From Rhodospirillales bacterium (GTDB lineage: Bacteria > Pseudomonadota > Alphaproteobacteria > Rhodospirillales > Casp-alpha2), in contig JAEPMA010000017.1 in the NCBI GenBank assembly GCA_017644185.1, positions 1 through 52,720 on the forward strand: DNA of 52,720 nt, written 5' to 3'. The notes under the pieces were generated by a model. The model did not search any database. It was given only the letters and a program-made list of their open reading frames with translations, and was not told the origin of the DNA. The translations under genes and the position numbers were made by a program. The first letter of the stretch is position 1; the number at the start of each line of letters is the position of its first letter. Below are positions 1 to 52,720 of this stretch, piece by piece.

Positions 1-913
1 TCTGCAGATGATCCTGGAGGTTCTCCCCCACGTCACGCCGGTCGGCACGCACCTTGATGCCGTGCTCCGACAACAGCTTGCCCGGCCCAATGCCCGAGAC
101 CTGCAATATCTGTGGCGAGCCGATGGCGCCCGCCGACAGGATCACCTCGCCACCGGGCTTCAGCATCGCCTCGGTGCGCTGGCCGCCCTGCTTATAAGCG
201 AAACCCGCAACTTTCTTGGGATCGTCGTCATCGAACAGAATTTCGATGGCGGGTGCGTTGACGACGACATCAAGATTGTCCCGGTGCTCGACCGGGCGCA
301 GGTAACCGACCGCCGTCGACCAGCGTTTGCCGTTGTGGGCGGTCAATTGGAAGTATCCCGCGCCTTCCTGCTTCTCGCCGTTGAAATCGGTGCTTCTCGG
401 GATTCCGTTCGCTTCGGCCGCCGCGATCAACGCCTCGCAGACGTCCCGCTTGGCGCGCATGTCGGAGACCTTGAGCGGCCCACCCGACCCGTGATGATCG
501 TCGCCGCCGCGTTCCTGATCCTCGGCCCTTTTGAAATACGGCAGGACATCCGCGTGCGACCAGCCCGGGTTCCCCAACTGCCGCCAGTGATTGTAGTCCT
601 CCGCCTGACCCCGGATATACAGAAGCCCATTGATCGAACTGGACCCCCCTAATACCTTCCCGCGTGGCCAGTCGAGACGGCGGCCCGCCAGCCCCGGTTC
701 GGGTTCGGTCTTGTAACACCAGTCGGTTTTCGGGTTATGAAGGGTTTTGAAGTAACCAACGGGGACGTGAATCCAGGGATTGGAATCGCGCCCGCCCGCT
801 TCGAGGAGCAGGACGCGCATTTCCCTGTCGGCGCTCAACCGGTTCGCCAGAACACACCCTGCCGAACCCGCGCCGACGATGATATAGTCGTATAAACTGT
901 CCGCATCGCCCAT
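1..913 (-). CDS. GMC-family oxidoreductase (choline dehydrogenase-like), 3' end outside window
   Basis: FAD-dependent glucose-methanol-choline oxidoreductase; the family oxidises alcohols to aldehydes. The first 304 codons are present and the frame runs open off the left edge. The N-terminus has the ADP-binding GAGSAG motif (about residues 15-20). The first GMC signature (GKVLGGSSSINGLLYIRGQ) follows near residue 90, and the second (GSPQILQVSGIGP) lies near residue 270. The catalytic His region is off the window. The ATG is preceded by only a weak AGGG-like site. The gene diverges from an IclR regulator across 100 bp, so it is probably a target of that regulator and may supply substrate to the downstream kinase/enolase operon. 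The substrate cannot be told from sequence: choline-, glycol-ether- and aliphatic-alcohol-type GMC enzymes look alike here. Confidence 0.93.
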   Translation of the reverse strand, partial: MGDADSLYDYIIVGAGSAGCVLANRLSADREMRVLLLEAGGRDSNPWIHVPVGYFKTLHNPKTDWCYKTEPEPGLAGRRLDWPRGKVLGGSSSINGLLYIRGQAEDYNHWRQLGNPGWSHADVLPYFKRAEDQERGGDDHHGSGGPLKVSDMRAKRDVCEALIAAAEANGIPRSTDFNGEKQEGAGYFQLTAHNGKRWSTAVGYLRPVEHRDNLDVVVNAPAIEILFDDDDPKKVAGFAYKQGGQRTEAMLKPGGEVILSAGAIGSPQILQVSGIGPGKLLSEHGIKVRADRRDVGENLQDHLQ

Positions 914-930
914 GCTGGACCCTAACCAGC

Positions 931-947
931 TTGCAAAAAAGTTGCAA
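931..947. promoter_or_regulatory. Pair of TTGCAA palindromes in the GMC/IclR divergent promoter region
   Basis: The self-complementary hexamer TTGCAA occurs at 931-936 and 942-947, offset by 11 bp, about one helical turn. It lies 18 bp upstream of the GMC start and within the only control region shared with the IclR gene. This spacing suits a dimeric regulator bound on one DNA face, so it is a candidate operator for the IclR protein. Nothing but position supports the assignment. Confidence 0.3.
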
Positions 948-1013
948 CAATGAAACTCTATGTTCCATAAATGAGAATTATAGCGGTTTTATTGTGATTT
1001 TGGAGAAACACCC

Positions 1014-1775
1014 GTGAAGGATGACTCGAACGCCGGTTCCCGGTCGATCCGGGTCCTGGAACTTTTAGAAGTGGTCTGCGATATGGACCGCCCGGCGACG
1101 GCGCTGGATATCGAGGTCGCGTCGGGTCTCCCCAAAGCGACCGTTCACCGGCTTTGTAACCTGTTACTGGATGAAGGCTATCTGCGCCGCGACGTCAACG
1201 GACGCGGCTACGAGGCGGGTGAGCGCTTTTCCCGTCTCGCCCTCAAACTTTTATCGAGCCAGAGCGGGCGGGGCGAACGTCACGCCATTCTTGAGAATCT
1301 CACCCGCGAGATCGGCGAGACCTGCAACATCGCGCTCCCGCTTCAAACCTCGATGCAGTACCTCGACCGGGTCGAAAGCGAATGGCCGTTACGGATCCAG
1401 CTTCCTATCGGCTCGCACGTGCCGCTTCACTGCACGGCGAGCGGCAAGCTCTATCTGTCCAGCCTGCCCCGATCACGGCGTGAGCGGCTCATTGCCAAGC
1501 TGCCTTTGGAACCGAAGGCGGCCAACACCATCACCGACGCGGATAAATTGATGAGCGCGCTCGACACCATCGCCAAATCGAAAATCGGCACCGACAACGA
1601 AGAGTTCATTCCGGGCATGGTCGCGGCGGCCGTCCCCGTCACCGACAAAACCGGCAAACTGCTGGCGACTCTCGCGACCCACGGCCCGGTGGTGCGGATG
1701 AGCTTTGAACAAGCCGTCGCGCACGTCCCCCGCCTCCAACAAGCCGCGCAAGAGATCGCAGCGTCCTTCGAATAA
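1014..1775 (+). CDS. IclR-family transcriptional regulator
   Basis: Predicted local regulator of 253 aa, the usual IclR length. An N-terminal winged helix-turn-helix lies at about residues 25-62, with the recognition-helix region LPKATVHRLCNLL. The C-terminal IclR effector-binding domain covers about residues 85-250 and contains the typical GSHVPLHCTASGKLYLS segment. IclR proteins commonly sense small organic acids or aromatics and control adjacent catabolic genes. The start is a GTG with GGAG upstream at 1002-1005. The stop TAA overlaps the ATG of the following kinase by one base (TAATG), so the regulator is translationally coupled to the operon it probably controls, which allows autoregulation. 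Confidence 0.92.
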   Translation: MKDDSNAGSRSIRVLELLEVVCDMDRPATALDIEVASGLPKATVHRLCNLLLDEGYLRRDVNGRGYEAGERFSRLALKLLSSQSGRGERHAILENLTREIGETCNIALPLQTSMQYLDRVESEWPLRIQLPIGSHVPLHCTASGKLYLSSLPRSRRERLIAKLPLEPKAANTITDADKLMSALDTIAKSKIGTDNEEFIPGMVAAAVPVTDKTGKLLATLATHGPVVRMSFEQAVAHVPRLQQAAQEIAASFE

Positions 1776-2779
1776 TGCAAAGACCCGACGACATTCTGGA
1801 TGCGCTTATCGCGGGGGGACTTCTCGGCCCCGGCGACACGCCCGACTGCACCCCTTTAACGGGGGGCGTCAGTTCCGATATCTGGCGGATCGACCTGGAC
1901 ACCGGGCCGATCTGCGTCAAACGCGCGCTCGCCAAATTGAAAGTCGCCGCCGACTGGCAAGCGCCTGTTTCCAGAAATGCCTACGAAGTCGCATGGATGC
2001 AGACGGTCCGCGCGATCAATCCCGATGCGGTCCCCGGCATTCTCTATCACGACCCGGGGACGGGTATGTTCGCGATGAGCTACCTACCCGCCGAGACGGC
2101 GCCGTTGTGGAAAGCACAGCTTCGCGACGGGATCGCGGACCCGGAAAGCGCTGCCGCCGTCGGGCGTATCCTCGGTCAGATTCATACGATGACGTCGAAA
2201 GACCCGGCGATCCCCGCCCGCTTCGACAACGACGACATTTTCCACGCGATCCGCCTGGAACCCTATCTGTTGGCGACCGCCGAAGCGTGTCCGGATGTTT
2301 CATCCCGGCTCAGGGAACTCAGCGACATCACGGCGGCGAACAAGGTCGCCCTGGTGCATGGTGATGTCAGCCCCAAAAACATCCTGATCGGCCCGAAAGG
2401 CCCGATCTTTCTGGATGCGGAATGCGCCTGGTTCGGCGACCCGGCCTTCGATCTCGCGTTCTGCCTCAACCATCTTCTTTTGAAATGCTTATGGACGCCT
2501 TCCGCGCGCGATGGGTTTAAATCCTGCTTCGAAGCGCTTTGCCGTTCCTACGAAGAGACGACGTCGGCGATGGATGACCGCGAGATCGTCAGGCGCACGG
2601 CGCACCTTCTCCCTGGTCTGTTCCTAGCCCGCGTCGACGGAAAGTCCCCCGCCGAATACATCACCGAAGACCAAGACAAGGACCATGTCCGCAAAGTCGC
2701 GCGCGAGTTTTTGACAAATCCCTGCGATCATCCGATAGACATGAACGATGCGTGGCACGCGCACCTGAATAAAAACTAA
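1775..2779 (+). CDS. APH/choline-kinase-fold small-molecule phosphotransferase
   Basis: ATP-dependent kinase of the aminoglycoside phosphotransferase superfamily, 334 aa. A glycine-rich loop (LTGGVSSDIWRI, residues 28-39) and an ATP-contacting Lys49 are visible. The Brenner motif is HGDVSPKN (195-202, catalytic Asp197), followed by the metal-binding LDAE (213-216) and GDPAFDLA. Members phosphorylate hydroxyl groups of small molecules such as choline, homoserine, methylthioribose or antibiotics. A resistance role is unlikely because the gene is locked between an IclR regulator (1-bp overlap) and an enolase paralogue (28 bp downstream). I infer that it makes a phosphorylated hydroxy-acid or alcohol for that enolase-like enzyme. 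The real substrate is unknown. Confidence 0.82.
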   Translation: MQRPDDILDALIAGGLLGPGDTPDCTPLTGGVSSDIWRIDLDTGPICVKRALAKLKVAADWQAPVSRNAYEVAWMQTVRAINPDAVPGILYHDPGTGMFAMSYLPAETAPLWKAQLRDGIADPESAAAVGRILGQIHTMTSKDPAIPARFDNDDIFHAIRLEPYLLATAEACPDVSSRLRELSDITAANKVALVHGDVSPKNILIGPKGPIFLDAECAWFGDPAFDLAFCLNHLLLKCLWTPSARDGFKSCFEALCRSYEETTSAMDDREIVRRTAHLLPGLFLARVDGKSPAEYITEDQDKDHVRKVAREFLTNPCDHPIDMNDAWHAHLNKN

Positions 2780-2807
2780 AACGCCACTTCGGGCGGGGGA
2801 AACAATC

Positions 2808-4100
2808 ATGGCCAAATATTCGATCAAGAACGTCCACGCGCGCCGGGTCTGGGACTCGCGCGGCCGCCCGACGGTGGAGGTCGAGGTCGAACTGGAGGGT
2901 GGCGCCAAGGGGATCGCCATCGCCCCCGCCGGCGCATCGCGGGGCCGGTTCGAAGCCATCGACCTTCGTGACGGCGGCAAGACTTTCGGGGGCTGGGACG
3001 TCACCAACGCGGTGAAGGCCGTCGACGTCGAGATCGCGGAAGTCTTGAAGGGTCAGGACGTGCGCGAACAGGAACGGCTCGACAAGTTCATGATCGAGCT
3101 GGATGGCACCAGCAACAAACAACGCCTGGGCGGCAACGCGACGGTCGCGGCGAGTATGGCGTTGGCGCATGCGGCGGCGGCCTACGAGGGTGTGCCGCTC
3201 TGGCAATATCTGCGTGGAGATGGTGAGGGCGAGGTCTTCTTACCGCTGCCTGAGATCCAGATTTTCGGTGGCGGCGCCCACGCTTCAAGGCGCGTCGACG
3301 TGCAGGACTTCATGGTCATCGCCACGGGGGCGAAAAGCTTCAGGGAAGCGCTCGATTTCACGGCGGAAGTTTATCTGAGCGCGGGCAGGATCATGGCGGA
3401 CGCGGGCAAGCTTGCAGGCGTCGCCGACGAGGGCGGGTACTGGCCCGACTTCGATACCAACGAAGAAGCGATGGAAACCCTTGTCCGCGCGATCGAGGGC
3501 GCGGGCTTTACGCCGGGTCAGGAAGTGTCGATCTCGCTCGATATCGCCGCGTCGGAATTCGGCGAGAACGGGAAATACACCCTCGCCAAGGACGACCGCA
3601 CGATGTCGAGCGAAGAACTCTGCGCGATGCTGGTCGACTGGATGGAACGCTATCCCGTCGTCTCGATCGAGGACCCGTTGGGTGAGGACGATCCGGACGG
3701 TCTGATGAAGTTCACCTGGGCCGTCGGCGAAAAACTGCAGGTCGTCGGTGACGACGTTCTCGTGACCAACGCCGAGCGTGTGCGCGCCGCCGCCAAGGAC
3801 AAGCTCTGTAATTCGCTTTTGTGCAAGCCCAACCAGGCGGGCACCCTGACCGAGGCGAAGGCCGCCTTCGACGCCGCCGAAAAGGCGGGTATGGGGCGGA
3901 TCGTTTCGGCCCGTTCGGGTGAGACCGAGGACAGCACCATCGTGCACATGGCGGTCGGCTGGGGCGCGCCGCAGCTCAAGGTGGGCTCGTTCACCCGCTC
4001 CGAACGCATGGTCAAATGGAACGAGGGGCTTCGTATCGCCGACACTCTTCCGGACCGCGACGGTCCGTTGATGCCGAAATCCGCCTTCCACTGGCGCTGA
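2808..4100 (+). CDS. Enolase paralogue with altered active site
   Basis: Full-length enolase fold, 430 aa, with strong RBS GGGGGAAA. Retained: His158 (GGGAHA), Glu208 (DEGG, the general acid/base Glu), metal ligands Asp245, Glu288 (SIEDP) and Asp315 (VGDD), Lys340 (general base), Arg369-Ser370 and Lys391. Changed: the SHRSGETED motif of true enolases reads SARSGETED, so the active-site His is Ala368. The EFM Glu is Asp167. Mobile loop 1 reads PAGASRGR instead of PSGASTG. The context is catabolic (IclR, kinase, transporter), not the usual alphaproteobacterial glycolytic setting of eno. I infer a dehydratase acting on a different 2-phospho-hydroxyacid made by the upstream kinase. A redundant enolase with relaxed selection is the alternative. 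It should not be annotated simply as glycolytic eno. Confidence 0.82.
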   Translation: MAKYSIKNVHARRVWDSRGRPTVEVEVELEGGAKGIAIAPAGASRGRFEAIDLRDGGKTFGGWDVTNAVKAVDVEIAEVLKGQDVREQERLDKFMIELDGTSNKQRLGGNATVAASMALAHAAAAYEGVPLWQYLRGDGEGEVFLPLPEIQIFGGGAHASRRVDVQDFMVIATGAKSFREALDFTAEVYLSAGRIMADAGKLAGVADEGGYWPDFDTNEEAMETLVRAIEGAGFTPGQEVSISLDIAASEFGENGKYTLAKDDRTMSSEELCAMLVDWMERYPVVSIEDPLGEDDPDGLMKFTWAVGEKLQVVGDDVLVTNAERVRAAAKDKLCNSLLCKPNQAGTLTEAKAAFDAAEKAGMGRIVSARSGETEDSTIVHMAVGWGAPQLKVGSFTRSERMVKWNEGLRIADTLPDRDGPLMPKSAFHWR

Positions 4101-4101
4101 C

Positions 4102-4986
4102 ATGAAGGCGACCGATGCGCTGCTCGCCGTCTCCGTCGCCGTCATCTGGGGCGTTGCCTTCGTCCTGACCGAATTCGCGTTACAGAGCTTCACCCCCGCA
4201 CAATTGGTCGGTTTTCGCTTCGTCATGGCCGCCGCCCCGGTTTTCTTCGTGAAAAAGCCGGATATTCCGTGGTGGCTGTTGATCGCGCTCGGCCTTTTTC
4301 TCTTCACCGGCCAGTTCATGTTCCTGTTTTTCTCGTACAAGGCCGGGATGCTGCCGGGCCTGGCGTCGGTCGCCACGCACACGCAAGCGTTGTTCACGAT
4401 CATCATCGCCGCGTTCGTGCTCCGCGAAATCCCGACCCCAAAACAGATCTCCGCCGTCGCCATCGCGTTCATCGGGCTTGGGATGGTGTTCGCGAGTGTC
4501 GGGGGTGAGCTGACGTATCTGGGCCTCTGCCTCACCCTCACAGGCGCGGTCAGTTGGGCGATCGGGAATAACATCCTCAAACGCCTGGGCCACGTCGACA
4601 TGCTGGCGTTGATGTTCTGGCTCAGCCTCGTGCCGCCGATCCCCGCCTTCGCGGTGTCTTACATGTTCGGCGACAGCTTCGATTTTATTGAGACATTCAA
4701 GAACGCATCGACGATCAGCATTCTGTCGCTCCTTTATCTCGGGATCGCATCGACCGCGGTCGCGTTCGCGATCTGGGGCAGGTTGCTGAACACCTACCCC
4801 GCCGTGATGGTGACGCCGTTCGCGTTGTTCGCGCCCTGTGCCGGCGTACTGACGGCTTATCTTGTTTTCGGAGAAGGTTTCGGCACACTGCGCGGTGCGG
4901 GTATGATCCTGATCATGATCGGCGTCGCGGGAACGATCCTGCTGGGGCCGAAGCGCGAGAAACCGAGCGGAGTGGACGCCCAATGA
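4102..4986 (+). CDS. EamA/DMT-superfamily transporter
   Basis: Polytopic inner-membrane protein of 294 aa with about ten hydrophobic segments in two EamA repeats (roughly residues 5-135 and 148-282). It has the characteristic openings AVIWGVAFVLTEFAL and TGAVSWAIGNNILK. DMT carriers move metabolites, mostly outward; the direction cannot be read here. The start lies one base after the enolase-paralogue stop and its own stop overlaps the next gene by ATGA, so it belongs to the same operon. It probably moves the pathway substrate or an intermediate. Confidence 0.88.
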   Translation: MKATDALLAVSVAVIWGVAFVLTEFALQSFTPAQLVGFRFVMAAAPVFFVKKPDIPWWLLIALGLFLFTGQFMFLFFSYKAGMLPGLASVATHTQALFTIIIAAFVLREIPTPKQISAVAIAFIGLGMVFASVGGELTYLGLCLTLTGAVSWAIGNNILKRLGHVDMLALMFWLSLVPPIPAFAVSYMFGDSFDFIETFKNASTISILSLLYLGIASTAVAFAIWGRLLNTYPAVMVTPFALFAPCAGVLTAYLVFGEGFGTLRGAGMILIMIGVAGTILLGPKREKPSGVDAQ

Positions 4987-5396
4987 GCATCACCGGATCG
5001 TGCCTCTGTGGTAGTGTGACCTTCGAATACACGGGCGACGTCGGGGCGGCGGCTTACTGCCACTGCACGGACTGCCGCAAGACGACCGGGAGCGCCTTCA
5101 ACATCTCCATCGGCCTGCCGTCGGAGGGGTTCTCACTCACCAACGGCGCCCCGAAAGAATTCACCAAGACCGCCGACAGCGGCCAGCCGATCACCCGGCA
5201 TTTTTGCTCAGATTGCGGCGCGCCGCTTTACACGTCGTCATCGCTGAACCCCGCCATGATCTATGTGAAGGCGGGCGCGCTCGACGACCCGACGGCCGTC
5301 AAACCGGCGTACCAGAGCTGGACGCGGTCCCGCGTAACCTGGTCGAAGATCGATGATGATCTGCCCGGCTTTGAAACCGACCGGACGCACGGGTAA
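4983..5396 (+). CDS. GFA/CENP-V-fold zinc protein
   Basis: 137-aa protein of the Mss4-like GFA family, named after glutathione-dependent formaldehyde-activating enzyme. The zinc sites are visible: GSCLCGSV (about 6-13), CHCTDCRKTTGSAF (about 27-40) and HFCSDCGAPLY (about 68-78). It is the last gene of the IclR operon, overlapping the transporter stop by ATGA. Most GFA proteins lack proven activity; the founding member binds S-hydroxymethylglutathione. If the divergent GMC enzyme generates an aldehyde, a thiol-adduct or detoxification role would fit, but that is inference. Confidence 0.85.
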   Translation: MSITGSCLCGSVTFEYTGDVGAAAYCHCTDCRKTTGSAFNISIGLPSEGFSLTNGAPKEFTKTADSGQPITRHFCSDCGAPLYTSSSLNPAMIYVKAGALDDPTAVKPAYQSWTRSRVTWSKIDDDLPGFETDRTHG

Positions 5397-5400
5397 AAAA

Positions 5401-7293
5401 TCAGTCGAGAAAGCGCCCCTGGCCGCGAAGCCGGTCGACGAACACATCGATCAGCCGCCTCAAAACCTTGTCGTTGTCGCCCAGCTTGCCCAGGCGCGCC
5501 GCAAGGTCATCCTGCGTGATGACCGTCAGTTTCGCCTTGCCGACGACCCGTGCCGACGCCATGCGCGGCTGATTGTCGATCAAAGACATCTCCCCCAGGA
5601 TATCGCCGCGCCCAAGCGTCGCCAGCACCACTTCCTCGTTCCCTGATTTGCGATAAACCTGCACCCTGCCGTCCACCACCAGATACGCCTGGTCGGCCGT
5701 GTCGCCTTCTTCGAACAGGATTTCCCCGTCTTCGACCTCGCGCCGTTCGATCTTCTGTTTCGTCACGGTCGCATCCTCCATGGTAAATTCAACGACGCTA
5801 CCTTCTTGCGCCGCCGGGTCGTCTTTCGCGGGTTCACCCTTCCGCGTTTCGTCCTTGGTGTCGTCGTCACGGGACACCAATCTATCCAATGTGTCGGTGA
5901 ACAGCGCCCGCCATTTTTCCGGGAGCGCGTCCGACGCCAGCTTCTCTTTCAAAGCCGCCATCACGTGCGTCACCTCATCGCGCGGCATGTCGGCCGGCAC
6001 GAGTGACGACAAGGACGTCAATTGCTGGACCAACCGCGCCATCACGTTCAGCACCGCCTGTTCGTTTTTCTGGCCGATCGGCGAACCGATCATATCGAGC
6101 AGAAAGCCCAATCTGACCGCGCGGTATGGCAGCAACGCCAACACATGGCTGATCGCCTCTTCCGTCGTCAGGTCGTCTTGTTCCGAGAACGCGATCCTGG
6201 CCCGGCCGACGATGGCGCCCGCCATGTCCGGTCCGCCCGCGATCCCTGCCGCATCCGTCACCTCGCGGATCAGCCCCCTGAGCGCATCCTGGTCCGCCTT
6301 CGGCCCCTCGCGCGTCAACGGCCTAATACCGGCGATGGTGCGCGCGACACGGCCCAGCAACACCTCCTCCGTCTTCGGCATCGCCCGTTCCGCCATGAAG
6401 GTGTTGAAGGCCTCGATGCAGGACCGGCTGTTCTTGGTCTTACAACGTCCCTGTGCCAGCCGGATCATGTCGCGAAGCGCGGTCAGCGGGTCGGCGAAAC
6501 CACCGAAAAGATCCGTCACCGCGGTCGGACTCTCGAGAACTTCCGCCGCGATCCCGTCCAGAAATTCCTCGACAAGCTTGTCCGGCGCCTTTTCGGCGAG
6601 TTCCATGATCAGCAGCAATTTATCAGACCAGTCACCCCGTTTTTGTACCGTCAGCGCCAGCGCCCCCAAAACGAACGCATTACGTCCATCACCTTTCGGG
6701 GCCTGATCGGCAAGCCCCTTGAGGCCCAGGTTTTCGAGCATGCCGACACGTGTCTGATCCTCGCCCGCGACACGCGCGTTTTCTTTGATCTCGTTGAACA
6801 CGGCATAAAGCTTGTCGTTGCAGTCCGCGGGCTTCTTGCCGGTCTTCTTGGCGTGGATCGTGCCGATCCGGCTCATCGCGGCCGGGAACAATTTGTCGTC
6901 GCGCTCGAGTAACCTCAGCATCCCGTAATCGAACGCCAGTTCGAGTGCCGTGACGCCCTTCTGCTCAAGAAGTTCACGCAGCAACCGCCCCGCCGCCTGC
7001 CGTGCCGGGAATTTATAAAAATCGGCGAGGGTGTCGCAGACCGGCGCTTCCTCGATCGGGACGATCTTGACCGGCTTGTCGCCGAGATCGAACATTTCCT
7101 CTATAAGGATTTCCTCGTCGCCCGTGCGCAGGCTTTCGGCCACCACGCGCACGCCTTCGAAGCGCTTTTCCCCGATCAGGATTTCGGCGCGTTCGACCGC
7201 CGCCGAGCGCACCTCGTGGTGCGAGTCGACGAGCCACCGCTCATCCTCGTAAATAAACACGTCGTAGGTCTTCTGCGCGAGATTCTGCCGCAC
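5401..7293 (-). CDS. Large cyclic-nucleotide-binding-domain protein without DNA-binding domain
   Basis: 630 aa. The C-terminal 125 residues form a cNMP-binding (CAP_ED) domain containing DGRVQVYRKSG and the phosphate-binding cassette GEMSLIDNQPRMASA with its conserved Arg. About 500 residues precede it; they look helical and soluble and I do not recognise a family. There is no helix-turn-helix after the cNMP domain, so this is not a CRP-type regulator. A non-transcriptional cAMP/cGMP effector or scaffold is more likely. The start is GTG and no clearly better ATG exists upstream. It converges on the GFA gene with 4 bp between stops. A class III nucleotide cyclase is encoded at 36859-39390. Confidence 0.8.
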   Translation of the reverse strand: MRQNLAQKTYDVFIYEDERWLVDSHHEVRSAAVERAEILIGEKRFEGVRVVAESLRTGDEEILIEEMFDLGDKPVKIVPIEEAPVCDTLADFYKFPARQAAGRLLRELLEQKGVTALELAFDYGMLRLLERDDKLFPAAMSRIGTIHAKKTGKKPADCNDKLYAVFNEIKENARVAGEDQTRVGMLENLGLKGLADQAPKGDGRNAFVLGALALTVQKRGDWSDKLLLIMELAEKAPDKLVEEFLDGIAAEVLESPTAVTDLFGGFADPLTALRDMIRLAQGRCKTKNSRSCIEAFNTFMAERAMPKTEEVLLGRVARTIAGIRPLTREGPKADQDALRGLIREVTDAAGIAGGPDMAGAIVGRARIAFSEQDDLTTEEAISHVLALLPYRAVRLGFLLDMIGSPIGQKNEQAVLNVMARLVQQLTSLSSLVPADMPRDEVTHVMAALKEKLASDALPEKWRALFTDTLDRLVSRDDDTKDETRKGEPAKDDPAAQEGSVVEFTMEDATVTKQKIERREVEDGEILFEEGDTADQAYLVVDGRVQVYRKSGNEEVVLATLGRGDILGEMSLIDNQPRMASARVVGKAKLTVITQDDLAARLGKLGDNDKVLRRLIDVFVDRLRGQGRFLD

Positions 7294-7436
7294 TGCCTAT
7301 CCCCCCGTTCGAGCAACATCAATCATTGCGCCCAGCGACCCGAGAGTCCACAGGCGAAGCGTTAAGTTCATGAAATTTGCGCGGCCAGCCCGACTGACCA
7401 TCACCAATTCAGATGCAAGCCAGCCGCCGCGTCCCC

Positions 7437-7463
7437 GTCATCCTGAATCGAGTTCAGCGTGAC
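7437..7463. repeat. Short hairpin repeat (CTGAA-TTCAG type)
   Basis: A single copy of the dispersed hairpin family built on CTGAA-n5-TTCAG flanked by GTCAT and GTGAC. It lies in the 229-bp gap upstream of the HCCA-isomerase-like gene, in which nothing else was recognised. Related copies occur near 9805, 9871, 29411, 29518, 29579, 36385 and 36440. Confidence 0.6.
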
Positions 7464-7522
7464 GTCCAAAATTATGTACCTAGTCGATTTACTTTCCCGA
7501 TCCCGCTTGCTGAAATCGATGC

Positions 7523-8146
7523 ATGAAAACCATCGAATACTTCTATTCCGCCCACTCGGCGTACGCGTACATCGGCTCGAAACTGCTGATGGAGACCGCG
7601 AGAGACAAGGGCGCGCGGATCGATCATCGGCCGATGGACCTGCGCGCGGTTGTCGCTGCGACCGGCCCCGGCCCCCACAATTCAAGAACCCCGGAACGGC
7701 GTTTGTATTTCTCGGGCCGCGAGATCGAACGCTGGGCCGAATATCGGGGGGTCGGCATCCTTCCCTGGCCGGCCTTTCACGACCACGAGATCGCGTCATC
7801 CAATGGCATGCTGATCGCCGGCTTGTTGCAGGGCACCAACATCGACGCCCTCGCGCACCGGTTTTTGGAAGCGCACTGGCGCGACGACGCCGATCTGGCC
7901 GATAAAGACACCCTCGCCGCCCTTGCCCGTGATGTGGGGCTCGACCCGGCGCCATTATTAGGCGCCATCGGCTCGCCCGAGGTGACGGCGGTCTACGAGG
8001 CCAATACGAAAGAAGCGATCGAACGGTCGGTGTTCGGCTCCCCCACCTACTTCGTCGACGGCGATATGTTCTATGGGCAGGACCACCTGGAACTCGTCGC
8101 CCGCGCCCTCGAACATCCGTTCAAGGGAACGTGGCCGAGGGGGTAA
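7523..8146 (+). CDS. 2-hydroxychromene-2-carboxylate isomerase-like DsbA-family protein
   Basis: 207 aa, thioredoxin-fold DsbA/kappa-GST family. The N-terminus IEYFYSAHSAYAYIGSKLL matches the HCCA isomerase pattern, in which a Ser replaces the DsbA CxxC. The C-terminal FGSPTYFVDGDMFYGQDHL is the family's cis-Pro and substrate-site segment. Characterised members isomerise 2-hydroxychromene-2-carboxylate in naphthalene degradation using glutathione. No other aromatic-degradation gene is adjacent, so the substrate here is open. It stands alone and is followed by a hairpin repeat. Confidence 0.85.
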   Translation: MKTIEYFYSAHSAYAYIGSKLLMETARDKGARIDHRPMDLRAVVAATGPGPHNSRTPERRLYFSGREIERWAEYRGVGILPWPAFHDHEIASSNGMLIAGLLQGTNIDALAHRFLEAHWRDDADLADKDTLAALARDVGLDPAPLLGAIGSPEVTAVYEANTKEAIERSVFGSPTYFVDGDMFYGQDHLELVARALEHPFKGTWPRG

Positions 8147-8163
8147 CCCCCTCACCAATTATA

Positions 8164-8268
8164 TCCCCCTCACCTAGCCTCTCCCCCTTTAAGGGGGAGA
8201 GGGATAAGTTCACGTCGTGTTTCGGCAGGGTCCCTCTCCCTCACGCATGTGGGGGAGAGGACAGGTGA
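8164..8268. repeat. Family A intergenic hairpin repeat, copy 1
   Basis: About 105 bp. Outer arms CCCTCACCT and AGGTGA pair with each other, enclosing two inner hairpins: CTCTCCCCC with GGGGGAGAG, and CTCTCCCTC with GGGGGAGAG. It sits between convergent genes. Other copies are at 9652, 13322, 18644, 41311, 45495 and 49107. The strong G/C stems could act as a bidirectional terminator or RNA-processing site. Confidence 0.8.
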
Positions 8269-8289
8269 CGGGGCACTGACGAAAGGCCG

Positions 8290-8625
8290 TCAGCCCTTCT
8301 GCCCTATCCCCCGCATCGCATGCGCCAGGATCTCGCGGCGGATGTCGTCGGGCTGGCCCTCGACCGCGCCCGCTAACGCCGAAAGCTCGCGCCGGAGCCC
8401 GTGAAGTTGATCAAGTAATGACAACACCACCGGCATGGCCTCGCTATCGATCTCCAACTCGACCCGGCATTCGCGGATCAACCTTACCCGGGCGATGTCG
8501 GCGTCGGAGAATCTGGCGGTGTCTCCCCGCCCTTCCGGACGGACCCATCCGCGCGAGACCCAACGGCTCAATTGCGCCTCGTCCAGCCCCTCGACCACGT
8601 CGAAGATTTCCGCATACGCGATCAT
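8290..8625 (-). CDS. cbpM: CbpM-type chaperone modulator (MerR-like)
   Basis: 111-aa protein of the CbpM/MerR-HTH type: N-terminal helices with the [13 protein letters not shown] wing region, then [21 protein letters not shown]. In Escherichia coli CbpM binds the J-domain of CbpA and inhibits it. Its ATG overlaps the cbpA stop by four bases (ATGA), so the two are translationally coupled, which fits a stoichiometric modulator. Confidence 0.85.
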
Positions 8626-9554
8626 GATCCGGCCTCCATCCCTTTGCGCGGGTTTTGATTCCGGCCTTTTTCCCAGCTTTCGAGGAACGCCTGCAGCTCG
8701 GCATCGGGTTCGTCGGGGAGGGCGACCTCTAATCTGATGTACTGATCGCCCTTCTGCTTGCTTTTCGGATCGAGCACGCCCCTGCCCTTCAATCGTAGGG
8801 TGTCGCCGGTGTTCGAATTCTTCGGGACCGTCATCTCAACCGTGCCCCCGACCGTCGGCACCTTCACCTTGCCGCCCAGCACGGCCTCGCTCAACGAGAC
8901 CGGGAGCGTCATGTGGATGTTGCTGTCTTTGCGGGTGAAGAACGCGTGCGGCTGGATATGCACTTCGATATAGGCATCCCCCGGCGGCCCGCCGCCGATC
9001 CCCGGCATCCCCTTGCCCTTCAGGCGCAACGTCTGTCGGTCCCTCACCCCCGCCGGTATCGAGATATCGAGGGTCTTCCCGTCCGCCATCGTGGCGCGGC
9101 GCGTGGTCCCGTTCGCCGCATCCAGGAACGAGACATCGAGGGTGTAGCTGATATCCCCACCCCGGATCTTCACCCCTTCCCCGCTACGTCCCTGAGCACG
9201 CCCGGCGCGCCCGCCGAACAGATCGGCGAAGATATCGCTCATGTCCTCGAAATCGCCGCCGCCATAGCGCGCGTACTTCGCGCCCTCACCGGCGTCGGCG
9301 TAGGTGCGGTAGTACTGCTGTTCGGGTCGTTCGTGGCCCTCGGCGTCGATTTCACCGCTATCGAAGCGTTTGCGTTTATCAGGGTCCGACAACAGGTCGT
9401 GGGCGCTGCTGATGTCCTTGAAGCGCGCCTCCGCCTTGGTGTCGCCCGGATGCAGGTCGGGGTGGCATTCCTTCGCCAGCTTCCTGTACGCCTTGCGGAT
9501 GTCTTCCGCCGACGCGTCTTTCTGAACCCCCAAAAGTTCGTAGGGATCGCCCAT
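8622..9554 (-). CDS. cbpA: DnaJ-type co-chaperone (CbpA-like)
   Basis: 310 aa. The N-terminal J-domain (about residues 3-70) includes the DnaK-stimulating HPD tripeptide in [10 protein letters not shown]. It is followed by a Gly-rich linker and two C-terminal substrate-binding domains (about 120-290, with the [14 protein letters not shown] and [15 protein letters not shown] segments). The Cys-rich zinc finger of true DnaJ is absent, so this is the CbpA type. It acts with DnaK on misfolded proteins and may bind DNA. It is the first gene of the cbpA-cbpM pair. Confidence 0.92.
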
Positions 9555-9651
9555 ATCTCTGCCCTCTTCGATTTTGAAGTGAACGTCTCGTGATTAAATA
9601 TGCGCGTCCTTAATTTCACACAATGATGCAGGTCAATCGGAGAGACGATAG

Positions 9652-9758
9652 CCCCCTCACCTAACCTCTCCCCCATAAAGGGGGAGAGGGATAAGTTCGC
9701 GTCATGCCTCGACAGCGTCCCTCTCCCTCACGCATGTGGGGGAGAGGACAGGTGAGGG
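9652..9758. repeat. Family A intergenic hairpin repeat, copy 2
   Basis: Same architecture and orientation as the copy at 8164, including the internal GGATAAGTT segment between the two hairpins. This copy lies between two tandem minus-strand genes (tRNA-Leu and cbpA). Confidence 0.8.
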
Positions 9759-9907
9759 CGTGAGCCCATGCCGAGCAGAACGAATGCCAAGTCACCTCCC
9801 CACCGTCATGCTGAACTTGATTCAGCATCCATGACATCAACACCGGGAAAACGGAAACGGCGGTATGGGCCCTGAATCTAGTTCAGGACGGCGGGAGTAT
9901 ATTCTTG

Positions 9908-9980
9908 CCATCCCCGCGAAAGCGGGGCTATGGATTTTCAATGGGTACGGTCTGGATTCCCGCGTGCGCGGGAATGACGA
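9908..9980. repeat. Family C paired hairpin repeat
   Basis: Two GC-rich hairpins, CCCCGCGAAAGCGGGG and TTCCCGCGTGCGCGGGAA, the second ending in TGACG. The same paired arrangement recurs at 30637-30709 and, with variant stems, at 21632, 43732 and 44453. Confidence 0.65.
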
Positions 9981-10045
9981 TTTAGGGGCTGGAGGTCGGC
10001 GCCTTGGCCAACCCAGCCATCACCAAGGCGCCTGCGTTTTGTGAT

Positions 10046-10132
10046 TGGTGCGGACGGCGGGACTTGAACCCGCACACGCGTAAGCGCGAGAGATTTTAAG
10101 TCTCTTGTGTCTACCAATTCCACCACGTCCGC
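10046..10132 (-). tRNA. tRNA-Leu (anticodon UAA)
   Basis: Read on the minus strand, the acceptor stem GCGGACG pairs with CGTCCGC, followed by discriminator A and an encoded CCA (CCA at 10046-10048). The anticodon stem AGAGA/TCTCT encloses the loop CTTAAAA, giving anticodon UAA (10096-10098). A long variable arm (CGCGCTTACGCG) follows, as expected of a class II tRNA, and the T-arm has GGGTTCAAGTCCC. The length of 87 nt with CCA is typical for tRNA-Leu. Confidence 0.97.
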
Positions 10133-10293
10133 GTCGGCACGGACGTTACCCCGCGGCCTATACCCTGGGCAAGCCACGAAGCGCCGTCGGGCCGTCAAAA
10201 ACCGCGATCCATTCACTTGCCCGTCACAATATCCCATGCCACCCTCCGGCGATGGACGCGCACGATCAGGAAACGGGTAAGGATGGAGACGCC

Positions 10294-10935
10294 ATGACCG
10301 GCGGCCCAGCCTTCGACCGGACGTTCCGCGACACGCTGGAAACGCTCCTGGTGTGGCGGAGAGACGTGCGCCGGTTCAAGACCGATCCCCTGCCCGACGG
10401 GTTGATCGAGGAACTTCTGCAACTGGCGGCCTTATCACCCAGTGTCGGCAACGCCCAGCCATGGCGCTTTGTGCTGGTGGACGATCCGGCGCGCCGGGAC
10501 CGGATCGTCGCCAACTTCGAACGCGCCAACGCGGATGCGCTTTCGGATTACGAGGGTGAGCAGGCCGATTTATATGCCGGCCTTAAACTCGCGGGTTTGA
10601 AAGAGGCCCCGGTACATCTGGCTGTTTACTGCGACGAACAAAGTAATCTGGGCCACGGCCTGGGCCGCAAGACGATGCCCGAAATGCTGGCCTATTCCGT
10701 GGTCGGCGCGGTGACGACACTATGGTTGGCGGCGCGCGCTTATGGGGTCGGGCTGGGCTGGGTGTCGATCCTCGACCCGGTTGAGGTCGACAAAACCCTC
10801 GACATCCCCGAAGACTGGAAGCTGGTCGGCTATCTCTGCATGGGTTATCCTGTGGAAGAGCACACCACCCCCGAATTGGTCCGCGCCGGATGGCAGGACC
10901 GGGTCGACATTTCCGAATTCATCGTGAAGCGCTGA
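10294..10935 (+). CDS. bluB: 5,6-dimethylbenzimidazole synthase (BluB-type nitroreductase fold)
   Basis: 213 aa. BluB uses O2 to fragment reduced FMN into the lower ligand of vitamin B12. The flavin-binding N-terminus has WRRDVRRF and LSPSVGNAQPWRFVLV, and the C-terminal half has LWLAARAYGVGLGWVSILDP, the pattern separating BluB from ordinary nitroreductases. The ATG at 10294 was chosen because GGATGGAG lies 6 bp upstream. An upstream in-frame ATG at 10252 is possible; extension to 10105 would run into the tRNA. It stands alone with no other cobalamin gene adjacent, but a B12-dependent mutase is encoded at 31163-33315. Confidence 0.87.
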   Translation: MTGGPAFDRTFRDTLETLLVWRRDVRRFKTDPLPDGLIEELLQLAALSPSVGNAQPWRFVLVDDPARRDRIVANFERANADALSDYEGEQADLYAGLKLAGLKEAPVHLAVYCDEQSNLGHGLGRKTMPEMLAYSVVGAVTTLWLAARAYGVGLGWVSILDPVEVDKTLDIPEDWKLVGYLCMGYPVEEHTTPELVRAGWQDRVDISEFIVKR

Positions 10936-10938
10936 CGG

Positions 10939-11211
10939 CTATTCCGACGGATCACCCCAGCTGCCGAGGTTCCATATCCCGACGGCGATGGTGATCCCGG
11001 TGACCGTGACCCAGATATCGAAGGTGAAGAACGCGATCCACAACCAGGATTGATTGGCGCGCGCCATCAACGAATAGATGCCGCCCATGTCCGACCACAG
11101 GAATAATCCCGCGACACCGAGCGAGATCGCGGTCCCCATCAGGCCGCGGCGGATCAGAAACCCGAAGAATGCGCGCCGGCTACGGCTTAGCTCCGACGGA
11201 ATCGCGTTCAT
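10939..11211 (-). CDS. Small two-helix membrane protein, unknown function
   Basis: 90 aa. Two hydrophobic segments are visible: AISLGVAGLFLWSD (about 28-41) and the longer stretch around IAFFTFDIWVTVTGITIAVGIW (about 59-80). A basic N-terminus (RSRRAFFGFLIRR) suggests an N-in topology. No family recognised. It lies 17 bp downstream of the CinA-like gene on the same strand, so they are probably co-transcribed, and it converges on bluB. Confidence 0.7.
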   Translation of the reverse strand: MNAIPSELSRSRRAFFGFLIRRGLMGTAISLGVAGLFLWSDMGGIYSLMARANQSWLWIAFFTFDIWVTVTGITIAVGIWNLGSWGDPSE

Positions 11212-11228
11212 ACCGATGCACCCCCATC

Positions 11229-12002
11229 TCAGGCATCGTCCGGTTCTTGCATGACCGGTTCGCCGCCCAGATCTTTCAGCATTTGTAACACATCCTTGGC
11301 CGCCGCATCCGCTTTTTCAGGATCGTCCGAGCGAATCACGATATTCGCCCCCGGGCGGTCATTCAGCGGATAGGAACCTATTTCCGTATCCGGATGACGT
11401 AACTGAAGCTCGGTCAGCGGGCCCCCGGCGCGGCCTTCCGGCACCAGCGACGAGACGGTGCGGCTGACCATTTTCCGCCCACCCGTCAGTCTGTTCTTCA
11501 TCCCCTCGAACATCGCCTGCATGATGCGCGGCACCCCCGGAAGGACGAACACGTTCTCGACCTGGAAGCCCGGCGCGACGGAGACCGGATTGTCGATCAG
11601 GATCGCGTCGACGGGGGTGTTAGCCATGCGCTGTCGGGCCGGCGTGAATTCGTCGCCCCGCGCGGCGTAGTGATCTTCGAGAAGCTTGACCGCGTCGGGG
11701 TTGGGGCCGAACTCAAGACCGAACGCCCGGGCCACGCACTCCGACGTGATGTCATCGTGGGTCGGGCCGATCCCACCCGTCGTGAAGACATAATCGTAGC
11801 GCTGCCTGAGCGTGTTTACCGCCTCGACGATGGCGTCGGGCACGTCGGACACGATGCGCACTTCCATCATACGGATGCCGAGCTTGTTCAGCTCGTCGCC
11901 CAGGTATTGAAGGTTCGCGTCCTTGGTACGGCCGGAGAGAATTTCGTTACCGATGATAGCGAGACCGGCGGTAACGGGTTTGGATGTTTCTTGTTCTGAC
12001 AT
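11229..12002 (-). CDS. CinA-type competence/damage-inducible protein, molybdopterin-binding domain only
   Basis: 257 aa. A single MoCF/CinA N-terminal domain is visible: LAIIGNEILSGRTKD (about 13-27), FTTGGIGPTHDD (about 71-82) and the substrate loop VFVLPGVPRIMQAMFEG (about 150-166). The C-terminal amidohydrolase (PncC) domain of full CinA is missing, as is common for the alphaproteobacterial short form. The molecular function of this short form is unsettled; nucleotide pyrophosphatase activity is known for related domains. I chose the ATG at 12002 over an in-frame TTG at 12044, which lacks a ribosome site. Confidence 0.87.
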   Translation of the reverse strand: MSEQETSKPVTAGLAIIGNEILSGRTKDANLQYLGDELNKLGIRMMEVRIVSDVPDAIVEAVNTLRQRYDYVFTTGGIGPTHDDITSECVARAFGLEFGPNPDAVKLLEDHYAARGDEFTPARQRMANTPVDAILIDNPVSVAPGFQVENVFVLPGVPRIMQAMFEGMKNRLTGGRKMVSRTVSSLVPEGRAGGPLTELQLRHPDTEIGSYPLNDRPGANIVIRSDDPEKADAAAKDVLQMLKDLGGEPVMQEPDDA

Positions 12003-12052
12003 TCCGAAAATGTAGAAAGCGCCGGGCCCCTTGGAAAGCCCCAAACGCGGAT

Positions 12053-12090
12053 CGGGCGGCCCGGGGGAGAGGGGGTGTCCGGGCCGCCCG
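12053..12090. terminator. Strong 12-bp perfect hairpin, possible terminator
   Basis: CGGGCGGCCCGG (12053-12064) and its exact reverse complement (12079-12090) flank a 14-nt loop. It lies downstream of the minus-strand lipoprotein gene and just upstream of the CinA-like gene. No clean T-run follows on the minus strand (only TTT after a few bases), so intrinsic termination is uncertain. It could instead insulate or stabilise transcripts. Confidence 0.4.
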
Positions 12091-12152
12091 TCTTCGCATC
12101 GCGCGCCGCAGGGCCGGAGGACTACCCCCGAGCGCGACGCTGGTGCAACGGA

Positions 12153-12689
12153 TTAACTGCTGATCTTCCAGTCGCCGTCCGGCATCCGGCACGCGGTCCC
12201 GTAACCGACCTGGGCCTCGCCGCCGACGATGACTTCGGTCTGATATTCGCGGCAGTAGGCCCCGGTCTGGACGTCGCGGCCGGTACGGGTCGGGGTCACC
12301 GAGCCGTAGTTCCCACTATCCGGGTTCGACCATGAAATCGTCTGGCCAACCGGGGCGTTCATTGCTTGGTTCTGAGCGCGCTGGGCATAGGCCTGGTCCG
12401 CCCGGTCGAGCGACTGGCCCATCGAGTTGCCGAGGAAACCACCCAAAAGTACGCCCGCCGCGGTCGCGGCCAACTGGCCCTTGCCCCCGCCGATCTTGGA
12501 GCCGGCGAAGCCGCCCAGACCGGCGCCCAAGAGCGTGCCCATGGTCTGTTTATTACCCTGATCCGTGACACACCCCGACAGCAGCCCGAGGCTGAGGACC
12601 GCGGCCATGGCCATCAAGGCCGGGCGGCGGAATTTTCGAGTGGGTTTCGGCGTTTCGGTGTTCGAAATCGTCTGAAGTTCGGTGTTCAT
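12153..12689 (-). CDS. Glycine-zipper outer-membrane lipoprotein (17-kDa surface-antigen-like)
   Basis: 178 aa. Lipobox LLSGC puts the lipidated Cys at residue 40. A glycine-zipper 2TM region follows (about 50-90: TLLGAGLGGFAGSKIGGG and GVLLGGFLGNSMGQ), and the C-terminal domain has YCREYQTEVIVGG, like the rickettsial 17-kDa antigen/RT0821 family. The start at 12689 is fixed by AGGAGG six bases upstream. The N-terminal segment before the hydrophobic stretch is unusually long (about 27 residues), so an internal ATG nearer the signal peptide cannot be excluded. It diverges from a MarR-type gene over an AT-rich control region. Confidence 0.85.
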   Translation of the reverse strand: MNTELQTISNTETPKPTRKFRRPALMAMAAVLSLGLLSGCVTDQGNKQTMGTLLGAGLGGFAGSKIGGGKGQLAATAAGVLLGGFLGNSMGQSLDRADQAYAQRAQNQAMNAPVGQTISWSNPDSGNYGSVTPTRTGRDVQTGAYCREYQTEVIVGGEAQVGYGTACRMPDGDWKISS

Positions 12690-12916
12690 TTGATCCTCCT
12701 GTATCAATCGCCGGCGATGTCCTCCGCGGCGATATGAGGAGGATATTTATCTTCATTTTTATAGTCAATATTAGATTTAAAAATAAGTGTAACTAAATGT
12801 ATCAGGTGAAAATATATGCTGATCAAGGCCTTATCGGCCCTCGACATGGCGGTCGATACAAGCTACATATTTATCATTAAAAATAAGCCTAATCGATCGC
12901 GAACGGAATCCACCCC
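12690..12916. promoter_or_regulatory. AT-rich divergent control region with spaced repeats
   Basis: This 227-bp stretch is strikingly AT-rich against its surroundings. TTAAAAATAAG occurs twice, at 12778-12788 and 12878-12888, exactly 100 bp apart. ATATTTATC also occurs twice, near 12744 and 12868. These are candidate operator or promoter elements for the divergent lipoprotein and MarR genes. The only possible gene in it is a shadow frame. Confidence 0.4.
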
Positions 12917-13297
12917 ATGCCCCTCACCTATTCGGACCAGCAGCGCCGCGCTTATCTCGAATTCACCGACAAAGTGGGCATGGGTTGGATTCAGCTCTTC
13001 GCCGGCGATACCGAGTTTTATTCTGCCGCCTATTGGGATTTATTCACGCATCTCTGGCGCACCACGGACCCGGTCCGCAAGACCGACGCCATCAACGCCA
13101 TCACCGGCGTCAAAAGTCCTTTGACGGCATCCAAATATATCGACACCGCCCTCAAGCGCGGCCTGATCGTCGAGAAAGTCAATCCGAGCGACGCCCGTTC
13201 CAAGCTCGTCACGCTGTCGGCGCCCATGCGCGCACAGATGGACGCGTTCTTCGATGACGCCGTGGATGAGATGAAGAAGGCGGCGGAAGGGCTGTAA
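12917..13297 (+). CDS. MarR-like winged-helix transcriptional regulator
   Basis: 126 aa. A winged-helix fold is suggested by the helix pair around DAINAITGVKSPLTASKYIDTALKRGLIVEKV (about 54-85, quoted here only as the HTH plus recognition helix) and the wing PSDARSKLVTLSAP. The C-terminal helix likely dimerises. It is shorter than classical MarR and probably belongs to the small MarR-like group. Genes divergent from it (the lipoprotein at 12153) and the shared AT-rich region are the likely targets. Confidence 0.75.
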   Translation: MPLTYSDQQRRAYLEFTDKVGMGWIQLFAGDTEFYSAAYWDLFTHLWRTTDPVRKTDAINAITGVKSPLTASKYIDTALKRGLIVEKVNPSDARSKLVTLSAPMRAQMDAFFDDAVDEMKKAAEGL

Positions 13298-13321
13298 GCC
13301 CCGCACCTGCGACGAGGTTAC

Positions 13322-13412
13322 CCCCCTCACCTAACCTCTCCCCCAAGGGGGAGAGGGATAACATCGCGTCAGGGTCCCTCTCCTCCATTTATGGAGGAGA
13401 GGACAGGTGAGG
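13322..13412. repeat. Family A intergenic hairpin repeat, copy 3
   Basis: About 91 bp, the same nested-hairpin design as the copy at 8164 but with compensatory changes in the second hairpin (CTCTCCTCC with GGAGGAGAG). Stem pairing is thus conserved while sequence drifts. It lies between the convergent MarR and NUDIX genes. Confidence 0.8.
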
Positions 13413-13423
13413 AGGCAATTATC

Positions 13424-13885
13424 TCAGAGATAGTCCCGTAACAGCGCCACCAGCGGCTTATCCGCGGGCGGCATCGGATAATCCCCCAACCGCATCGGCG
13501 GCACCCATTTCAGTTCTTGCCCTTCCAACGCCGTCGGCTGTCCCTTCCAGATGCGGCAGAGATAAAGCGGCATCAGAAGATGAAAATCGTCATACGCGTG
13601 GCTCGCGAAGGTGAACGCGGCGAGGCAGGATTCGGTGATGTCGAGGTCGAGTTCCTCTTTCAACTCCCGCACCAGCGCGGTTTCGGGAAGCTCGCCATCG
13701 TGCACCTTCCCCCCCGGAAACTCCCAGAGCCCGGCCATGGCTTTCCCTTCCGGGCGTTTGGCGATCAGCACCCGCCCGTCGGCGTCGATTAAGGCCGCGG
13801 CGGCGACCAGCACCGTCTTTAAAGGCTTGTCCGCGCCCGGAAACGGCGCCGACCAGCAGCCGCTATCAGGACCTGTAGTCGGCAT
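13424..13885 (-). CDS. mutT: NUDIX hydrolase, MutT-like (8-oxo-dGTP diphosphatase)
   Basis: 153 aa. The NUDIX box is complete: G-x5-E (GKVHDGE), seven residues, then RELKEEL. The surrounding sequence (LIAKRPEGKAMAGLWEFPGGK) is the MutT type that cleans oxidised nucleotides from the pool. The start is uncertain. The ATG at 13885 overlaps the argJ stop by 20 bp and adds about 25 residues before the conserved TVLVAAAALIDADG; an internal GTG is the alternative. It is coupled to argJ, an arrangement seen in other alphaproteobacteria. Confidence 0.85.
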   Translation of the reverse strand: MPTTGPDSGCWSAPFPGADKPLKTVLVAAAALIDADGRVLIAKRPEGKAMAGLWEFPGGKVHDGELPETALVRELKEELDLDITESCLAAFTFASHAYDDFHLLMPLYLCRIWKGQPTALEGQELKWVPPMRLGDYPMPPADKPLVALLRDYL

Positions 13886-15095
13886 TGATCGAGATGTAGC
13901 CGTGCGTGAGATCGCAGGTCCAGACCGTCGCCTTTCCCTTCCCAATCGCGAGGTCGACGTCGACAACGATCTCCTGCCCCTTCATGTGCTGGGCGACGGG
14001 GGTTTCGTCGTATCCCTCGACGGCAGCCCCCTCCTCGGCGATCACCGTGCCCCCCATCGAGATCGAGAGCTTGTCGCGTTCGGCCTTTTCACCCGCCTTC
14101 CCCACCGCCATCACGACCCGGCCCCAGTTGGCGTCCTCGCCCGCGATGGCCGTCTTGACCAATGGCGAATTCGCGATCGAGAGCGCGATCCGTTTCGCGG
14201 CCTTGTCGCTGTCGGCGCCGGTAACGTTGATGGTGATGAACTTGGATGCGCCCTCGCCGTCCCTGACCACCTGTTTCGCCAGATCGACACAAAGGTCTTC
14301 GAGCGCGGCGGTGAACGCGGACAATGACGGATCATCCAGCCCTTCGGGAACCGGATTGCCCGCTTTACCTGTCGCAAACGCCAGCACGGTGTCCGAGGTC
14401 GAGGTATCGCTGTCCACCGTCGAGCAGTTGAAGCTCTTCTCGACGGCCGCCGACAAGCACGCCTGCAAAAGGGGTGCGGGAATCTGCGCATCGGTCCCGA
14501 TAAATGCCAGCATCGTCGCCATGTCGGGGGCAATCATCCCCGATCCCTTGACGATGCCGTTGATCCGGACCGTCGTCCCCCCAATGTCGACCCTACGTGT
14601 CGCCCCCTTGGGGAACGTATCGGTGGTCATGATCGCCGTCGCCGCGTCGGCCCAGCGGTCGCCCGACATGTCGTTGGACATACTTTGGATGTGCGGCGCC
14701 AGTTTATCGGCAGGCAGCACCTGCCCGATCACGCCCGTCGACGCCGCGAACACCCGGCTCGGCCGGCAGCTCAGCGCATCGGCGGCGGCCTGGACGAGCG
14801 CCTCACACGCCTCTGCGCCCCGTTTACCCGTGAACGCATTGGCGTTCCCGGCATTGACGACGACGCCGCGGGCTTCACCGCCCGTAATGTGCTGGCGGCA
14901 CCAGTCGACCGGCGCGGACGGACAGAGCGAGCGGGTAAAGGTCCCCGCCACCTGGGTGCCGTCGGCGAACTTCATCAACAAAAGATCCGGACGCCCCTTG
15001 TATTTGAGACCGGTCTCGGCGGCGGCAATCTCGATGCCGTCGATGGCCGGCAGCTCGGGAAACGCATCAGGCGCCAGTGGCGAGCGTTCGATCAT
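13866..15095 (-). CDS. argJ: Bifunctional glutamate N-acetyltransferase / amino-acid acetyltransferase
   Basis: 409 aa. ArgJ transfers acetyl from N-acetylornithine to glutamate in arginine biosynthesis and can also use acetyl-CoA. The self-cleavage site is in KGSGMIAPDMATML: the chain is cut before Thr194, which becomes the N-terminal nucleophile. Other family blocks are NAGNANAFTG and SDTSTSDT. The C-terminus ends INADYRS, as expected for ArgJ. It lies downstream of the parvulin gene on the same strand (17-bp gap) and overlaps mutT. Confidence 0.96.
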   Translation of the reverse strand: MIERSPLAPDAFPELPAIDGIEIAAAETGLKYKGRPDLLLMKFADGTQVAGTFTRSLCPSAPVDWCRQHITGGEARGVVVNAGNANAFTGKRGAEACEALVQAAADALSCRPSRVFAASTGVIGQVLPADKLAPHIQSMSNDMSGDRWADAATAIMTTDTFPKGATRRVDIGGTTVRINGIVKGSGMIAPDMATMLAFIGTDAQIPAPLLQACLSAAVEKSFNCSTVDSDTSTSDTVLAFATGKAGNPVPEGLDDPSLSAFTAALEDLCVDLAKQVVRDGEGASKFITINVTGADSDKAAKRIALSIANSPLVKTAIAGEDANWGRVVMAVGKAGEKAERDKLSISMGGTVIAEEGAAVEGYDETPVAQHMKGQEIVVDVDLAIGKGKATVWTCDLTHGYISINADYRS

Positions 15096-15112
15096 CTGTC
15101 GTCGCTCCCGCC

Positions 15113-15928
15113 TTACTGCTTCTTGCCGTCCATGTCGAAGCGCTCGATCTCGGCCTTCGACCGCAACCGCTCGACATAGGCAGCCCCCGCGGCCTGGGCC
15201 GCTTCGGTGCGAAGATCCTCGACGCTTTCCTCAAAGCTCGGCGGCTGGGCGGCGCGCTTTTCCTCGACCTTGATCACGTGGAAACCGAACTGGGTCTGAA
15301 CCGGTTCGCGGGAATGCTGACCGGCCTCCAGTTTATAAGCCGCTTCCTCGAACGCCGGCACCATCTGGCCCTTACCGAAAAAGCCCAGATCGCCGCCGCG
15401 CGGACCCGACGGACCGGTCGATTTCTCTTTCGCGAGTTCGGCAAAGTCGGCGCCGCCATCCAGTTCCTTGATCACCGCCGTGGCTTCGTCCGCGGTCTTC
15501 AACAGGATATGACGGGCGTGCAGTTCTTCCGAACCTTCAGCCATCTGCTCGTCGTACATTTTCTTGAGTTTTTCGTCGGTGACGGCGTCCTCGATCTCCT
15601 TGCGGACGGCGTAACGCTCAAGAAGCTGATCCTTCACCAGCGACAACGCCTGCTGGAAGTCCTCGTCTTCGTCCAGCTTGCGGGCACGCGCGTCCTCGGC
15701 CACCAGTTTGGAATCGATCAGACTTGTGAGAAGCATCGGATAAATCTGATCGATCGGCACGGCCTGGTATTCCGGCGGCAGGTTCTCATGCGCCTTCAAC
15801 AGGTGCGACTGCAGGATCTTCTTGCCGTTCACGGTGGCGATCACCGGGTCGTCGGCCAAGGCCGGCAACGTAGCTGCGGCCATCACCAGGGACGTCACCG
15901 TTGCGGCGGCAATCTTGCGAATAAACAT
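15113..15928 (-). CDS. Periplasmic parvulin-type peptidyl-prolyl isomerase
   Basis: 271 aa. A signal peptide ends near ATLPALA (residues 18-24). An N-terminal SurA-like helical chaperone region covers about 25-130, followed by the PpiC/parvulin domain (about 133-230: ARHILLK, SGPRGGDLGFFGKGQMVPAFE split across the domain, FGFHVIKVEE). It probably assists folding of exported proteins. The start at 15928 is set by GGCAGGAGATAAAG; the frame is open further upstream but has no ribosome site. Confidence 0.92.
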   Translation of the reverse strand: MFIRKIAAATVTSLVMAAATLPALADDPVIATVNGKKILQSHLLKAHENLPPEYQAVPIDQIYPMLLTSLIDSKLVAEDARARKLDEDEDFQQALSLVKDQLLERYAVRKEIEDAVTDEKLKKMYDEQMAEGSEELHARHILLKTADEATAVIKELDGGADFAELAKEKSTGPSGPRGGDLGFFGKGQMVPAFEEAAYKLEAGQHSREPVQTQFGFHVIKVEEKRAAQPPSFEESVEDLRTEAAQAAGAAYVERLRSKAEIERFDMDGKKQ

Positions 15929-16179
15929 CTTTATCTCCTGCCTGAGGTCAATTTCGGCCCGTGCCGGGTACGTGCCCGCAGTCAAGGTCGGGCATTCGCC
16001 CGCGATTAAGCACAAGCGGGGCCGGGCGGGCAAGCGCGGGCGTCTTTTTAACATGATGAAACAATGTGAAAACAAATGAATCTCAATCGAAAAACCCCTG
16101 CAATAGAGCGCGCGGATACTCGTTTCCAGAACAGGCCGTTGAAACGGTCGGCAAACGACAATCAGGAGCGTGGAGTATC

Positions 16180-16464
16180 ATGGATTTCTTTTCAGACCCC
16201 GAGTTCATCAAACTTGCAGCCCTGGGCTGTGCCTTTGTCGTCGGTGTCAGCGTCTGCATCTACGTCGCGATCCGCGAAACCGCCGAACTCAACCGCCGCC
16301 GCCGCGCCAAGAAACTGATTTATCAGGACGCCGTGAAGCGCGAACTGGACCGAAAACGCCACGTCATGGAGCGCATGCGCGCCCAGGACGACATGGGCAG
16401 CATCGAACACGAAAATGGCGTCCAGAGCCGTGTGGAACGCTCTGGAAACCAATCCTTCGCATGA
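16180..16464 (+). CDS. Small single-pass membrane protein, unknown function
   Basis: 94 aa. One N-terminal transmembrane segment (about residues 11-31, ALGCAFVVGVSVCIYVAI) is followed by a long, highly charged Arg/Lys-rich helix (ELNRRRRAKK, KRELDRKRHVMERMR), probably cytoplasmic. No family recognised. The ATG is preceded by AGGAGCGTGGAG. A clear intrinsic terminator follows, so this is a monocistronic transcript. Confidence 0.75.
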   Translation: MDFFSDPEFIKLAALGCAFVVGVSVCIYVAIRETAELNRRRRAKKLIYQDAVKRELDRKRHVMERMRAQDDMGSIEHENGVQSRVERSGNQSFA

Positions 16465-16513
16465 TTTCAACAGGTTCTCTTGAGGGACGTTAACACTCCA
16501 CACACACTCCCCC

Positions 16514-16545
16514 AGGACCGGTCCAGAAGGACCGGTCCTTTTTTT
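16514..16545 (+). terminator. Intrinsic terminator of the small membrane-protein gene
   Basis: Perfect 11-bp stem: AGGACCGGTCC (16514-16524), loop AGAA, GGACCGGTCCT (16529-16539), followed by a run of six T (16540-16545). It is the clearest Rho-independent terminator in the window. Confidence 0.92.
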
Positions 16546-16628
16546 ACGCCCACGTCAGCGCAAACGCTTGCAAGCCCGCCCATCCCCCGGCATGTTGCAC
16601 CCGCTAACACTTGTCGGAGGATGCGATC

Positions 16629-17606
16629 ATGAGCTTCACCATTGTCGAAGAGGCCCCCGCGCGCCTGAACCGTTCCGAGCTCGCGGTTCCCGGTTCCAGC
16701 ACCAAGTTTCTTCAGAAAGCCGCTGAAAGCGCGTCGGACGTGATCTTCCTCGATCTCGAGGACGCCGTCGCTCCCGACGACAAACCGCAGGCCCGCAAGA
16801 ACATCGTCGAGGCGCTGAACGACCTCGACTGGTCCGGCAAGACGGTTTCCGTCCGCATCAACGGTCTCGACACCCATTACTGTTATAAAGACGTGATCGA
16901 GGTGGTTGAGGGCGCGGGCGACAAGCTCGACCTGATTATGATCCCGAAAGCCGGCACCGCCGCGGACATCTACGCCATCGACATGCTGGTGACGCAGATC
17001 GAGACCGCCAAGGGCTTCAAGAACCGCATCGGCTTCGAAATGATCATCGAAACCGCTTTGGGCATGCAGAACGTGTTCGAAATCGCCGCCGCGTCGCCCA
17101 GAAACGAATCCCTGCACTTCGGGGTTGCGGACTACGCCGCCTCCACCAAGGCCCGGACCACCAACATCGGCGGCCCGAACAAGGATTATTACGTGCTCAC
17201 CGATCCGCTGGAAAACGGCGAGCGCGAGACGTATTGGGGCGATATGTGGCATTACCCGATCACCCAGATGGTCGTCGCGGCGCGCGCCAACGGTTTACGC
17301 CCGATCGACGGTCCGTTCGGGGATTTCAAGGACCCGGACGGCTACATCGCGCAGGCGAAAAGGGCTGCCGTGCTGGGCTGCGAGGGCAAGTGGGCGATCC
17401 ACCCGTCGCAGATCGAGCTCGCAAACACCGTTTTCAGCCCGTCGGACGAAGACGTCGCCCAGGCCAAGCGCATCCTGGAAGCCATGGAAGAAGCCGAAAA
17501 AGCGGGCCGTGGCGCGGTTGCGCTGGACGGCAAGCTGATCGACTACGCGTCCATCAAGCAGGCCCGCGTGCTGGTCGACATGGCCGAACAGCTCAAAGGC
17601 AAGTGA
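16629..17606 (+). CDS. mcl1: L-malyl-CoA / beta-methylmalyl-CoA lyase
   Basis: 325 aa, HpcH/HpaI-citrate lyase fold, closely matching Rhodobacter Mcl1. Arg76 (SVRINGLDT), Glu141 (MIIETALG) and Asp168 (GVADYAAS) are the substrate and Mg2+ residues known in that enzyme and fall at the same numbers. C-terminal GPFGDF and GKWAIHPSQI also match. The reaction reversibly cleaves malyl-CoA to acetyl-CoA and glyoxylate, and methylmalyl-CoA to propionyl-CoA and glyoxylate, as in the ethylmalonyl-CoA pathway and serine cycle. No other gene of those pathways is adjacent. The ATG at 16629 follows GGAGG at 16617-16621. Confidence 0.92.
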   Translation: MSFTIVEEAPARLNRSELAVPGSSTKFLQKAAESASDVIFLDLEDAVAPDDKPQARKNIVEALNDLDWSGKTVSVRINGLDTHYCYKDVIEVVEGAGDKLDLIMIPKAGTAADIYAIDMLVTQIETAKGFKNRIGFEMIIETALGMQNVFEIAAASPRNESLHFGVADYAASTKARTTNIGGPNKDYYVLTDPLENGERETYWGDMWHYPITQMVVAARANGLRPIDGPFGDFKDPDGYIAQAKRAAVLGCEGKWAIHPSQIELANTVFSPSDEDVAQAKRILEAMEEAEKAGRGAVALDGKLIDYASIKQARVLVDMAEQLKGK

Positions 17607-17685
17607 TCCGATTCGTTAACGCGAGAGTAGAAAATATCGAACGGCTGTCTCGCCAAGCCCGTCTGTAAATGGTATTCACGCAGTC

Positions 17686-18639
17686 ATGCAGGCCTATCTG
17701 GATTTCGAAAAACCGATTGCCGATCTTGAAAGCAAGATCGAGGAGCTGAAGCACCTCTCCAGTGAGGGTGAAGTCAATATCGCCGACGAAGTCGGCCGGC
17801 TTCAGGAAAAAGTGCATCGGCTTTTAACGCAGACGTATGCCAAACTGACGCCGTGGCAAAAGGCGCAGGTCGCCCGCCACCAGAGCCGTCCGCACGCGAT
17901 GGCCTACATCGATACGTTGGTCGACGACTTCACCCCCCTCGCCGGTGACCGCGCATTTGCCGACGATAACGCCATCGTCGGCGGGTTGGGCCGCTTCCGC
18001 GGCCGTTCGGTGGTCATTATCGGCAACGAAAAAGGCGACACGACCGAAACCCGCATCCGTCATAACTTCGGGATGGCGAAGCCGGAAGGGTACAGAAAAG
18101 CGCAGCGCCTGATGCAGCTCGCCGACCGCTTTAAACTGCCGCTGATCACCCTTGTCGACACCCCCGGCGCCTACCCCGGCGTCGATGCGGAAGCCAGGGG
18201 ACAGGCGGAAGCCATCGCGCGCTCCATCGAAACATGTATTTCCGTCCGCGCACCCTTCGTCAGCGTGGTGATCGGCGAAGGCGGGTCGGGCGGCGCCATC
18301 GCGCTCGCGGTCGCGGATAAGGTGTTCATGCTTGAACACGCGATTTATTCGGTGATCTCCCCCGAAGGCTGCGCCTCGATCCTGTGGCGGGATTCGGATA
18401 AAGCCGCCGACGCGGCCGAAGCGTTAAGACTGACGTCGCAGGACCTTCTGAAACTCGGCGTCATCGATCAGGTGGTGTCGGAACCGCTGGGCGGGGCGCA
18501 CCGCGAACCGCTGAACGCCATCACGCGTACCGGCGATGCCATCGAAAAAGCGATAGACGAGCTTGCCAAGGTGCCGGGTTCCGAACTCCGCACCCGCCGC
18601 CGCCAGAAATTCCTCGATATGGGCTCCAAGGGGCTTTAA
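17686..18639 (+). CDS. accA: Acetyl-CoA carboxylase carboxyltransferase subunit alpha
   Basis: 317 aa, normal AccA length. It starts with the typical FEKPIADLESKIEEL and carries the carboxyltransferase oxyanion and acyl-CoA motifs TLVDTPGAYPGVDAEARGQ and VVIGEGGSGGAIALA. With AccD it transfers the carboxyl group from biotin to acetyl-CoA, the first step of fatty-acid synthesis. The ribosome site is weak. It converges on secA across a hairpin repeat, and lies 79 bp after mcl1, which is probably a separate unit. Confidence 0.97.
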   Translation: MQAYLDFEKPIADLESKIEELKHLSSEGEVNIADEVGRLQEKVHRLLTQTYAKLTPWQKAQVARHQSRPHAMAYIDTLVDDFTPLAGDRAFADDNAIVGGLGRFRGRSVVIIGNEKGDTTETRIRHNFGMAKPEGYRKAQRLMQLADRFKLPLITLVDTPGAYPGVDAEARGQAEAIARSIETCISVRAPFVSVVIGEGGSGGAIALAVADKVFMLEHAIYSVISPEGCASILWRDSDKAADAAEALRLTSQDLLKLGVIDQVVSEPLGGAHREPLNAITRTGDAIEKAIDELAKVPGSELRTRRRQKFLDMGSKGL

Positions 18640-18643
18640 CACT

Positions 18644-18740
18644 CCCCTCACCCGGCACGCTTCGCGCGCCACCCTCTCCCCAGGGAGAGGGGCGGTCCAG
18701 CAGGGTCCCTTCTCCCTTGGGAGAAGGACAGGATGAGGGG
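18644..18740. repeat. Family A' intergenic hairpin repeat, copy 1
   Basis: Variant of family A. It starts CCCCTCACCCGGC, then a GCGCGC-containing stem, CCTCTCCC with GGGAGAGG, and CTTCTCCC with GGGAGAAGG, and ends GGATGAGGGG. It lies between the convergent accA and secA genes. Close copies are at 41311 and 45495. Confidence 0.8.
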
Positions 18741-18743
18741 GTA

Positions 18744-21470
18744 TCAGCCCACCTTGCCGTGGCAGTGCTTGTACTTCTTGCCCGATCCGCACGGACACGG
18801 GGAATTGCGCGGCACGCGGCCCCAGGTATCGGGGTTGTTCGGGTCGATCTCGGCCGATGCCTGACGGTTGCTGATCGGGGTCACTTGCCCCCCCTCTTCG
18901 TCGCCGGCGGGGACGGCACCGTCCTGCATCGCCGGGTCGACACGGCCCTCGTGCATTTCCTGTTCGGGGCGCTGGAAGTCCTCTTCTTCCGGAGCGTGCT
19001 GGAACTGCACCTGCGCCAGAACCGTCGTCACCCGGTCGCGGAGTCCGTCCAGCATCTGCTCGAACAGATCGAACGCTTCGCGCTTGTACTCGTTCAAGGG
19101 GTCGCGCTGCGCGTAGGCGCGAAGGCCGATCCCCTGACGCAGATGATCGAGCGTCAGAAGGTGTTCTTTCCACGTCTGGTCGAGCAACTGGAGCACCAGG
19201 CTCTTCTCGACCATGCGCATGACGTCGGGACCGACGTTGGCGGCCTTTTCGGCCATCAGCCTATCGGTGATGTCGGTCAGGCGTTCGCGGATTTCCTGAT
19301 CGGCGATCCCCTCTTCCTTCGACCATTCGTGGACCGGCAGGTCGAGACCGAACACGCGGCGCAGCTCTTCGTGAAGAAAATCGATGTTCCACTGATCGGC
19401 GTAGGCTTTTTCCGGGATTGCGGCGGAAACCATGTCGTCGATCACCTGATGGCGCATATCGACGACGTCGTCGGCGACCTCACTCGCAGCCATCAGCTCA
19501 CGGCGCTGTTCATAAATAACCTTCCGCTGATCGTTCATCACATCGTCGAACTTGAGAAGGTTCTTACGGATTTCGAAGTTGCGCGCCTCGACCTTGGACT
19601 GCGCCTTTTCGAGCGCCTTGTTGACCCACGGATGGACGATCGCTTCGCCATGTTCGAGGCCGAGCTTCGTGAGCATGCCGTCGATGCGCTCGGAACCGAA
19701 GATGCGCATCAGGTCGTCTTGAAGGGACAGATAGAACTTCGACGTCCCCGGATCGCCCTGACGGCCGGAACGGCCCCTCAACTGGTTGTCGATGCGCCGG
19801 CTTTCGTGGCGCTCGGTGCCAAGCACGAACAGCCCGCCCGCTTCGAGAACGATGTCGCGGTCGCGCTTGATCTCGTCGCGGATTTTCTGCGCGGCGGCTT
19901 CGTACTTGTCGGTGCCCGGTTCGGCGTCGACTTCCTTGGCGAGACGCATTTCCAGGTTGCCGCCCAACTGAATGTCGGTCCCGCGGCCCGCCATGTTGGT
20001 GGCGATGGTAACCGCGCCCGGCTTACCGGCCTGAGCGATGATGAAGGCTTCCTGTTCGTGGTAACGCGCGTTCAGCACGTTGTGGGGAATTTTCGCCTTT
20101 TTGAGCGCGTCCGCCAGCTGTTCCGACTTTTCGATGGACACCGTACCGACCAGCACCGGCTGCTTGCGGGTGTGGCAGTCTTTGATCTCTTCGACGATGG
20201 CGTCGTATTTCTCTTCGACGGTCCGATAGACCTCGTCGTCGAAATCCTCGCGCGCAATCGGCAGGTTTGTCGGGATTTCCACGACCTCGAGCTTGTAGAT
20301 TTCCGAGAATTCGCCCTCTTCGGTCATTGCCGTACCGGTCATACCGGCCAGCTTCGGATAGAGGCGGAAATAGTTCTGGAAGGTGATCGAGGCCAGCGTC
20401 TGGTTCTCGTTCTGGATGGTGACGCCTTCCTTGGCTTCCAATGCCTGGTGCAGACCTTCCGAATAGCGCCGGCCTTCCTGCATGCGGCCGGTGAATTCGT
20501 CGATGATGATGACCTGGTTGTCTTTGACGATGTAGGCGACGTCTTTTTCGAAAAGGGTGTGCGCCTTCAGCGCCTGGTTGGCGTGATGCACGAGGGCCAC
20601 GTTCTGGATGTCGAAAAGGGAGCCTTCCTCAAGAAGCCCCGCTTCCGTCATCAGCTGCTCCATCTTTTCGATGCCGGCCTCGGTGAAGGTCGCCGAACGC
20701 GCCTTCTCGTCTTTTTCGTAGTCGTCTTCCGTCAGATTGGGGATCAACGCGTTAACGGCGGTATACAGATCGCCCAGATCCTCGGTCGGGCCCGAGATGA
20801 TCAGCGGCGTGCGCGCTTCGTCGATCAGGATGCTGTCGACTTCGTCGACAATGGCGAAGTTGAAGTCGCGCTGAACCATGTCGTCCAGGGTGAACTTCAT
20901 GTTGTCGCGGAGATAGTCGAAGCCGAGTTCGTTGTTGGTGGCGTAGGTCACGTCGCAGGCGTAAGCGGCGCGGCGTTCCTCATCCATCATGCCATGCTTG
21001 ATCACACCGACGGTGAGACCCAGGAACGTATAGACCTGCCCCATCCACATCGCATCGCGTTCGGCCAGGTAATCGTTAACGGTGACGACGTGAACGCCTT
21101 CGCCTTTAAGGGCGTTCAGATAGACCGCGAGCGTGGCGACGAGGGTTTTACCTTCCCCCGTCTTCATTTCCGAGATCATGCCTTTGTGAAGCACCATCCC
21201 ACCCAGAAGCTGAACGTCGAAATGCCGCTGGCCCAAGGTCCGTTTGGCAGCTTCGCGGACCGTCGCAAATGCGTCGACAAGAATGTCATCGAGACTTTCA
21301 CCGTCGTTCAGACGCCCCCGGAGCCAGTCCGTCCGCCCCTTAAGATCATCGTCGGAGAGAGTTTCGACTTCGGCTTCCTTGGCGTTGATCGCGTCGACCG
21401 TGCCTTGCAGTGTTTTGACGTACCTGTCATTGGCCGAGCCGAACAGGCGTTTGGCGAGATTTTGCAGCAT
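18744..21470 (-). CDS. secA: Preprotein translocase ATPase SecA
   Basis: 908 aa, standard length. The N-terminus [19 protein letters not shown], Walker [15 protein letters not shown]-type [14 protein letters not shown] and [13 protein letters not shown] are all present. The C-terminal zinc-binding [14 protein letters not shown] tail binds SecB and lipid. SecA drives Sec-dependent protein export through SecYEG. The antisense strand also carries a very long open frame, which is a composition artefact. Confidence 0.99.
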
Positions 21471-21631
21471 TAAGAGGCTCCGGATGCGACAAGCGCGAAC
21501 AAGGCGGGCCGCGCGGTCAGCGGCCCCTAAACGGTTGCCAAAGAGATAGAGTCCAGACCCGCCCCTGTCAACGCACGAGCCGGTGACATATTTGTAAGGC
21601 TAGCGGTCCAATACGCGGGAAAATCAGGGTT

Positions 21632-21728
21632 GTCACCCCGGCGCAGGCCGGGGTCCAGAGATGCATACCGTTTGTAACCGTCGTTAAGCTGCCGGTCGCT
21701 CTGGATTCCGGCATGCGCCGGAATGACA
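21632..21728. repeat. Family C paired hairpin repeat (CCCCGGCGCAGGCCGGGG variant)
   Basis: Two hairpins with inverted GTCA/TGAC ends: GTCACCCCGGCGCAGGCC at the left, and ATTCCGGCATGCGCCGGAAT at the right near 21704-21724. It lies downstream of secA's promoter region and 3' of xerD (both minus strand). A near-identical pair occurs at 43732-43800. Confidence 0.65.
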
Positions 21729-21751
21729 CGATTGGATATAGACCGGTCTAT

Positions 21752-22672
21752 CTAAAGCCCCGCCAGCGGGTGGCTGGTTTCGACCAGGGCACGCAGGCGT
21801 TCTTCCATCACGTGGGTATAGATCTGCGTCGTCGAGATATCGGCGTGGCCCAGCATCTGTTGAAGGGCCCTGAGGTCGGCCCCGTTCGCCAACAGATGAC
21901 TGGCGAACGAATGTCTCAGGACGTGCGGGGAGACGCGTTTGCGGTCGAGCCCGGCCTCCGTCGCCAACTCCTTGATCAACTGACCGAAGCGCGCCCGGGT
22001 CAGGTGCCCTTCCTTCCCCCTCGACGCGAACAGATAACGATCCGCCCGGCCCTTCTTGCCCTTCGGCATGAAGCGGTCGCGGACCACCATGTAATCCCTC
22101 ACCGCATCCTGCGCCGGTTCCCCCAAGGGCACCATACGCTCCTTGCCGCCCTTCCCGTTGACGATCAGGACCGGACTTTCCCTTAAAAACGCGGTGACGG
22201 GTAAGGTCACCAGTTCACTCACCCTGAGGCCGGTCGCGTAGAGAATTTCCATCAAAGCACTGAGGCGAATTCCATCCGCCCCGGGTCTTCTGTGCGCGGC
22301 GTCCAGAAGCGCCTCGACCTCGGCCTCGCTCAGGTATTTCGGCAGTCGTTGGCCAAGCTTCGGGCCGTCGAGGGAAGCTGTCGGATCGTCTTCCCTAAAG
22401 CCCATCTCGACGACGAACCGGAAGAATCGCTTCAACGCCGAGAGCCGTCTTGCCGCCGTCGCCGAGGACAGGCCCTTCTCATCGATAGCTTTGAGATATT
22501 TCCTCACATGTTCGACGCCGGCGCGCTCGGGCGTGGTCTGCCTTCGCCCAACGAAGTGCGCAAACTCGGTCAGGTCGCCCCGGTATGCGGAAAGCGTATT
22601 TTGCGATGCGTTCCGGGTCGAACGCATCATGTTCAGGAAATTCTCGATCCACGGGTAACTCAGCTCGGCCAA
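21752..22672 (-). CDS. xerD: Tyrosine recombinase XerD
   Basis: 306 aa site-specific recombinase that, with XerC, resolves chromosome dimers at dif. Catalytic set visible: Arg150 (TGLRVSELV), Lys in KGGKERMVPL (about 174-177), His250-x2-Arg253 (HVLRHSFASHLL), His276 (LGHADIST) and nucleophile Tyr285 (QIYTHV). The start is TTG, supported by GGGGGAGA just upstream; the nearest in-frame ATGs (about residue 15) would trim the core-binding domain. No flanking att sites or phage genes are seen, so it is the chromosomal Xer type. Confidence 0.93.
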   Translation of the reverse strand: MAELSYPWIENFLNMMRSTRNASQNTLSAYRGDLTEFAHFVGRRQTTPERAGVEHVRKYLKAIDEKGLSSATAARRLSALKRFFRFVVEMGFREDDPTASLDGPKLGQRLPKYLSEAEVEALLDAAHRRPGADGIRLSALMEILYATGLRVSELVTLPVTAFLRESPVLIVNGKGGKERMVPLGEPAQDAVRDYMVVRDRFMPKGKKGRADRYLFASRGKEGHLTRARFGQLIKELATEAGLDRKRVSPHVLRHSFASHLLANGADLRALQQMLGHADISTTQIYTHVMEERLRALVETSHPLAGL

Positions 22673-22687
22673 GTCGTCTCCCCCGTA

Positions 22688-24661
22688 TCAGAGCCCGGCC
22701 TTAAGAAGCGTTTCCACGGCAAGCTCGCGCGCCTGCCGTTCGAGGCCGAGCGCCTTCAGCGCACCGACCACTTCGTAGGTCACCGATACACCCTGCTGTT
22801 CGGGCGCACCGTCACCGACCGACTGCAGCGCGTAACTCATCGCCTTGGCGGCACCCGGCGGGACGTCACGTTCCGCCGCGCCGCTTTGTGATACCCGTGT
22901 CACGCCGCTCAATCCCGCCGAACCGATAACCAGCGGTTTTTCCGCCGGCAGGTTTCGGGTGATCGTGCGCATGGCGTCACGGAACTTGAACCACACCACC
23001 GGCGACGGCATGACCTGATTTTTCGGCTGTCCGGCGGTGACCCCGTCCCACGCTGCGGCGGGCAGGTCTTCGCCGACCGCCAGGAACATCCCGTTGACGA
23101 GAGCCCTCAGTTGCGAAACGTCGGGACCATCGCCCAACGTGCCCCGCCAATCCGCAAGCACCGTTTCGAGAGATCCGGATTTATCCCCGGCCCCCAAAAG
23201 TCGCGCCAACGGCTGCACGCGCGCCAATGCCAATTTACTTTCGTCACGAACGGATGCGCTTGCCCTTAAAAGGGCCAACCAACGATCCGTGCCGATCACA
23301 TCGCCCAAATTCAGATACGCCCTTACACCCGTCAAAGCGAACCAGACCATCTCCGGGCTTGGCGGAAGGCGGTCGATCAGGGGACGGAACGCATCCACCG
23401 CGGCCCGGTAACGGCCGTCCTCGCGCGCCACGTCCAACGCAGCGGCTATGATCTCGGCCCGCGCAGACGGAATGTTCTGCTTCACCGCCGCCTGATAGAG
23501 GAGCGCCCGGGCCGCCGCACCACCGATTTCCTGGGCGCGGGTCAGCGCGTTGGAGAGGTCCGTATCCTGGAACGTCACCTGTTGATAGAGCTGCCTCAGA
23601 GCACCAGCGCCGATCGCCCCCATGGGTACCGCGCGCTCGGCCGCTTCGATCCGGCCACCGACCGTCAGATTGGGCGCAAGCGCCGCCGCATGCAGCACCA
23701 GAGGATCGTCGCTTTCGGCGATAGAGGGCGGCAGGTTGACCTTGGCGGCGCGGCTCATCGCGACGTGGATCGGCGTCGGGTTGTCGATCTTTTCGAGGGT
23801 GATGGTTTGCTTGGTCACGATGGCGTCGGCCAGAAGCACCAGCGCCGGATCATCACCCGCGACTTCGCGCAAAAGCGACACCCCGAAATTGACGTTCTCC
23901 GCCTTCCCATCGAGGGCATCGCAGTAAATCAACAGACGCTGCCAGAAATCGTTCTCGGGCCGGGCCTCGCTGTTGCGGGCCAGCCCGCATGCACGGGCAT
24001 TGTCGAATTTGACGACCTGAACCCGGGCATCGACCACGTCGAGCCCCGACGGACGGCCTTGCCGGGGCGCAGCGGTCAAAAGCCTTTCCGCATTGTCGAC
24101 GTCGCCCATGCCAATCAACGCTTTCGCCCGTGCGGCGAGCAGGCTGGGCGCAGTCTCCTCGACCGCCACCGGCGCCTTGGCGCGGCTCAGCAGCATCGAC
24201 GCCGCCGCTTCACGGAGCGCCGCGGAAGACAGTCGTGTGGGGAGCGCGTCAACCAAATTGACGGCTTCGCTGCGTGTCACGCCCTGCCACATATCCAGGC
24301 CGAAACCGCCGTCATTTGGGGTCAGCACACCAACCGACTCGTCGTCGATCTTGGTCAGGCCGTCGACCTCGATGCCGGATTTGCCGGTCAGCCCAAGAAG
24401 CTTGGCCCGTCTTTCGGCTTCGGTTTCCGCCGTTGGCTGTTCGGTGGGCGCAGTCGGGACCAACCGCCTGGGGCCGCTGCCGGCGGCATCGCCGGACGCG
24501 GACGGCGCGTCCAGGGGTTGCGGGGCTTCAAGGCGTTGCGGTGGTGCGCTCAGATCCACGGGCGCACCTGACGCGGGCGCCTGCGACTGCGCCGAGGCTG
24601 GTGCCGCGGCCAGTAAAGCCGCCAGAAAAACCGCAAAGCGATCAGCGCGGGAACTGATCAT
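22688..24661 (-). CDS. Exported protein of unknown function, upstream of xerD
   Basis: 657 aa. An N-terminal signal peptide is likely (AVFLAALLAAAPASAQ, residues 9-24), then a Pro/Ala-rich linker (about 25-75). A long helical alpha-solenoid-like region rich in Ala/Leu helices follows (for example AREIAAALDV-type and KSGSLETVLADWRGTLGD segments). I recognise no domain. It lies 15 bp upstream of xerD on the same strand and its start overlaps a 46-aa membrane protein gene by 20 bp, so the three form one operon. Location is probably periplasmic. A role in envelope maintenance would be only a guess. Confidence 0.75.
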   Translation of the reverse strand: MISSRADRFAVFLAALLAAAPASAQSQAPASGAPVDLSAPPQRLEAPQPLDAPSASGDAAGSGPRRLVPTAPTEQPTAETEAERRAKLLGLTGKSGIEVDGLTKIDDESVGVLTPNDGGFGLDMWQGVTRSEAVNLVDALPTRLSSAALREAAASMLLSRAKAPVAVEETAPSLLAARAKALIGMGDVDNAERLLTAAPRQGRPSGLDVVDARVQVVKFDNARACGLARNSEARPENDFWQRLLIYCDALDGKAENVNFGVSLLREVAGDDPALVLLADAIVTKQTITLEKIDNPTPIHVAMSRAAKVNLPPSIAESDDPLVLHAAALAPNLTVGGRIEAAERAVPMGAIGAGALRQLYQQVTFQDTDLSNALTRAQEIGGAAARALLYQAAVKQNIPSARAEIIAAALDVAREDGRYRAAVDAFRPLIDRLPPSPEMVWFALTGVRAYLNLGDVIGTDRWLALLRASASVRDESKLALARVQPLARLLGAGDKSGSLETVLADWRGTLGDGPDVSQLRALVNGMFLAVGEDLPAAAWDGVTAGQPKNQVMPSPVVWFKFRDAMRTITRNLPAEKPLVIGSAGLSGVTRVSQSGAAERDVPPGAAKAMSYALQSVGDGAPEQQGVSVTYEVVGALKALGLERQARELAVETLLKAGL

Positions 24662-24782
24662 TCGGCAAAACCTTTTCCACATTGCTGACCGGCGCCGGGA
24701 TTTCCCAGGTCGCCAGAAACGCTGCGCCGCCACCGGCCCCGAGCAACAACAAAACCAGAATGAAAACCGTCAACTTACCCAT
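24642..24782 (-). CDS. 46-aa membrane-anchored small protein
   Basis: ATG at 24782, stop TGA at 24642-24644. The product begins MGKLTVFILVLLLLGAGGGA, a single N-terminal hydrophobic helix (about residues 4-26), then a short polar tail (EIPAPVSNVEKVLPNDQFPR). It overlaps the start of the large exported protein by 20 bp in another frame, suggesting translational coupling. No family recognised. Supporting the gene: position first in the xerD operon, a clean hydrophobic profile and no other explanation for this stretch. Confidence 0.6.
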   Translation of the reverse strand: MGKLTVFILVLLLLGAGGGAAFLATWEIPAPVSNVEKVLPNDQFPR

Positions 24783-25003
24783 GAAAACACGCTACCCGTT
24801 CCACCCAACCGCCGATGCTGGACACCGGCGAGAATTTTGAAACCATTGGAACAATCGATCCTGTAATTGATGCTCGCTTAGGACTGTGGCAAATTTTTGC
24901 CGATCACGGGCCAGTGTATCGGCAGGCCCCACCCCTTTCAACGGGCTGCCCCTGCCGAAATCTTTTAGCTGAGCCGGCGCAGACTGAAAAAGTGAATGAA
25001 TTC

Positions 25004-25585
25004 ATGGCGATAGCGCCCACACCCGAAACAAGCAGCGACGACAATCCCCCCAAGATCGATCGTCCCGTCGTGCTGGTCGGACTGATGGGGGCCGGAAAAT
25101 CCTGCGTCGGGCGCAAATTGGCCGAATCGTTCGGCCTGCCGTTCCTCGATTCCGACAGCGCCGTCGAGGAAGCCGCGGGTTGTGAAGTCAAAGACATCTT
25201 CGAAGTTTACGGCGAACCGGCGTTCCGGGACTGCGAGCGCCGGGTCATACAGCGGCTTTTGCAGGGCGGTCCCGCGATCATCGCCACCGGCGGCGGCGCG
25301 TTCATGGATCCCGATACCCGCGACGACGTGAAGGCGCATGCGATCTCTTTATGGCTAAGGGCCGACCCGGAAGTGCTGCATCAGCGGACCAAGCGTTCGA
25401 AAAGCCGCCCCCTCCTGAACAAGGGCGACCCGCTTCAGACGCTGAAGGACCTTGCCGAGCAGCGATACCCCATTTACGCCGAAGCCGACATCGTCATCGA
25501 CACCGGCAACGAAGGACTGGAAAAAACCTTGGAAAAAGCCATCGACGCGCTTCGCCAACAAACCAAGCAGGACACCCCGTCATGA
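25004..25585 (+). CDS. aroK: Shikimate kinase
   Basis: 193 aa. P-loop GLMGAGKS (26-33), shikimate-binding DSD (49-51), FRDCERRV (74-81) and the TGGGAF motif (95-100). It phosphorylates shikimate at O3 in aromatic amino-acid synthesis. The ATG at 25004 gives the usual alphaproteobacterial N-terminal extension. The frame is open further upstream but shows no family similarity. The stop overlaps aroB by ATGA. Confidence 0.96.
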   Translation: MAIAPTPETSSDDNPPKIDRPVVLVGLMGAGKSCVGRKLAESFGLPFLDSDSAVEEAAGCEVKDIFEVYGEPAFRDCERRVIQRLLQGGPAIIATGGGAFMDPDTRDDVKAHAISLWLRADPEVLHQRTKRSKSRPLLNKGDPLQTLKDLAEQRYPIYAEADIVIDTGNEGLEKTLEKAIDALRQQTKQDTPS

Positions 25586-26715
25586 GCCTCGCCACCGACG
25601 GTATCGACACGCTCCACGTCCCGATGGGTGAACGCAGCTACGACATCCACGTCGGCGACGGCGCGATCGCGCATGCCGGTGCGATCCTGAAAGACAAGCT
25701 GCGTGCCCCACGCACCGTCATCGTCACCGACGAGAACGTCGCCAAGGACTGGCTCAAGCCCCTTCAGAACTCACTCAACGCGGCGGACATCCGCAGCCGC
25801 GCCATCGTCATCCCGCCGGGCGAACACACCAAGAGCATGCAGCATCTTGAAACGCTCCTCGACGATCTTCTCGAGCATAACATCGACCGAAAAACGACGC
25901 TGATCGCTTTGGGCGGGGGGGTCGTCGGCGACCTGACCGGGTTCGCGGCGGCGGTGGTGATGCGGGGGGTGGATTTCGTGCAGGTGCCGACCACGTTGCT
26001 GTCGCAGGTCGACAGTTCCGTCGGCGGCAAGACCGGGATCGACACCCGCTACGGGAAGAACCTGATCGGCGCGTTCCACCAGCCGCGCGCGGTCATCACC
26101 GACACCCTGACCCTCGACACCCTGCCGATGCGCGAACGGCTCTGCGGGTATGCGGAGGTGGTGAAATACGGCGTCATCAACGACCGCGAGTTCTTCGACT
26201 GGCTTCAGGTGAATGGTAAGAAAGTACTCGCGGGCGATACCGGCGCCCGGCGCGAGGCGATCATGCGGTCATGTGCCAACAAGGCCGAGATCGTCGCCGC
26301 GGACGAGCGCGAAGCGGGTCTCCGCGCGCTGCTCAATCTCGGGCACACGTTCGGGCACGCCCTCGAAGCCCAGGTCGGTTTCGACGACGACCTCAAACAC
26401 GGCGAAGCCGTCGCCATCGGCATGGTCATGGCCTTGGATCTTTCCGTCAGGCTGGCGATGATCAGCGAAGCGGAACGTGATCTTTTGAAACAGCATCTCG
26501 ACGACGTCGGCCTGCCGACGGATATCAAGAACCTCGCCGGTGGCAACTGGACGTCGGACGCCCTGCTCGAACACATGGGCCGCGACAAGAAAACCCAGGA
26601 CGGAAAGCTGACGTTCATTCTGGCACGCGCCATCGGCAACTCGATCGTTGCCGATGACGTCGATCCCGAAACCGTGCGCGTGGTCCTCGACCAGTGGATC
26701 GAGGACGCACGCTGA
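25582..26715 (+). CDS. aroB: 3-dehydroquinate synthase
   Basis: 377 aa. NAD- and metal-dependent enzyme making 3-dehydroquinate. Motifs: GGGVVGDLTGFAA (nucleotide-binding), VPTTLLSQVDSSVGGKTGI, NLIGAFHQP, and metal ligands in NLGHTFGHALE and KHGEAVAIGM. It is translationally coupled to aroK (ATGA overlap), the classic aroKB pair. Confidence 0.97.
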   Translation: MSLATDGIDTLHVPMGERSYDIHVGDGAIAHAGAILKDKLRAPRTVIVTDENVAKDWLKPLQNSLNAADIRSRAIVIPPGEHTKSMQHLETLLDDLLEHNIDRKTTLIALGGGVVGDLTGFAAAVVMRGVDFVQVPTTLLSQVDSSVGGKTGIDTRYGKNLIGAFHQPRAVITDTLTLDTLPMRERLCGYAEVVKYGVINDREFFDWLQVNGKKVLAGDTGARREAIMRSCANKAEIVAADEREAGLRALLNLGHTFGHALEAQVGFDDDLKHGEAVAIGMVMALDLSVRLAMISEAERDLLKQHLDDVGLPTDIKNLAGGNWTSDALLEHMGRDKKTQDGKLTFILARAIGNSIVADDVDPETVRVVLDQWIEDAR

Positions 26716-26724
26716 TCGGGGGTA

Positions 26725-27195
26725 TTACGCGGCGAGCGTGCTGCGCATCATCCAGATGCTCTTTTCATGCACCGTCAGGCGGTCGGTCAGGATTCCGGCC
26801 GAGACTTCGTCACCGTTATCCTGCGCCGTCGAAAGCGCCGAGCGGATGGTGCGGGCGAGGGCCTCGTTGCTTTTGACGAGATCGGCAACCATCTCGTCGG
26901 CATTGGGCAGATCCTCGGTCTCCTCGACCGTCCCCAGTTCGCGGAATTTGGCGTAGGTGCCGGGCGCGGCGGCACCGAGCGCGCGGATCCGCTCCGCGAT
27001 CTCGTCGACCGCGGTCCACATCTCGGTGTACTGCTCCTCGAACATTTCGTGCAGGGACTTGAACATCGGACCGGTCACGTTCCAGTGGAAGTTGTGGGTC
27101 TTCAGATAGAGAATATACGTGTCGGCGAGCACCTTCGACATCGCATTGGCGCATTCCTTTTTCGCCTGTTTGGTCATTTCGACATTGCTTGTCAT
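26725..27195 (-). CDS. dps: Dps-family ferritin-like DNA-protection protein
   Basis: 156 aa. It forms a dodecamer that oxidises and stores iron with H2O2. Ferroxidase-site residues are visible in KTHNFHWNVTGPMFKSLH (His and following) and EQYTEMWTAVDEIAERIRALG (Asp/Glu). The start at 27195 is chosen for GAGAGGATTAAG upstream; a longer reading to 27252 lacks a site. It converges on aroB with only 9 bp between stops and diverges from a CNNM gene. Confidence 0.95.
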   Translation of the reverse strand: MTSNVEMTKQAKKECANAMSKVLADTYILYLKTHNFHWNVTGPMFKSLHEMFEEQYTEMWTAVDEIAERIRALGAAAPGTYAKFRELGTVEETEDLPNADEMVADLVKSNEALARTIRSALSTAQDNGDEVSAGILTDRLTVHEKSIWMMRSTLAA

Positions 27196-27510
27196 GGTCT
27201 TAATCCTCTCGATTTTGCGATTATCACCCCGTGCAAGACTGATATATTCCAAAAAATGAATGTTGAAAGCTGCAACCTGCGGCGGCCGTGCCGCGTATCG
27301 GGCCCGCCTTTAAAATATGTTTAATTTCAACTGATTAGATTAGGGACCGGAATACCTGCCTATGATATTTTGTTTCTATGGGAATGATCGGTTCTGCCGA
27401 TGGCGGGCGAGTCCCGTCAAAACCGGGGCTTTTGGTTGTCTGCGCCCCCCGGCCATGCGACATGTTGACGGTTCGCCCGGCGTCCCGCGCCGGAACACAC
27501 GTGGAAGGAA
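27196..27510. promoter_or_regulatory. 315-bp divergent region between dps and the CNNM gene
   Basis: No gene is seen. The left half (about 27225-27375) is AT-rich and should hold the dps promoter. The right half is GC-rich and should hold the promoter of the CNNM gene, whose ribosome site GGAAGGAA precedes 27511. I could not identify a clear OxyR or Fur-family box. Confidence 0.45.
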
Positions 27511-28806
27511 ATGACGATGTTGGAAATCGGTCTCGCAATTTTGGTGCTCCTCGTACTGTCCGGGTTCTTCTCGGGCTCGGAAACGGCCCTCACGGCCGCG
27601 TCCAAGCACGTGATGCATCAACTGGAACAGAGCGGCGACAAAAGGGCCGTCATCGTCAACGACCTTCACGAGGATAAGGAGCGCCTGATCGGCGCGATCC
27701 TGCTCGGCAACAACCTCGTCAACATCCTGTCGTCGGCCCTGGCGACGAGCCTTTTGATCAAGATGTTCGGCGACAACGGGGTCGCGTATGCGACCATCGC
27801 AATGACGCTTCTGGTGCTGATCTTCGCCGAGATCCTCCCCAAGACCTACGCCATCCGTCACGCCAACCGCATGGCGTTGGTGGTGGCGCCGATCATCAAG
27901 CCGATGATCGCGGTCTTCGCCCCCATCACCCTGACGATCAACGCCCTCGTCCGTTACATGCTGCAGGTTATGGGTGCCGGCCCCAATGCCGAGGAAAGCC
28001 GGGAGGCCGCGGAAGAGGAACTGCGCGGCGCCATCGAACTGCACGACGGTGACGAGCCATCCGTCAAACAAGAGCGCGACATGCTGCGCTCTGTTCTCGA
28101 ACTGACCGAAGTGCAGGTCGAGGAAATCATGACCCACCGGCGCAACGTGGTCGCTGTCGATGCCGGCCTTCCTTCCGACGAGATCGTCAAGCAGGTGCTG
28201 GAAAGCCCCTACACCCGTATCCCGCTGTGGAAAGACGACCCGGAGAATATCGTCGGTGTCCTGCACGCCAAGGCGCTGCTGCGCGAAATGATGCGCAACC
28301 AGGGCGACACCAAGGACATCGATATCATGAGCATCGCCACCCCGCCGTGGTTCATTCCCGAACAAACGCCTCTGCTGGATCAGTTGCAGGCCTTCCGCAA
28401 CCGCCGTGAACACTTCGCCCTGGTGATCGACGAATACGGCTCCAACATGGGGGTCGTCACCCTCGAAGACATCATCGAGGAAATTGTCGGCGACATCGAC
28501 GACGAACACGACGTGGAAGTCACCGGTGTCAGCCCGCAGGCGGATGGGAGTTACCTCATCGACGGGACCGTCACGCTCCGCGATCTCAATCGTGAATACG
28601 AATGGGACCTCCCCGACGAGGAAGCGTCCACCATCGCGGGTCTGGTGCTGCACGAAAGCCGCCGTATCCCGGAAGTCGGCCAGAGTTTCATGTTCCACGA
28701 TTTCCGCTTCGATATCGTCGGCCGGCAAAGCAACCAGATCACCCGTATCCGGGTCACACCGCCCAGCGGCGACCCGGGTGAACAGTCCGAAGTGTCTGGA
28801 AAATAA
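27511..28806 (+). CDS. CNNM/HlyC-CorC family protein with CBS domains
   Basis: 431 aa. N-terminal DUF21/CNNM membrane domain (about 1-190) beginning LSGFFSGSETALTAAS, with several helices, then a CBS pair (about 200-330: EIMTHRRNVVAVD and VIDEYGSNMGVVTLEDIIEEIVGDI) and a C-terminal CorC_HlyC domain (about 345-420). Family members are linked to Mg2+/Co2+ efflux or resistance; the old name haemolysin C is misleading. It follows the aroKB locus, a common alphaproteobacterial order. Confidence 0.92.
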   Translation: MTMLEIGLAILVLLVLSGFFSGSETALTAASKHVMHQLEQSGDKRAVIVNDLHEDKERLIGAILLGNNLVNILSSALATSLLIKMFGDNGVAYATIAMTLLVLIFAEILPKTYAIRHANRMALVVAPIIKPMIAVFAPITLTINALVRYMLQVMGAGPNAEESREAAEEELRGAIELHDGDEPSVKQERDMLRSVLELTEVQVEEIMTHRRNVVAVDAGLPSDEIVKQVLESPYTRIPLWKDDPENIVGVLHAKALLREMMRNQGDTKDIDIMSIATPPWFIPEQTPLLDQLQAFRNRREHFALVIDEYGSNMGVVTLEDIIEEIVGDIDDEHDVEVTGVSPQADGSYLIDGTVTLRDLNREYEWDLPDEEASTIAGLVLHESRRIPEVGQSFMFHDFRFDIVGRQSNQITRIRVTPPSGDPGEQSEVSGK

Positions 28807-28942
28807 TGAATATTTTTTGGGTTGGGTATGCTTCCCGATTTACGCTTCAACTCGGAATTAGGTTAACGTAGACTGATTTCGTAGCCGCGGGTCGTACGCA
28901 CGGGGGAGTCGTTTGCGGCTACCTGTTGATGGGAGGACTTAC

Positions 28943-29389
28943 ATGGCGCGAAAAATCGTACCCGACATCGTACAACCGGTGGACGTTGCCAGTGTTACGG
29001 CAGCGGATACCGCGCTCGTCGCCGCTAAAATGATGCGCGACAAAAAGATTGCGGCGCTGATCGTTGTCGATGCCGAGCACAACCTGACGGGAATCGTCAC
29101 CGAACGCGATATGGTGTTTCGTCTGACGGCGGAGGGGCTTGACCCCACCACCACCAAGATTGCCGATATCATGACCGCGAACCCGGACACCCTCGCCCCG
29201 GACGACAGCCCGTTCGATGCGTTGGAGTTGATGCAGACCCGCAGATACCGGCACCTGCCGGTGGTCGAAGGTTCGAAGTGCATCGCCGTCGTTTCGGTCC
29301 GCGATCTGTTCAATTCGGTGAAGGAATCACTGGAAGAGAGCATCCGCGAGACCGAAGCTTTCGTGTTCGGCGACCGCTACGGGGCTTAG
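28943..29389 (+). CDS. Stand-alone CBS-pair protein
   Basis: 148 aa, two CBS motifs (about 8-62 and 72-130) with the typical ends GIVTERDMVFRL and AVVSVRDLFNSV. CBS pairs bind adenosyl nucleotides and regulate partners. The ATG at 28943 follows GGGAGGA. It lies 136 bp after the CNNM gene on the same strand and may respond to the same energy or ion state; that is inference. Confidence 0.9.
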   Translation: MARKIVPDIVQPVDVASVTAADTALVAAKMMRDKKIAALIVVDAEHNLTGIVTERDMVFRLTAEGLDPTTTKIADIMTANPDTLAPDDSPFDALELMQTRRYRHLPVVEGSKCIAVVSVRDLFNSVKESLEESIRETEAFVFGDRYGA

Positions 29390-29739
29390 TGCGGCAAAAC
29401 TTTGCCTTTCGTCGTCCTGAACTTGATTCAGGACCCATAAGGCTTCCTTCGAGACGGCCGCCGGCCTCCTCAGGATGAGGAAAAGTGTCCACCCTCATGC
29501 TGAGACGCGAGCATGGACCCTGAATCGCGTTCAGGGTGACGGGTGGGTAAGAACGCGAGAACAATCCAAGATCATCGTCGTCCTGAACTTGATTCGGGCC
29601 CCATACGTCCCGGGACTCATTCACCGATGGGTCCCGGGCTTCGGCGGCGCGCCTCGCCCGGGAAATATCAATCTATTCAGATGCCAGCCCCCGCGCCTTT
29701 CCCCCTTTCCATTCCGCCGGAATTGCCGTAATCCGCCCT
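29390..29739. repeat. 350-bp gene-free stretch with family B hairpin repeats
   Basis: Contains CTGAACTTGATTCAG at about 29417, CTGAATCGCGTTCAG at about 29521 and a decayed copy (CTGAACTTGATTCGG) at about 29582, each near CCAT and GACG flanks, plus GTCCCGGG elements near 29610-29640. Nothing coding is supported. The promoter of the EamA gene at 29740 should lie at its right end. Confidence 0.6.
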
Positions 29740-30624
29740 ATGAACGCGATCCAACGCCAGGACAACGCCACACTCGGGATCACCCTCGTGATCGCGGCGA
29801 TGTTCAGTTTCGCGACCCAGGACGCCTTCACCAAGACGCTGGCCGCCGACTATGCCGCACCGCAGATCGTCTGGGTGCGCTATCTGTTCTATACGGTTTT
29901 CGCGCTCGCCTTTTCGATGCGCAAACGGCCGCTCAGGCAACTTCTGAAAAGTAATGCGCCGTGGCTGCAGGTCGCGCGCTCTTTACTGATCCTGGCCGAG
30001 ATCGCGACGTTCGTGGTGGCGGTCAGGTACATGTCGCTCGCCGAAGTGCACGCCATCATCGCGACGTTCCCCCTCATGGTGACCGCGATCGCGGCTTTGT
30101 TTCTAGGCGAACGTGTCGGCATTCGCCGCTGGATGGCGGTGCTCGCGGGGTTCATCGGCGTGTTGATCATCATCCGCCCGGGATTGATCGCGATCCAGCC
30201 CGGTATGTTCGTAGCCCTCGCCACCGCGTTGATGTTCGCCGGGTATAACGTGCTGACGCGCCTCGTCGCGCGCTACGACGACGGGGAAACGTCGACGGTC
30301 TACATGGCACTGATCGGGACCGCGGTGCTGTGCTGTATCGGTCCGTTTTATTGGGTGCCGCTCCCGGCGTGGGACTGGTTTTTGCTGATCTGCCTGTCGC
30401 TCAACGCGGCGTGCGGGCACTTCCTTCTGATCAAGGCGCTCGAGGCGGCGCCCGCGGCGACCCTTCAGCCTTTCAACTACACCCTTTTGGTTTTCGCCAC
30501 CGTGATCGGCTATTTCGTGTTCGACAACCTGCCCGACCTCTGGACCGTCACCGGCGCGGCGGTGATCGTCATCAGCGGCCTCTACACCATCTATCGCGAA
30601 CGCGAGCGCAAACCGGCGGGGTGA
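29740..30624 (+). CDS. EamA/DMT-superfamily transporter
   Basis: 294 aa, about ten transmembrane helices in two EamA repeats (about 14-142 and 152-284). The opening LVIAAMFSFATQDAFTK with YLFYTVFAL and YMSLAEVHAIIATFPLMVT resembles S-adenosylmethionine/riboflavin-type DMT exporters, but substrate prediction within EamA is unreliable. It is monocistronic and converges on the thioesterase gene across a hairpin pair. It is not closely similar to the other EamA protein at 4102. Confidence 0.88.
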   Translation: MNAIQRQDNATLGITLVIAAMFSFATQDAFTKTLAADYAAPQIVWVRYLFYTVFALAFSMRKRPLRQLLKSNAPWLQVARSLLILAEIATFVVAVRYMSLAEVHAIIATFPLMVTAIAALFLGERVGIRRWMAVLAGFIGVLIIIRPGLIAIQPGMFVALATALMFAGYNVLTRLVARYDDGETSTVYMALIGTAVLCCIGPFYWVPLPAWDWFLLICLSLNAACGHFLLIKALEAAPAATLQPFNYTLLVFATVIGYFVFDNLPDLWTVTGAAVIVISGLYTIYRERERKPAG

Positions 30625-30636
30625 GCGCACCTCTTC

Positions 30637-30709
30637 GTCATCCCCGCGAAAGCGGGGACCCAGTGTAAACGATGGCGCCGCTGGATTCCCGCTTACGCGG
30701 GAATGACGA
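30637..30709. repeat. Family C paired hairpin repeat
   Basis: CCCCGCGAAAGCGGGG (about 30642-30657) and TTCCCGCTTACGCGGGAA (about 30685-30702), bounded by GTCAT on the left and ATGACG on the right. It lies between the convergent EamA and thioesterase genes, where it may end both transcripts. Confidence 0.7.
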
Positions 30710-30722
30710 CATTCTCAAAACA

Positions 30723-31157
30723 TCACAATCCCAGATCGGCGAGATCCTGATCGGTCACGAACACGGTCCCGGTAAAGGCGACGATGTCGGTGTCGTCGGC
30801 GGGGCGCACCACATCGACCCGGTAGACCGCTTTCCTGCGCGTGCGCGATACTTCGCGGGAGCGGGCCTCAAGCACGTCGCCCTCTTTCACCCCCGACAGA
30901 TAGACAATGTGCGCGTCGATCCCGACCGACACTTTGTCGTAGGTGTTGGACGACATCCCGAACGCGGTATCCGCGAAGGCGAAGGTCACACCGCCATGCC
31001 CCCAGCCCAGAAAATTCAGGTGCTCGGCCTTCACCGTCATCCGCAGATCAAGAAGTCCCGGCTGGGCATCCAGTACTTCGACCCCCATTTTCTGGGCGCA
31101 GTTATCGCGCGCGATCATCTTCTCGACCCACGCGCGTTTGTTGTTGTCGGCGTGCAC
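30723..31157 (-). CDS. PaaI-like hotdog-fold acyl-CoA thioesterase
   Basis: 144 aa, single hotdog domain with the PaaI signature GWGHGGVTFAFADTAFG (about residues 51-67), where the Gly and Asp residues line the thioester site. PaaI-type enzymes hydrolyse ring-activated or dead-end acyl-CoAs and free CoA. It is the last gene of the TetR-mutase operon, 5 bp after the mutase stop, so it probably rescues CoA from, or releases, the mutase product. The start is GTG. Confidence 0.87.
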   Translation of the reverse strand: MHADNNKRAWVEKMIARDNCAQKMGVEVLDAQPGLLDLRMTVKAEHLNFLGWGHGGVTFAFADTAFGMSSNTYDKVSVGIDAHIVYLSGVKEGDVLEARSREVSRTRRKAVYRVDVVRPADDTDIVAFTGTVFVTDQDLADLGL

Positions 31158-31162
31158 GCCCG

Positions 31163-32851
31163 TCAGGCCGCGATCATCGGCTGGCCGAAGCCGAGCTCAC
31201 GCCGGAGGCACGCGCACATTTCACCGTGCGTCGCCCCCACACTCGCCGCCTCGACCAGTTTTTCGAAGACGTTGTCGTTTTCGTCCTCGCACGCCCGGGC
31301 CATCGCCGCCAACGCTTTCTCCACCTTCGAATTATCGCGCTCGGATTTGAAGGTTTTCAGCTTCTTCACCTGATCTTCCATCGCTTTCTGGGTCGGGCGC
31401 TCAAGCGGCATGACGGGCACGTCCTCGTCATCCTGATACGCATTCACTCCGACGATGGTCTGCTCCCCCGTTTCGACGCGGCGCTGGAAATCCATCGACG
31501 ACTCGCCGATCTTTTCCTGCACGATCCCTTTCGAGACCGCGTCGAACATCCCGCCGGCGGCGTCGATTTCGTCGAACACCGCCATTATTTTTTCTTCCAT
31601 CTGATCGGTGAGCGCCTCGACGTAGTAAGAGCCCCCCAGCGGATCGATGACATCGGTCAGGCCCGCTTCTTCCCTCAGAATGTTCTGCGTCTGGATGGCG
31701 ATCTTGGCCGCCGCCTCGGTCGGGGTCGACAATACTTCGTCATAGGCGTCCGTGTGCATCGACTGTAATCCACCCAGAATACCGGCGATCGCCTGCGCCG
31801 TGGTGCGCGCGATGTTGTTCAACGGCTGCTGGCGGGTCAGGTCGACGCCCGACGTCTGGGCGTGGAACTTGAAGCGCCACGCGCGCGGGTGTTCGGCCCC
31901 CAGTCGTTCCTTCGCAAGACGCGCCCAGATGCGGCGTCCGGCCCTGAACTTGGCGATCTCCTCGAAAAAGCTGATCGAGATATCGAAGAAGAACGTGAAG
32001 CGCGGCAGGAAGGTATTCACGTCCAATCCCCGCGCCTGGCAATCTTCCGCGTACTGGATCGCGGAGGCGAGCGTGAAGGCCATCGCTTCCGCCGGCGTCG
32101 CGCCCGATTGCTGCATGTGCTGGCCGACGACCGAGACCGGGTTCCAGCGCGGCAGTCTTTCATTCGCGAACTGCACATGGTCGACGAACACCCGCCGCGC
32201 CCCGCCCAACGCCAACCTGAAGAACATGTGGTTGGCAACGTAGTGAGAAATATAGTCGCTCTGATTCGACGTCCCGGAAATCCGCGACCACGGAATATCG
32301 CGGCGGTCGGCAACCCCCAACAGAAACGCCAGAAGCGTGAACGGCGACGGGTCGTTCAACGCCACCGACATGTCACCGATGGGCACCCCGTCCAGACACG
32401 TCTCCATATCCTCGATGGTGTTTATCGTCGTCCCGCAGGTCCCAAGGATTTCGATATCGACTTCATCGATGTCATAGCCCCGGTAAACCGAATTGCACGG
32501 GATCATGCTTAATGCGGTCGCGCCGCTATCGATGATTCGCCGCATGCGGGCGTTGTAGTCTTCCGGCGTCGCAAGTCCGATCAACTGACGCTGCGTCCAC
32601 GACCGGCCCCGATGCATGGTGGGATAGATCCCGCGCGTGAACGGCTTGTCGCCGGGAAAGCCGAGATCGGGGAGATACGCGTCCGGCGACCAGTCCTCGG
32701 GGGTGTAAAGCGGCTTCACCTCGATCCCTGAGCGGTTGTAGCGCGGCTTTTCGCCGGGGAGCTGCCCCTTGTAAGAGTCCAGCCACTGGTCGCGTGCGGC
32801 TTCGAAATCCTGGCCCATTTTCGTGTTCTTGCCGTTGTCGGACATACTCAT
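31163..32851 (-). CDS. B12-dependent acyl-CoA mutase, large (catalytic) subunit, substrate unknown
   Basis: 562 aa TIM-barrel subunit of the methylmalonyl-CoA mutase family; the B12-binding domain is on a separate gene, as in IcmAB and HcmAB. CoA/radical motifs retained: [10 protein letters not shown] (70-79), His245 in [49 protein letters not shown] and [10 protein letters not shown]. By hand alignment, Tyr89 of methylmalonyl-CoA mutase is His80 here, Arg207 is Ala206, Gln197 is Asn196, and the FDLPTQ block reads IPCNSV. None of the mutases I know (methylmalonyl, ethylmalonyl, isobutyryl, 2-hydroxyisobutyryl) has this set. The ATG overlaps the small-subunit stop (ATGA); a second ATG lies 6 bp on. 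Confidence 0.87.
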
Positions 32852-33315
32852 TCTCCCAAGGTCTTGCGGCGTTCGACGATCAGGTCGGCGATCCCGCCGA
32901 CGATGTCCGCCTGCGAGCAACCGGGGTGAAACACCCGGGCCACACCCTCCGCCATCAGCATTTTCTCGTCCGCATCCGGAACGATCCCGCCGACGATGAC
33001 GATCACGTCTTCGAGGCCGGCGGCCTTCAGCGCCTTCATCAGTTTGGGCACCAGAAGATGATCGGTCGCCAAAGACGAGACGCCGATACAATCGACGTCT
33101 TCCTGCGCCGCCTGATTGACCACCGTTTCGACCTGCTGCCAGGGGCCGGTGTAAATAACCTCCATCCCCGCATCCCGTAAAAACGAGGCGACAAGGCGCG
33201 ACCCCCGGTCGTGGCCGTCGAGGCCGATCTTGGTGACCATCACCTTGGGTGGGCGGGAAAGCCCGGCGACGGCCGGATGGATGGCGGAACTCGGATGTGC
33301 TTCGGTCGTGTTCAT
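32848..33315 (-). CDS. B12-binding small subunit of the acyl-CoA mutase
   Basis: 155 aa. Full cobalamin-binding domain: [12 protein letters not shown] (29-40) with DxHxxG and the cobalt-coordinating His35, the GVSSL segment (78-82) and the GG of VIVGGIVPD (106-114). It binds adenosylcobalamin base-off/His-on and pairs with the large subunit, whose ATG overlaps its stop. The start ATG at 33315 overlaps the TetR stop (ATGA) and follows GGAAG. Order small-then-large differs from many MCM loci. Confidence 0.92.
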
Positions 33316-33929
33316 GTCGTGCTTCCTGGGGTTTCCCCGTTTTTGACGATGCGGATGAAGTGGGCCGCGATTTCCGCGGGTGGGGTACCGTCGGGGCGGT
33401 ACCATGTCTTCGACCAGTTGGCAGCGCCGAGTAAGATCAGGCGCAGCCAACCGGCGTCTTGCTTATTCGAAAGCGGCAGTGCGTCGACGAGAGCGCGGAA
33501 CCGGTCCTCGTAATCGTCGCGGAGCTTGATCAAAGTGGCACGCAATTCCGGCTCGTCGGCGGGCAGATCGCGGATCACCACCTGCGCGTAATCGCCACCG
33601 TCCAGAAGACTGTTCAGGTGTGCCGCGAGGGCCGCTTCCAGTCTTTTCCATGGGTCGGCCGGATCGGCCGCGATCACGGCGCTATCGACGGCGTCGGCGA
33701 TCCGGCGCACGCCCTCTTCGTGGACGGCGATCAAGAGCGCGGTCTTGGATTTGAAGTGGTAGTAAAGCGAGCCCGCCAGCATCCCCGCGTCGGAGGCGAT
33801 ATCGCGCATGGTGGTCGCCGCATAGCCTTGACGGCGGAACCGGTACGCCGCCGCATTGAGGATGCCGGCGCGGCGGTTGTTCACGCGCGGGCGGGCGGCA
33901 TCGGTGTCGAGGGCGGTCTGTCCATCCAT
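33312..33929 (-). CDS. TetR-family transcriptional regulator of the mutase operon
   Basis: 205 aa. N-terminal TetR HTH at about residues 20-65 ([18 protein letters not shown], then [19 protein letters not shown]). The ligand-binding half resembles the TetR group often found with fatty-acid or acyl-CoA catabolism genes. It is first in the operon and overlaps the small-subunit gene by ATGA. The palindrome at 33953-33968 lies 24 bp upstream, so autoregulation and control of the divergent DUF2889 gene are likely. Ligand unknown; an acyl-CoA is a fair guess. Confidence 0.92.
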
Positions 33930-33952
33930 GATGCGAGGCCTCGAAATCAGTT

Positions 33953-33968
33953 AAACAAACATTTGTTT
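33953..33968. promoter_or_regulatory. TetR-type operator palindrome
   Basis: AAACAAA-CA-TTTGTTT, a perfect 7-bp inverted repeat with 2-bp spacer, embedded in an AT-rich stretch otherwise GC-rich on both sides. It sits between the divergent TetR and DUF2889 genes. The arms resemble known TetR-family sites with AAACAAA-like half-sites. Confidence 0.7.
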
Positions 33969-34041
33969 GGTTAATATAGCCCTTGCTTTGCCTGGATACA
34001 AACGCGAAATGAGAAGCAATGAAGACGATGGAGATTGCCAA

Positions 34042-34593
34042 ATGCCGCTTTCGAAGCCTGCCAAACGGCAGCACATTCACACCCGCGAAATCCGTTGCGA
34101 CGCCTATCAACGCGAAGACGGGCTGTGGGATATCGAAGGGATCATCACCGATACCAAGTCCTACTCCTTCGACAACACCGACCGCGGCCATGTCGCGGCG
34201 GGTGAGCCGGTCCACCAGATGCGGGTGAGGCTGACGATCGACGAGGAATTGGTGGTCCAGGAAGCCGAAGCGGTGACGGAAGCGGCGCCGTTCAACATGT
34301 GCGGCAACATCGCCCCCGATTATTCAAAGCTCGCGGGCCTCAAGATCGGTCCCGGCTGGCGCAAGAACGTGTTCGAACGTTTGGGCCGCACCAAGGGCTG
34401 CACGCATATCTCGGACCTGGTCCTGGGGCCTTTGCCCGTAACCGCGTTCCAGGCCGTGATCCCGGCCCGGCGCCTTCGCGAGAATGAGCCCGCCGACGGC
34501 AAACGCCCGTCGACGCTGGATACCTGCCATGCCCTCGCCGCCACCAGCCCGGTCGTCAAACGCCGCTGGCCGGCGTTCTACGAGGGAGAGTGA
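34042..34593 (+). CDS. DUF2889-domain protein
   Basis: 183 aa. Recognised by the opening HTREIRCDAYQREDGLWDIEG and the ITDTKSYSF, NMCGNIAPDYSKLAGLKIGPGW and GRTKGCTHISDLVLG blocks, which carry conserved Cys, His and Asp residues. Biochemical function unknown to me; the Cys/His pattern could bind metal. It shares the TetR palindrome with the mutase operon, so it probably serves the same pathway. The ATG at 34042 follows GGAGATTG; an in-frame ATG lies at 34009. Its last 16 codons are duplicated at 36313-36370 beyond the inserted gene. Confidence 0.82.
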   Translation: MPLSKPAKRQHIHTREIRCDAYQREDGLWDIEGIITDTKSYSFDNTDRGHVAAGEPVHQMRVRLTIDEELVVQEAEAVTEAAPFNMCGNIAPDYSKLAGLKIGPGWRKNVFERLGRTKGCTHISDLVLGPLPVTAFQAVIPARRLRENEPADGKRPSTLDTCHALAATSPVVKRRWPAFYEGE

Positions 34594-34599
34594 GGGCTT
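34542..34599 (+). repeat. Direct repeat, left copy (3' end of the DUF2889 gene)
   Basis: 58 bp covering the last codons, stop and 6 bp beyond of the DUF2889 gene. It matches 36313-36370 at 53 of 58 positions with no gaps. The two copies bound the cargo gene at 34734-36302, like the attL/attR of an element inserted into the 3' end of a gene. Confidence 0.8.
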
Positions 34600-34733
34600 C
34601 TATACTAGCTGTCAGTAGCGGGACATTAGATATTTATTCTATTTTATGTTGAATTCATGTATATTTTAATCTTTCGGATGGCAGTTTATTGATCTGCCGC
34701 AGATCGGGCCGTCATTGTTTGCAAGGGAAAGCG

Positions 34734-36302
34734 ATGCCGCAGTCCCGCACTTTGCGCCACGTTCCATGCAGCGCCCTGCCCCGCAGAGGAGGCGGCGCTG
34801 CAGCCATTGCCGTTGTGGTTCTTGCATTTCTGATCCTCACACCCGGATCAGCTCGGTCGTGGGAGGCCGATACCCATTACGGGCTGGTGAAATGGCTCGC
34901 TTTCAAGGCAGGTTTCTCGCTTACCGACGCGGAGTTGGTTGCCGCGGGGTCCCAATCCGCTGACGAAAGCATCACACTGTCCGCAACGGACGTCATGGTC
35001 CGTACATGGTGCAAAGACGTCGAGGCATCACGCCATGTTCAACAACACCACTTTCCAAGCGGCGGGTATATCCCTTCTTTGCCGCCCCAGCGCCTCGTTC
35101 ATCCCGGACACCATGGCGACAAATTGAGTTCGAACCGTTGGGTTCGCCAGGAGATATACATCGATAGCGACTATATCGACCGCAGGACCCGGCTCGACCG
35201 CTTTGGCGCATCACTACACCCGTTAGCCGATTCCTGGTCCCATCAGGGTGAATCAGACACGATCGAACTATGTCCGGACGATTTGTTCTGGGGGCACCCG
35301 GCTAATCGGGGCGGAATTACAATTAGCCCGTTTGCTATGCATAACCACGACGCCGACCTCACGTACATTTATCCCAAAGACCCCTCACGCGACCGGGACG
35401 CGACGGAAGCCGCCAAGACGCTTTACGCGTTCATGGTACTGTTTCTGGACAACAACCCCTCGTTCATAGGTTCAGGACGGCGTCACGGGTGGGACGATCT
35501 GGTCGAAGATGTCAGAAAATTCTCGCGCGCCGACAAGACCTACAAGGATAACGACCCCAACACCAAACAGGCCTGGTTTGAATCGAAACCCGAAGTGTGG
35601 GGCACCTACACGACTTATCCCTGTTTTCTGCGAAAATTGAACCTTGAGGGAAGCGATTACGCATCCTGTTCGCCGGGCGCCCGGGAAACACCGATGGCAT
35701 CGGAACCAAGCTCTGACGAATTGGGTCCGATTATCGGCGAAAACGTTCCGGACGAAGCACGCGTGCAGATGGCCGAACTGCTGCAAACATGGATTGTCGA
35801 CCGAGAAATCGAAACTGTTGTCTACAAGTTTATCGATGCTGATCGAGTGACCGAACGCCTAGCATTGCCCGCGCTCGCCAGTATTGACGCGACACCTCAG
35901 GCATTACGGCGCAGTTCCGAGGCCATCTTGGCCCAAGATCGGATCAAGGATGCCCTGGCGGTACCAGACAGGTGGTTGTTCGCCATGATGAATATGTGGT
36001 TCGCGGCCGATCATGGCCGAGTGAATTCATTGGGGCACGGCATGCCCCATCCGGGAGGGTTTCAAATGCTTGCCGGGAATGACCTGCAACAGCTCGACAA
36101 GCTCGAAACCCTAGCAGATGCCATACACGTGCCGGGTCTGTCCGCAACTTATCAATTGGTGGCTCTTGAAAGCACTGGAGAAAACAACCGTTATCTCTCG
36201 ACATTTGCCTTCAAGCACGCGCCACGCGACACGATCATCGTGGTGATGGAACGCGTCAACACTGAATGGAAGATAACAGAGTTTTTGTGGCTCTCCGTAT
36301 AG
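34734..36302 (+). CDS. Putative secreted zinc-dependent phospholipase C-like protein
   Basis: 522 aa. Signal peptide (IAVVVLAFLILTPGSARS, about 25-42); cleavage there would leave Trp43 first (WEADTHYG), as in zinc-dependent phospholipase C, where the N-terminal Trp binds zinc. His-rich candidates include His48, His101, HPGHHGDK (123-130) and the H-x3-D-x3-H motif LHPLADSWSHQG (161-172), similar to PLC/DUF6765-type proteins. The C-terminal half is unrecognised. Sampled lines run near 52-58% GC against about 65% in the DUF2889 gene, with an AT-rich upstream region, so transfer is likely. The start follows GGGAAAG. The family call is tentative. Confidence 0.6.
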   Translation: MPQSRTLRHVPCSALPRRGGGAAAIAVVVLAFLILTPGSARSWEADTHYGLVKWLAFKAGFSLTDAELVAAGSQSADESITLSATDVMVRTWCKDVEASRHVQQHHFPSGGYIPSLPPQRLVHPGHHGDKLSSNRWVRQEIYIDSDYIDRRTRLDRFGASLHPLADSWSHQGESDTIELCPDDLFWGHPANRGGITISPFAMHNHDADLTYIYPKDPSRDRDATEAAKTLYAFMVLFLDNNPSFIGSGRRHGWDDLVEDVRKFSRADKTYKDNDPNTKQAWFESKPEVWGTYTTYPCFLRKLNLEGSDYASCSPGARETPMASEPSSDELGPIIGENVPDEARVQMAELLQTWIVDREIETVVYKFIDADRVTERLALPALASIDATPQALRRSSEAILAQDRIKDALAVPDRWLFAMMNMWFAADHGRVNSLGHGMPHPGGFQMLAGNDLQQLDKLETLADAIHVPGLSATYQLVALESTGENNRYLSTFAFKHAPRDTIIVVMERVNTEWKITEFLWLSV

Positions 36303-36312
36303 AAACGTTCTG

Positions 36313-36370
36313 CACCAGCCCGGTCGTCAAACGCCGCTGGCCGGAGTTTTACGAAGGGGAATGAGGGCTT
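36313..36370 (+). repeat. Direct repeat, right copy (remnant 3' end of a DUF2889 gene)
   Basis: Begins 11 bp after the cargo-gene stop. In frame it encodes TSPVVKRRWPEFYEGE and a stop, against TSPVVKRRWPAFYEGE at the left copy. Of five base differences four are synonymous, so this copy descends from a functional DUF2889 coding sequence, not from random duplication of noncoding DNA. Confidence 0.8.
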
Positions 36371-36384
36371 AGACTGACAGTGCC

Positions 36385-36464
36385 GTCACCCTGAACTCGA
36401 TTCAGGGTCCATGACGCCCGAAATGCGTAAAGGGCATGGGTCCTGAATCAAGTTCAGGACGACG
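36385..36464. repeat. Pair of family B hairpins
   Basis: CCTGAACTCGATTCAGGGTCC (first stem CCTGAA/TTCAGG) near 36389 and TCCTGAATCAAGTTCAGGA near 36441, with GTCA and GACGAC ends. It lies between the convergent cargo gene and the RHH gene. Nothing else is seen in 36371-36506. Confidence 0.65.
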
Positions 36465-36506
36465 AGATTCAGAAATGAGCGGAAATCTTAGAAAGCCGAC
36501 GCCCGC

Positions 36507-36770
36507 TCAAAGCCCGTTGAGCGCCGCGTCGATCCGGTTGCCGGCACTGCCGGATGCGGCAAGGCGCAGATAGTTGATCACCGTCGCGCGGACCGCCTGG
36601 GCCCGGTTGGCCCCGTCCCGAGCGGCATCGATGCGGGTACAGATTTGATGCCGGTTGATGCCTTCTTTCTCGCAAATCTCGTCCAACGCGTCCCACACGG
36701 CGGCTTCGAGGCGGATCGTCGTCCGCCGCTTGGCAATCATGATATTTCGCGTTTGCATTTGCGCATTCAT
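36507..36770 (-). CDS. Ribbon-helix-helix domain protein
   Basis: 87 aa. RHH_4-type fold: beta strand RRTTIRLEA (about 15-23), helix A VWDALDEICEKEG and helix B NRHQICTRIDAA. RHH dimers bind DNA through the paired strand. No toxin-like partner gene is adjacent, so a small regulator is more likely than an antitoxin. The start at 36770 is supported by GGAGAAG upstream; later ATGs (residues 5 and 11) are possible. It lies 88 bp downstream of the cyclase gene on the same strand. Confidence 0.82.
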   Translation of the reverse strand: MNAQMQTRNIMIAKRRTTIRLEAAVWDALDEICEKEGINRHQICTRIDAARDGANRAQAVRATVINYLRLAASGSAGNRIDAALNGL

Positions 36771-36858
36771 TCAACTTCTCCGGGATTCAGTGCCCGAAAA
36801 GATTCCACATATGCACGCGACTTAAAAGTGTATTTTTAGGAAAAGTTTAAACCGACGA

Positions 36859-39390
36859 TTATTTCGACGTCATAACGAAGACGCCATCCCAGTCTTTCGG
36901 CGGGTCCGCCTTCAATGCTTCGCAGCGGTCGATATAGATTTGCGCCAGCTTGTCGTCGGGATTCGCCTTCAGGCATTCCCTGAACAATCCCATCGCCTTG
37001 TCCCAGTCACCTTTGTTGTAGTGGACACGGGCGGCCTTGAAGTTGTTCACGACCTCCATCAGGTTCGGAAACGTCTCTTCCGAATGATAATCCAGCACTT
37101 CGAGGATTTCGACGGGCTTGGTCTTGCCCTTCACGACGACGCGGTCGATATCCCTGATCCGGTACGTGCCCTTGAGCTTTTTGTACGTGAGATCGCTGAT
37201 CAGAATTCTGGCGGCGTATTGCTTGCACGCCGATTCGAGCCGGGCCGCCAGGTTCACCCCGTCGCCGATCATGGTGTAGTCCATCCGCTTGGGTGAGCCG
37301 ATGTTCCCCGTCACGACGTTGTCGGTATTCAGCCCGAGACCCATATCGATCGGCATCTCCCCCTTGGCCTCGCGCTCCTTGTTCCATTCCCAAAGCTCCC
37401 GGATCATCGAGATCCCGGCGCGGACGGCGCGGTCCTCGTCGTCGTCGCGCGGGATCGGCACCCCAAAGCCCGCCATGATGGCGTCGCCGATGAACTTGTC
37501 GAGCATCCCCCCTTCGCGCGAGATGCATTCCACCATGATGGTGAAGTACTCGTTGAGCATCTGGACGGTGCCCTGCGGGCCGAGGGATTCGGTGATCGTC
37601 GTGAACGAGCGCACGTCGGAAAACAGCACCGTCGCCTCGATGGCTTTACCCCCAAGGGCGTCGTCACCGCCGGCCATCAGCTGATCGGCAAGGCCCGGGT
37701 CCATGTACCGCGACATGGTGGATTTCATGCGTTTTTCGGACGAGATGTCCTCGATCATGAACATCACGCCGAGCTTCTTATCCTCGGGGCTCAAGAGCGG
37801 CAGACACGTGACGTTGCAGTTGATCTTTTCGCGTTTCTCGACCTCGCCGTCGCCGACCACGAGTTCGGCGTCCATCTTGATGTCGCCCTCGCCGCTTTCA
37901 TCGACTTCCGCAGCCTGCTCCATCATCCATTTGTTTTCTTCGACGAAGAATTCTTCCGCCTTCTTGTCGATGATCTCGTTCGCCTTGACGCGCAGAATAC
38001 GAAGACCGGCCGCATTGCAGGTGACGATCTTGTGATCCTCGTCCAGCGTGACGACCGCGTTGGTCATCGATTCCAGCATGCTCTCGTTGTAGTTCTTCAT
38101 ATTCTGAACGTCTTCGAAGAGCTTGGCGTTCTCGAGGGCGATGGCGATCTGCGACGTGAACGCCTTGAGGCGCGCCTCGTCCTCATCCGAGAACGGCCCG
38201 CCCCGCTTGTTCAGCACCTGCGTGACGCCGATCACCTTGGCGTCCTTGTTCGTCACCGGGATTGCGAGGATCGAGCGCGTAAAATACCCCGTTTGTTTGT
38301 CGAAGCTCGGGTTGAAGCGCAAATCGGCGTAGGCGTAAGGGATGTTGACCGATTTTCCCGACGAGAACACCGCCCCCGCGATCCCGGCCGTATTCGGCAA
38401 CCGGATTTCACCGATGCTGTCGCCCATGGCGACGCGCGAGAACAACTCGTTGGTTTTTTCGTCGTTGATGAACAGCGTGCCGCGGTCGGCGTTGAGCATC
38501 CGCGTCGCCTCGGTCATGACCTTGGCTAAAAGCGAGCCAAGTTCCAGATCGGACGTCACATCGGTGACGATGTCGAGGAATTCCAGCTCCTGCTCGCGCG
38601 ATTTCTTCATCTTCTCGACGAACTGCGTCGATTGCAGGGCGACGGATGCCTGCGTCGTCATGGCTTCGAGCAGCGCCAGGTCGTCGTCGGTGAACTCGCC
38701 TTTTTTCTTGTTGAGCACCTGAATGACGCCGATCAGCTCGCCTTTTACGGTGCGCACCGGCGCGCACAGGATCGATTTCGTCGTGAAGCCGGTCTGTTCG
38801 TCGACGGTGCGGTTGAAGCGGTCGTCGGCATAGGCGTCGAGGATGATCAGCCCGTCGCCCGACTGGAACACCGCACCCGCGATACCGGAATTGTTCATGA
38901 TACGGATTTCGCGCTGGAAGTTGCCCTGCGCGAAACGGGAATAAAGCTCGTCGGTGACGGGGTCGTTCAGGAACAACGTGCCGCGTTCGGCCTGTAGCTC
39001 CCACGTCGTCATCTCGACCATGGTTTCCAGGACTTCATCCAGGCTTTCGATGGCCGCGACCCGTCTCGAGACGTTCAGCAGCATTTCCGCCTGTTTCAGT
39101 TTTCGGTCGGCCTGGCGCAGCTTGTCCATGCGGCTGATGCGGCCGTTGCCTCCGTCCTCGTCCTCGTCCTCGGCGGCAGCGGCGCGTTTGCTGGCACGCG
39201 GCGGCGCAGGTGCGCGGCGCGGCGGCGGACTTGAGGTTTCCTGCTTGGCAGGCGGAGCACCCGCGGGCTTGGCGGGCGGGGTATCGGTGTTCGCATCAGG
39301 TGCCGGCGTCTCGTTCGGCGCGCGCACACCGGCGCGGCCACGCCCGTTCGCGCGCCTCGCCCCTGCCTTGACCCGAATGTTACTTGCCAC
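36859..39390 (-). CDS. Class III adenylate/guanylate cyclase with two GAF domains and a PAS-like domain
   Basis: 843 aa, soluble. Order: Ala/Pro-rich tail (1-80), GAF1 (about 105-260), GAF2 (about 275-425), PAS-like domain (about 435-555), class III cyclase (about 585-760) and a TPR-like C-terminus (about 770-830). Both GAFs carry the NKKxGxFTxxD-like NKKKGEFTDDD and NKRGGPFSDED motifs of nucleotide-binding GAFs. Metal Asps are Asp592 (FSDVRSFT) and Asp636 (DKFIGDAIMAGFG), then DYTMIGDGVNLAARLES with transition-state residues. The Asp in MDYT favours ATP, hence cAMP. The GTG start overlaps the coiled-coil gene by 11 bp. Confidence 0.9.
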   Translation of the reverse strand: MASNIRVKAGARRANGRGRAGVRAPNETPAPDANTDTPPAKPAGAPPAKQETSSPPPRRAPAPPRASKRAAAAEDEDEDGGNGRISRMDKLRQADRKLKQAEMLLNVSRRVAAIESLDEVLETMVEMTTWELQAERGTLFLNDPVTDELYSRFAQGNFQREIRIMNNSGIAGAVFQSGDGLIILDAYADDRFNRTVDEQTGFTTKSILCAPVRTVKGELIGVIQVLNKKKGEFTDDDLALLEAMTTQASVALQSTQFVEKMKKSREQELEFLDIVTDVTSDLELGSLLAKVMTEATRMLNADRGTLFINDEKTNELFSRVAMGDSIGEIRLPNTAGIAGAVFSSGKSVNIPYAYADLRFNPSFDKQTGYFTRSILAIPVTNKDAKVIGVTQVLNKRGGPFSDEDEARLKAFTSQIAIALENAKLFEDVQNMKNYNESMLESMTNAVVTLDEDHKIVTCNAAGLRILRVKANEIIDKKAEEFFVEENKWMMEQAAEVDESGEGDIKMDAELVVGDGEVEKREKINCNVTCLPLLSPEDKKLGVMFMIEDISSEKRMKSTMSRYMDPGLADQLMAGGDDALGGKAIEATVLFSDVRSFTTITESLGPQGTVQMLNEYFTIMVECISREGGMLDKFIGDAIMAGFGVPIPRDDDEDRAVRAGISMIRELWEWNKEREAKGEMPIDMGLGLNTDNVVTGNIGSPKRMDYTMIGDGVNLAARLESACKQYAARILISDLTYKKLKGTYRIRDIDRVVVKGKTKPVEILEVLDYHSEETFPNLMEVVNNFKAARVHYNKGDWDKAMGLFRECLKANPDDKLAQIYIDRCEALKADPPKDWDGVFVMTSK

Positions 39391-39943
39391 CCTTTATCTT
39401 CTCCAACTCGTCGCGCATTTCGACCACGGTCTGTTGAAGCTGCCCCAGCTCATCGCGCGCGATGCGCTCCTGCTCCTGCAACTTTTCGATGCTGTCGAAG
39501 CGCATGGTTTCCAGCTCTTCGCGCAGCGATGCGACCGTCTCCTTCAACTGGCGGATTTCATCCTGTCCGGCGCGTGTCGCGTCCTGAACCGCATCCGCCT
39601 TTTCAACCTGCAAGCGCTCTAGTTCATCCCTGAGCGCCTGCGACGTCTCCTTCAATTGCTTGATCTCGCTCGCGGAGCCCGAAATAGCTTCCTGCACCCG
39701 GCTTTCGGCAGCGGCGCGGTGAAGTTCAAGTTCGTCCCTGAGCGCCTGCGCCGTCTCCTTCAACTGCTTGATCTCATCGACGGAATTCGAAACCGCGTCC
39801 TGAACCGCCTGGTCCTTTTCGACCTGTAACCGCTCAAGTTCCTCGCGCAACGCGAAGACCGTTTGCTCCATCTGTCGAAGCTGTAAATTAACCTGACGAA
39901 GCTCGTCCGGCTCCTCCTCGACCAGTTTTGCAATATCAGACAT
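39380..39943 (-). CDS. Coiled-coil protein of five 36-residue repeats, partner of the cyclase
   Basis: 187 aa, almost wholly predicted coiled coil, strongly charged, no Pro, no signal peptide. The repeat EIKQLKETxQALRDELExxx starts near residues 21, 57, 93, 129 and 165, an exact 36-aa period (108 bp in DNA). Many units include LQVEKxxAVQDA. It is encoded immediately upstream of, and overlapping, the cyclase gene, so it is probably its scaffold or dimerisation partner. No known family recognised; repeat expansion and contraction between strains would be expected. Confidence 0.8.
   Translation of the reverse strand: MSDIAKLVEEEPDELRQVNLQLRQMEQTVFALREELERLQVEKDQAVQDAVSNSVDEIKQLKETAQALRDELELHRAAAESRVQEAISGSASEIKQLKETSQALRDELERLQVEKADAVQDATRAGQDEIRQLKETVASLREELETMRFDSIEKLQEQERIARDELGQLQQTVVEMRDELEKIKGGK
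39383..39883 (-). repeat. 108-bp intragenic tandem repeats
   Basis: The five protein repeats of the coiled-coil gene correspond to tandem 108-bp DNA units. CTCCTTCAA(C/T)TG recurs on the plus strand (for example at about 39539, 39647 and 39755), in step with the 36-residue period. Confidence 0.75.
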
Positions 39944-40047
39944 TAACTTCCATACGCACGCCTCTAACTCTTTGATATCATAGTATCCATGAGCGGAATC
40001 TGCAGCAAATATAATGCGTCGGCCCTTGCACCTATGGAGAGCCGTTG

Positions 40048-41310
40048 ATGAGCGCGGTCTGCCGCGATTGCGCGAAGGTGTATGACGCGGCGCCGGCGTC
40101 GGGTTGCCCGAATTGCGGCGGCACGCGATTGTTCGCGCATCCGGAACTCGACGCCCTCGAAATCGCCCACCTGGATTGCGATGCGTTCTATGCTTCGGTC
40201 GAAAAGCGCGATAACCCGGAAATCCGCGGCAAACCGGTGATCGTCGGGGGTGGCCGGCGGGGCGTGGTGTCGGCGTGCTGCTATATCGCCCGGATCTACG
40301 GCATCCGCTCGGCCATGCCGATGTTCAAGGCGCTGAAGGCGTGTCCCGACGCCGTCGTGATCCGCCCCAACATGGAGAAATACCGCCAGGTCGGCCATCA
40401 GGTCAGGGAATTGATGCAGGGGGTCACCCCGATGGTCGAGCCGATTTCCATCGACGAGGCGTTTCTGGATTTGTCCGGGACGCGCCGCCTGCATCACGGC
40501 ACGCCGGCGCAAACCCTGGTCAGGCTCGCTAAGAAGATCGAGGACGAGATCGGCATCAACGTCTCGATCGGGCTCAGCTACAACAAATTCCTCGCCAAGC
40601 TCGCCTCCGACCTCGACAAGCCACGCGGCTTCGCCGCCATCGGGAGAGAGGAAGCTGTTCCGTTTCTGGCTGAAAAACCGGTCGGGATTTTGTGGGGGGT
40701 CGGCCGGGCGCTGAACAAGAAACTGGAATACGACGGCATCGCCAAGGTCGGCGACCTCCATAAATTCGAGGAAAGCGAACTCGTCGCGCGCTACGGGTCG
40801 ATCGGCACACGATTGAAACGCTTCTCCCAGGGCAAGGACGTCCGAAGCGTCGACCCGGAGAGCGTCACGAAATCGATCTCCGCCGAAACCACCTTCGAAG
40901 ACGACGTCGCCGATCCGGACAATCTAAAAGTCACCCTCTGGGGGTTGTCGGAAAAAGTCGCGAGACGTCTTGGGCGGGCGGGGTATGCCTGCGACGGGGT
41001 GCAGCTCAAACTCAAATCCGCCGACTTCAAACTGGTGACACGCTCAAGAAAACTCTCAGGCCCGACCAAGCTCGCTGACGAAATCTATAAAGCCGCCGAG
41101 GCTTTGTTAATGGGCGAAGCCGACGGCAAGAAACTCTATCGGCTGATCGGGGTGGGCGCGGAACGCCTGTTGCCCGGCGATCAGGCCGACCAGCCCGATC
41201 TCGCCGATCCCGACCGCGGCAAGCGCGTCAAGGTCGCCGACGCCATCGACGCGGTCCGCGCCAAGTTCGGCGACACCGCCATCAAAAAAGGCCGCGGATT
41301 CAGGAAGTAG
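40048..41310 (+). CDS. dinB: DNA polymerase IV (Y-family) with N-terminal zinc ribbon
   Basis: 420 aa. The N-terminus has a CxxC...CxxC ribbon (CRDCAKVYDAAPASGCPNC, residues 5-23), then the polymerase core. Catalytic acidic motifs are HLDCDAFYASVEKRD (about 42-56) and SIDEAFLDLSG (about 133-143). A little-finger domain is at about 275-390, and a QADQPDL segment near the C-terminus could contact the sliding clamp. It performs error-prone translesion synthesis. The ATG at 40048 was preferred over TTG at 40045. It diverges from the coiled-coil/cyclase operon. Confidence 0.93.
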   Translation: MSAVCRDCAKVYDAAPASGCPNCGGTRLFAHPELDALEIAHLDCDAFYASVEKRDNPEIRGKPVIVGGGRRGVVSACCYIARIYGIRSAMPMFKALKACPDAVVIRPNMEKYRQVGHQVRELMQGVTPMVEPISIDEAFLDLSGTRRLHHGTPAQTLVRLAKKIEDEIGINVSIGLSYNKFLAKLASDLDKPRGFAAIGREEAVPFLAEKPVGILWGVGRALNKKLEYDGIAKVGDLHKFEESELVARYGSIGTRLKRFSQGKDVRSVDPESVTKSISAETTFEDDVADPDNLKVTLWGLSEKVARRLGRAGYACDGVQLKLKSADFKLVTRSRKLSGPTKLADEIYKAAEALLMGEADGKKLYRLIGVGAERLLPGDQADQPDLADPDRGKRVKVADAIDAVRAKFGDTAIKKGRGFRK

Positions 41311-41409
41311 CCCCCTCACCCGGCGCGCAAGCGCGCCACCCTCTCCCGAGGGAGAGGGGTGGTTCCGCGAGCGTTCCTTCTCCCTTGGGAGAAGGACAGG
41401 ATGAGGGGC
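41311..41409. repeat. Family A' intergenic hairpin repeat, copy 2
   Basis: Starts directly after the dinB stop with CCCCCTCACCCGGC, contains GGCGCGCAAGCGCGCC, CCTCTCCCGAGGGAGAGG and CTTCTCCCTTGGGAGAAGG, and ends GGATGAGGGG. It lies between convergent dinB and the isocitrate dehydrogenase gene. Confidence 0.85.
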
Positions 41410-41413
41410 TAAC

Positions 41414-43900
<2,487 letters not shown>

Positions 43901-44437
43901 ATGCAGACCATTGCCCCCCGCGAGGCCGATGCCCTCGTCAACGATCACAAGGCCGTCCTTCTCGACATCCGCAGCGAGGACGAGTTCGCCGATGCGCACC
44001 TTCCCGGCGCGATGCTGGTGCCGAACGGCGAAATCGACGAGGCCATGGCGGCGACGCTCGACGGCCGCGATGCGATCTTCTATTGCACGTCCGGTATGCG
44101 CACGACCCGCGCCGCCAACGACCTGGAACGGGGCGGCCTGAACAATCCGAAGATTCTCGAAGGCGGGCTCAACAGCTGGATGTCGGCGGGCCTTCCCGTC
44201 GTCAACAAGCACGGCCAGCACGGCGTCTATACCATCAGCATCCCGCGCCAGGTGCAGATCACCGTCGGCACGATGATTCTGCTTTTCGCAGTGCTCGCGT
44301 GGATGGGTGTGTCGTTCGCGCCCTACGTTCTCGGCGCCATCGGCCTTGGCCTTTTAACCGCCGGCCTGACCGGCACCTGCATGCTGGCCAACGTCATCAT
44401 GATGATGCCGTGGAACAGGTCTGGAAACGGTAGCTGA
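43901..44437 (+). CDS. Rhodanese-domain protein with C-terminal membrane hairpin
   Basis: 178 aa. Rhodanese domain (about 1-105) with active-site Cys62 in YCTSGMRTTR, followed by a DUF2892-like pair of transmembrane helices (about 115-135 and 138-165). It is anchored with the rhodanese in the cytoplasm and transfers sulfane sulfur to an unknown acceptor. Many such proteins accompany sulfide oxidation, but no sulfur gene is adjacent. Confidence 0.9.
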   Translation: MQTIAPREADALVNDHKAVLLDIRSEDEFADAHLPGAMLVPNGEIDEAMAATLDGRDAIFYCTSGMRTTRAANDLERGGLNNPKILEGGLNSWMSAGLPVVNKHGQHGVYTISIPRQVQITVGTMILLFAVLAWMGVSFAPYVLGAIGLGLLTAGLTGTCMLANVIMMMPWNRSGNGS

Positions 44438-44452
44438 GTGTTTACGTTTTAC

Positions 44453-44608
44453 GTCATCCCGGCCGCAGCGCAGCGGAAAGCCGGGACCCATTTCAAAAGC
44501 GTTCCAATCTGGCGATACGGTCGGTGCGACCCTGCCATGGGTCCCGGATCGTAAGGTTCGCCATCGGCGCCTGACCGGCGTCGGCTCACCTAACGTCCGG
44601 GATGACGC
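44453..44608. repeat. Long GTCATCCCGG inverted repeat
   Basis: Starts GTCATCCCGGCCGC and ends CCGGGATGACG, with GGGACCCATT near 44482 and AATGGGTCCC-like ATGGGTCCCGG near 44537, so inner and outer arms pair. It lies between the convergent rhodanese and SDR genes. Confidence 0.65.
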
Positions 44609-44624
44609 TTGAGGTTTTGTCCCC

Positions 44625-45425
44625 CTAGTCGCACCGCGCCGTCATCCCGCCGTCGACGACGAGTTCGGTCGCGGTGATGAAGCGCGCCTCGTCCGAACAT
44701 AAAAACAGCGCCGCGTTGGCGATGTCCCTGCCGTCCCCCATGAATCCCAAGGGTATGCGTGCCTGACGCTTCTTCAACAATCCCTCGACGTCTCCCCCCG
44801 CGTGTTGGTCGGCCAGTCTCGCGGCCACCATGGGGGTATGCATCTGACCGGGGATGACGGTGCAGACCCGAATCCCCTTGGGGGCGTACTGCACGCCCAG
44901 CACGCGCGAGAAATGAATAATCCCCGCTTTGGCGGCGGCGTAGGCGGATTGAGGAACACCCGTCCATCTTAGGCCCGCCGAGGACCCTGTATTGATGATC
45001 ACGCCCGATCCCTGTTTTTCCATGATCGGAAGGACCGCTTTACAGCAAAGGTAGACCGATTTGACGTTGAACGCCATTTGGTGGTCCCACGTGTCCTCGT
45101 CCATCTCGACCGGGCCGCCGTGCGCCGACCCACCAACATTGTTGATCAGGATGTCGACGCGCCCAAAGCGTTCGACACACGCTTCGACCATCTTATCGAC
45201 CTGCGATTTGTCGGTGACGTCGCAAAGATGGGTTTCGATCTCGCCGCCGAAGTCAGCGACTTTCTCCAGCGTTTCATCCATCGGTTCGGAATTCAGATCG
45301 ACGGCGAAAATCTTCGCGCCTTCCTGGGCGAAGCGCACGCACTCGGCGCGCCCGTTGCCCCAGCCCGGCCCGACGCACCCCGCGCCCGTAATGATCGCGA
45401 CCTTACCTTCAAGTCTTCCCGTCAT
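44625..45425 (-). CDS. Short-chain dehydrogenase/reductase
   Basis: 266 aa, classical SDR. Cofactor motif TGAGCVGPGWGNGR (about 14-27), NNVGG (about 94-98, replacing NNAG), catalytic Ser in TGSSAGLRW, then Tyr and Lys in SAYAAAKAG (about 166-174). The cofactor-binding loop has an Asp (VDLNSEP), which favours NAD(H). Substrate unknown. The insertion CVGPGWGNGR in the Gly-rich turn is longer than usual. It stands alone on the minus strand between two hairpin repeats. Confidence 0.9.
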   Translation of the reverse strand: MTGRLEGKVAIITGAGCVGPGWGNGRAECVRFAQEGAKIFAVDLNSEPMDETLEKVADFGGEIETHLCDVTDKSQVDKMVEACVERFGRVDILINNVGGSAHGGPVEMDEDTWDHQMAFNVKSVYLCCKAVLPIMEKQGSGVIINTGSSAGLRWTGVPQSAYAAAKAGIIHFSRVLGVQYAPKGIRVCTVIPGQMHTPMVAARLADQHAGGDVEGLLKKRQARIPLGFMGDGRDIANAALFLCSDEARFITATELVVDGGMTARCD

Positions 45426-45494
45426 GGATATTTCCCCAAGTAATGTTTGTTTTTACTGGGGCGCATTCTGGCGGAACTTCGGGGAGCGCAAAAG

Positions 45495-45593
45495 CCCCCT
45501 CACCCGGCGCGCAAGCGCGCCACCCTCTCCCCAGGGAGAGGGGCGACGCCACGTGAGTACCTTCTCCCTTGGGAGAAGGACAGGATGAGGGGC
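45495..45593. repeat. Family A' intergenic hairpin repeat, copy 3
   Basis: Nearly identical to the copy at 41311 (GGCGCGCAAGCGCGCC core and paired CTTCTCCC/GGGAGAAGG). It lies between the tandem SDR and icd genes, both minus strand, just 3' of icd. Confidence 0.85.
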
Positions 45594-45606
45594 TACCGGC
45601 TGAACC

Positions 45607-46827
45607 TCAGCCCTTATCCATTTCCGCTTTCAGATTGTCGTCGAGCTTGGCGAGGAACTGCTGCGTCGTCATCCAGCCCTGGTCGGGGCCGACGAGCAGC
45701 GCCAGGTCTTTTGTCATCGCGCCCTTCTCGACGCTTTCGATGCAGACCTTTTCCAGCGTTTCGGCGAACTTGGTGACTTCAGGCGTGTCGTCGAACATGC
45801 CCCGATAACTCAGCGCGCGGGTCCAGGCAAAGATCGACGCGATCGGGTTGGTCGACGTCTCTTTCCCCTGCTGATGCTGGCGGTAGTGACGGGTCACCGT
45901 CCCATGCGCGGCTTCGGCTTCGACCGTCTTCCCGTCCGGTGTCAAAAGGACCGACGTCATTAGACCGAGCGAGCCGAAGCCCTGCGCCACGGTGTCGGAC
46001 TGCACGTCGCCATCGTAGTTCTTGCAGGCCCAGACGAAGCCGCCCTCCCACTTCATCGCGCACGCCACCATGTCGTCGATCAGGCGGTGCTGATAGGTGA
46101 TCCCGGCTTTTTCGAACTGATCCTTGAATTCGGTTTCGTAGATTTCCTCGAACAGATCCTTAAAACGCCCGTCGTAGGCCTTGAGGATGGTGTTCTTGGT
46201 CGAGAGATAAAGCGGCCATTTGAGACCCAGCGCGTAGTTCAGACACGCCCGCGCGAAGCCCTTGATCGATTCATCCAGGTTATACATCCCCATCGCGACA
46301 CCGGCCGAGGGCGCGTCGAACACCTCGCGCTCGATGGGTTCCGAGCCGTCTTCGGGCTCGAAGCGCATCACCAGTTTCCCCTTCCCCGGAAAAAGAAAGT
46401 CGGTGGCGCGGTACTGATCGCCGAACGCGTGACGGCCGATGACGATCGGCTTGGTCCAACCGGGTACAAGACGCGGCACGTTCTTGCAGATGATCGGCTG
46501 GCGGAACACGGTGCCGCCCAGGATGTTGCGGATCGTCCCGTTGGGTGAACGCCACATCTTTTTCAGGCCGAATTCCTCGACCCGCTGTTCGTCGGGGGTG
46601 ATCGTCGCGCACTTGACCCCGACCCCAAATTCCTTGATCGCGTTGGCCGCGTCGATGGTGATCTGGTCTTCGGTTTCGTCGCGCTTCTGAACACTAAGAT
46701 CGTAGTACTTCAGATCGACATGCAGATAGGGGAGGATCAATTTATCCTTGATGAACTCCCAGATGATCCGCGTCATTTCGTCGCCGTCGAGCTCGACGAC
46801 CGGGTTTTTGACTTCGATCTTCGACAT
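45607..46827 (-). CDS. icd: NADP-dependent isocitrate dehydrogenase, homodimeric eukaryote-like type
   Basis: 406 aa. The opening [20 protein letters not shown] and [49 protein letters not shown] and [14 protein letters not shown] are typical of the alphaproteobacterial/mitochondrial subfamily. It is the TCA-cycle enzyme giving 2-oxoglutarate and NADPH. It is structurally unrelated to the monomeric enzyme at 41414-43639, so the cell has two isozymes. Confidence 0.97.
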
Positions 46828-46889
46828 GGTCCGTCACTCCTGAGCTTGGCACTCATTCATGCGGAACTGAGCGCCGTTAACCCCCGCGG

Positions 46890-47873
46890 TTATTGCGGCG
46901 CAACATACGGTTCGCCCCCCTCGCTGGCAAGGGGTTCGCCCGGTTTTTCCCGATAAGAGAACGTGTCGTCGAACCGGCTTTGAAGAAACGCGCCCGCCGA
47001 AATCGGGGCCGCATCGGCGCCCGGCAAATGGCGGCATGTGGGGACGGCTTCGACCATCGCGTCGACGTTGGGATCGAGAAAGAACGGGATCGAATAACGG
47101 TCGCTCGACTGATTGCCCGCGACCCGGTGGCGGCGCGCCCGGTACAGCCCCGCCGTCCAGCGGGTCAATAAATCACCCAGATTGACGACGAAGGCGTTTT
47201 CGACCGGGGGCACGTAAATCCATCCGCCGTCGCTATCTTCGATCTCGAGCCCACCGACGGCGTCTTGGGCGAGAACCGTCAAAAACCCGTAGTCGGTGTG
47301 CGAGCCGCAGCCGATCATCGTTTTCTCGTCATGGCGCGGCGGATAGTGAAGCAGCCTGAGATTGGCGACCGGATCGCGCATCGCATCATCGAAGTAATCC
47401 GCGTCGAGACCGAGACCGATCGCGGTCAACCTGACCAGATCATCTCCAAGGCGGATCATTTCATGATGATAGCGCGCGACCGTATCGCGGAAATCCGGCA
47501 TGTCCGGCCAGACGTTGGGCGCGGCGAAAGGCTTTTTCCTGATAACATCCGGATGATCGGGCGCGCGGTCGACGCCGAGATCGAAGCTCTCTTTAAAATC
47601 GGGGGCGTGATCTTCGCCCAGATGCTCTTCGAACATCGGCACGAAACCGCGCTGATGCGGGTGGGAATGGCGGATGTGATAGCGCTCTTTAAATTCCGTA
47701 GACGCCGAGAAGAACGACGCCATCACTTCAAACATCCCCGATACGAGTGATGGATCGACACCGTGACCAGCAACGTAGAATAAGCCGTCCGCGCGGCATG
47801 CCCGATCCAACGCCCCGGCGGCTTCGGCCTCGGACATCTTGTTTAAATCTATGGTCGGGATCGGACGAATCAA
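46890..47873 (-). CDS. 2-oxoglutarate/Fe(II)-dependent dioxygenase (isopenicillin-N-synthase family)
   Basis: 327 aa. The start MIRPIPTIDL is the usual DIOX_N opening; iron ligands are His192 and Asp194 (SHTDYG) and His249 (RRHRVA). The 2-oxoglutarate/carboxylate pocket has Arg259-x-Ser261 (RYSIPFF). Substrate unknown; family members hydroxylate or ring-close many small molecules. The start is TTG, overlapping the LOG-gene stop (TTGA), and the next ATG (residue 13) would delete the conserved IPTIDL. Confidence 0.92.
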   Translation of the reverse strand: MIRPIPTIDLNKMSEAEAAGALDRACRADGLFYVAGHGVDPSLVSGMFEVMASFFSASTEFKERYHIRHSHPHQRGFVPMFEEHLGEDHAPDFKESFDLGVDRAPDHPDVIRKKPFAAPNVWPDMPDFRDTVARYHHEMIRLGDDLVRLTAIGLGLDADYFDDAMRDPVANLRLLHYPPRHDEKTMIGCGSHTDYGFLTVLAQDAVGGLEIEDSDGGWIYVPPVENAFVVNLGDLLTRWTAGLYRARRHRVAGNQSSDRYSIPFFLDPNVDAMVEAVPTCRHLPGADAAPISAGAFLQSRFDDTFSYREKPGEPLASEGGEPYVAPQ

Positions 47874-48454
47874 AACCTGTCCTCCAGCCCGCCCCCGGCA
47901 CCGGGGATAGTCCCCTCCAGCACCTTAAACGCCGCTGAAACATCCGGGACCATATCGAACAGTTCGGCATCACTCGCATACGCGAACCCGGCGTTCATGA
48001 AGTCCGTCGTCGCCGACCTCAGAAAATCCCAATAACCGTCCACGTTGATGATGACGATCGGTTTGGCGTGCAGGCGGAGTTGCTTCCAGGTGATGATCTC
48101 GACCGTTTCGTCGAGCGTCCCCAACCCGCCCGCGAGCGTCACGAACGCGTCGGCGAGTTCGAACATACGGCGTTTGCGGCTGTGCATGCTGTCGGTGACT
48201 TCAAGCTCGTCGACATTCGCGTTGCCGACCTCGCGCTTCATCAGGAATTCCGGGATCACCCCCGTCACCTTTCCGCCCGATTCCTGTACTGAATCGGCGA
48301 GCGCGCCCATCAGCCCGACCCGGCCCCCACCGTAAATCAGCCGGATCCCCCGCTTTGCCATACCCCGGCCGAGCGTCCGGGCGGTTTCCAATTGCGCGGG
48401 GTCGCTGCCCTGTTTGGAGCCGCAGAAAACAGCGATGGACGAGGGTAAGCTCAT
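47870..48454 (-). CDS. LOG-family (TIGR00730) Rossmann protein, putative nucleoside-5'-monophosphate phosphoribohydrolase
   Basis: 194 aa. Opening SIAVFCGSKQGSDPA, YGGGRVGLMG (about 41-50), SMHSRKRRMFELADAF (about 89-104) and AGGLGTLDE (about 108-116). The consensus of the last motif is PGGxGTxxE; Ala replaces the Pro here. LOG enzymes release cytokinin bases or hydrolyse AMP-like nucleotides. It is the first gene of a pair with the dioxygenase. Confidence 0.9.
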   Translation of the reverse strand: MSLPSSIAVFCGSKQGSDPAQLETARTLGRGMAKRGIRLIYGGGRVGLMGALADSVQESGGKVTGVIPEFLMKREVGNANVDELEVTDSMHSRKRRMFELADAFVTLAGGLGTLDETVEIITWKQLRLHAKPIVIINVDGYWDFLRSATTDFMNAGFAYASDAELFDMVPDVSAAFKVLEGTIPGAGGGLEDRF

Positions 48455-48629
48455 GGCGGACGCGATCTGCTCCGTTGTTTGCGTTCACAATAGTGTGATA
48501 CGAGGAAATTCCCGACAGCGGATATATTGACCGCCACTGGTGGCTCCATACTTAACGCAATCGGCATAGCGCCGCCAGTCGAATGACGATCAGATTGCCC
48601 AAAGCCGATTGCCGAAGGAGTGAGAGACG

Positions 48630-49088
48630 ATGAAGTTCAAGAAAATCCTCGTATCGACGATTGCCGCAGGCGTCCTGGCGACGACGGCGAGCGCTGCGTT
48701 TGCGGGCGAGGAAGCGATCGAATACCGCAAAGCCGTGATGAAGGCGGTCGGCGGTCACATGAAGGGGATGTCGATGATCCTCAAGGGCCAGGCTGGCGAC
48801 ATGAGCGATATCGCGTCCCACGCATCCGCCATGGCGGGTCTGGCAAAAGCCACCGAAACTGCGTTCCCGAAGGGTTCCGGCCCGATGGACGGCAAGACCG
48901 AAGCCAAGATGGACGTTTGGGAAAAGCCGGACGACTTCAAGAAAGTGACGGCGGCGTTCGTCGAATACTCCAACGCCCTCGCCGAAGCAGCGAAGTCGGG
49001 TGACAAGGCCGCCATCGGTGCGGCGCTCGGCGCGCTTGGCAAGAACGGCTGCAAGGCCTGCCACGACGGCTTCCGCGAAAAGAGCTGA
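48630..49088 (+). CDS. Cytochrome c'
   Basis: 152 aa exported c-type cytochrome with a signal peptide (ILVSTIAAGVLATTASAAFA, about 6-25). A four-helix cytochrome c' fold is suggested by EYRKAVMKAVGGHMKGM near the N-terminus and a C-terminal haem site CKACH (141-145). Periplasmic; the family binds NO and CO and protects against nitrosative stress. RBS GAAGGAGTGAGAG is strong. It converges on a cytochrome b561-like gene. Confidence 0.95.
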   Translation: MKFKKILVSTIAAGVLATTASAAFAGEEAIEYRKAVMKAVGGHMKGMSMILKGQAGDMSDIASHASAMAGLAKATETAFPKGSGPMDGKTEAKMDVWEKPDDFKKVTAAFVEYSNALAEAAKSGDKAAIGAALGALGKNGCKACHDGFREKS

Positions 49089-49106
49089 TCCAGGTTTCCA
49101 GGGTTC

Positions 49107-49212
49107 CCCCTCACCTGTCCTCTCCCCCAGCAAGCTGGGGAAGAGGGACCCTGCCGCAATATCTCCCTCTAATCCCTCTCCCCCTCTCAGGGGGAGAGGT
49201 TAGGTGAGGGGG
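49107..49212. repeat. Family A intergenic hairpin repeat, copy 4 (inverted)
   Basis: Reverse-complement orientation of the copy at 8164: it opens CCCCCTCACCTGTCCTCTCC and closes GAGAGGTTAGGTGAGGGGG. It lies between convergent cytochrome genes. Inverted insertion shows that the family is not strand-biased. Confidence 0.85.
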
Positions 49213-49225
49213 TGCATTACAATGC

Positions 49226-49936
49226 TCAAGCCTTCAGCACCGCATAAGCGATACCCGCGGCGACCGCGGCGATCATGATCGCGGTGGTGAGTTTCCCCTC
49301 CGCCTCATCTTCGGACGGCACCCCCGGGGCACCGGCATCGATATCGTTCGAGCGCCCGTTGATCATCGCGGCGATGATCGCGTTCCCCTTGACCGTATAG
49401 AACACCACCGCCAGCAGATGCAGGCCGATCAGCGCATAAACGGCGTTGGAGGTGAGATGATGGATATAGGTCAGGAAATCACTAGTCGATTTCGACACCG
49501 TGCCCGCAAGCGGCCCTTCGGTGAGGATATCGTCGTTCGAGAACAACCCGGTCACGGTCTGTATCAGCAAAACCAAAAGCATCGCCACGACCGACCATCC
49601 CCCCATCGGGTTGTGGCCGACGTGCGGCTTGGCGCCTTCCGATTTCAGCCTCTTCGCATATTCGATAACCTTCGCCGGGCCCGTCACGAAGCTCGAAAAG
49701 CGCGCGTGCCGCCCGCCCATGACGCCCCACACGATCCGAAAGATCAACAAGCCCAGAACCACGTGCCCGGAAATCAGATGTATCTCCATCGGGCCGAACT
49801 CGGACGTCCAGAGCGACGTCGCCACCGCACCGACGAATCCCCAGTGAAACAGCCGTGTCGGCAGGTCCCACACATAAGCGGGCCCGCCCGCCTTCGCGCC
49901 GCTGTCATTCCCCGCTTGAGCCACCGTCACCTCCAT
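49226..49936 (-). CDS. Cytochrome b561-type membrane protein
   Basis: 236 aa, four-helix diheme cytochrome b of the Ni-hydrogenase/b561 group. Helix His candidates: RLFHWGFVGAV (about residues 30-40), IHLISGHVVLGL (about 53-64), YIHHLTSNAVYALIGLHLLAVVF in parts (about 160-182). A C-terminal transmembrane segment lies near 215-233. It moves electrons across the inner membrane; cytochrome c' across the repeat is a possible partner, by position only. The ATG at 49936 was chosen over the longer frame to 49987. Confidence 0.87.
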   Translation of the reverse strand: MEVTVAQAGNDSGAKAGGPAYVWDLPTRLFHWGFVGAVATSLWTSEFGPMEIHLISGHVVLGLLIFRIVWGVMGGRHARFSSFVTGPAKVIEYAKRLKSEGAKPHVGHNPMGGWSVVAMLLVLLIQTVTGLFSNDDILTEGPLAGTVSKSTSDFLTYIHHLTSNAVYALIGLHLLAVVFYTVKGNAIIAAMINGRSNDIDAGAPGVPSEDEAEGKLTTAIMIAAVAAGIAYAVLKA

Positions 49937-50091
49937 GAACCGAAATCTCACCTCCGCAAACCTGCCAAATTCAGCGGAAATATCCAATCACCTTCACGTT
50001 AACGGTGATGAACATGATCTCTGCTCAAGACGCTTGATAGGCGCGGTTTTGCATCTATTTCTTTCACGTCACGCGTAAATGTGGCAATCAA

Positions 50092-51144
50092 ATGTTAATG
50101 TCTAGAACGCCGATCCTTCTTGTCCTGCTTGGTCTCGCCGCGATCGCCGCCGCGATCGGCTTGAACGAGTTCGCGTGGCGCGAGGAAATCACGGCGAAAG
50201 AGCCGGAAGCCGCATCCGAAGGACAACCGAAAAGCGCGGGAACCGAAGCCGAGCAACCCAAACCGGACGAACAGGCCAGTTTGCCGCCGGAACCGGCCGC
50301 CGCCGCGAATGCCGCCCGCGCGCCGTCGTTCGACGTCATCCGCGTCAACCCTGAAGGTGACACCGTCATCGCCGGCAAGGCCCCGCCGGGCAGCGAGGTG
50401 CGGATCCTCGACGGGGAAACGGTGATCGGCAAGGTCAAGGCCGACGAACGTGGCGAATGGGTGTTCGTGCCCGACCAACCGCTCGACCCCGGCTCACGCA
50501 AACTGTCCCTCAAAGCGATCACGGAGGGTGGCAAGGAAATCGCCTCCGCCGAAGACGTTCTGATCGCCGTGCCGAAACGCGACGAGCAATCGGGCGAGCC
50601 CAAACAGAAACAGGCAATGGTCCTGAAATTTCCGAAGGCCGCCAACGCGCCGACGAAAATCGTGCAGAATCCGGCCGGTCCGGTCGATCGCACGCAGTTT
50701 CCGCTGACCATCGACACCATTGACTATGATGCGAAGGGTCACGTCATCGTCGGCGGCGGCGCGCCCAAGGGATCGACGGTGCAGCTTTATCTGGATGGCG
50801 AACTGATCTCGCGCACCACCTCCAACGACGACGGCCAGTGGACGATGCGGCCCGACCGCCTGATCCCGCCCGGCCTTTATACACTCCGCGCCGACCAGGT
50901 CGGGGACGGCGGCAAAGTGATCGCGCGGGTCGAATATCCGTTCTCGCGCGCCGAAGACCTGAAAGCGATGGCCGAGGGAACGTACGTCCTTGTGCAACCC
51001 GGTAATTCGCTCTGGCGGATCGCCCGCAGACTTTACGGTTCGGGATTTTCCTATACCCAGATTTTCCAGGCGAATAAGGGTCGGATTGTCGACCCGGATT
51101 TGATATACCCGGGTCAGGTTTTCGAGATACCGAACGTCAACTGA
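50092..51144 (+). CDS. LysM-domain envelope protein with Ig-like repeats
   Basis: 350 aa. An N-terminal anchor or signal ([20 protein letters not shown], about 9-28), an acidic Pro/Glu-rich linker (about 35-75), two Ig-like repeats (about 80-160 and 200-290, with [18 protein letters not shown] and [20 protein letters not shown]) and a C-terminal LysM (about 301-348: [16 protein letters not shown]). LysM binds peptidoglycan. Role unknown. It lies 37 bp upstream of psd. Confidence 0.88.
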
Positions 51145-51181
51145 CAGTCGACGACGCGTTGAATCAACCAGGAGCCGGACT

Positions 51182-51868
51182 TTGCTGAAAATCGTCCTCG
51201 TCCCGATCAACAAGGCGGGATACCCCTTTATCGCGGCATTCGCCGTCGCGGCGGTACTGCTATACGCATGGTGGGAGCCTCTTGGTGTCATCGGCGGCAT
51301 CCTGACCGCGTGGTGCGTCTATTTCTTCCGCGATCCGGACCGCATCACCCCCAAAGACGAAAACCTGGTGATCTGTCCCGCCGACGGGGTCGTCCAGTCG
51401 GTCGTCAAGGCGCCGCCGCCGCCGGAACTGGATATGGGATCGGACCCGATGACCCGGGTCGCGGTGTTCATGAACGTCTTCAACGTGCATGTGAACCGCT
51501 CGCCTATTTCAGGGATCGTCACCGCCAAGCACTACCGCCCCGGCCGCTTTTTCAACGCCTCGCTGGACAAGGCGAGCGAATTCAACGAGCGCATGTCGTT
51601 GAAAGTGAAGAACGACGACGGCACCGAGATCGCCTTCGTGCAGATCGCCGGTCTCGTGGCCAGGCGTATCCTGTGTTACGTTGAGACCGGTGCCGAGTTG
51701 CACGCGGGCGAACGTTTCGGTTTGATCCGCTTCGGCTCCCGGGTCGATATCTATCTGCCCGACGGCGTGCAGCCGCTGGTGATCGAGGGTCAGACCACCG
51801 TCGCCGGCGAAACCGTGATCGCCGATTTGAAACGCAACGGAGAACCGCTCGAGGGCGAGGCCCGCTAA
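51182..51868 (+). CDS. psd: Phosphatidylserine decarboxylase, short (type II) form
   Basis: 228 aa. It makes phosphatidylethanolamine from phosphatidylserine in the membrane. Two N-terminal hydrophobic segments (about 13-48), then [26 protein letters not shown] and the self-cleavage site FGSRVD, where cutting between Gly185 and Ser186 makes the pyruvoyl cofactor. The start is TTG, supported by AGGAG upstream. It is followed two bases later by pssA. Confidence 0.95.
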
Positions 51869-51869
51869 C

Positions 51870-52720
51870 ATGGCCGACACACCGCAAGACGGAACGGAAA
51901 CGACACAATCAAACGCGCCGCCGCGCGGCATTCGCGTGATGAGCCTGAACAAGCTGATCCCCAACATGCTGACCCTGATGGGGCTTGCGTCGGGGCTGAC
52001 GTCGGTCCGGTTCGCGCTTCAGGACCAGTGGGAATTCGCCGCCATGGCGGTCGCCGTCGCGGCGCTTCTGGATGCGCTCGACGGCCGCGTCGCACGCTTG
52101 TTGAAGGGTGCCAGCAAGTTCGGCGCTGAACTCGACTCGCTGTCCGATTTCGTGTGTTTCGGGGTGTGCCCGGCGCTCATTCTTTATCTCTGGGCGATGC
52201 AGGACGCCGGTCGCTGGGGCTGGATCGTGTGCATGCTGTTCGCGATGTGCTGCGGGCTCAGGCTCGCGCGCTTCAACGTCGCCCTCGAAGACCCGAACAA
52301 GCCCAACTGGGCCGGTCAGTTCTTCACCGGCGTCCCCGCCCCCGCGGGCGCCGGCCTGGTGCTTCTGCCGCTGATCATGTCGCTCAATCTGGGTGACGAT
52401 TTCTTCCGCAACCCGGGCACGGTGGCGATCTGGATGCTGGCATCGGGCGCGTTGCTGATCTCGAAGATTCCGACGTTCTCGTTCAAGACATCGCGCATCC
52501 CCCGCGCCTGGTTCCTGCCCGTGATGATCACCATCGCCGTCGGGGTGACGTTCGTCGTGTCGGCGCCGTGGTGGACGCTCGCTGTCATCCTGATCGTCTA
52601 TATCTGCCTGATCCCGGTCTCGATCCGGCGCTACAAACGGCTGATGGCGCGGGATGCCGCCGGCCTGCCGCCGGAAGAGGTGCACGAGATCGAGGACGAT
52701 GACGACGACGGCGAAAACGC
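51870..52720 (+). CDS. pssA: CDP-diacylglycerol-serine O-phosphatidyltransferase, 3' end outside window
   Basis: 283 codons present, open at the right edge. The CDP-alcohol phosphotransferase motif is complete, DGRVARLLKGASKFGAELD followed by SLSD (D-G-x2-A-R-x8-G-x3-D-x3-D), near residues 70-92. Several transmembrane helices follow. It makes phosphatidylserine, the Psd substrate, so psd-pssA is a phosphatidylethanolamine operon. The acidic tail (EIEDDDDDG-like) is close to the expected end. Confidence 0.95.
   Translation, partial: MADTPQDGTETTQSNAPPRGIRVMSLNKLIPNMLTLMGLASGLTSVRFALQDQWEFAAMAVAVAALLDALDGRVARLLKGASKFGAELDSLSDFVCFGVCPALILYLWAMQDAGRWGWIVCMLFAMCCGLRLARFNVALEDPNKPNWAGQFFTGVPAPAGAGLVLLPLIMSLNLGDDFFRNPGTVAIWMLASGALLISKIPTFSFKTSRIPRAWFLPVMITIAVGVTFVVSAPWWTLAVILIVYICLIPVSIRRYKRLMARDAAGLPPEEVHEIEDDDDDGEN

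What the first reader, a model, noticed from the sequence alone, without database searches (positions are those of the whole stretch)
1..5396. IclR-controlled kinase plus enolase-paralogue operon: a candidate undescribed catabolic route
Seen: IclR, APH-type kinase, enolase paralogue, EamA transporter and GFA protein are packed with overlaps of 1-4 bp or gaps of 1-28 bp, and a GMC alcohol oxidoreductase diverges from the shared control region. Known: IclR proteins control neighbouring catabolic genes, and enolases act on 2-phospho-hydroxyacids. Inferred: a substrate is imported, oxidised by the GMC enzyme, phosphorylated by the kinase and dehydrated by the enolase-like enzyme. I know of no pathway with this gene set.
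Basis: partly seen in the sequence, partly recalled or inferred. Interest (0 to 1): 0.78.

Follow-up and report, generated by a model that had tools for sequence, protein, structure and literature searches.

The report
Kinase–enolase pair with altered active site
Bacteria and some archaea carry a second, subtly rebuilt version of the sugar-burning enzyme enolase that usually travels with its own kinase, which points to an undescribed two-step way of turning a small hydroxy-acid into a phosphoenolpyruvate-type compound.

Summary
IclR–APH kinase–enolase–EamA–GFA form a tight run at 1014-5396, with a divergent GMC gene cut off by the contig start; the genome also has an ordinary enolase.

Across lineages only the kinase–enolase pair is steadily conserved: kinase directly upstream of the enolase in 77 of 80 loci, and the pair again in Actinomycetota, Bacteroidota and haloarchaea. 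GMC, IclR, EamA and GFA beside it are almost confined to the window's genus.

The paired enolases split from ordinary ones (SH-aLRT 100) and share Glu168→Asp (103 of 103) and His373→Ala (102 of 103), against 0 of 30 ordinary enolases. These residues handle the water at C3. Metal, phosphate and catalytic residues are kept in 102-103 of 103.

Best reading: the kinase phosphorylates the C2-OH of a 2,3-dihydroxy acid and the tuned enolase dehydrates a product that ordinary enolase serves poorly. Neighbours point to a glycerate-type acid feeding PEP. Substrate and stereochemistry are unproven; plain D-glycerate is not excluded. A dehydratase-bypass reading is weakened by IlvD/EDD genes in two operons. 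Ten paper searches listed no description of the pair.

The parts
1..913 (-). GMC alcohol oxidoreductase, N-terminal 304 aa, cut by contig start; divergent; genus-level partner
   Evidence: PF00732 168 bits; choline-dehydrogenase subfamily NF002550 373 bits, below its cut-off of 605; full-length relative in L035 (544 aa); distribution in ten loci
914..1013 (.). 100-bp shared control region between GMC and IclR
   Evidence: compared by eye with L035 only, no operator established
1014..1775 (+). IclR-family regulator
   Evidence: PF01614 and PF09339; best NCBIfam PcaR/PcaU/PobR family, below cut-off
1775..2779 (+). APH-fold small-molecule kinase (core of the module); HGDVSPKN catalytic loop intact
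   Evidence: PF01636 61 bits; nearest NCBIfam S-methyl-5-thioribose kinase, far below cut-off; invariant H195 G196 D197 N202 D214 in 30 members; model pLDDT 92
2808..4100 (+). Enolase-family enzyme of the kinase-paired clade (core of the module); D167 and A368 replace Glu168/His373 of ordinary enolase
   Evidence: PF00113/PF03952; TIGR01060 457.7 bits; residue columns; tree
4102..4986 (+). EamA/DMT-family transporter; genus-level partner
   Evidence: PF00892; closest O-acetylserine/cysteine exporter, below cut-off
4983..5396 (+). GFA-domain protein; genus-level partner
   Evidence: PF04828 122 bits

Best explanation
The core is a two-enzyme module. Step 1 (inferred): the APH-fold kinase puts a phosphate on the C2 hydroxyl of a 2,3-dihydroxy acid. 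Step 2 (inferred from kept catalytic residues): the paired enolase removes water across C2–C3 and makes PEP or a 3-substituted PEP. The enolase has its own water-site pair (Asp/Ala for Glu168/His373), most likely because the kinase product is not a good substrate for ordinary enolase. The likeliest acid is glycerate-type (glycerate in an unusual form such as the L-enantiomer, or a C3-substituted glycerate) arising from sugar-acid cleavage or 2-keto-acid reduction. Shown: the pairing, the clade, the residue changes, the kept catalytic set, the usual coexistence with ordinary enolase and with a MOFRL-type glycerate 2-kinase gene. Not shown: substrate, position of phosphorylation, product.
For: Pairing: kinase hit directly upstream on the same strand in 77 of 80 loci (hit-to-hit gap -1 to 152 bases); 38 of 39 genomes with both genes among 100 genomes, own included; all 22 plasmid records that I opened, of 32 with a kinase hit, carry this enolase in the fetched stretch, 14 of them next to the kinase on the same strand. 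Signature: Glu168→Asp 103/103, His373→Ala 102/103, against 0/30 ordinary enolases; metal ligands, Arg374, Ser375 and Lys396 103/103, Lys345 and Glu211 102/103; again in 23 of 23 enolases found beside the kinase in the class sample. PMC8996150 (passages): one legend has the water 3.5 Å from C3 of PEP bonded to His367 and Glu168. Four ordinary-type enolases in genomes with several enolases have no kinase in the stretch fetched, and one relative without a kinase (G014) has lost catalytic residues. A MOFRL glycerate 2-kinase gene coexists in 39 of 42 kinase-bearing genomes among 100, own included, and in 25 of 27 pair-bearing genomes of the class sample against 131 of 260 without the kinase. Within two genes in 102 non-redundant loci: FAH in 23, 2-hydroxyacid dehydrogenase in 20; PEP carboxylase next to dehydrogenase–kinase in Rhizobium.
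Against: No substrate was tested. Three kinase-bearing genomes (two lineages; G161, G385, G400) have no such enolase, have an ordinary one by residues, and lack MOFRL; their kinases form one subclade (SH-aLRT 93) placed inside the family. That hints that the kinase product can be D-2-phosphoglycerate. The recurrent dehydrogenase belongs to the D-isomer family, which fits D-glycerate better than L-glycerate. Neighbour counts use reference proteins picked from near the pair, so near/far contrasts are inflated; SDR (16 near, 13.6 expected) and ALDH (2 near, 1.5 expected) are at background. Many loci show the pair with no labelled partner. Another legend of PMC8996150 names Glu209 and Glu168, not His367, as holders of the attacking water.
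Confidence: 0.55

Rival explanations
1. Plain redundancy: the kinase is a new-type D-glycerate 2-kinase and the enolase makes PEP from ordinary D-2-phosphoglycerate, as a co-regulated extra copy.
For: 2-hydroxyacid dehydrogenase near the pair in 20 of 102 loci; PEP carboxylase in Rhizobium; the three kinase-only genomes lack both known glycerate 2-kinase families (MOFRL 0 of 3; PF02595 0 of 3) and have an ordinary enolase. Each neighbour route could end in D-glycerate (inference).
Against: Fixed replacement of two residues that are invariant in 30 of 30 ordinary enolases; the pair occurs mainly where a MOFRL gene and an ordinary enolase already exist; a D-glycerate kinase would not need a private enolase (inference).
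Confidence: 0.27
2. Dehydratase bypass: kinase plus enolase replace the sugar-acid dehydratase by making a C2-phosphate and eliminating water, in a route-III-like pathway (sugar dehydrogenase, 4-dehydrogenase, FAH hydrolase).
For: In Roseibium and Paracoccus records the pair lies in LacI–kinase–enolase–FAH–SDR–sugar ABC–SDR operons with no dehydratase among the listed genes (that gene table is incomplete). In L111 the FAH protein is closest to 2,4-didehydro-3-deoxy-L-rhamnonate hydrolase (350 bits, cut-off 500) and one SDR to D-xylose 1-dehydrogenase (283 bits, cut-off 400).
Against: In L092 an ILVD/EDD dehydratase sits in the same operon between FAH and SDR; L110 carries its relative in the same place, and L183 one three genes beyond the enolase. 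The enol-phosphate product would need a further dephosphorylation step. Pairs standing alone are not explained.
Confidence: 0.12
3. The enolase-like protein is not a catalyst of this chemistry (moonlighting or scaffold), or the pair is biosynthetic.
For: One plasmid copy (Enterobacter, L117) lies beside a long non-catabolic-looking operon and has Lys for Glu211 and Gly for His373; one MAG copy (L037) has Asn for Lys345.
Against: Catalytic, metal and phosphate residues kept in 102-103 of 103 at each position checked.
Confidence: 0.06

Closest known systems
Enolase (phosphopyruvate hydratase, TIGR01060, EC 4.2.1.11)
   Same: Same family models, metal, phosphate and base residues; the window protein is about 41-47% identical to the ordinary enolases of 100 related genomes
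   Different: Separate clade in the tree; Asp and Ala at the Glu168/His373 site; paired with its own kinase; coexists with ordinary enolase
D-glycerate 2-kinase plus enolase (GckA/TtuD MOFRL type, GarK/GlxK type; names recalled)
   Same: Same overall logic: hydroxy-acid to 2-phospho-acid to PEP
   Different: Kinase matches the APH family, not PF05161 or PF02595; a private enolase comes with it; MOFRL usually also present
S-methyl-5-thioribose kinase (TIGR01767; 2olc)
   Same: Nearest named kinase: all 30 members scanned match weakly; best PDB profile hit E 1e-17
   Different: Window protein 49.8 bits against a cut-off of 275; no methionine-salvage enzyme among the eight window proteins scanned
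Route III oxidative pathway (2,4-diketo-3-deoxy sugar acid, SDR then FAH hydrolase; recalled)
   Same: FAH and SDR partners in Rhodobacterales and Roseibium operons
   Different: Adds kinase and enolase; not the partner set of the window

Membership tests
Enolase (EC 4.2.1.11) | Passes the curated equivalog cut-off | tested here: met
   457.7 bits, cut-off 300
Enolase (EC 4.2.1.11) | Metal ligands, phosphate-binding Arg/Ser, catalytic Lys345, Lys396, Glu211 present | tested here: met
   102-103 of 103 clade members at each position; yeast numbering recalled; Synechococcus Glu168, Glu209, Asp246 checked on the sequence printed in the paper, His367 = yeast His373 not checked
Enolase (EC 4.2.1.11) | Glu168 and His373 at the C3/water site | tested here: not met
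   Asp 103/103, Ala 102/103 against Glu and His in 30/30 ordinary enolases
Enolase (EC 4.2.1.11) | Dehydrates D-2-phosphoglycerate | not testable with these tools
   needs assay
Known glycerate 2-kinases | MOFRL (PF05161) or Gly_kinase (PF02595) domain | tested here: not met
   kinase matches PF01636 only at E 0.001
Known glycerate 2-kinases | Phosphorylates glycerate at C2 | not testable with these tools
   needs assay
S-methyl-5-thioribose kinase | Passes TIGR01767 cut-off 275 | tested here: not met
   49.8 bits
Route III sugar-acid pathway | Sugar-acid dehydratase, 4-dehydrogenase SDR and diketo-acid hydrolase together at the locus | tested here: not met
   absent from the window genes scanned; in relatives SDR and FAH in some, IlvD in L092 and its relative in L110
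APH-fold kinase superfamily | HGDxxxxN loop and metal-binding Asp | tested here: met
   H195, G196, D197, N202 and D214 invariant in 30 aligned members; PF01636

The most novel reading that the evidence does not exclude
A kinase family and a rebuilt enolase, spread through at least three bacterial phyla and haloarchaea, form an undescribed metabolic step: C2-phosphorylation of a non-standard hydroxy-acid (for example L-glycerate or a C4-or-larger acid) followed by an enolase reaction on a substrate other than D-2-phosphoglycerate. That would be a second natural enolase reaction with its own dedicated kinase.
Probability: 0.5. Interest if true: 0.78.

Novelty: new variant of a known kind. Interest (0 to 1): 0.64.

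Why it matters
Enolase is usually treated as a one-substrate housekeeping enzyme, and the records name most of these proteins 'phosphopyruvate hydratase', so the changed active site is hidden by annotation. If the pair has its own substrate, an unrecorded entry into PEP metabolism exists in many marine and soil bacteria and in haloarchaea. The conserved pair plus two diagnostic residues makes the question directly testable with two purified proteins and a small panel of acids.

Tried and rejected
Rejected: that the enolase replaces a missing housekeeping enolase. Seven relatives first showed only the paired form at E 1e-60; a looser search found further enolase-family pieces in four of them (G009, G027, G046, G090), at contig ends in at least three, and none in G041, G045 and G047, which are draft assemblies; the residues of those pieces were not inspected. 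Rejected: that the pair replaces the MOFRL glycerate 2-kinase. Weakened: dehydratase bypass, after an IlvD/EDD gene turned up inside one operon and its relative in another.

Led nowhere: ten paper searches, judged from the listings; of papers I saw passages of PMC6365646, PMC9007349 and PMC8996150 only. The enolase structure job never finished (last poll). My first gene caller chose antisense ORFs over some enolases and was replaced by a codon-based one, which still mis-called some genes, for example in L033. The GMC–IclR control region gave no clear operator.

Rows dropped or pooled: the collection scan kept the best 80 of 204 relatives; loci at 85% or more identity were merged (131 to 102) and L199 was left out for lack of called genes; four divergent members were tallied apart; all 103 members are counted although no kinase was found at L060, L064 and L065 (the last two begin at or near a contig edge). 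Ten of 32 plasmid records with a kinase hit were not opened. In L156, counted as adjacent, the kinase is annotated in pieces and the enolase matched only from residue 107. The 30 ordinary enolases are the best-scoring of 60 genomes of the window's phylum. Tables were tallied from the printed outputs.
Full report
OBSERVATION. The gene run is as described: IclR 1014-1775, APH kinase 1775-2779, enolase 2808-4100, EamA 4102-4986, GFA 4983-5396, with junctions of -1, +28, +1 and -4 bases, and a divergent GMC gene at 913..1 that runs off the contig. The window is the whole of contig C8 of the assembly. A second enolase lies on contig C28 (438 bits for PF00113; the window's has 282) and has the ordinary residues.

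WHAT IS CONSERVED. A scan of the genome-contig collection (84,980 species) with the enolase found 204 stretches that encode a relative, of which the best 80 were kept. In 77 of the 80 the kinase hit lies directly upstream on the same strand, with -1 to 152 bases between the hits; of the three misses L064 and L065 begin at or near a contig edge, while L060 has no kinase in view. Among 100 genomes (own included) the kinase occurs in 42 and the enolase clade in 40; 39 have both, 38 of them adjacent on one strand with a gap of -1 to 67 bases. In a sample of 290 genomes of the class the kinase occurs in 30 including our own; of the other 29, 23 have the enolase on the same contig and strand (22 within 80 bases, one 1.7 kb off), one has the two on different contigs, each near a contig end, two have it elsewhere, and three lack it. 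A tblastn of the kinase against plasmids hit 32 records; I opened 22 and all 22 carry an enolase of the clade in the fetched stretch, 14 of them next to the kinase on the same strand, L156 being damaged. These include Rhodococcus and Embleya (Actinomycetota), Persicobacter (Bacteroidota) and two haloarchaea. By contrast, among ten loci searched GMC and IclR hits came from loci of the same genus (a partial IclR in L034/L007) plus a 48% GMC hit in L060.

THE ENOLASE IS REBUILT AT ONE SPOT. In a joint alignment of 30 ordinary and 103 clade enolases, the residue equal to yeast Glu168 is Asp in 103 of 103, His373 is Ala in 102 of 103 (Gly in the Enterobacter copy L117), and the Gly before Asp-Glu211 is Ala in 102 of 103 (Cys in L117); none of the 30 ordinary enzymes shows any of these. 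Metal ligands (Asp246, Glu295, Asp320), Arg374, Ser375, Lys396 and His159 are kept in 103 of 103, Glu211 in 102 (Lys in L117), Lys345 in 102 (Asn in the MAG copy L037) (yeast numbers recalled, Synechococcus numbers checked for three residues, not for His367). A structural paper on Synechococcus enolase (PMC8996150, passages) says that the hydrogen-bond network for PEP hydration involves Glu168 and His367, and one legend puts a water 3.5 Å from C3, bonded to these two; another legend names Glu209 and Glu168. Among the 23 enolases found beside the kinase in the class sample, a set chosen by kinase and not by enolase, all 23 show the signature. The clade is separated from the 30 ordinary enolases of the window's phylum with SH-aLRT 100; ordinary enolases of the other phyla were not in that tree.

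LINKAGE TESTED FROM THE OTHER SIDE. I fetched six further enolase places without a linked kinase. Four (G081, two of G063, G137; these genomes hold several enolases) have the ordinary residues and no kinase in the stretch fetched. One (G142) has the paired signature and lies in a Rhizobium-type cluster with a kinase fragment at the edge of the stretch. One (G014, 49% identical to the window's, not put in the tree) comes from a genome without a kinase match at E 1e-20 and has lost catalytic residues. So the altered residues go with the kinase.

NOT A REPLACEMENT. All 29 kinase-bearing genomes of the class sample other than our own hold a further enolase judged ordinary by identity and place; I checked the residues in five of them (G161, G209, G385, G400, G416), and all five are ordinary at GDEGG and SHRSGE. 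The MOFRL glycerate 2-kinase family is present in our genome and in 39 of 42 kinase-bearing genomes, own counted. In the class sample MOFRL occurs in 25 of 27 pair-bearing genomes, own included, 0 of 3 kinase-only genomes and 131 of 260 genomes without the kinase (Fisher p 1e-5 for the first against the last). Genome size and kinship confound this. The other glycerate kinase family, PF02595, occurs in 1 of 29. The kinase-only genomes (two lineages) carry kinases that form one subclade (SH-aLRT 93) placed inside the family, on weak inner branches, which leaves open that the kinase can make D-2-phosphoglycerate.

NEIGHBOURHOODS. Many loci hold the pair with no labelled partner. Recurring partners within two genes, in 102 non-redundant loci, are FAH-type hydrolase (23), D-2-hydroxyacid dehydrogenase of 280-370 aa (20), LacI regulators (16) and SDR (16, close to its background of 13.6); the reference proteins came from near the pair, which inflates near/far contrasts. 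Rhodobacterales and Roseibium: LacI, kinase, enolase, FAH close to 2,4-didehydro-3-deoxy-L-rhamnonate hydrolase, SDRs and a sugar ABC importer. L092: an IlvD/EDD dehydratase between FAH and SDR; L110 has its relative in the same place; L183 one three genes beyond the enolase. Rhizobium: PEP carboxylase, dehydrogenase and kinase in a row, opposite an operon with enolase, HpaD-like extradiol dioxygenase, cupin and Zn-alcohol dehydrogenase. Rhodococcus: FAH–dehydrogenase–enolase–kinase–FAH. Haloarchaea: kinase–enolase amid mandelate-racemase-type enzymes and aldolases.

MECHANISM (inference). Kept catalysis means a 2-phospho-3-hydroxy-carboxylate as substrate; the changed residues sit where C3 and its leaving water are. 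A kinase that travels with its own enolase, mostly in genomes that already own glycerate 2-kinase and enolase genes, implies that ordinary enolase does not serve the kinase product well. The partners (hydroxy-acid dehydrogenase, diketo-acid hydrolase yielding an acid plus pyruvate, PEP carboxylase) fit a glycerate-type acid and a PEP-type product. D-2-phosphoglycerate itself is not excluded. The kinase is an intact APH-family enzyme, nearest to methylthioribose kinase but far below that model's cut-off.

KNOWN OR NEW. Ten full-text searches in the open-licence PMC library listed no paper that by title or abstract start describes such a pair (one search aimed at the active site); most subscription papers are not in it. 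I file it as a new variant of a known kind: an enolase-family enzyme with a private kinase.

Noticed in passing
L159 13019-19204, L113, L160, L155 7845-15184: A recurring set of HpaD-like extradiol dioxygenase, cupin, Zn-alcohol dehydrogenase, FMN reductase and FAH around the pair in Rhizobium, with much of the set in Rhodococcus and Sphingobium, suggests a ring-cleavage pathway tied to the module.
   Followed up: partly
L113 6082-8838, L159 8091-10844, L160 8092-10845: A plasmid-borne PEP carboxylase stands at the head of the dehydrogenase–kinase run in Rhizobium.
   Followed up: no
L117 10211-24118: An Enterobacter plasmid carries a divergent kinase and an enolase relative with Lys for Glu211, beside a long operon with aminotransferase, U32 peptidase, iron redox enzymes and MFS transporter that looks biosynthetic.
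   Followed up: no
L208 7995-9431: Decayed relative of the paired enolase in a genome without the kinase, about 1.6 kb from an ORF that matches the 2-hydroxyacid dehydrogenase family.
   Followed up: partly
L119 12639-13667, L157 13005-14000: An ilvC-annotated ketol-acid reductoisomerase and a small cupin sit next to the pair in both haloarchaea opened.
   Followed up: no
L042 9647-16733: In Bauldia litoralis the pair is followed by the dehydrogenase, two Gfo/Idh proteins, a TPP enzyme and an AP-endonuclease-2-type protein, resembling an inositol-type cluster.
   Followed up: no
L037 enolase 8001-9314: One otherwise intact clade member has Asn at the position of catalytic Lys345; sequencing error or real change unknown.
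   Followed up: no
window 5401-7293: A 630-aa protein with a C-terminal cyclic-nucleotide-binding domain follows on the opposite strand; its cluster lies near the pair in eight loci.
   Followed up: no
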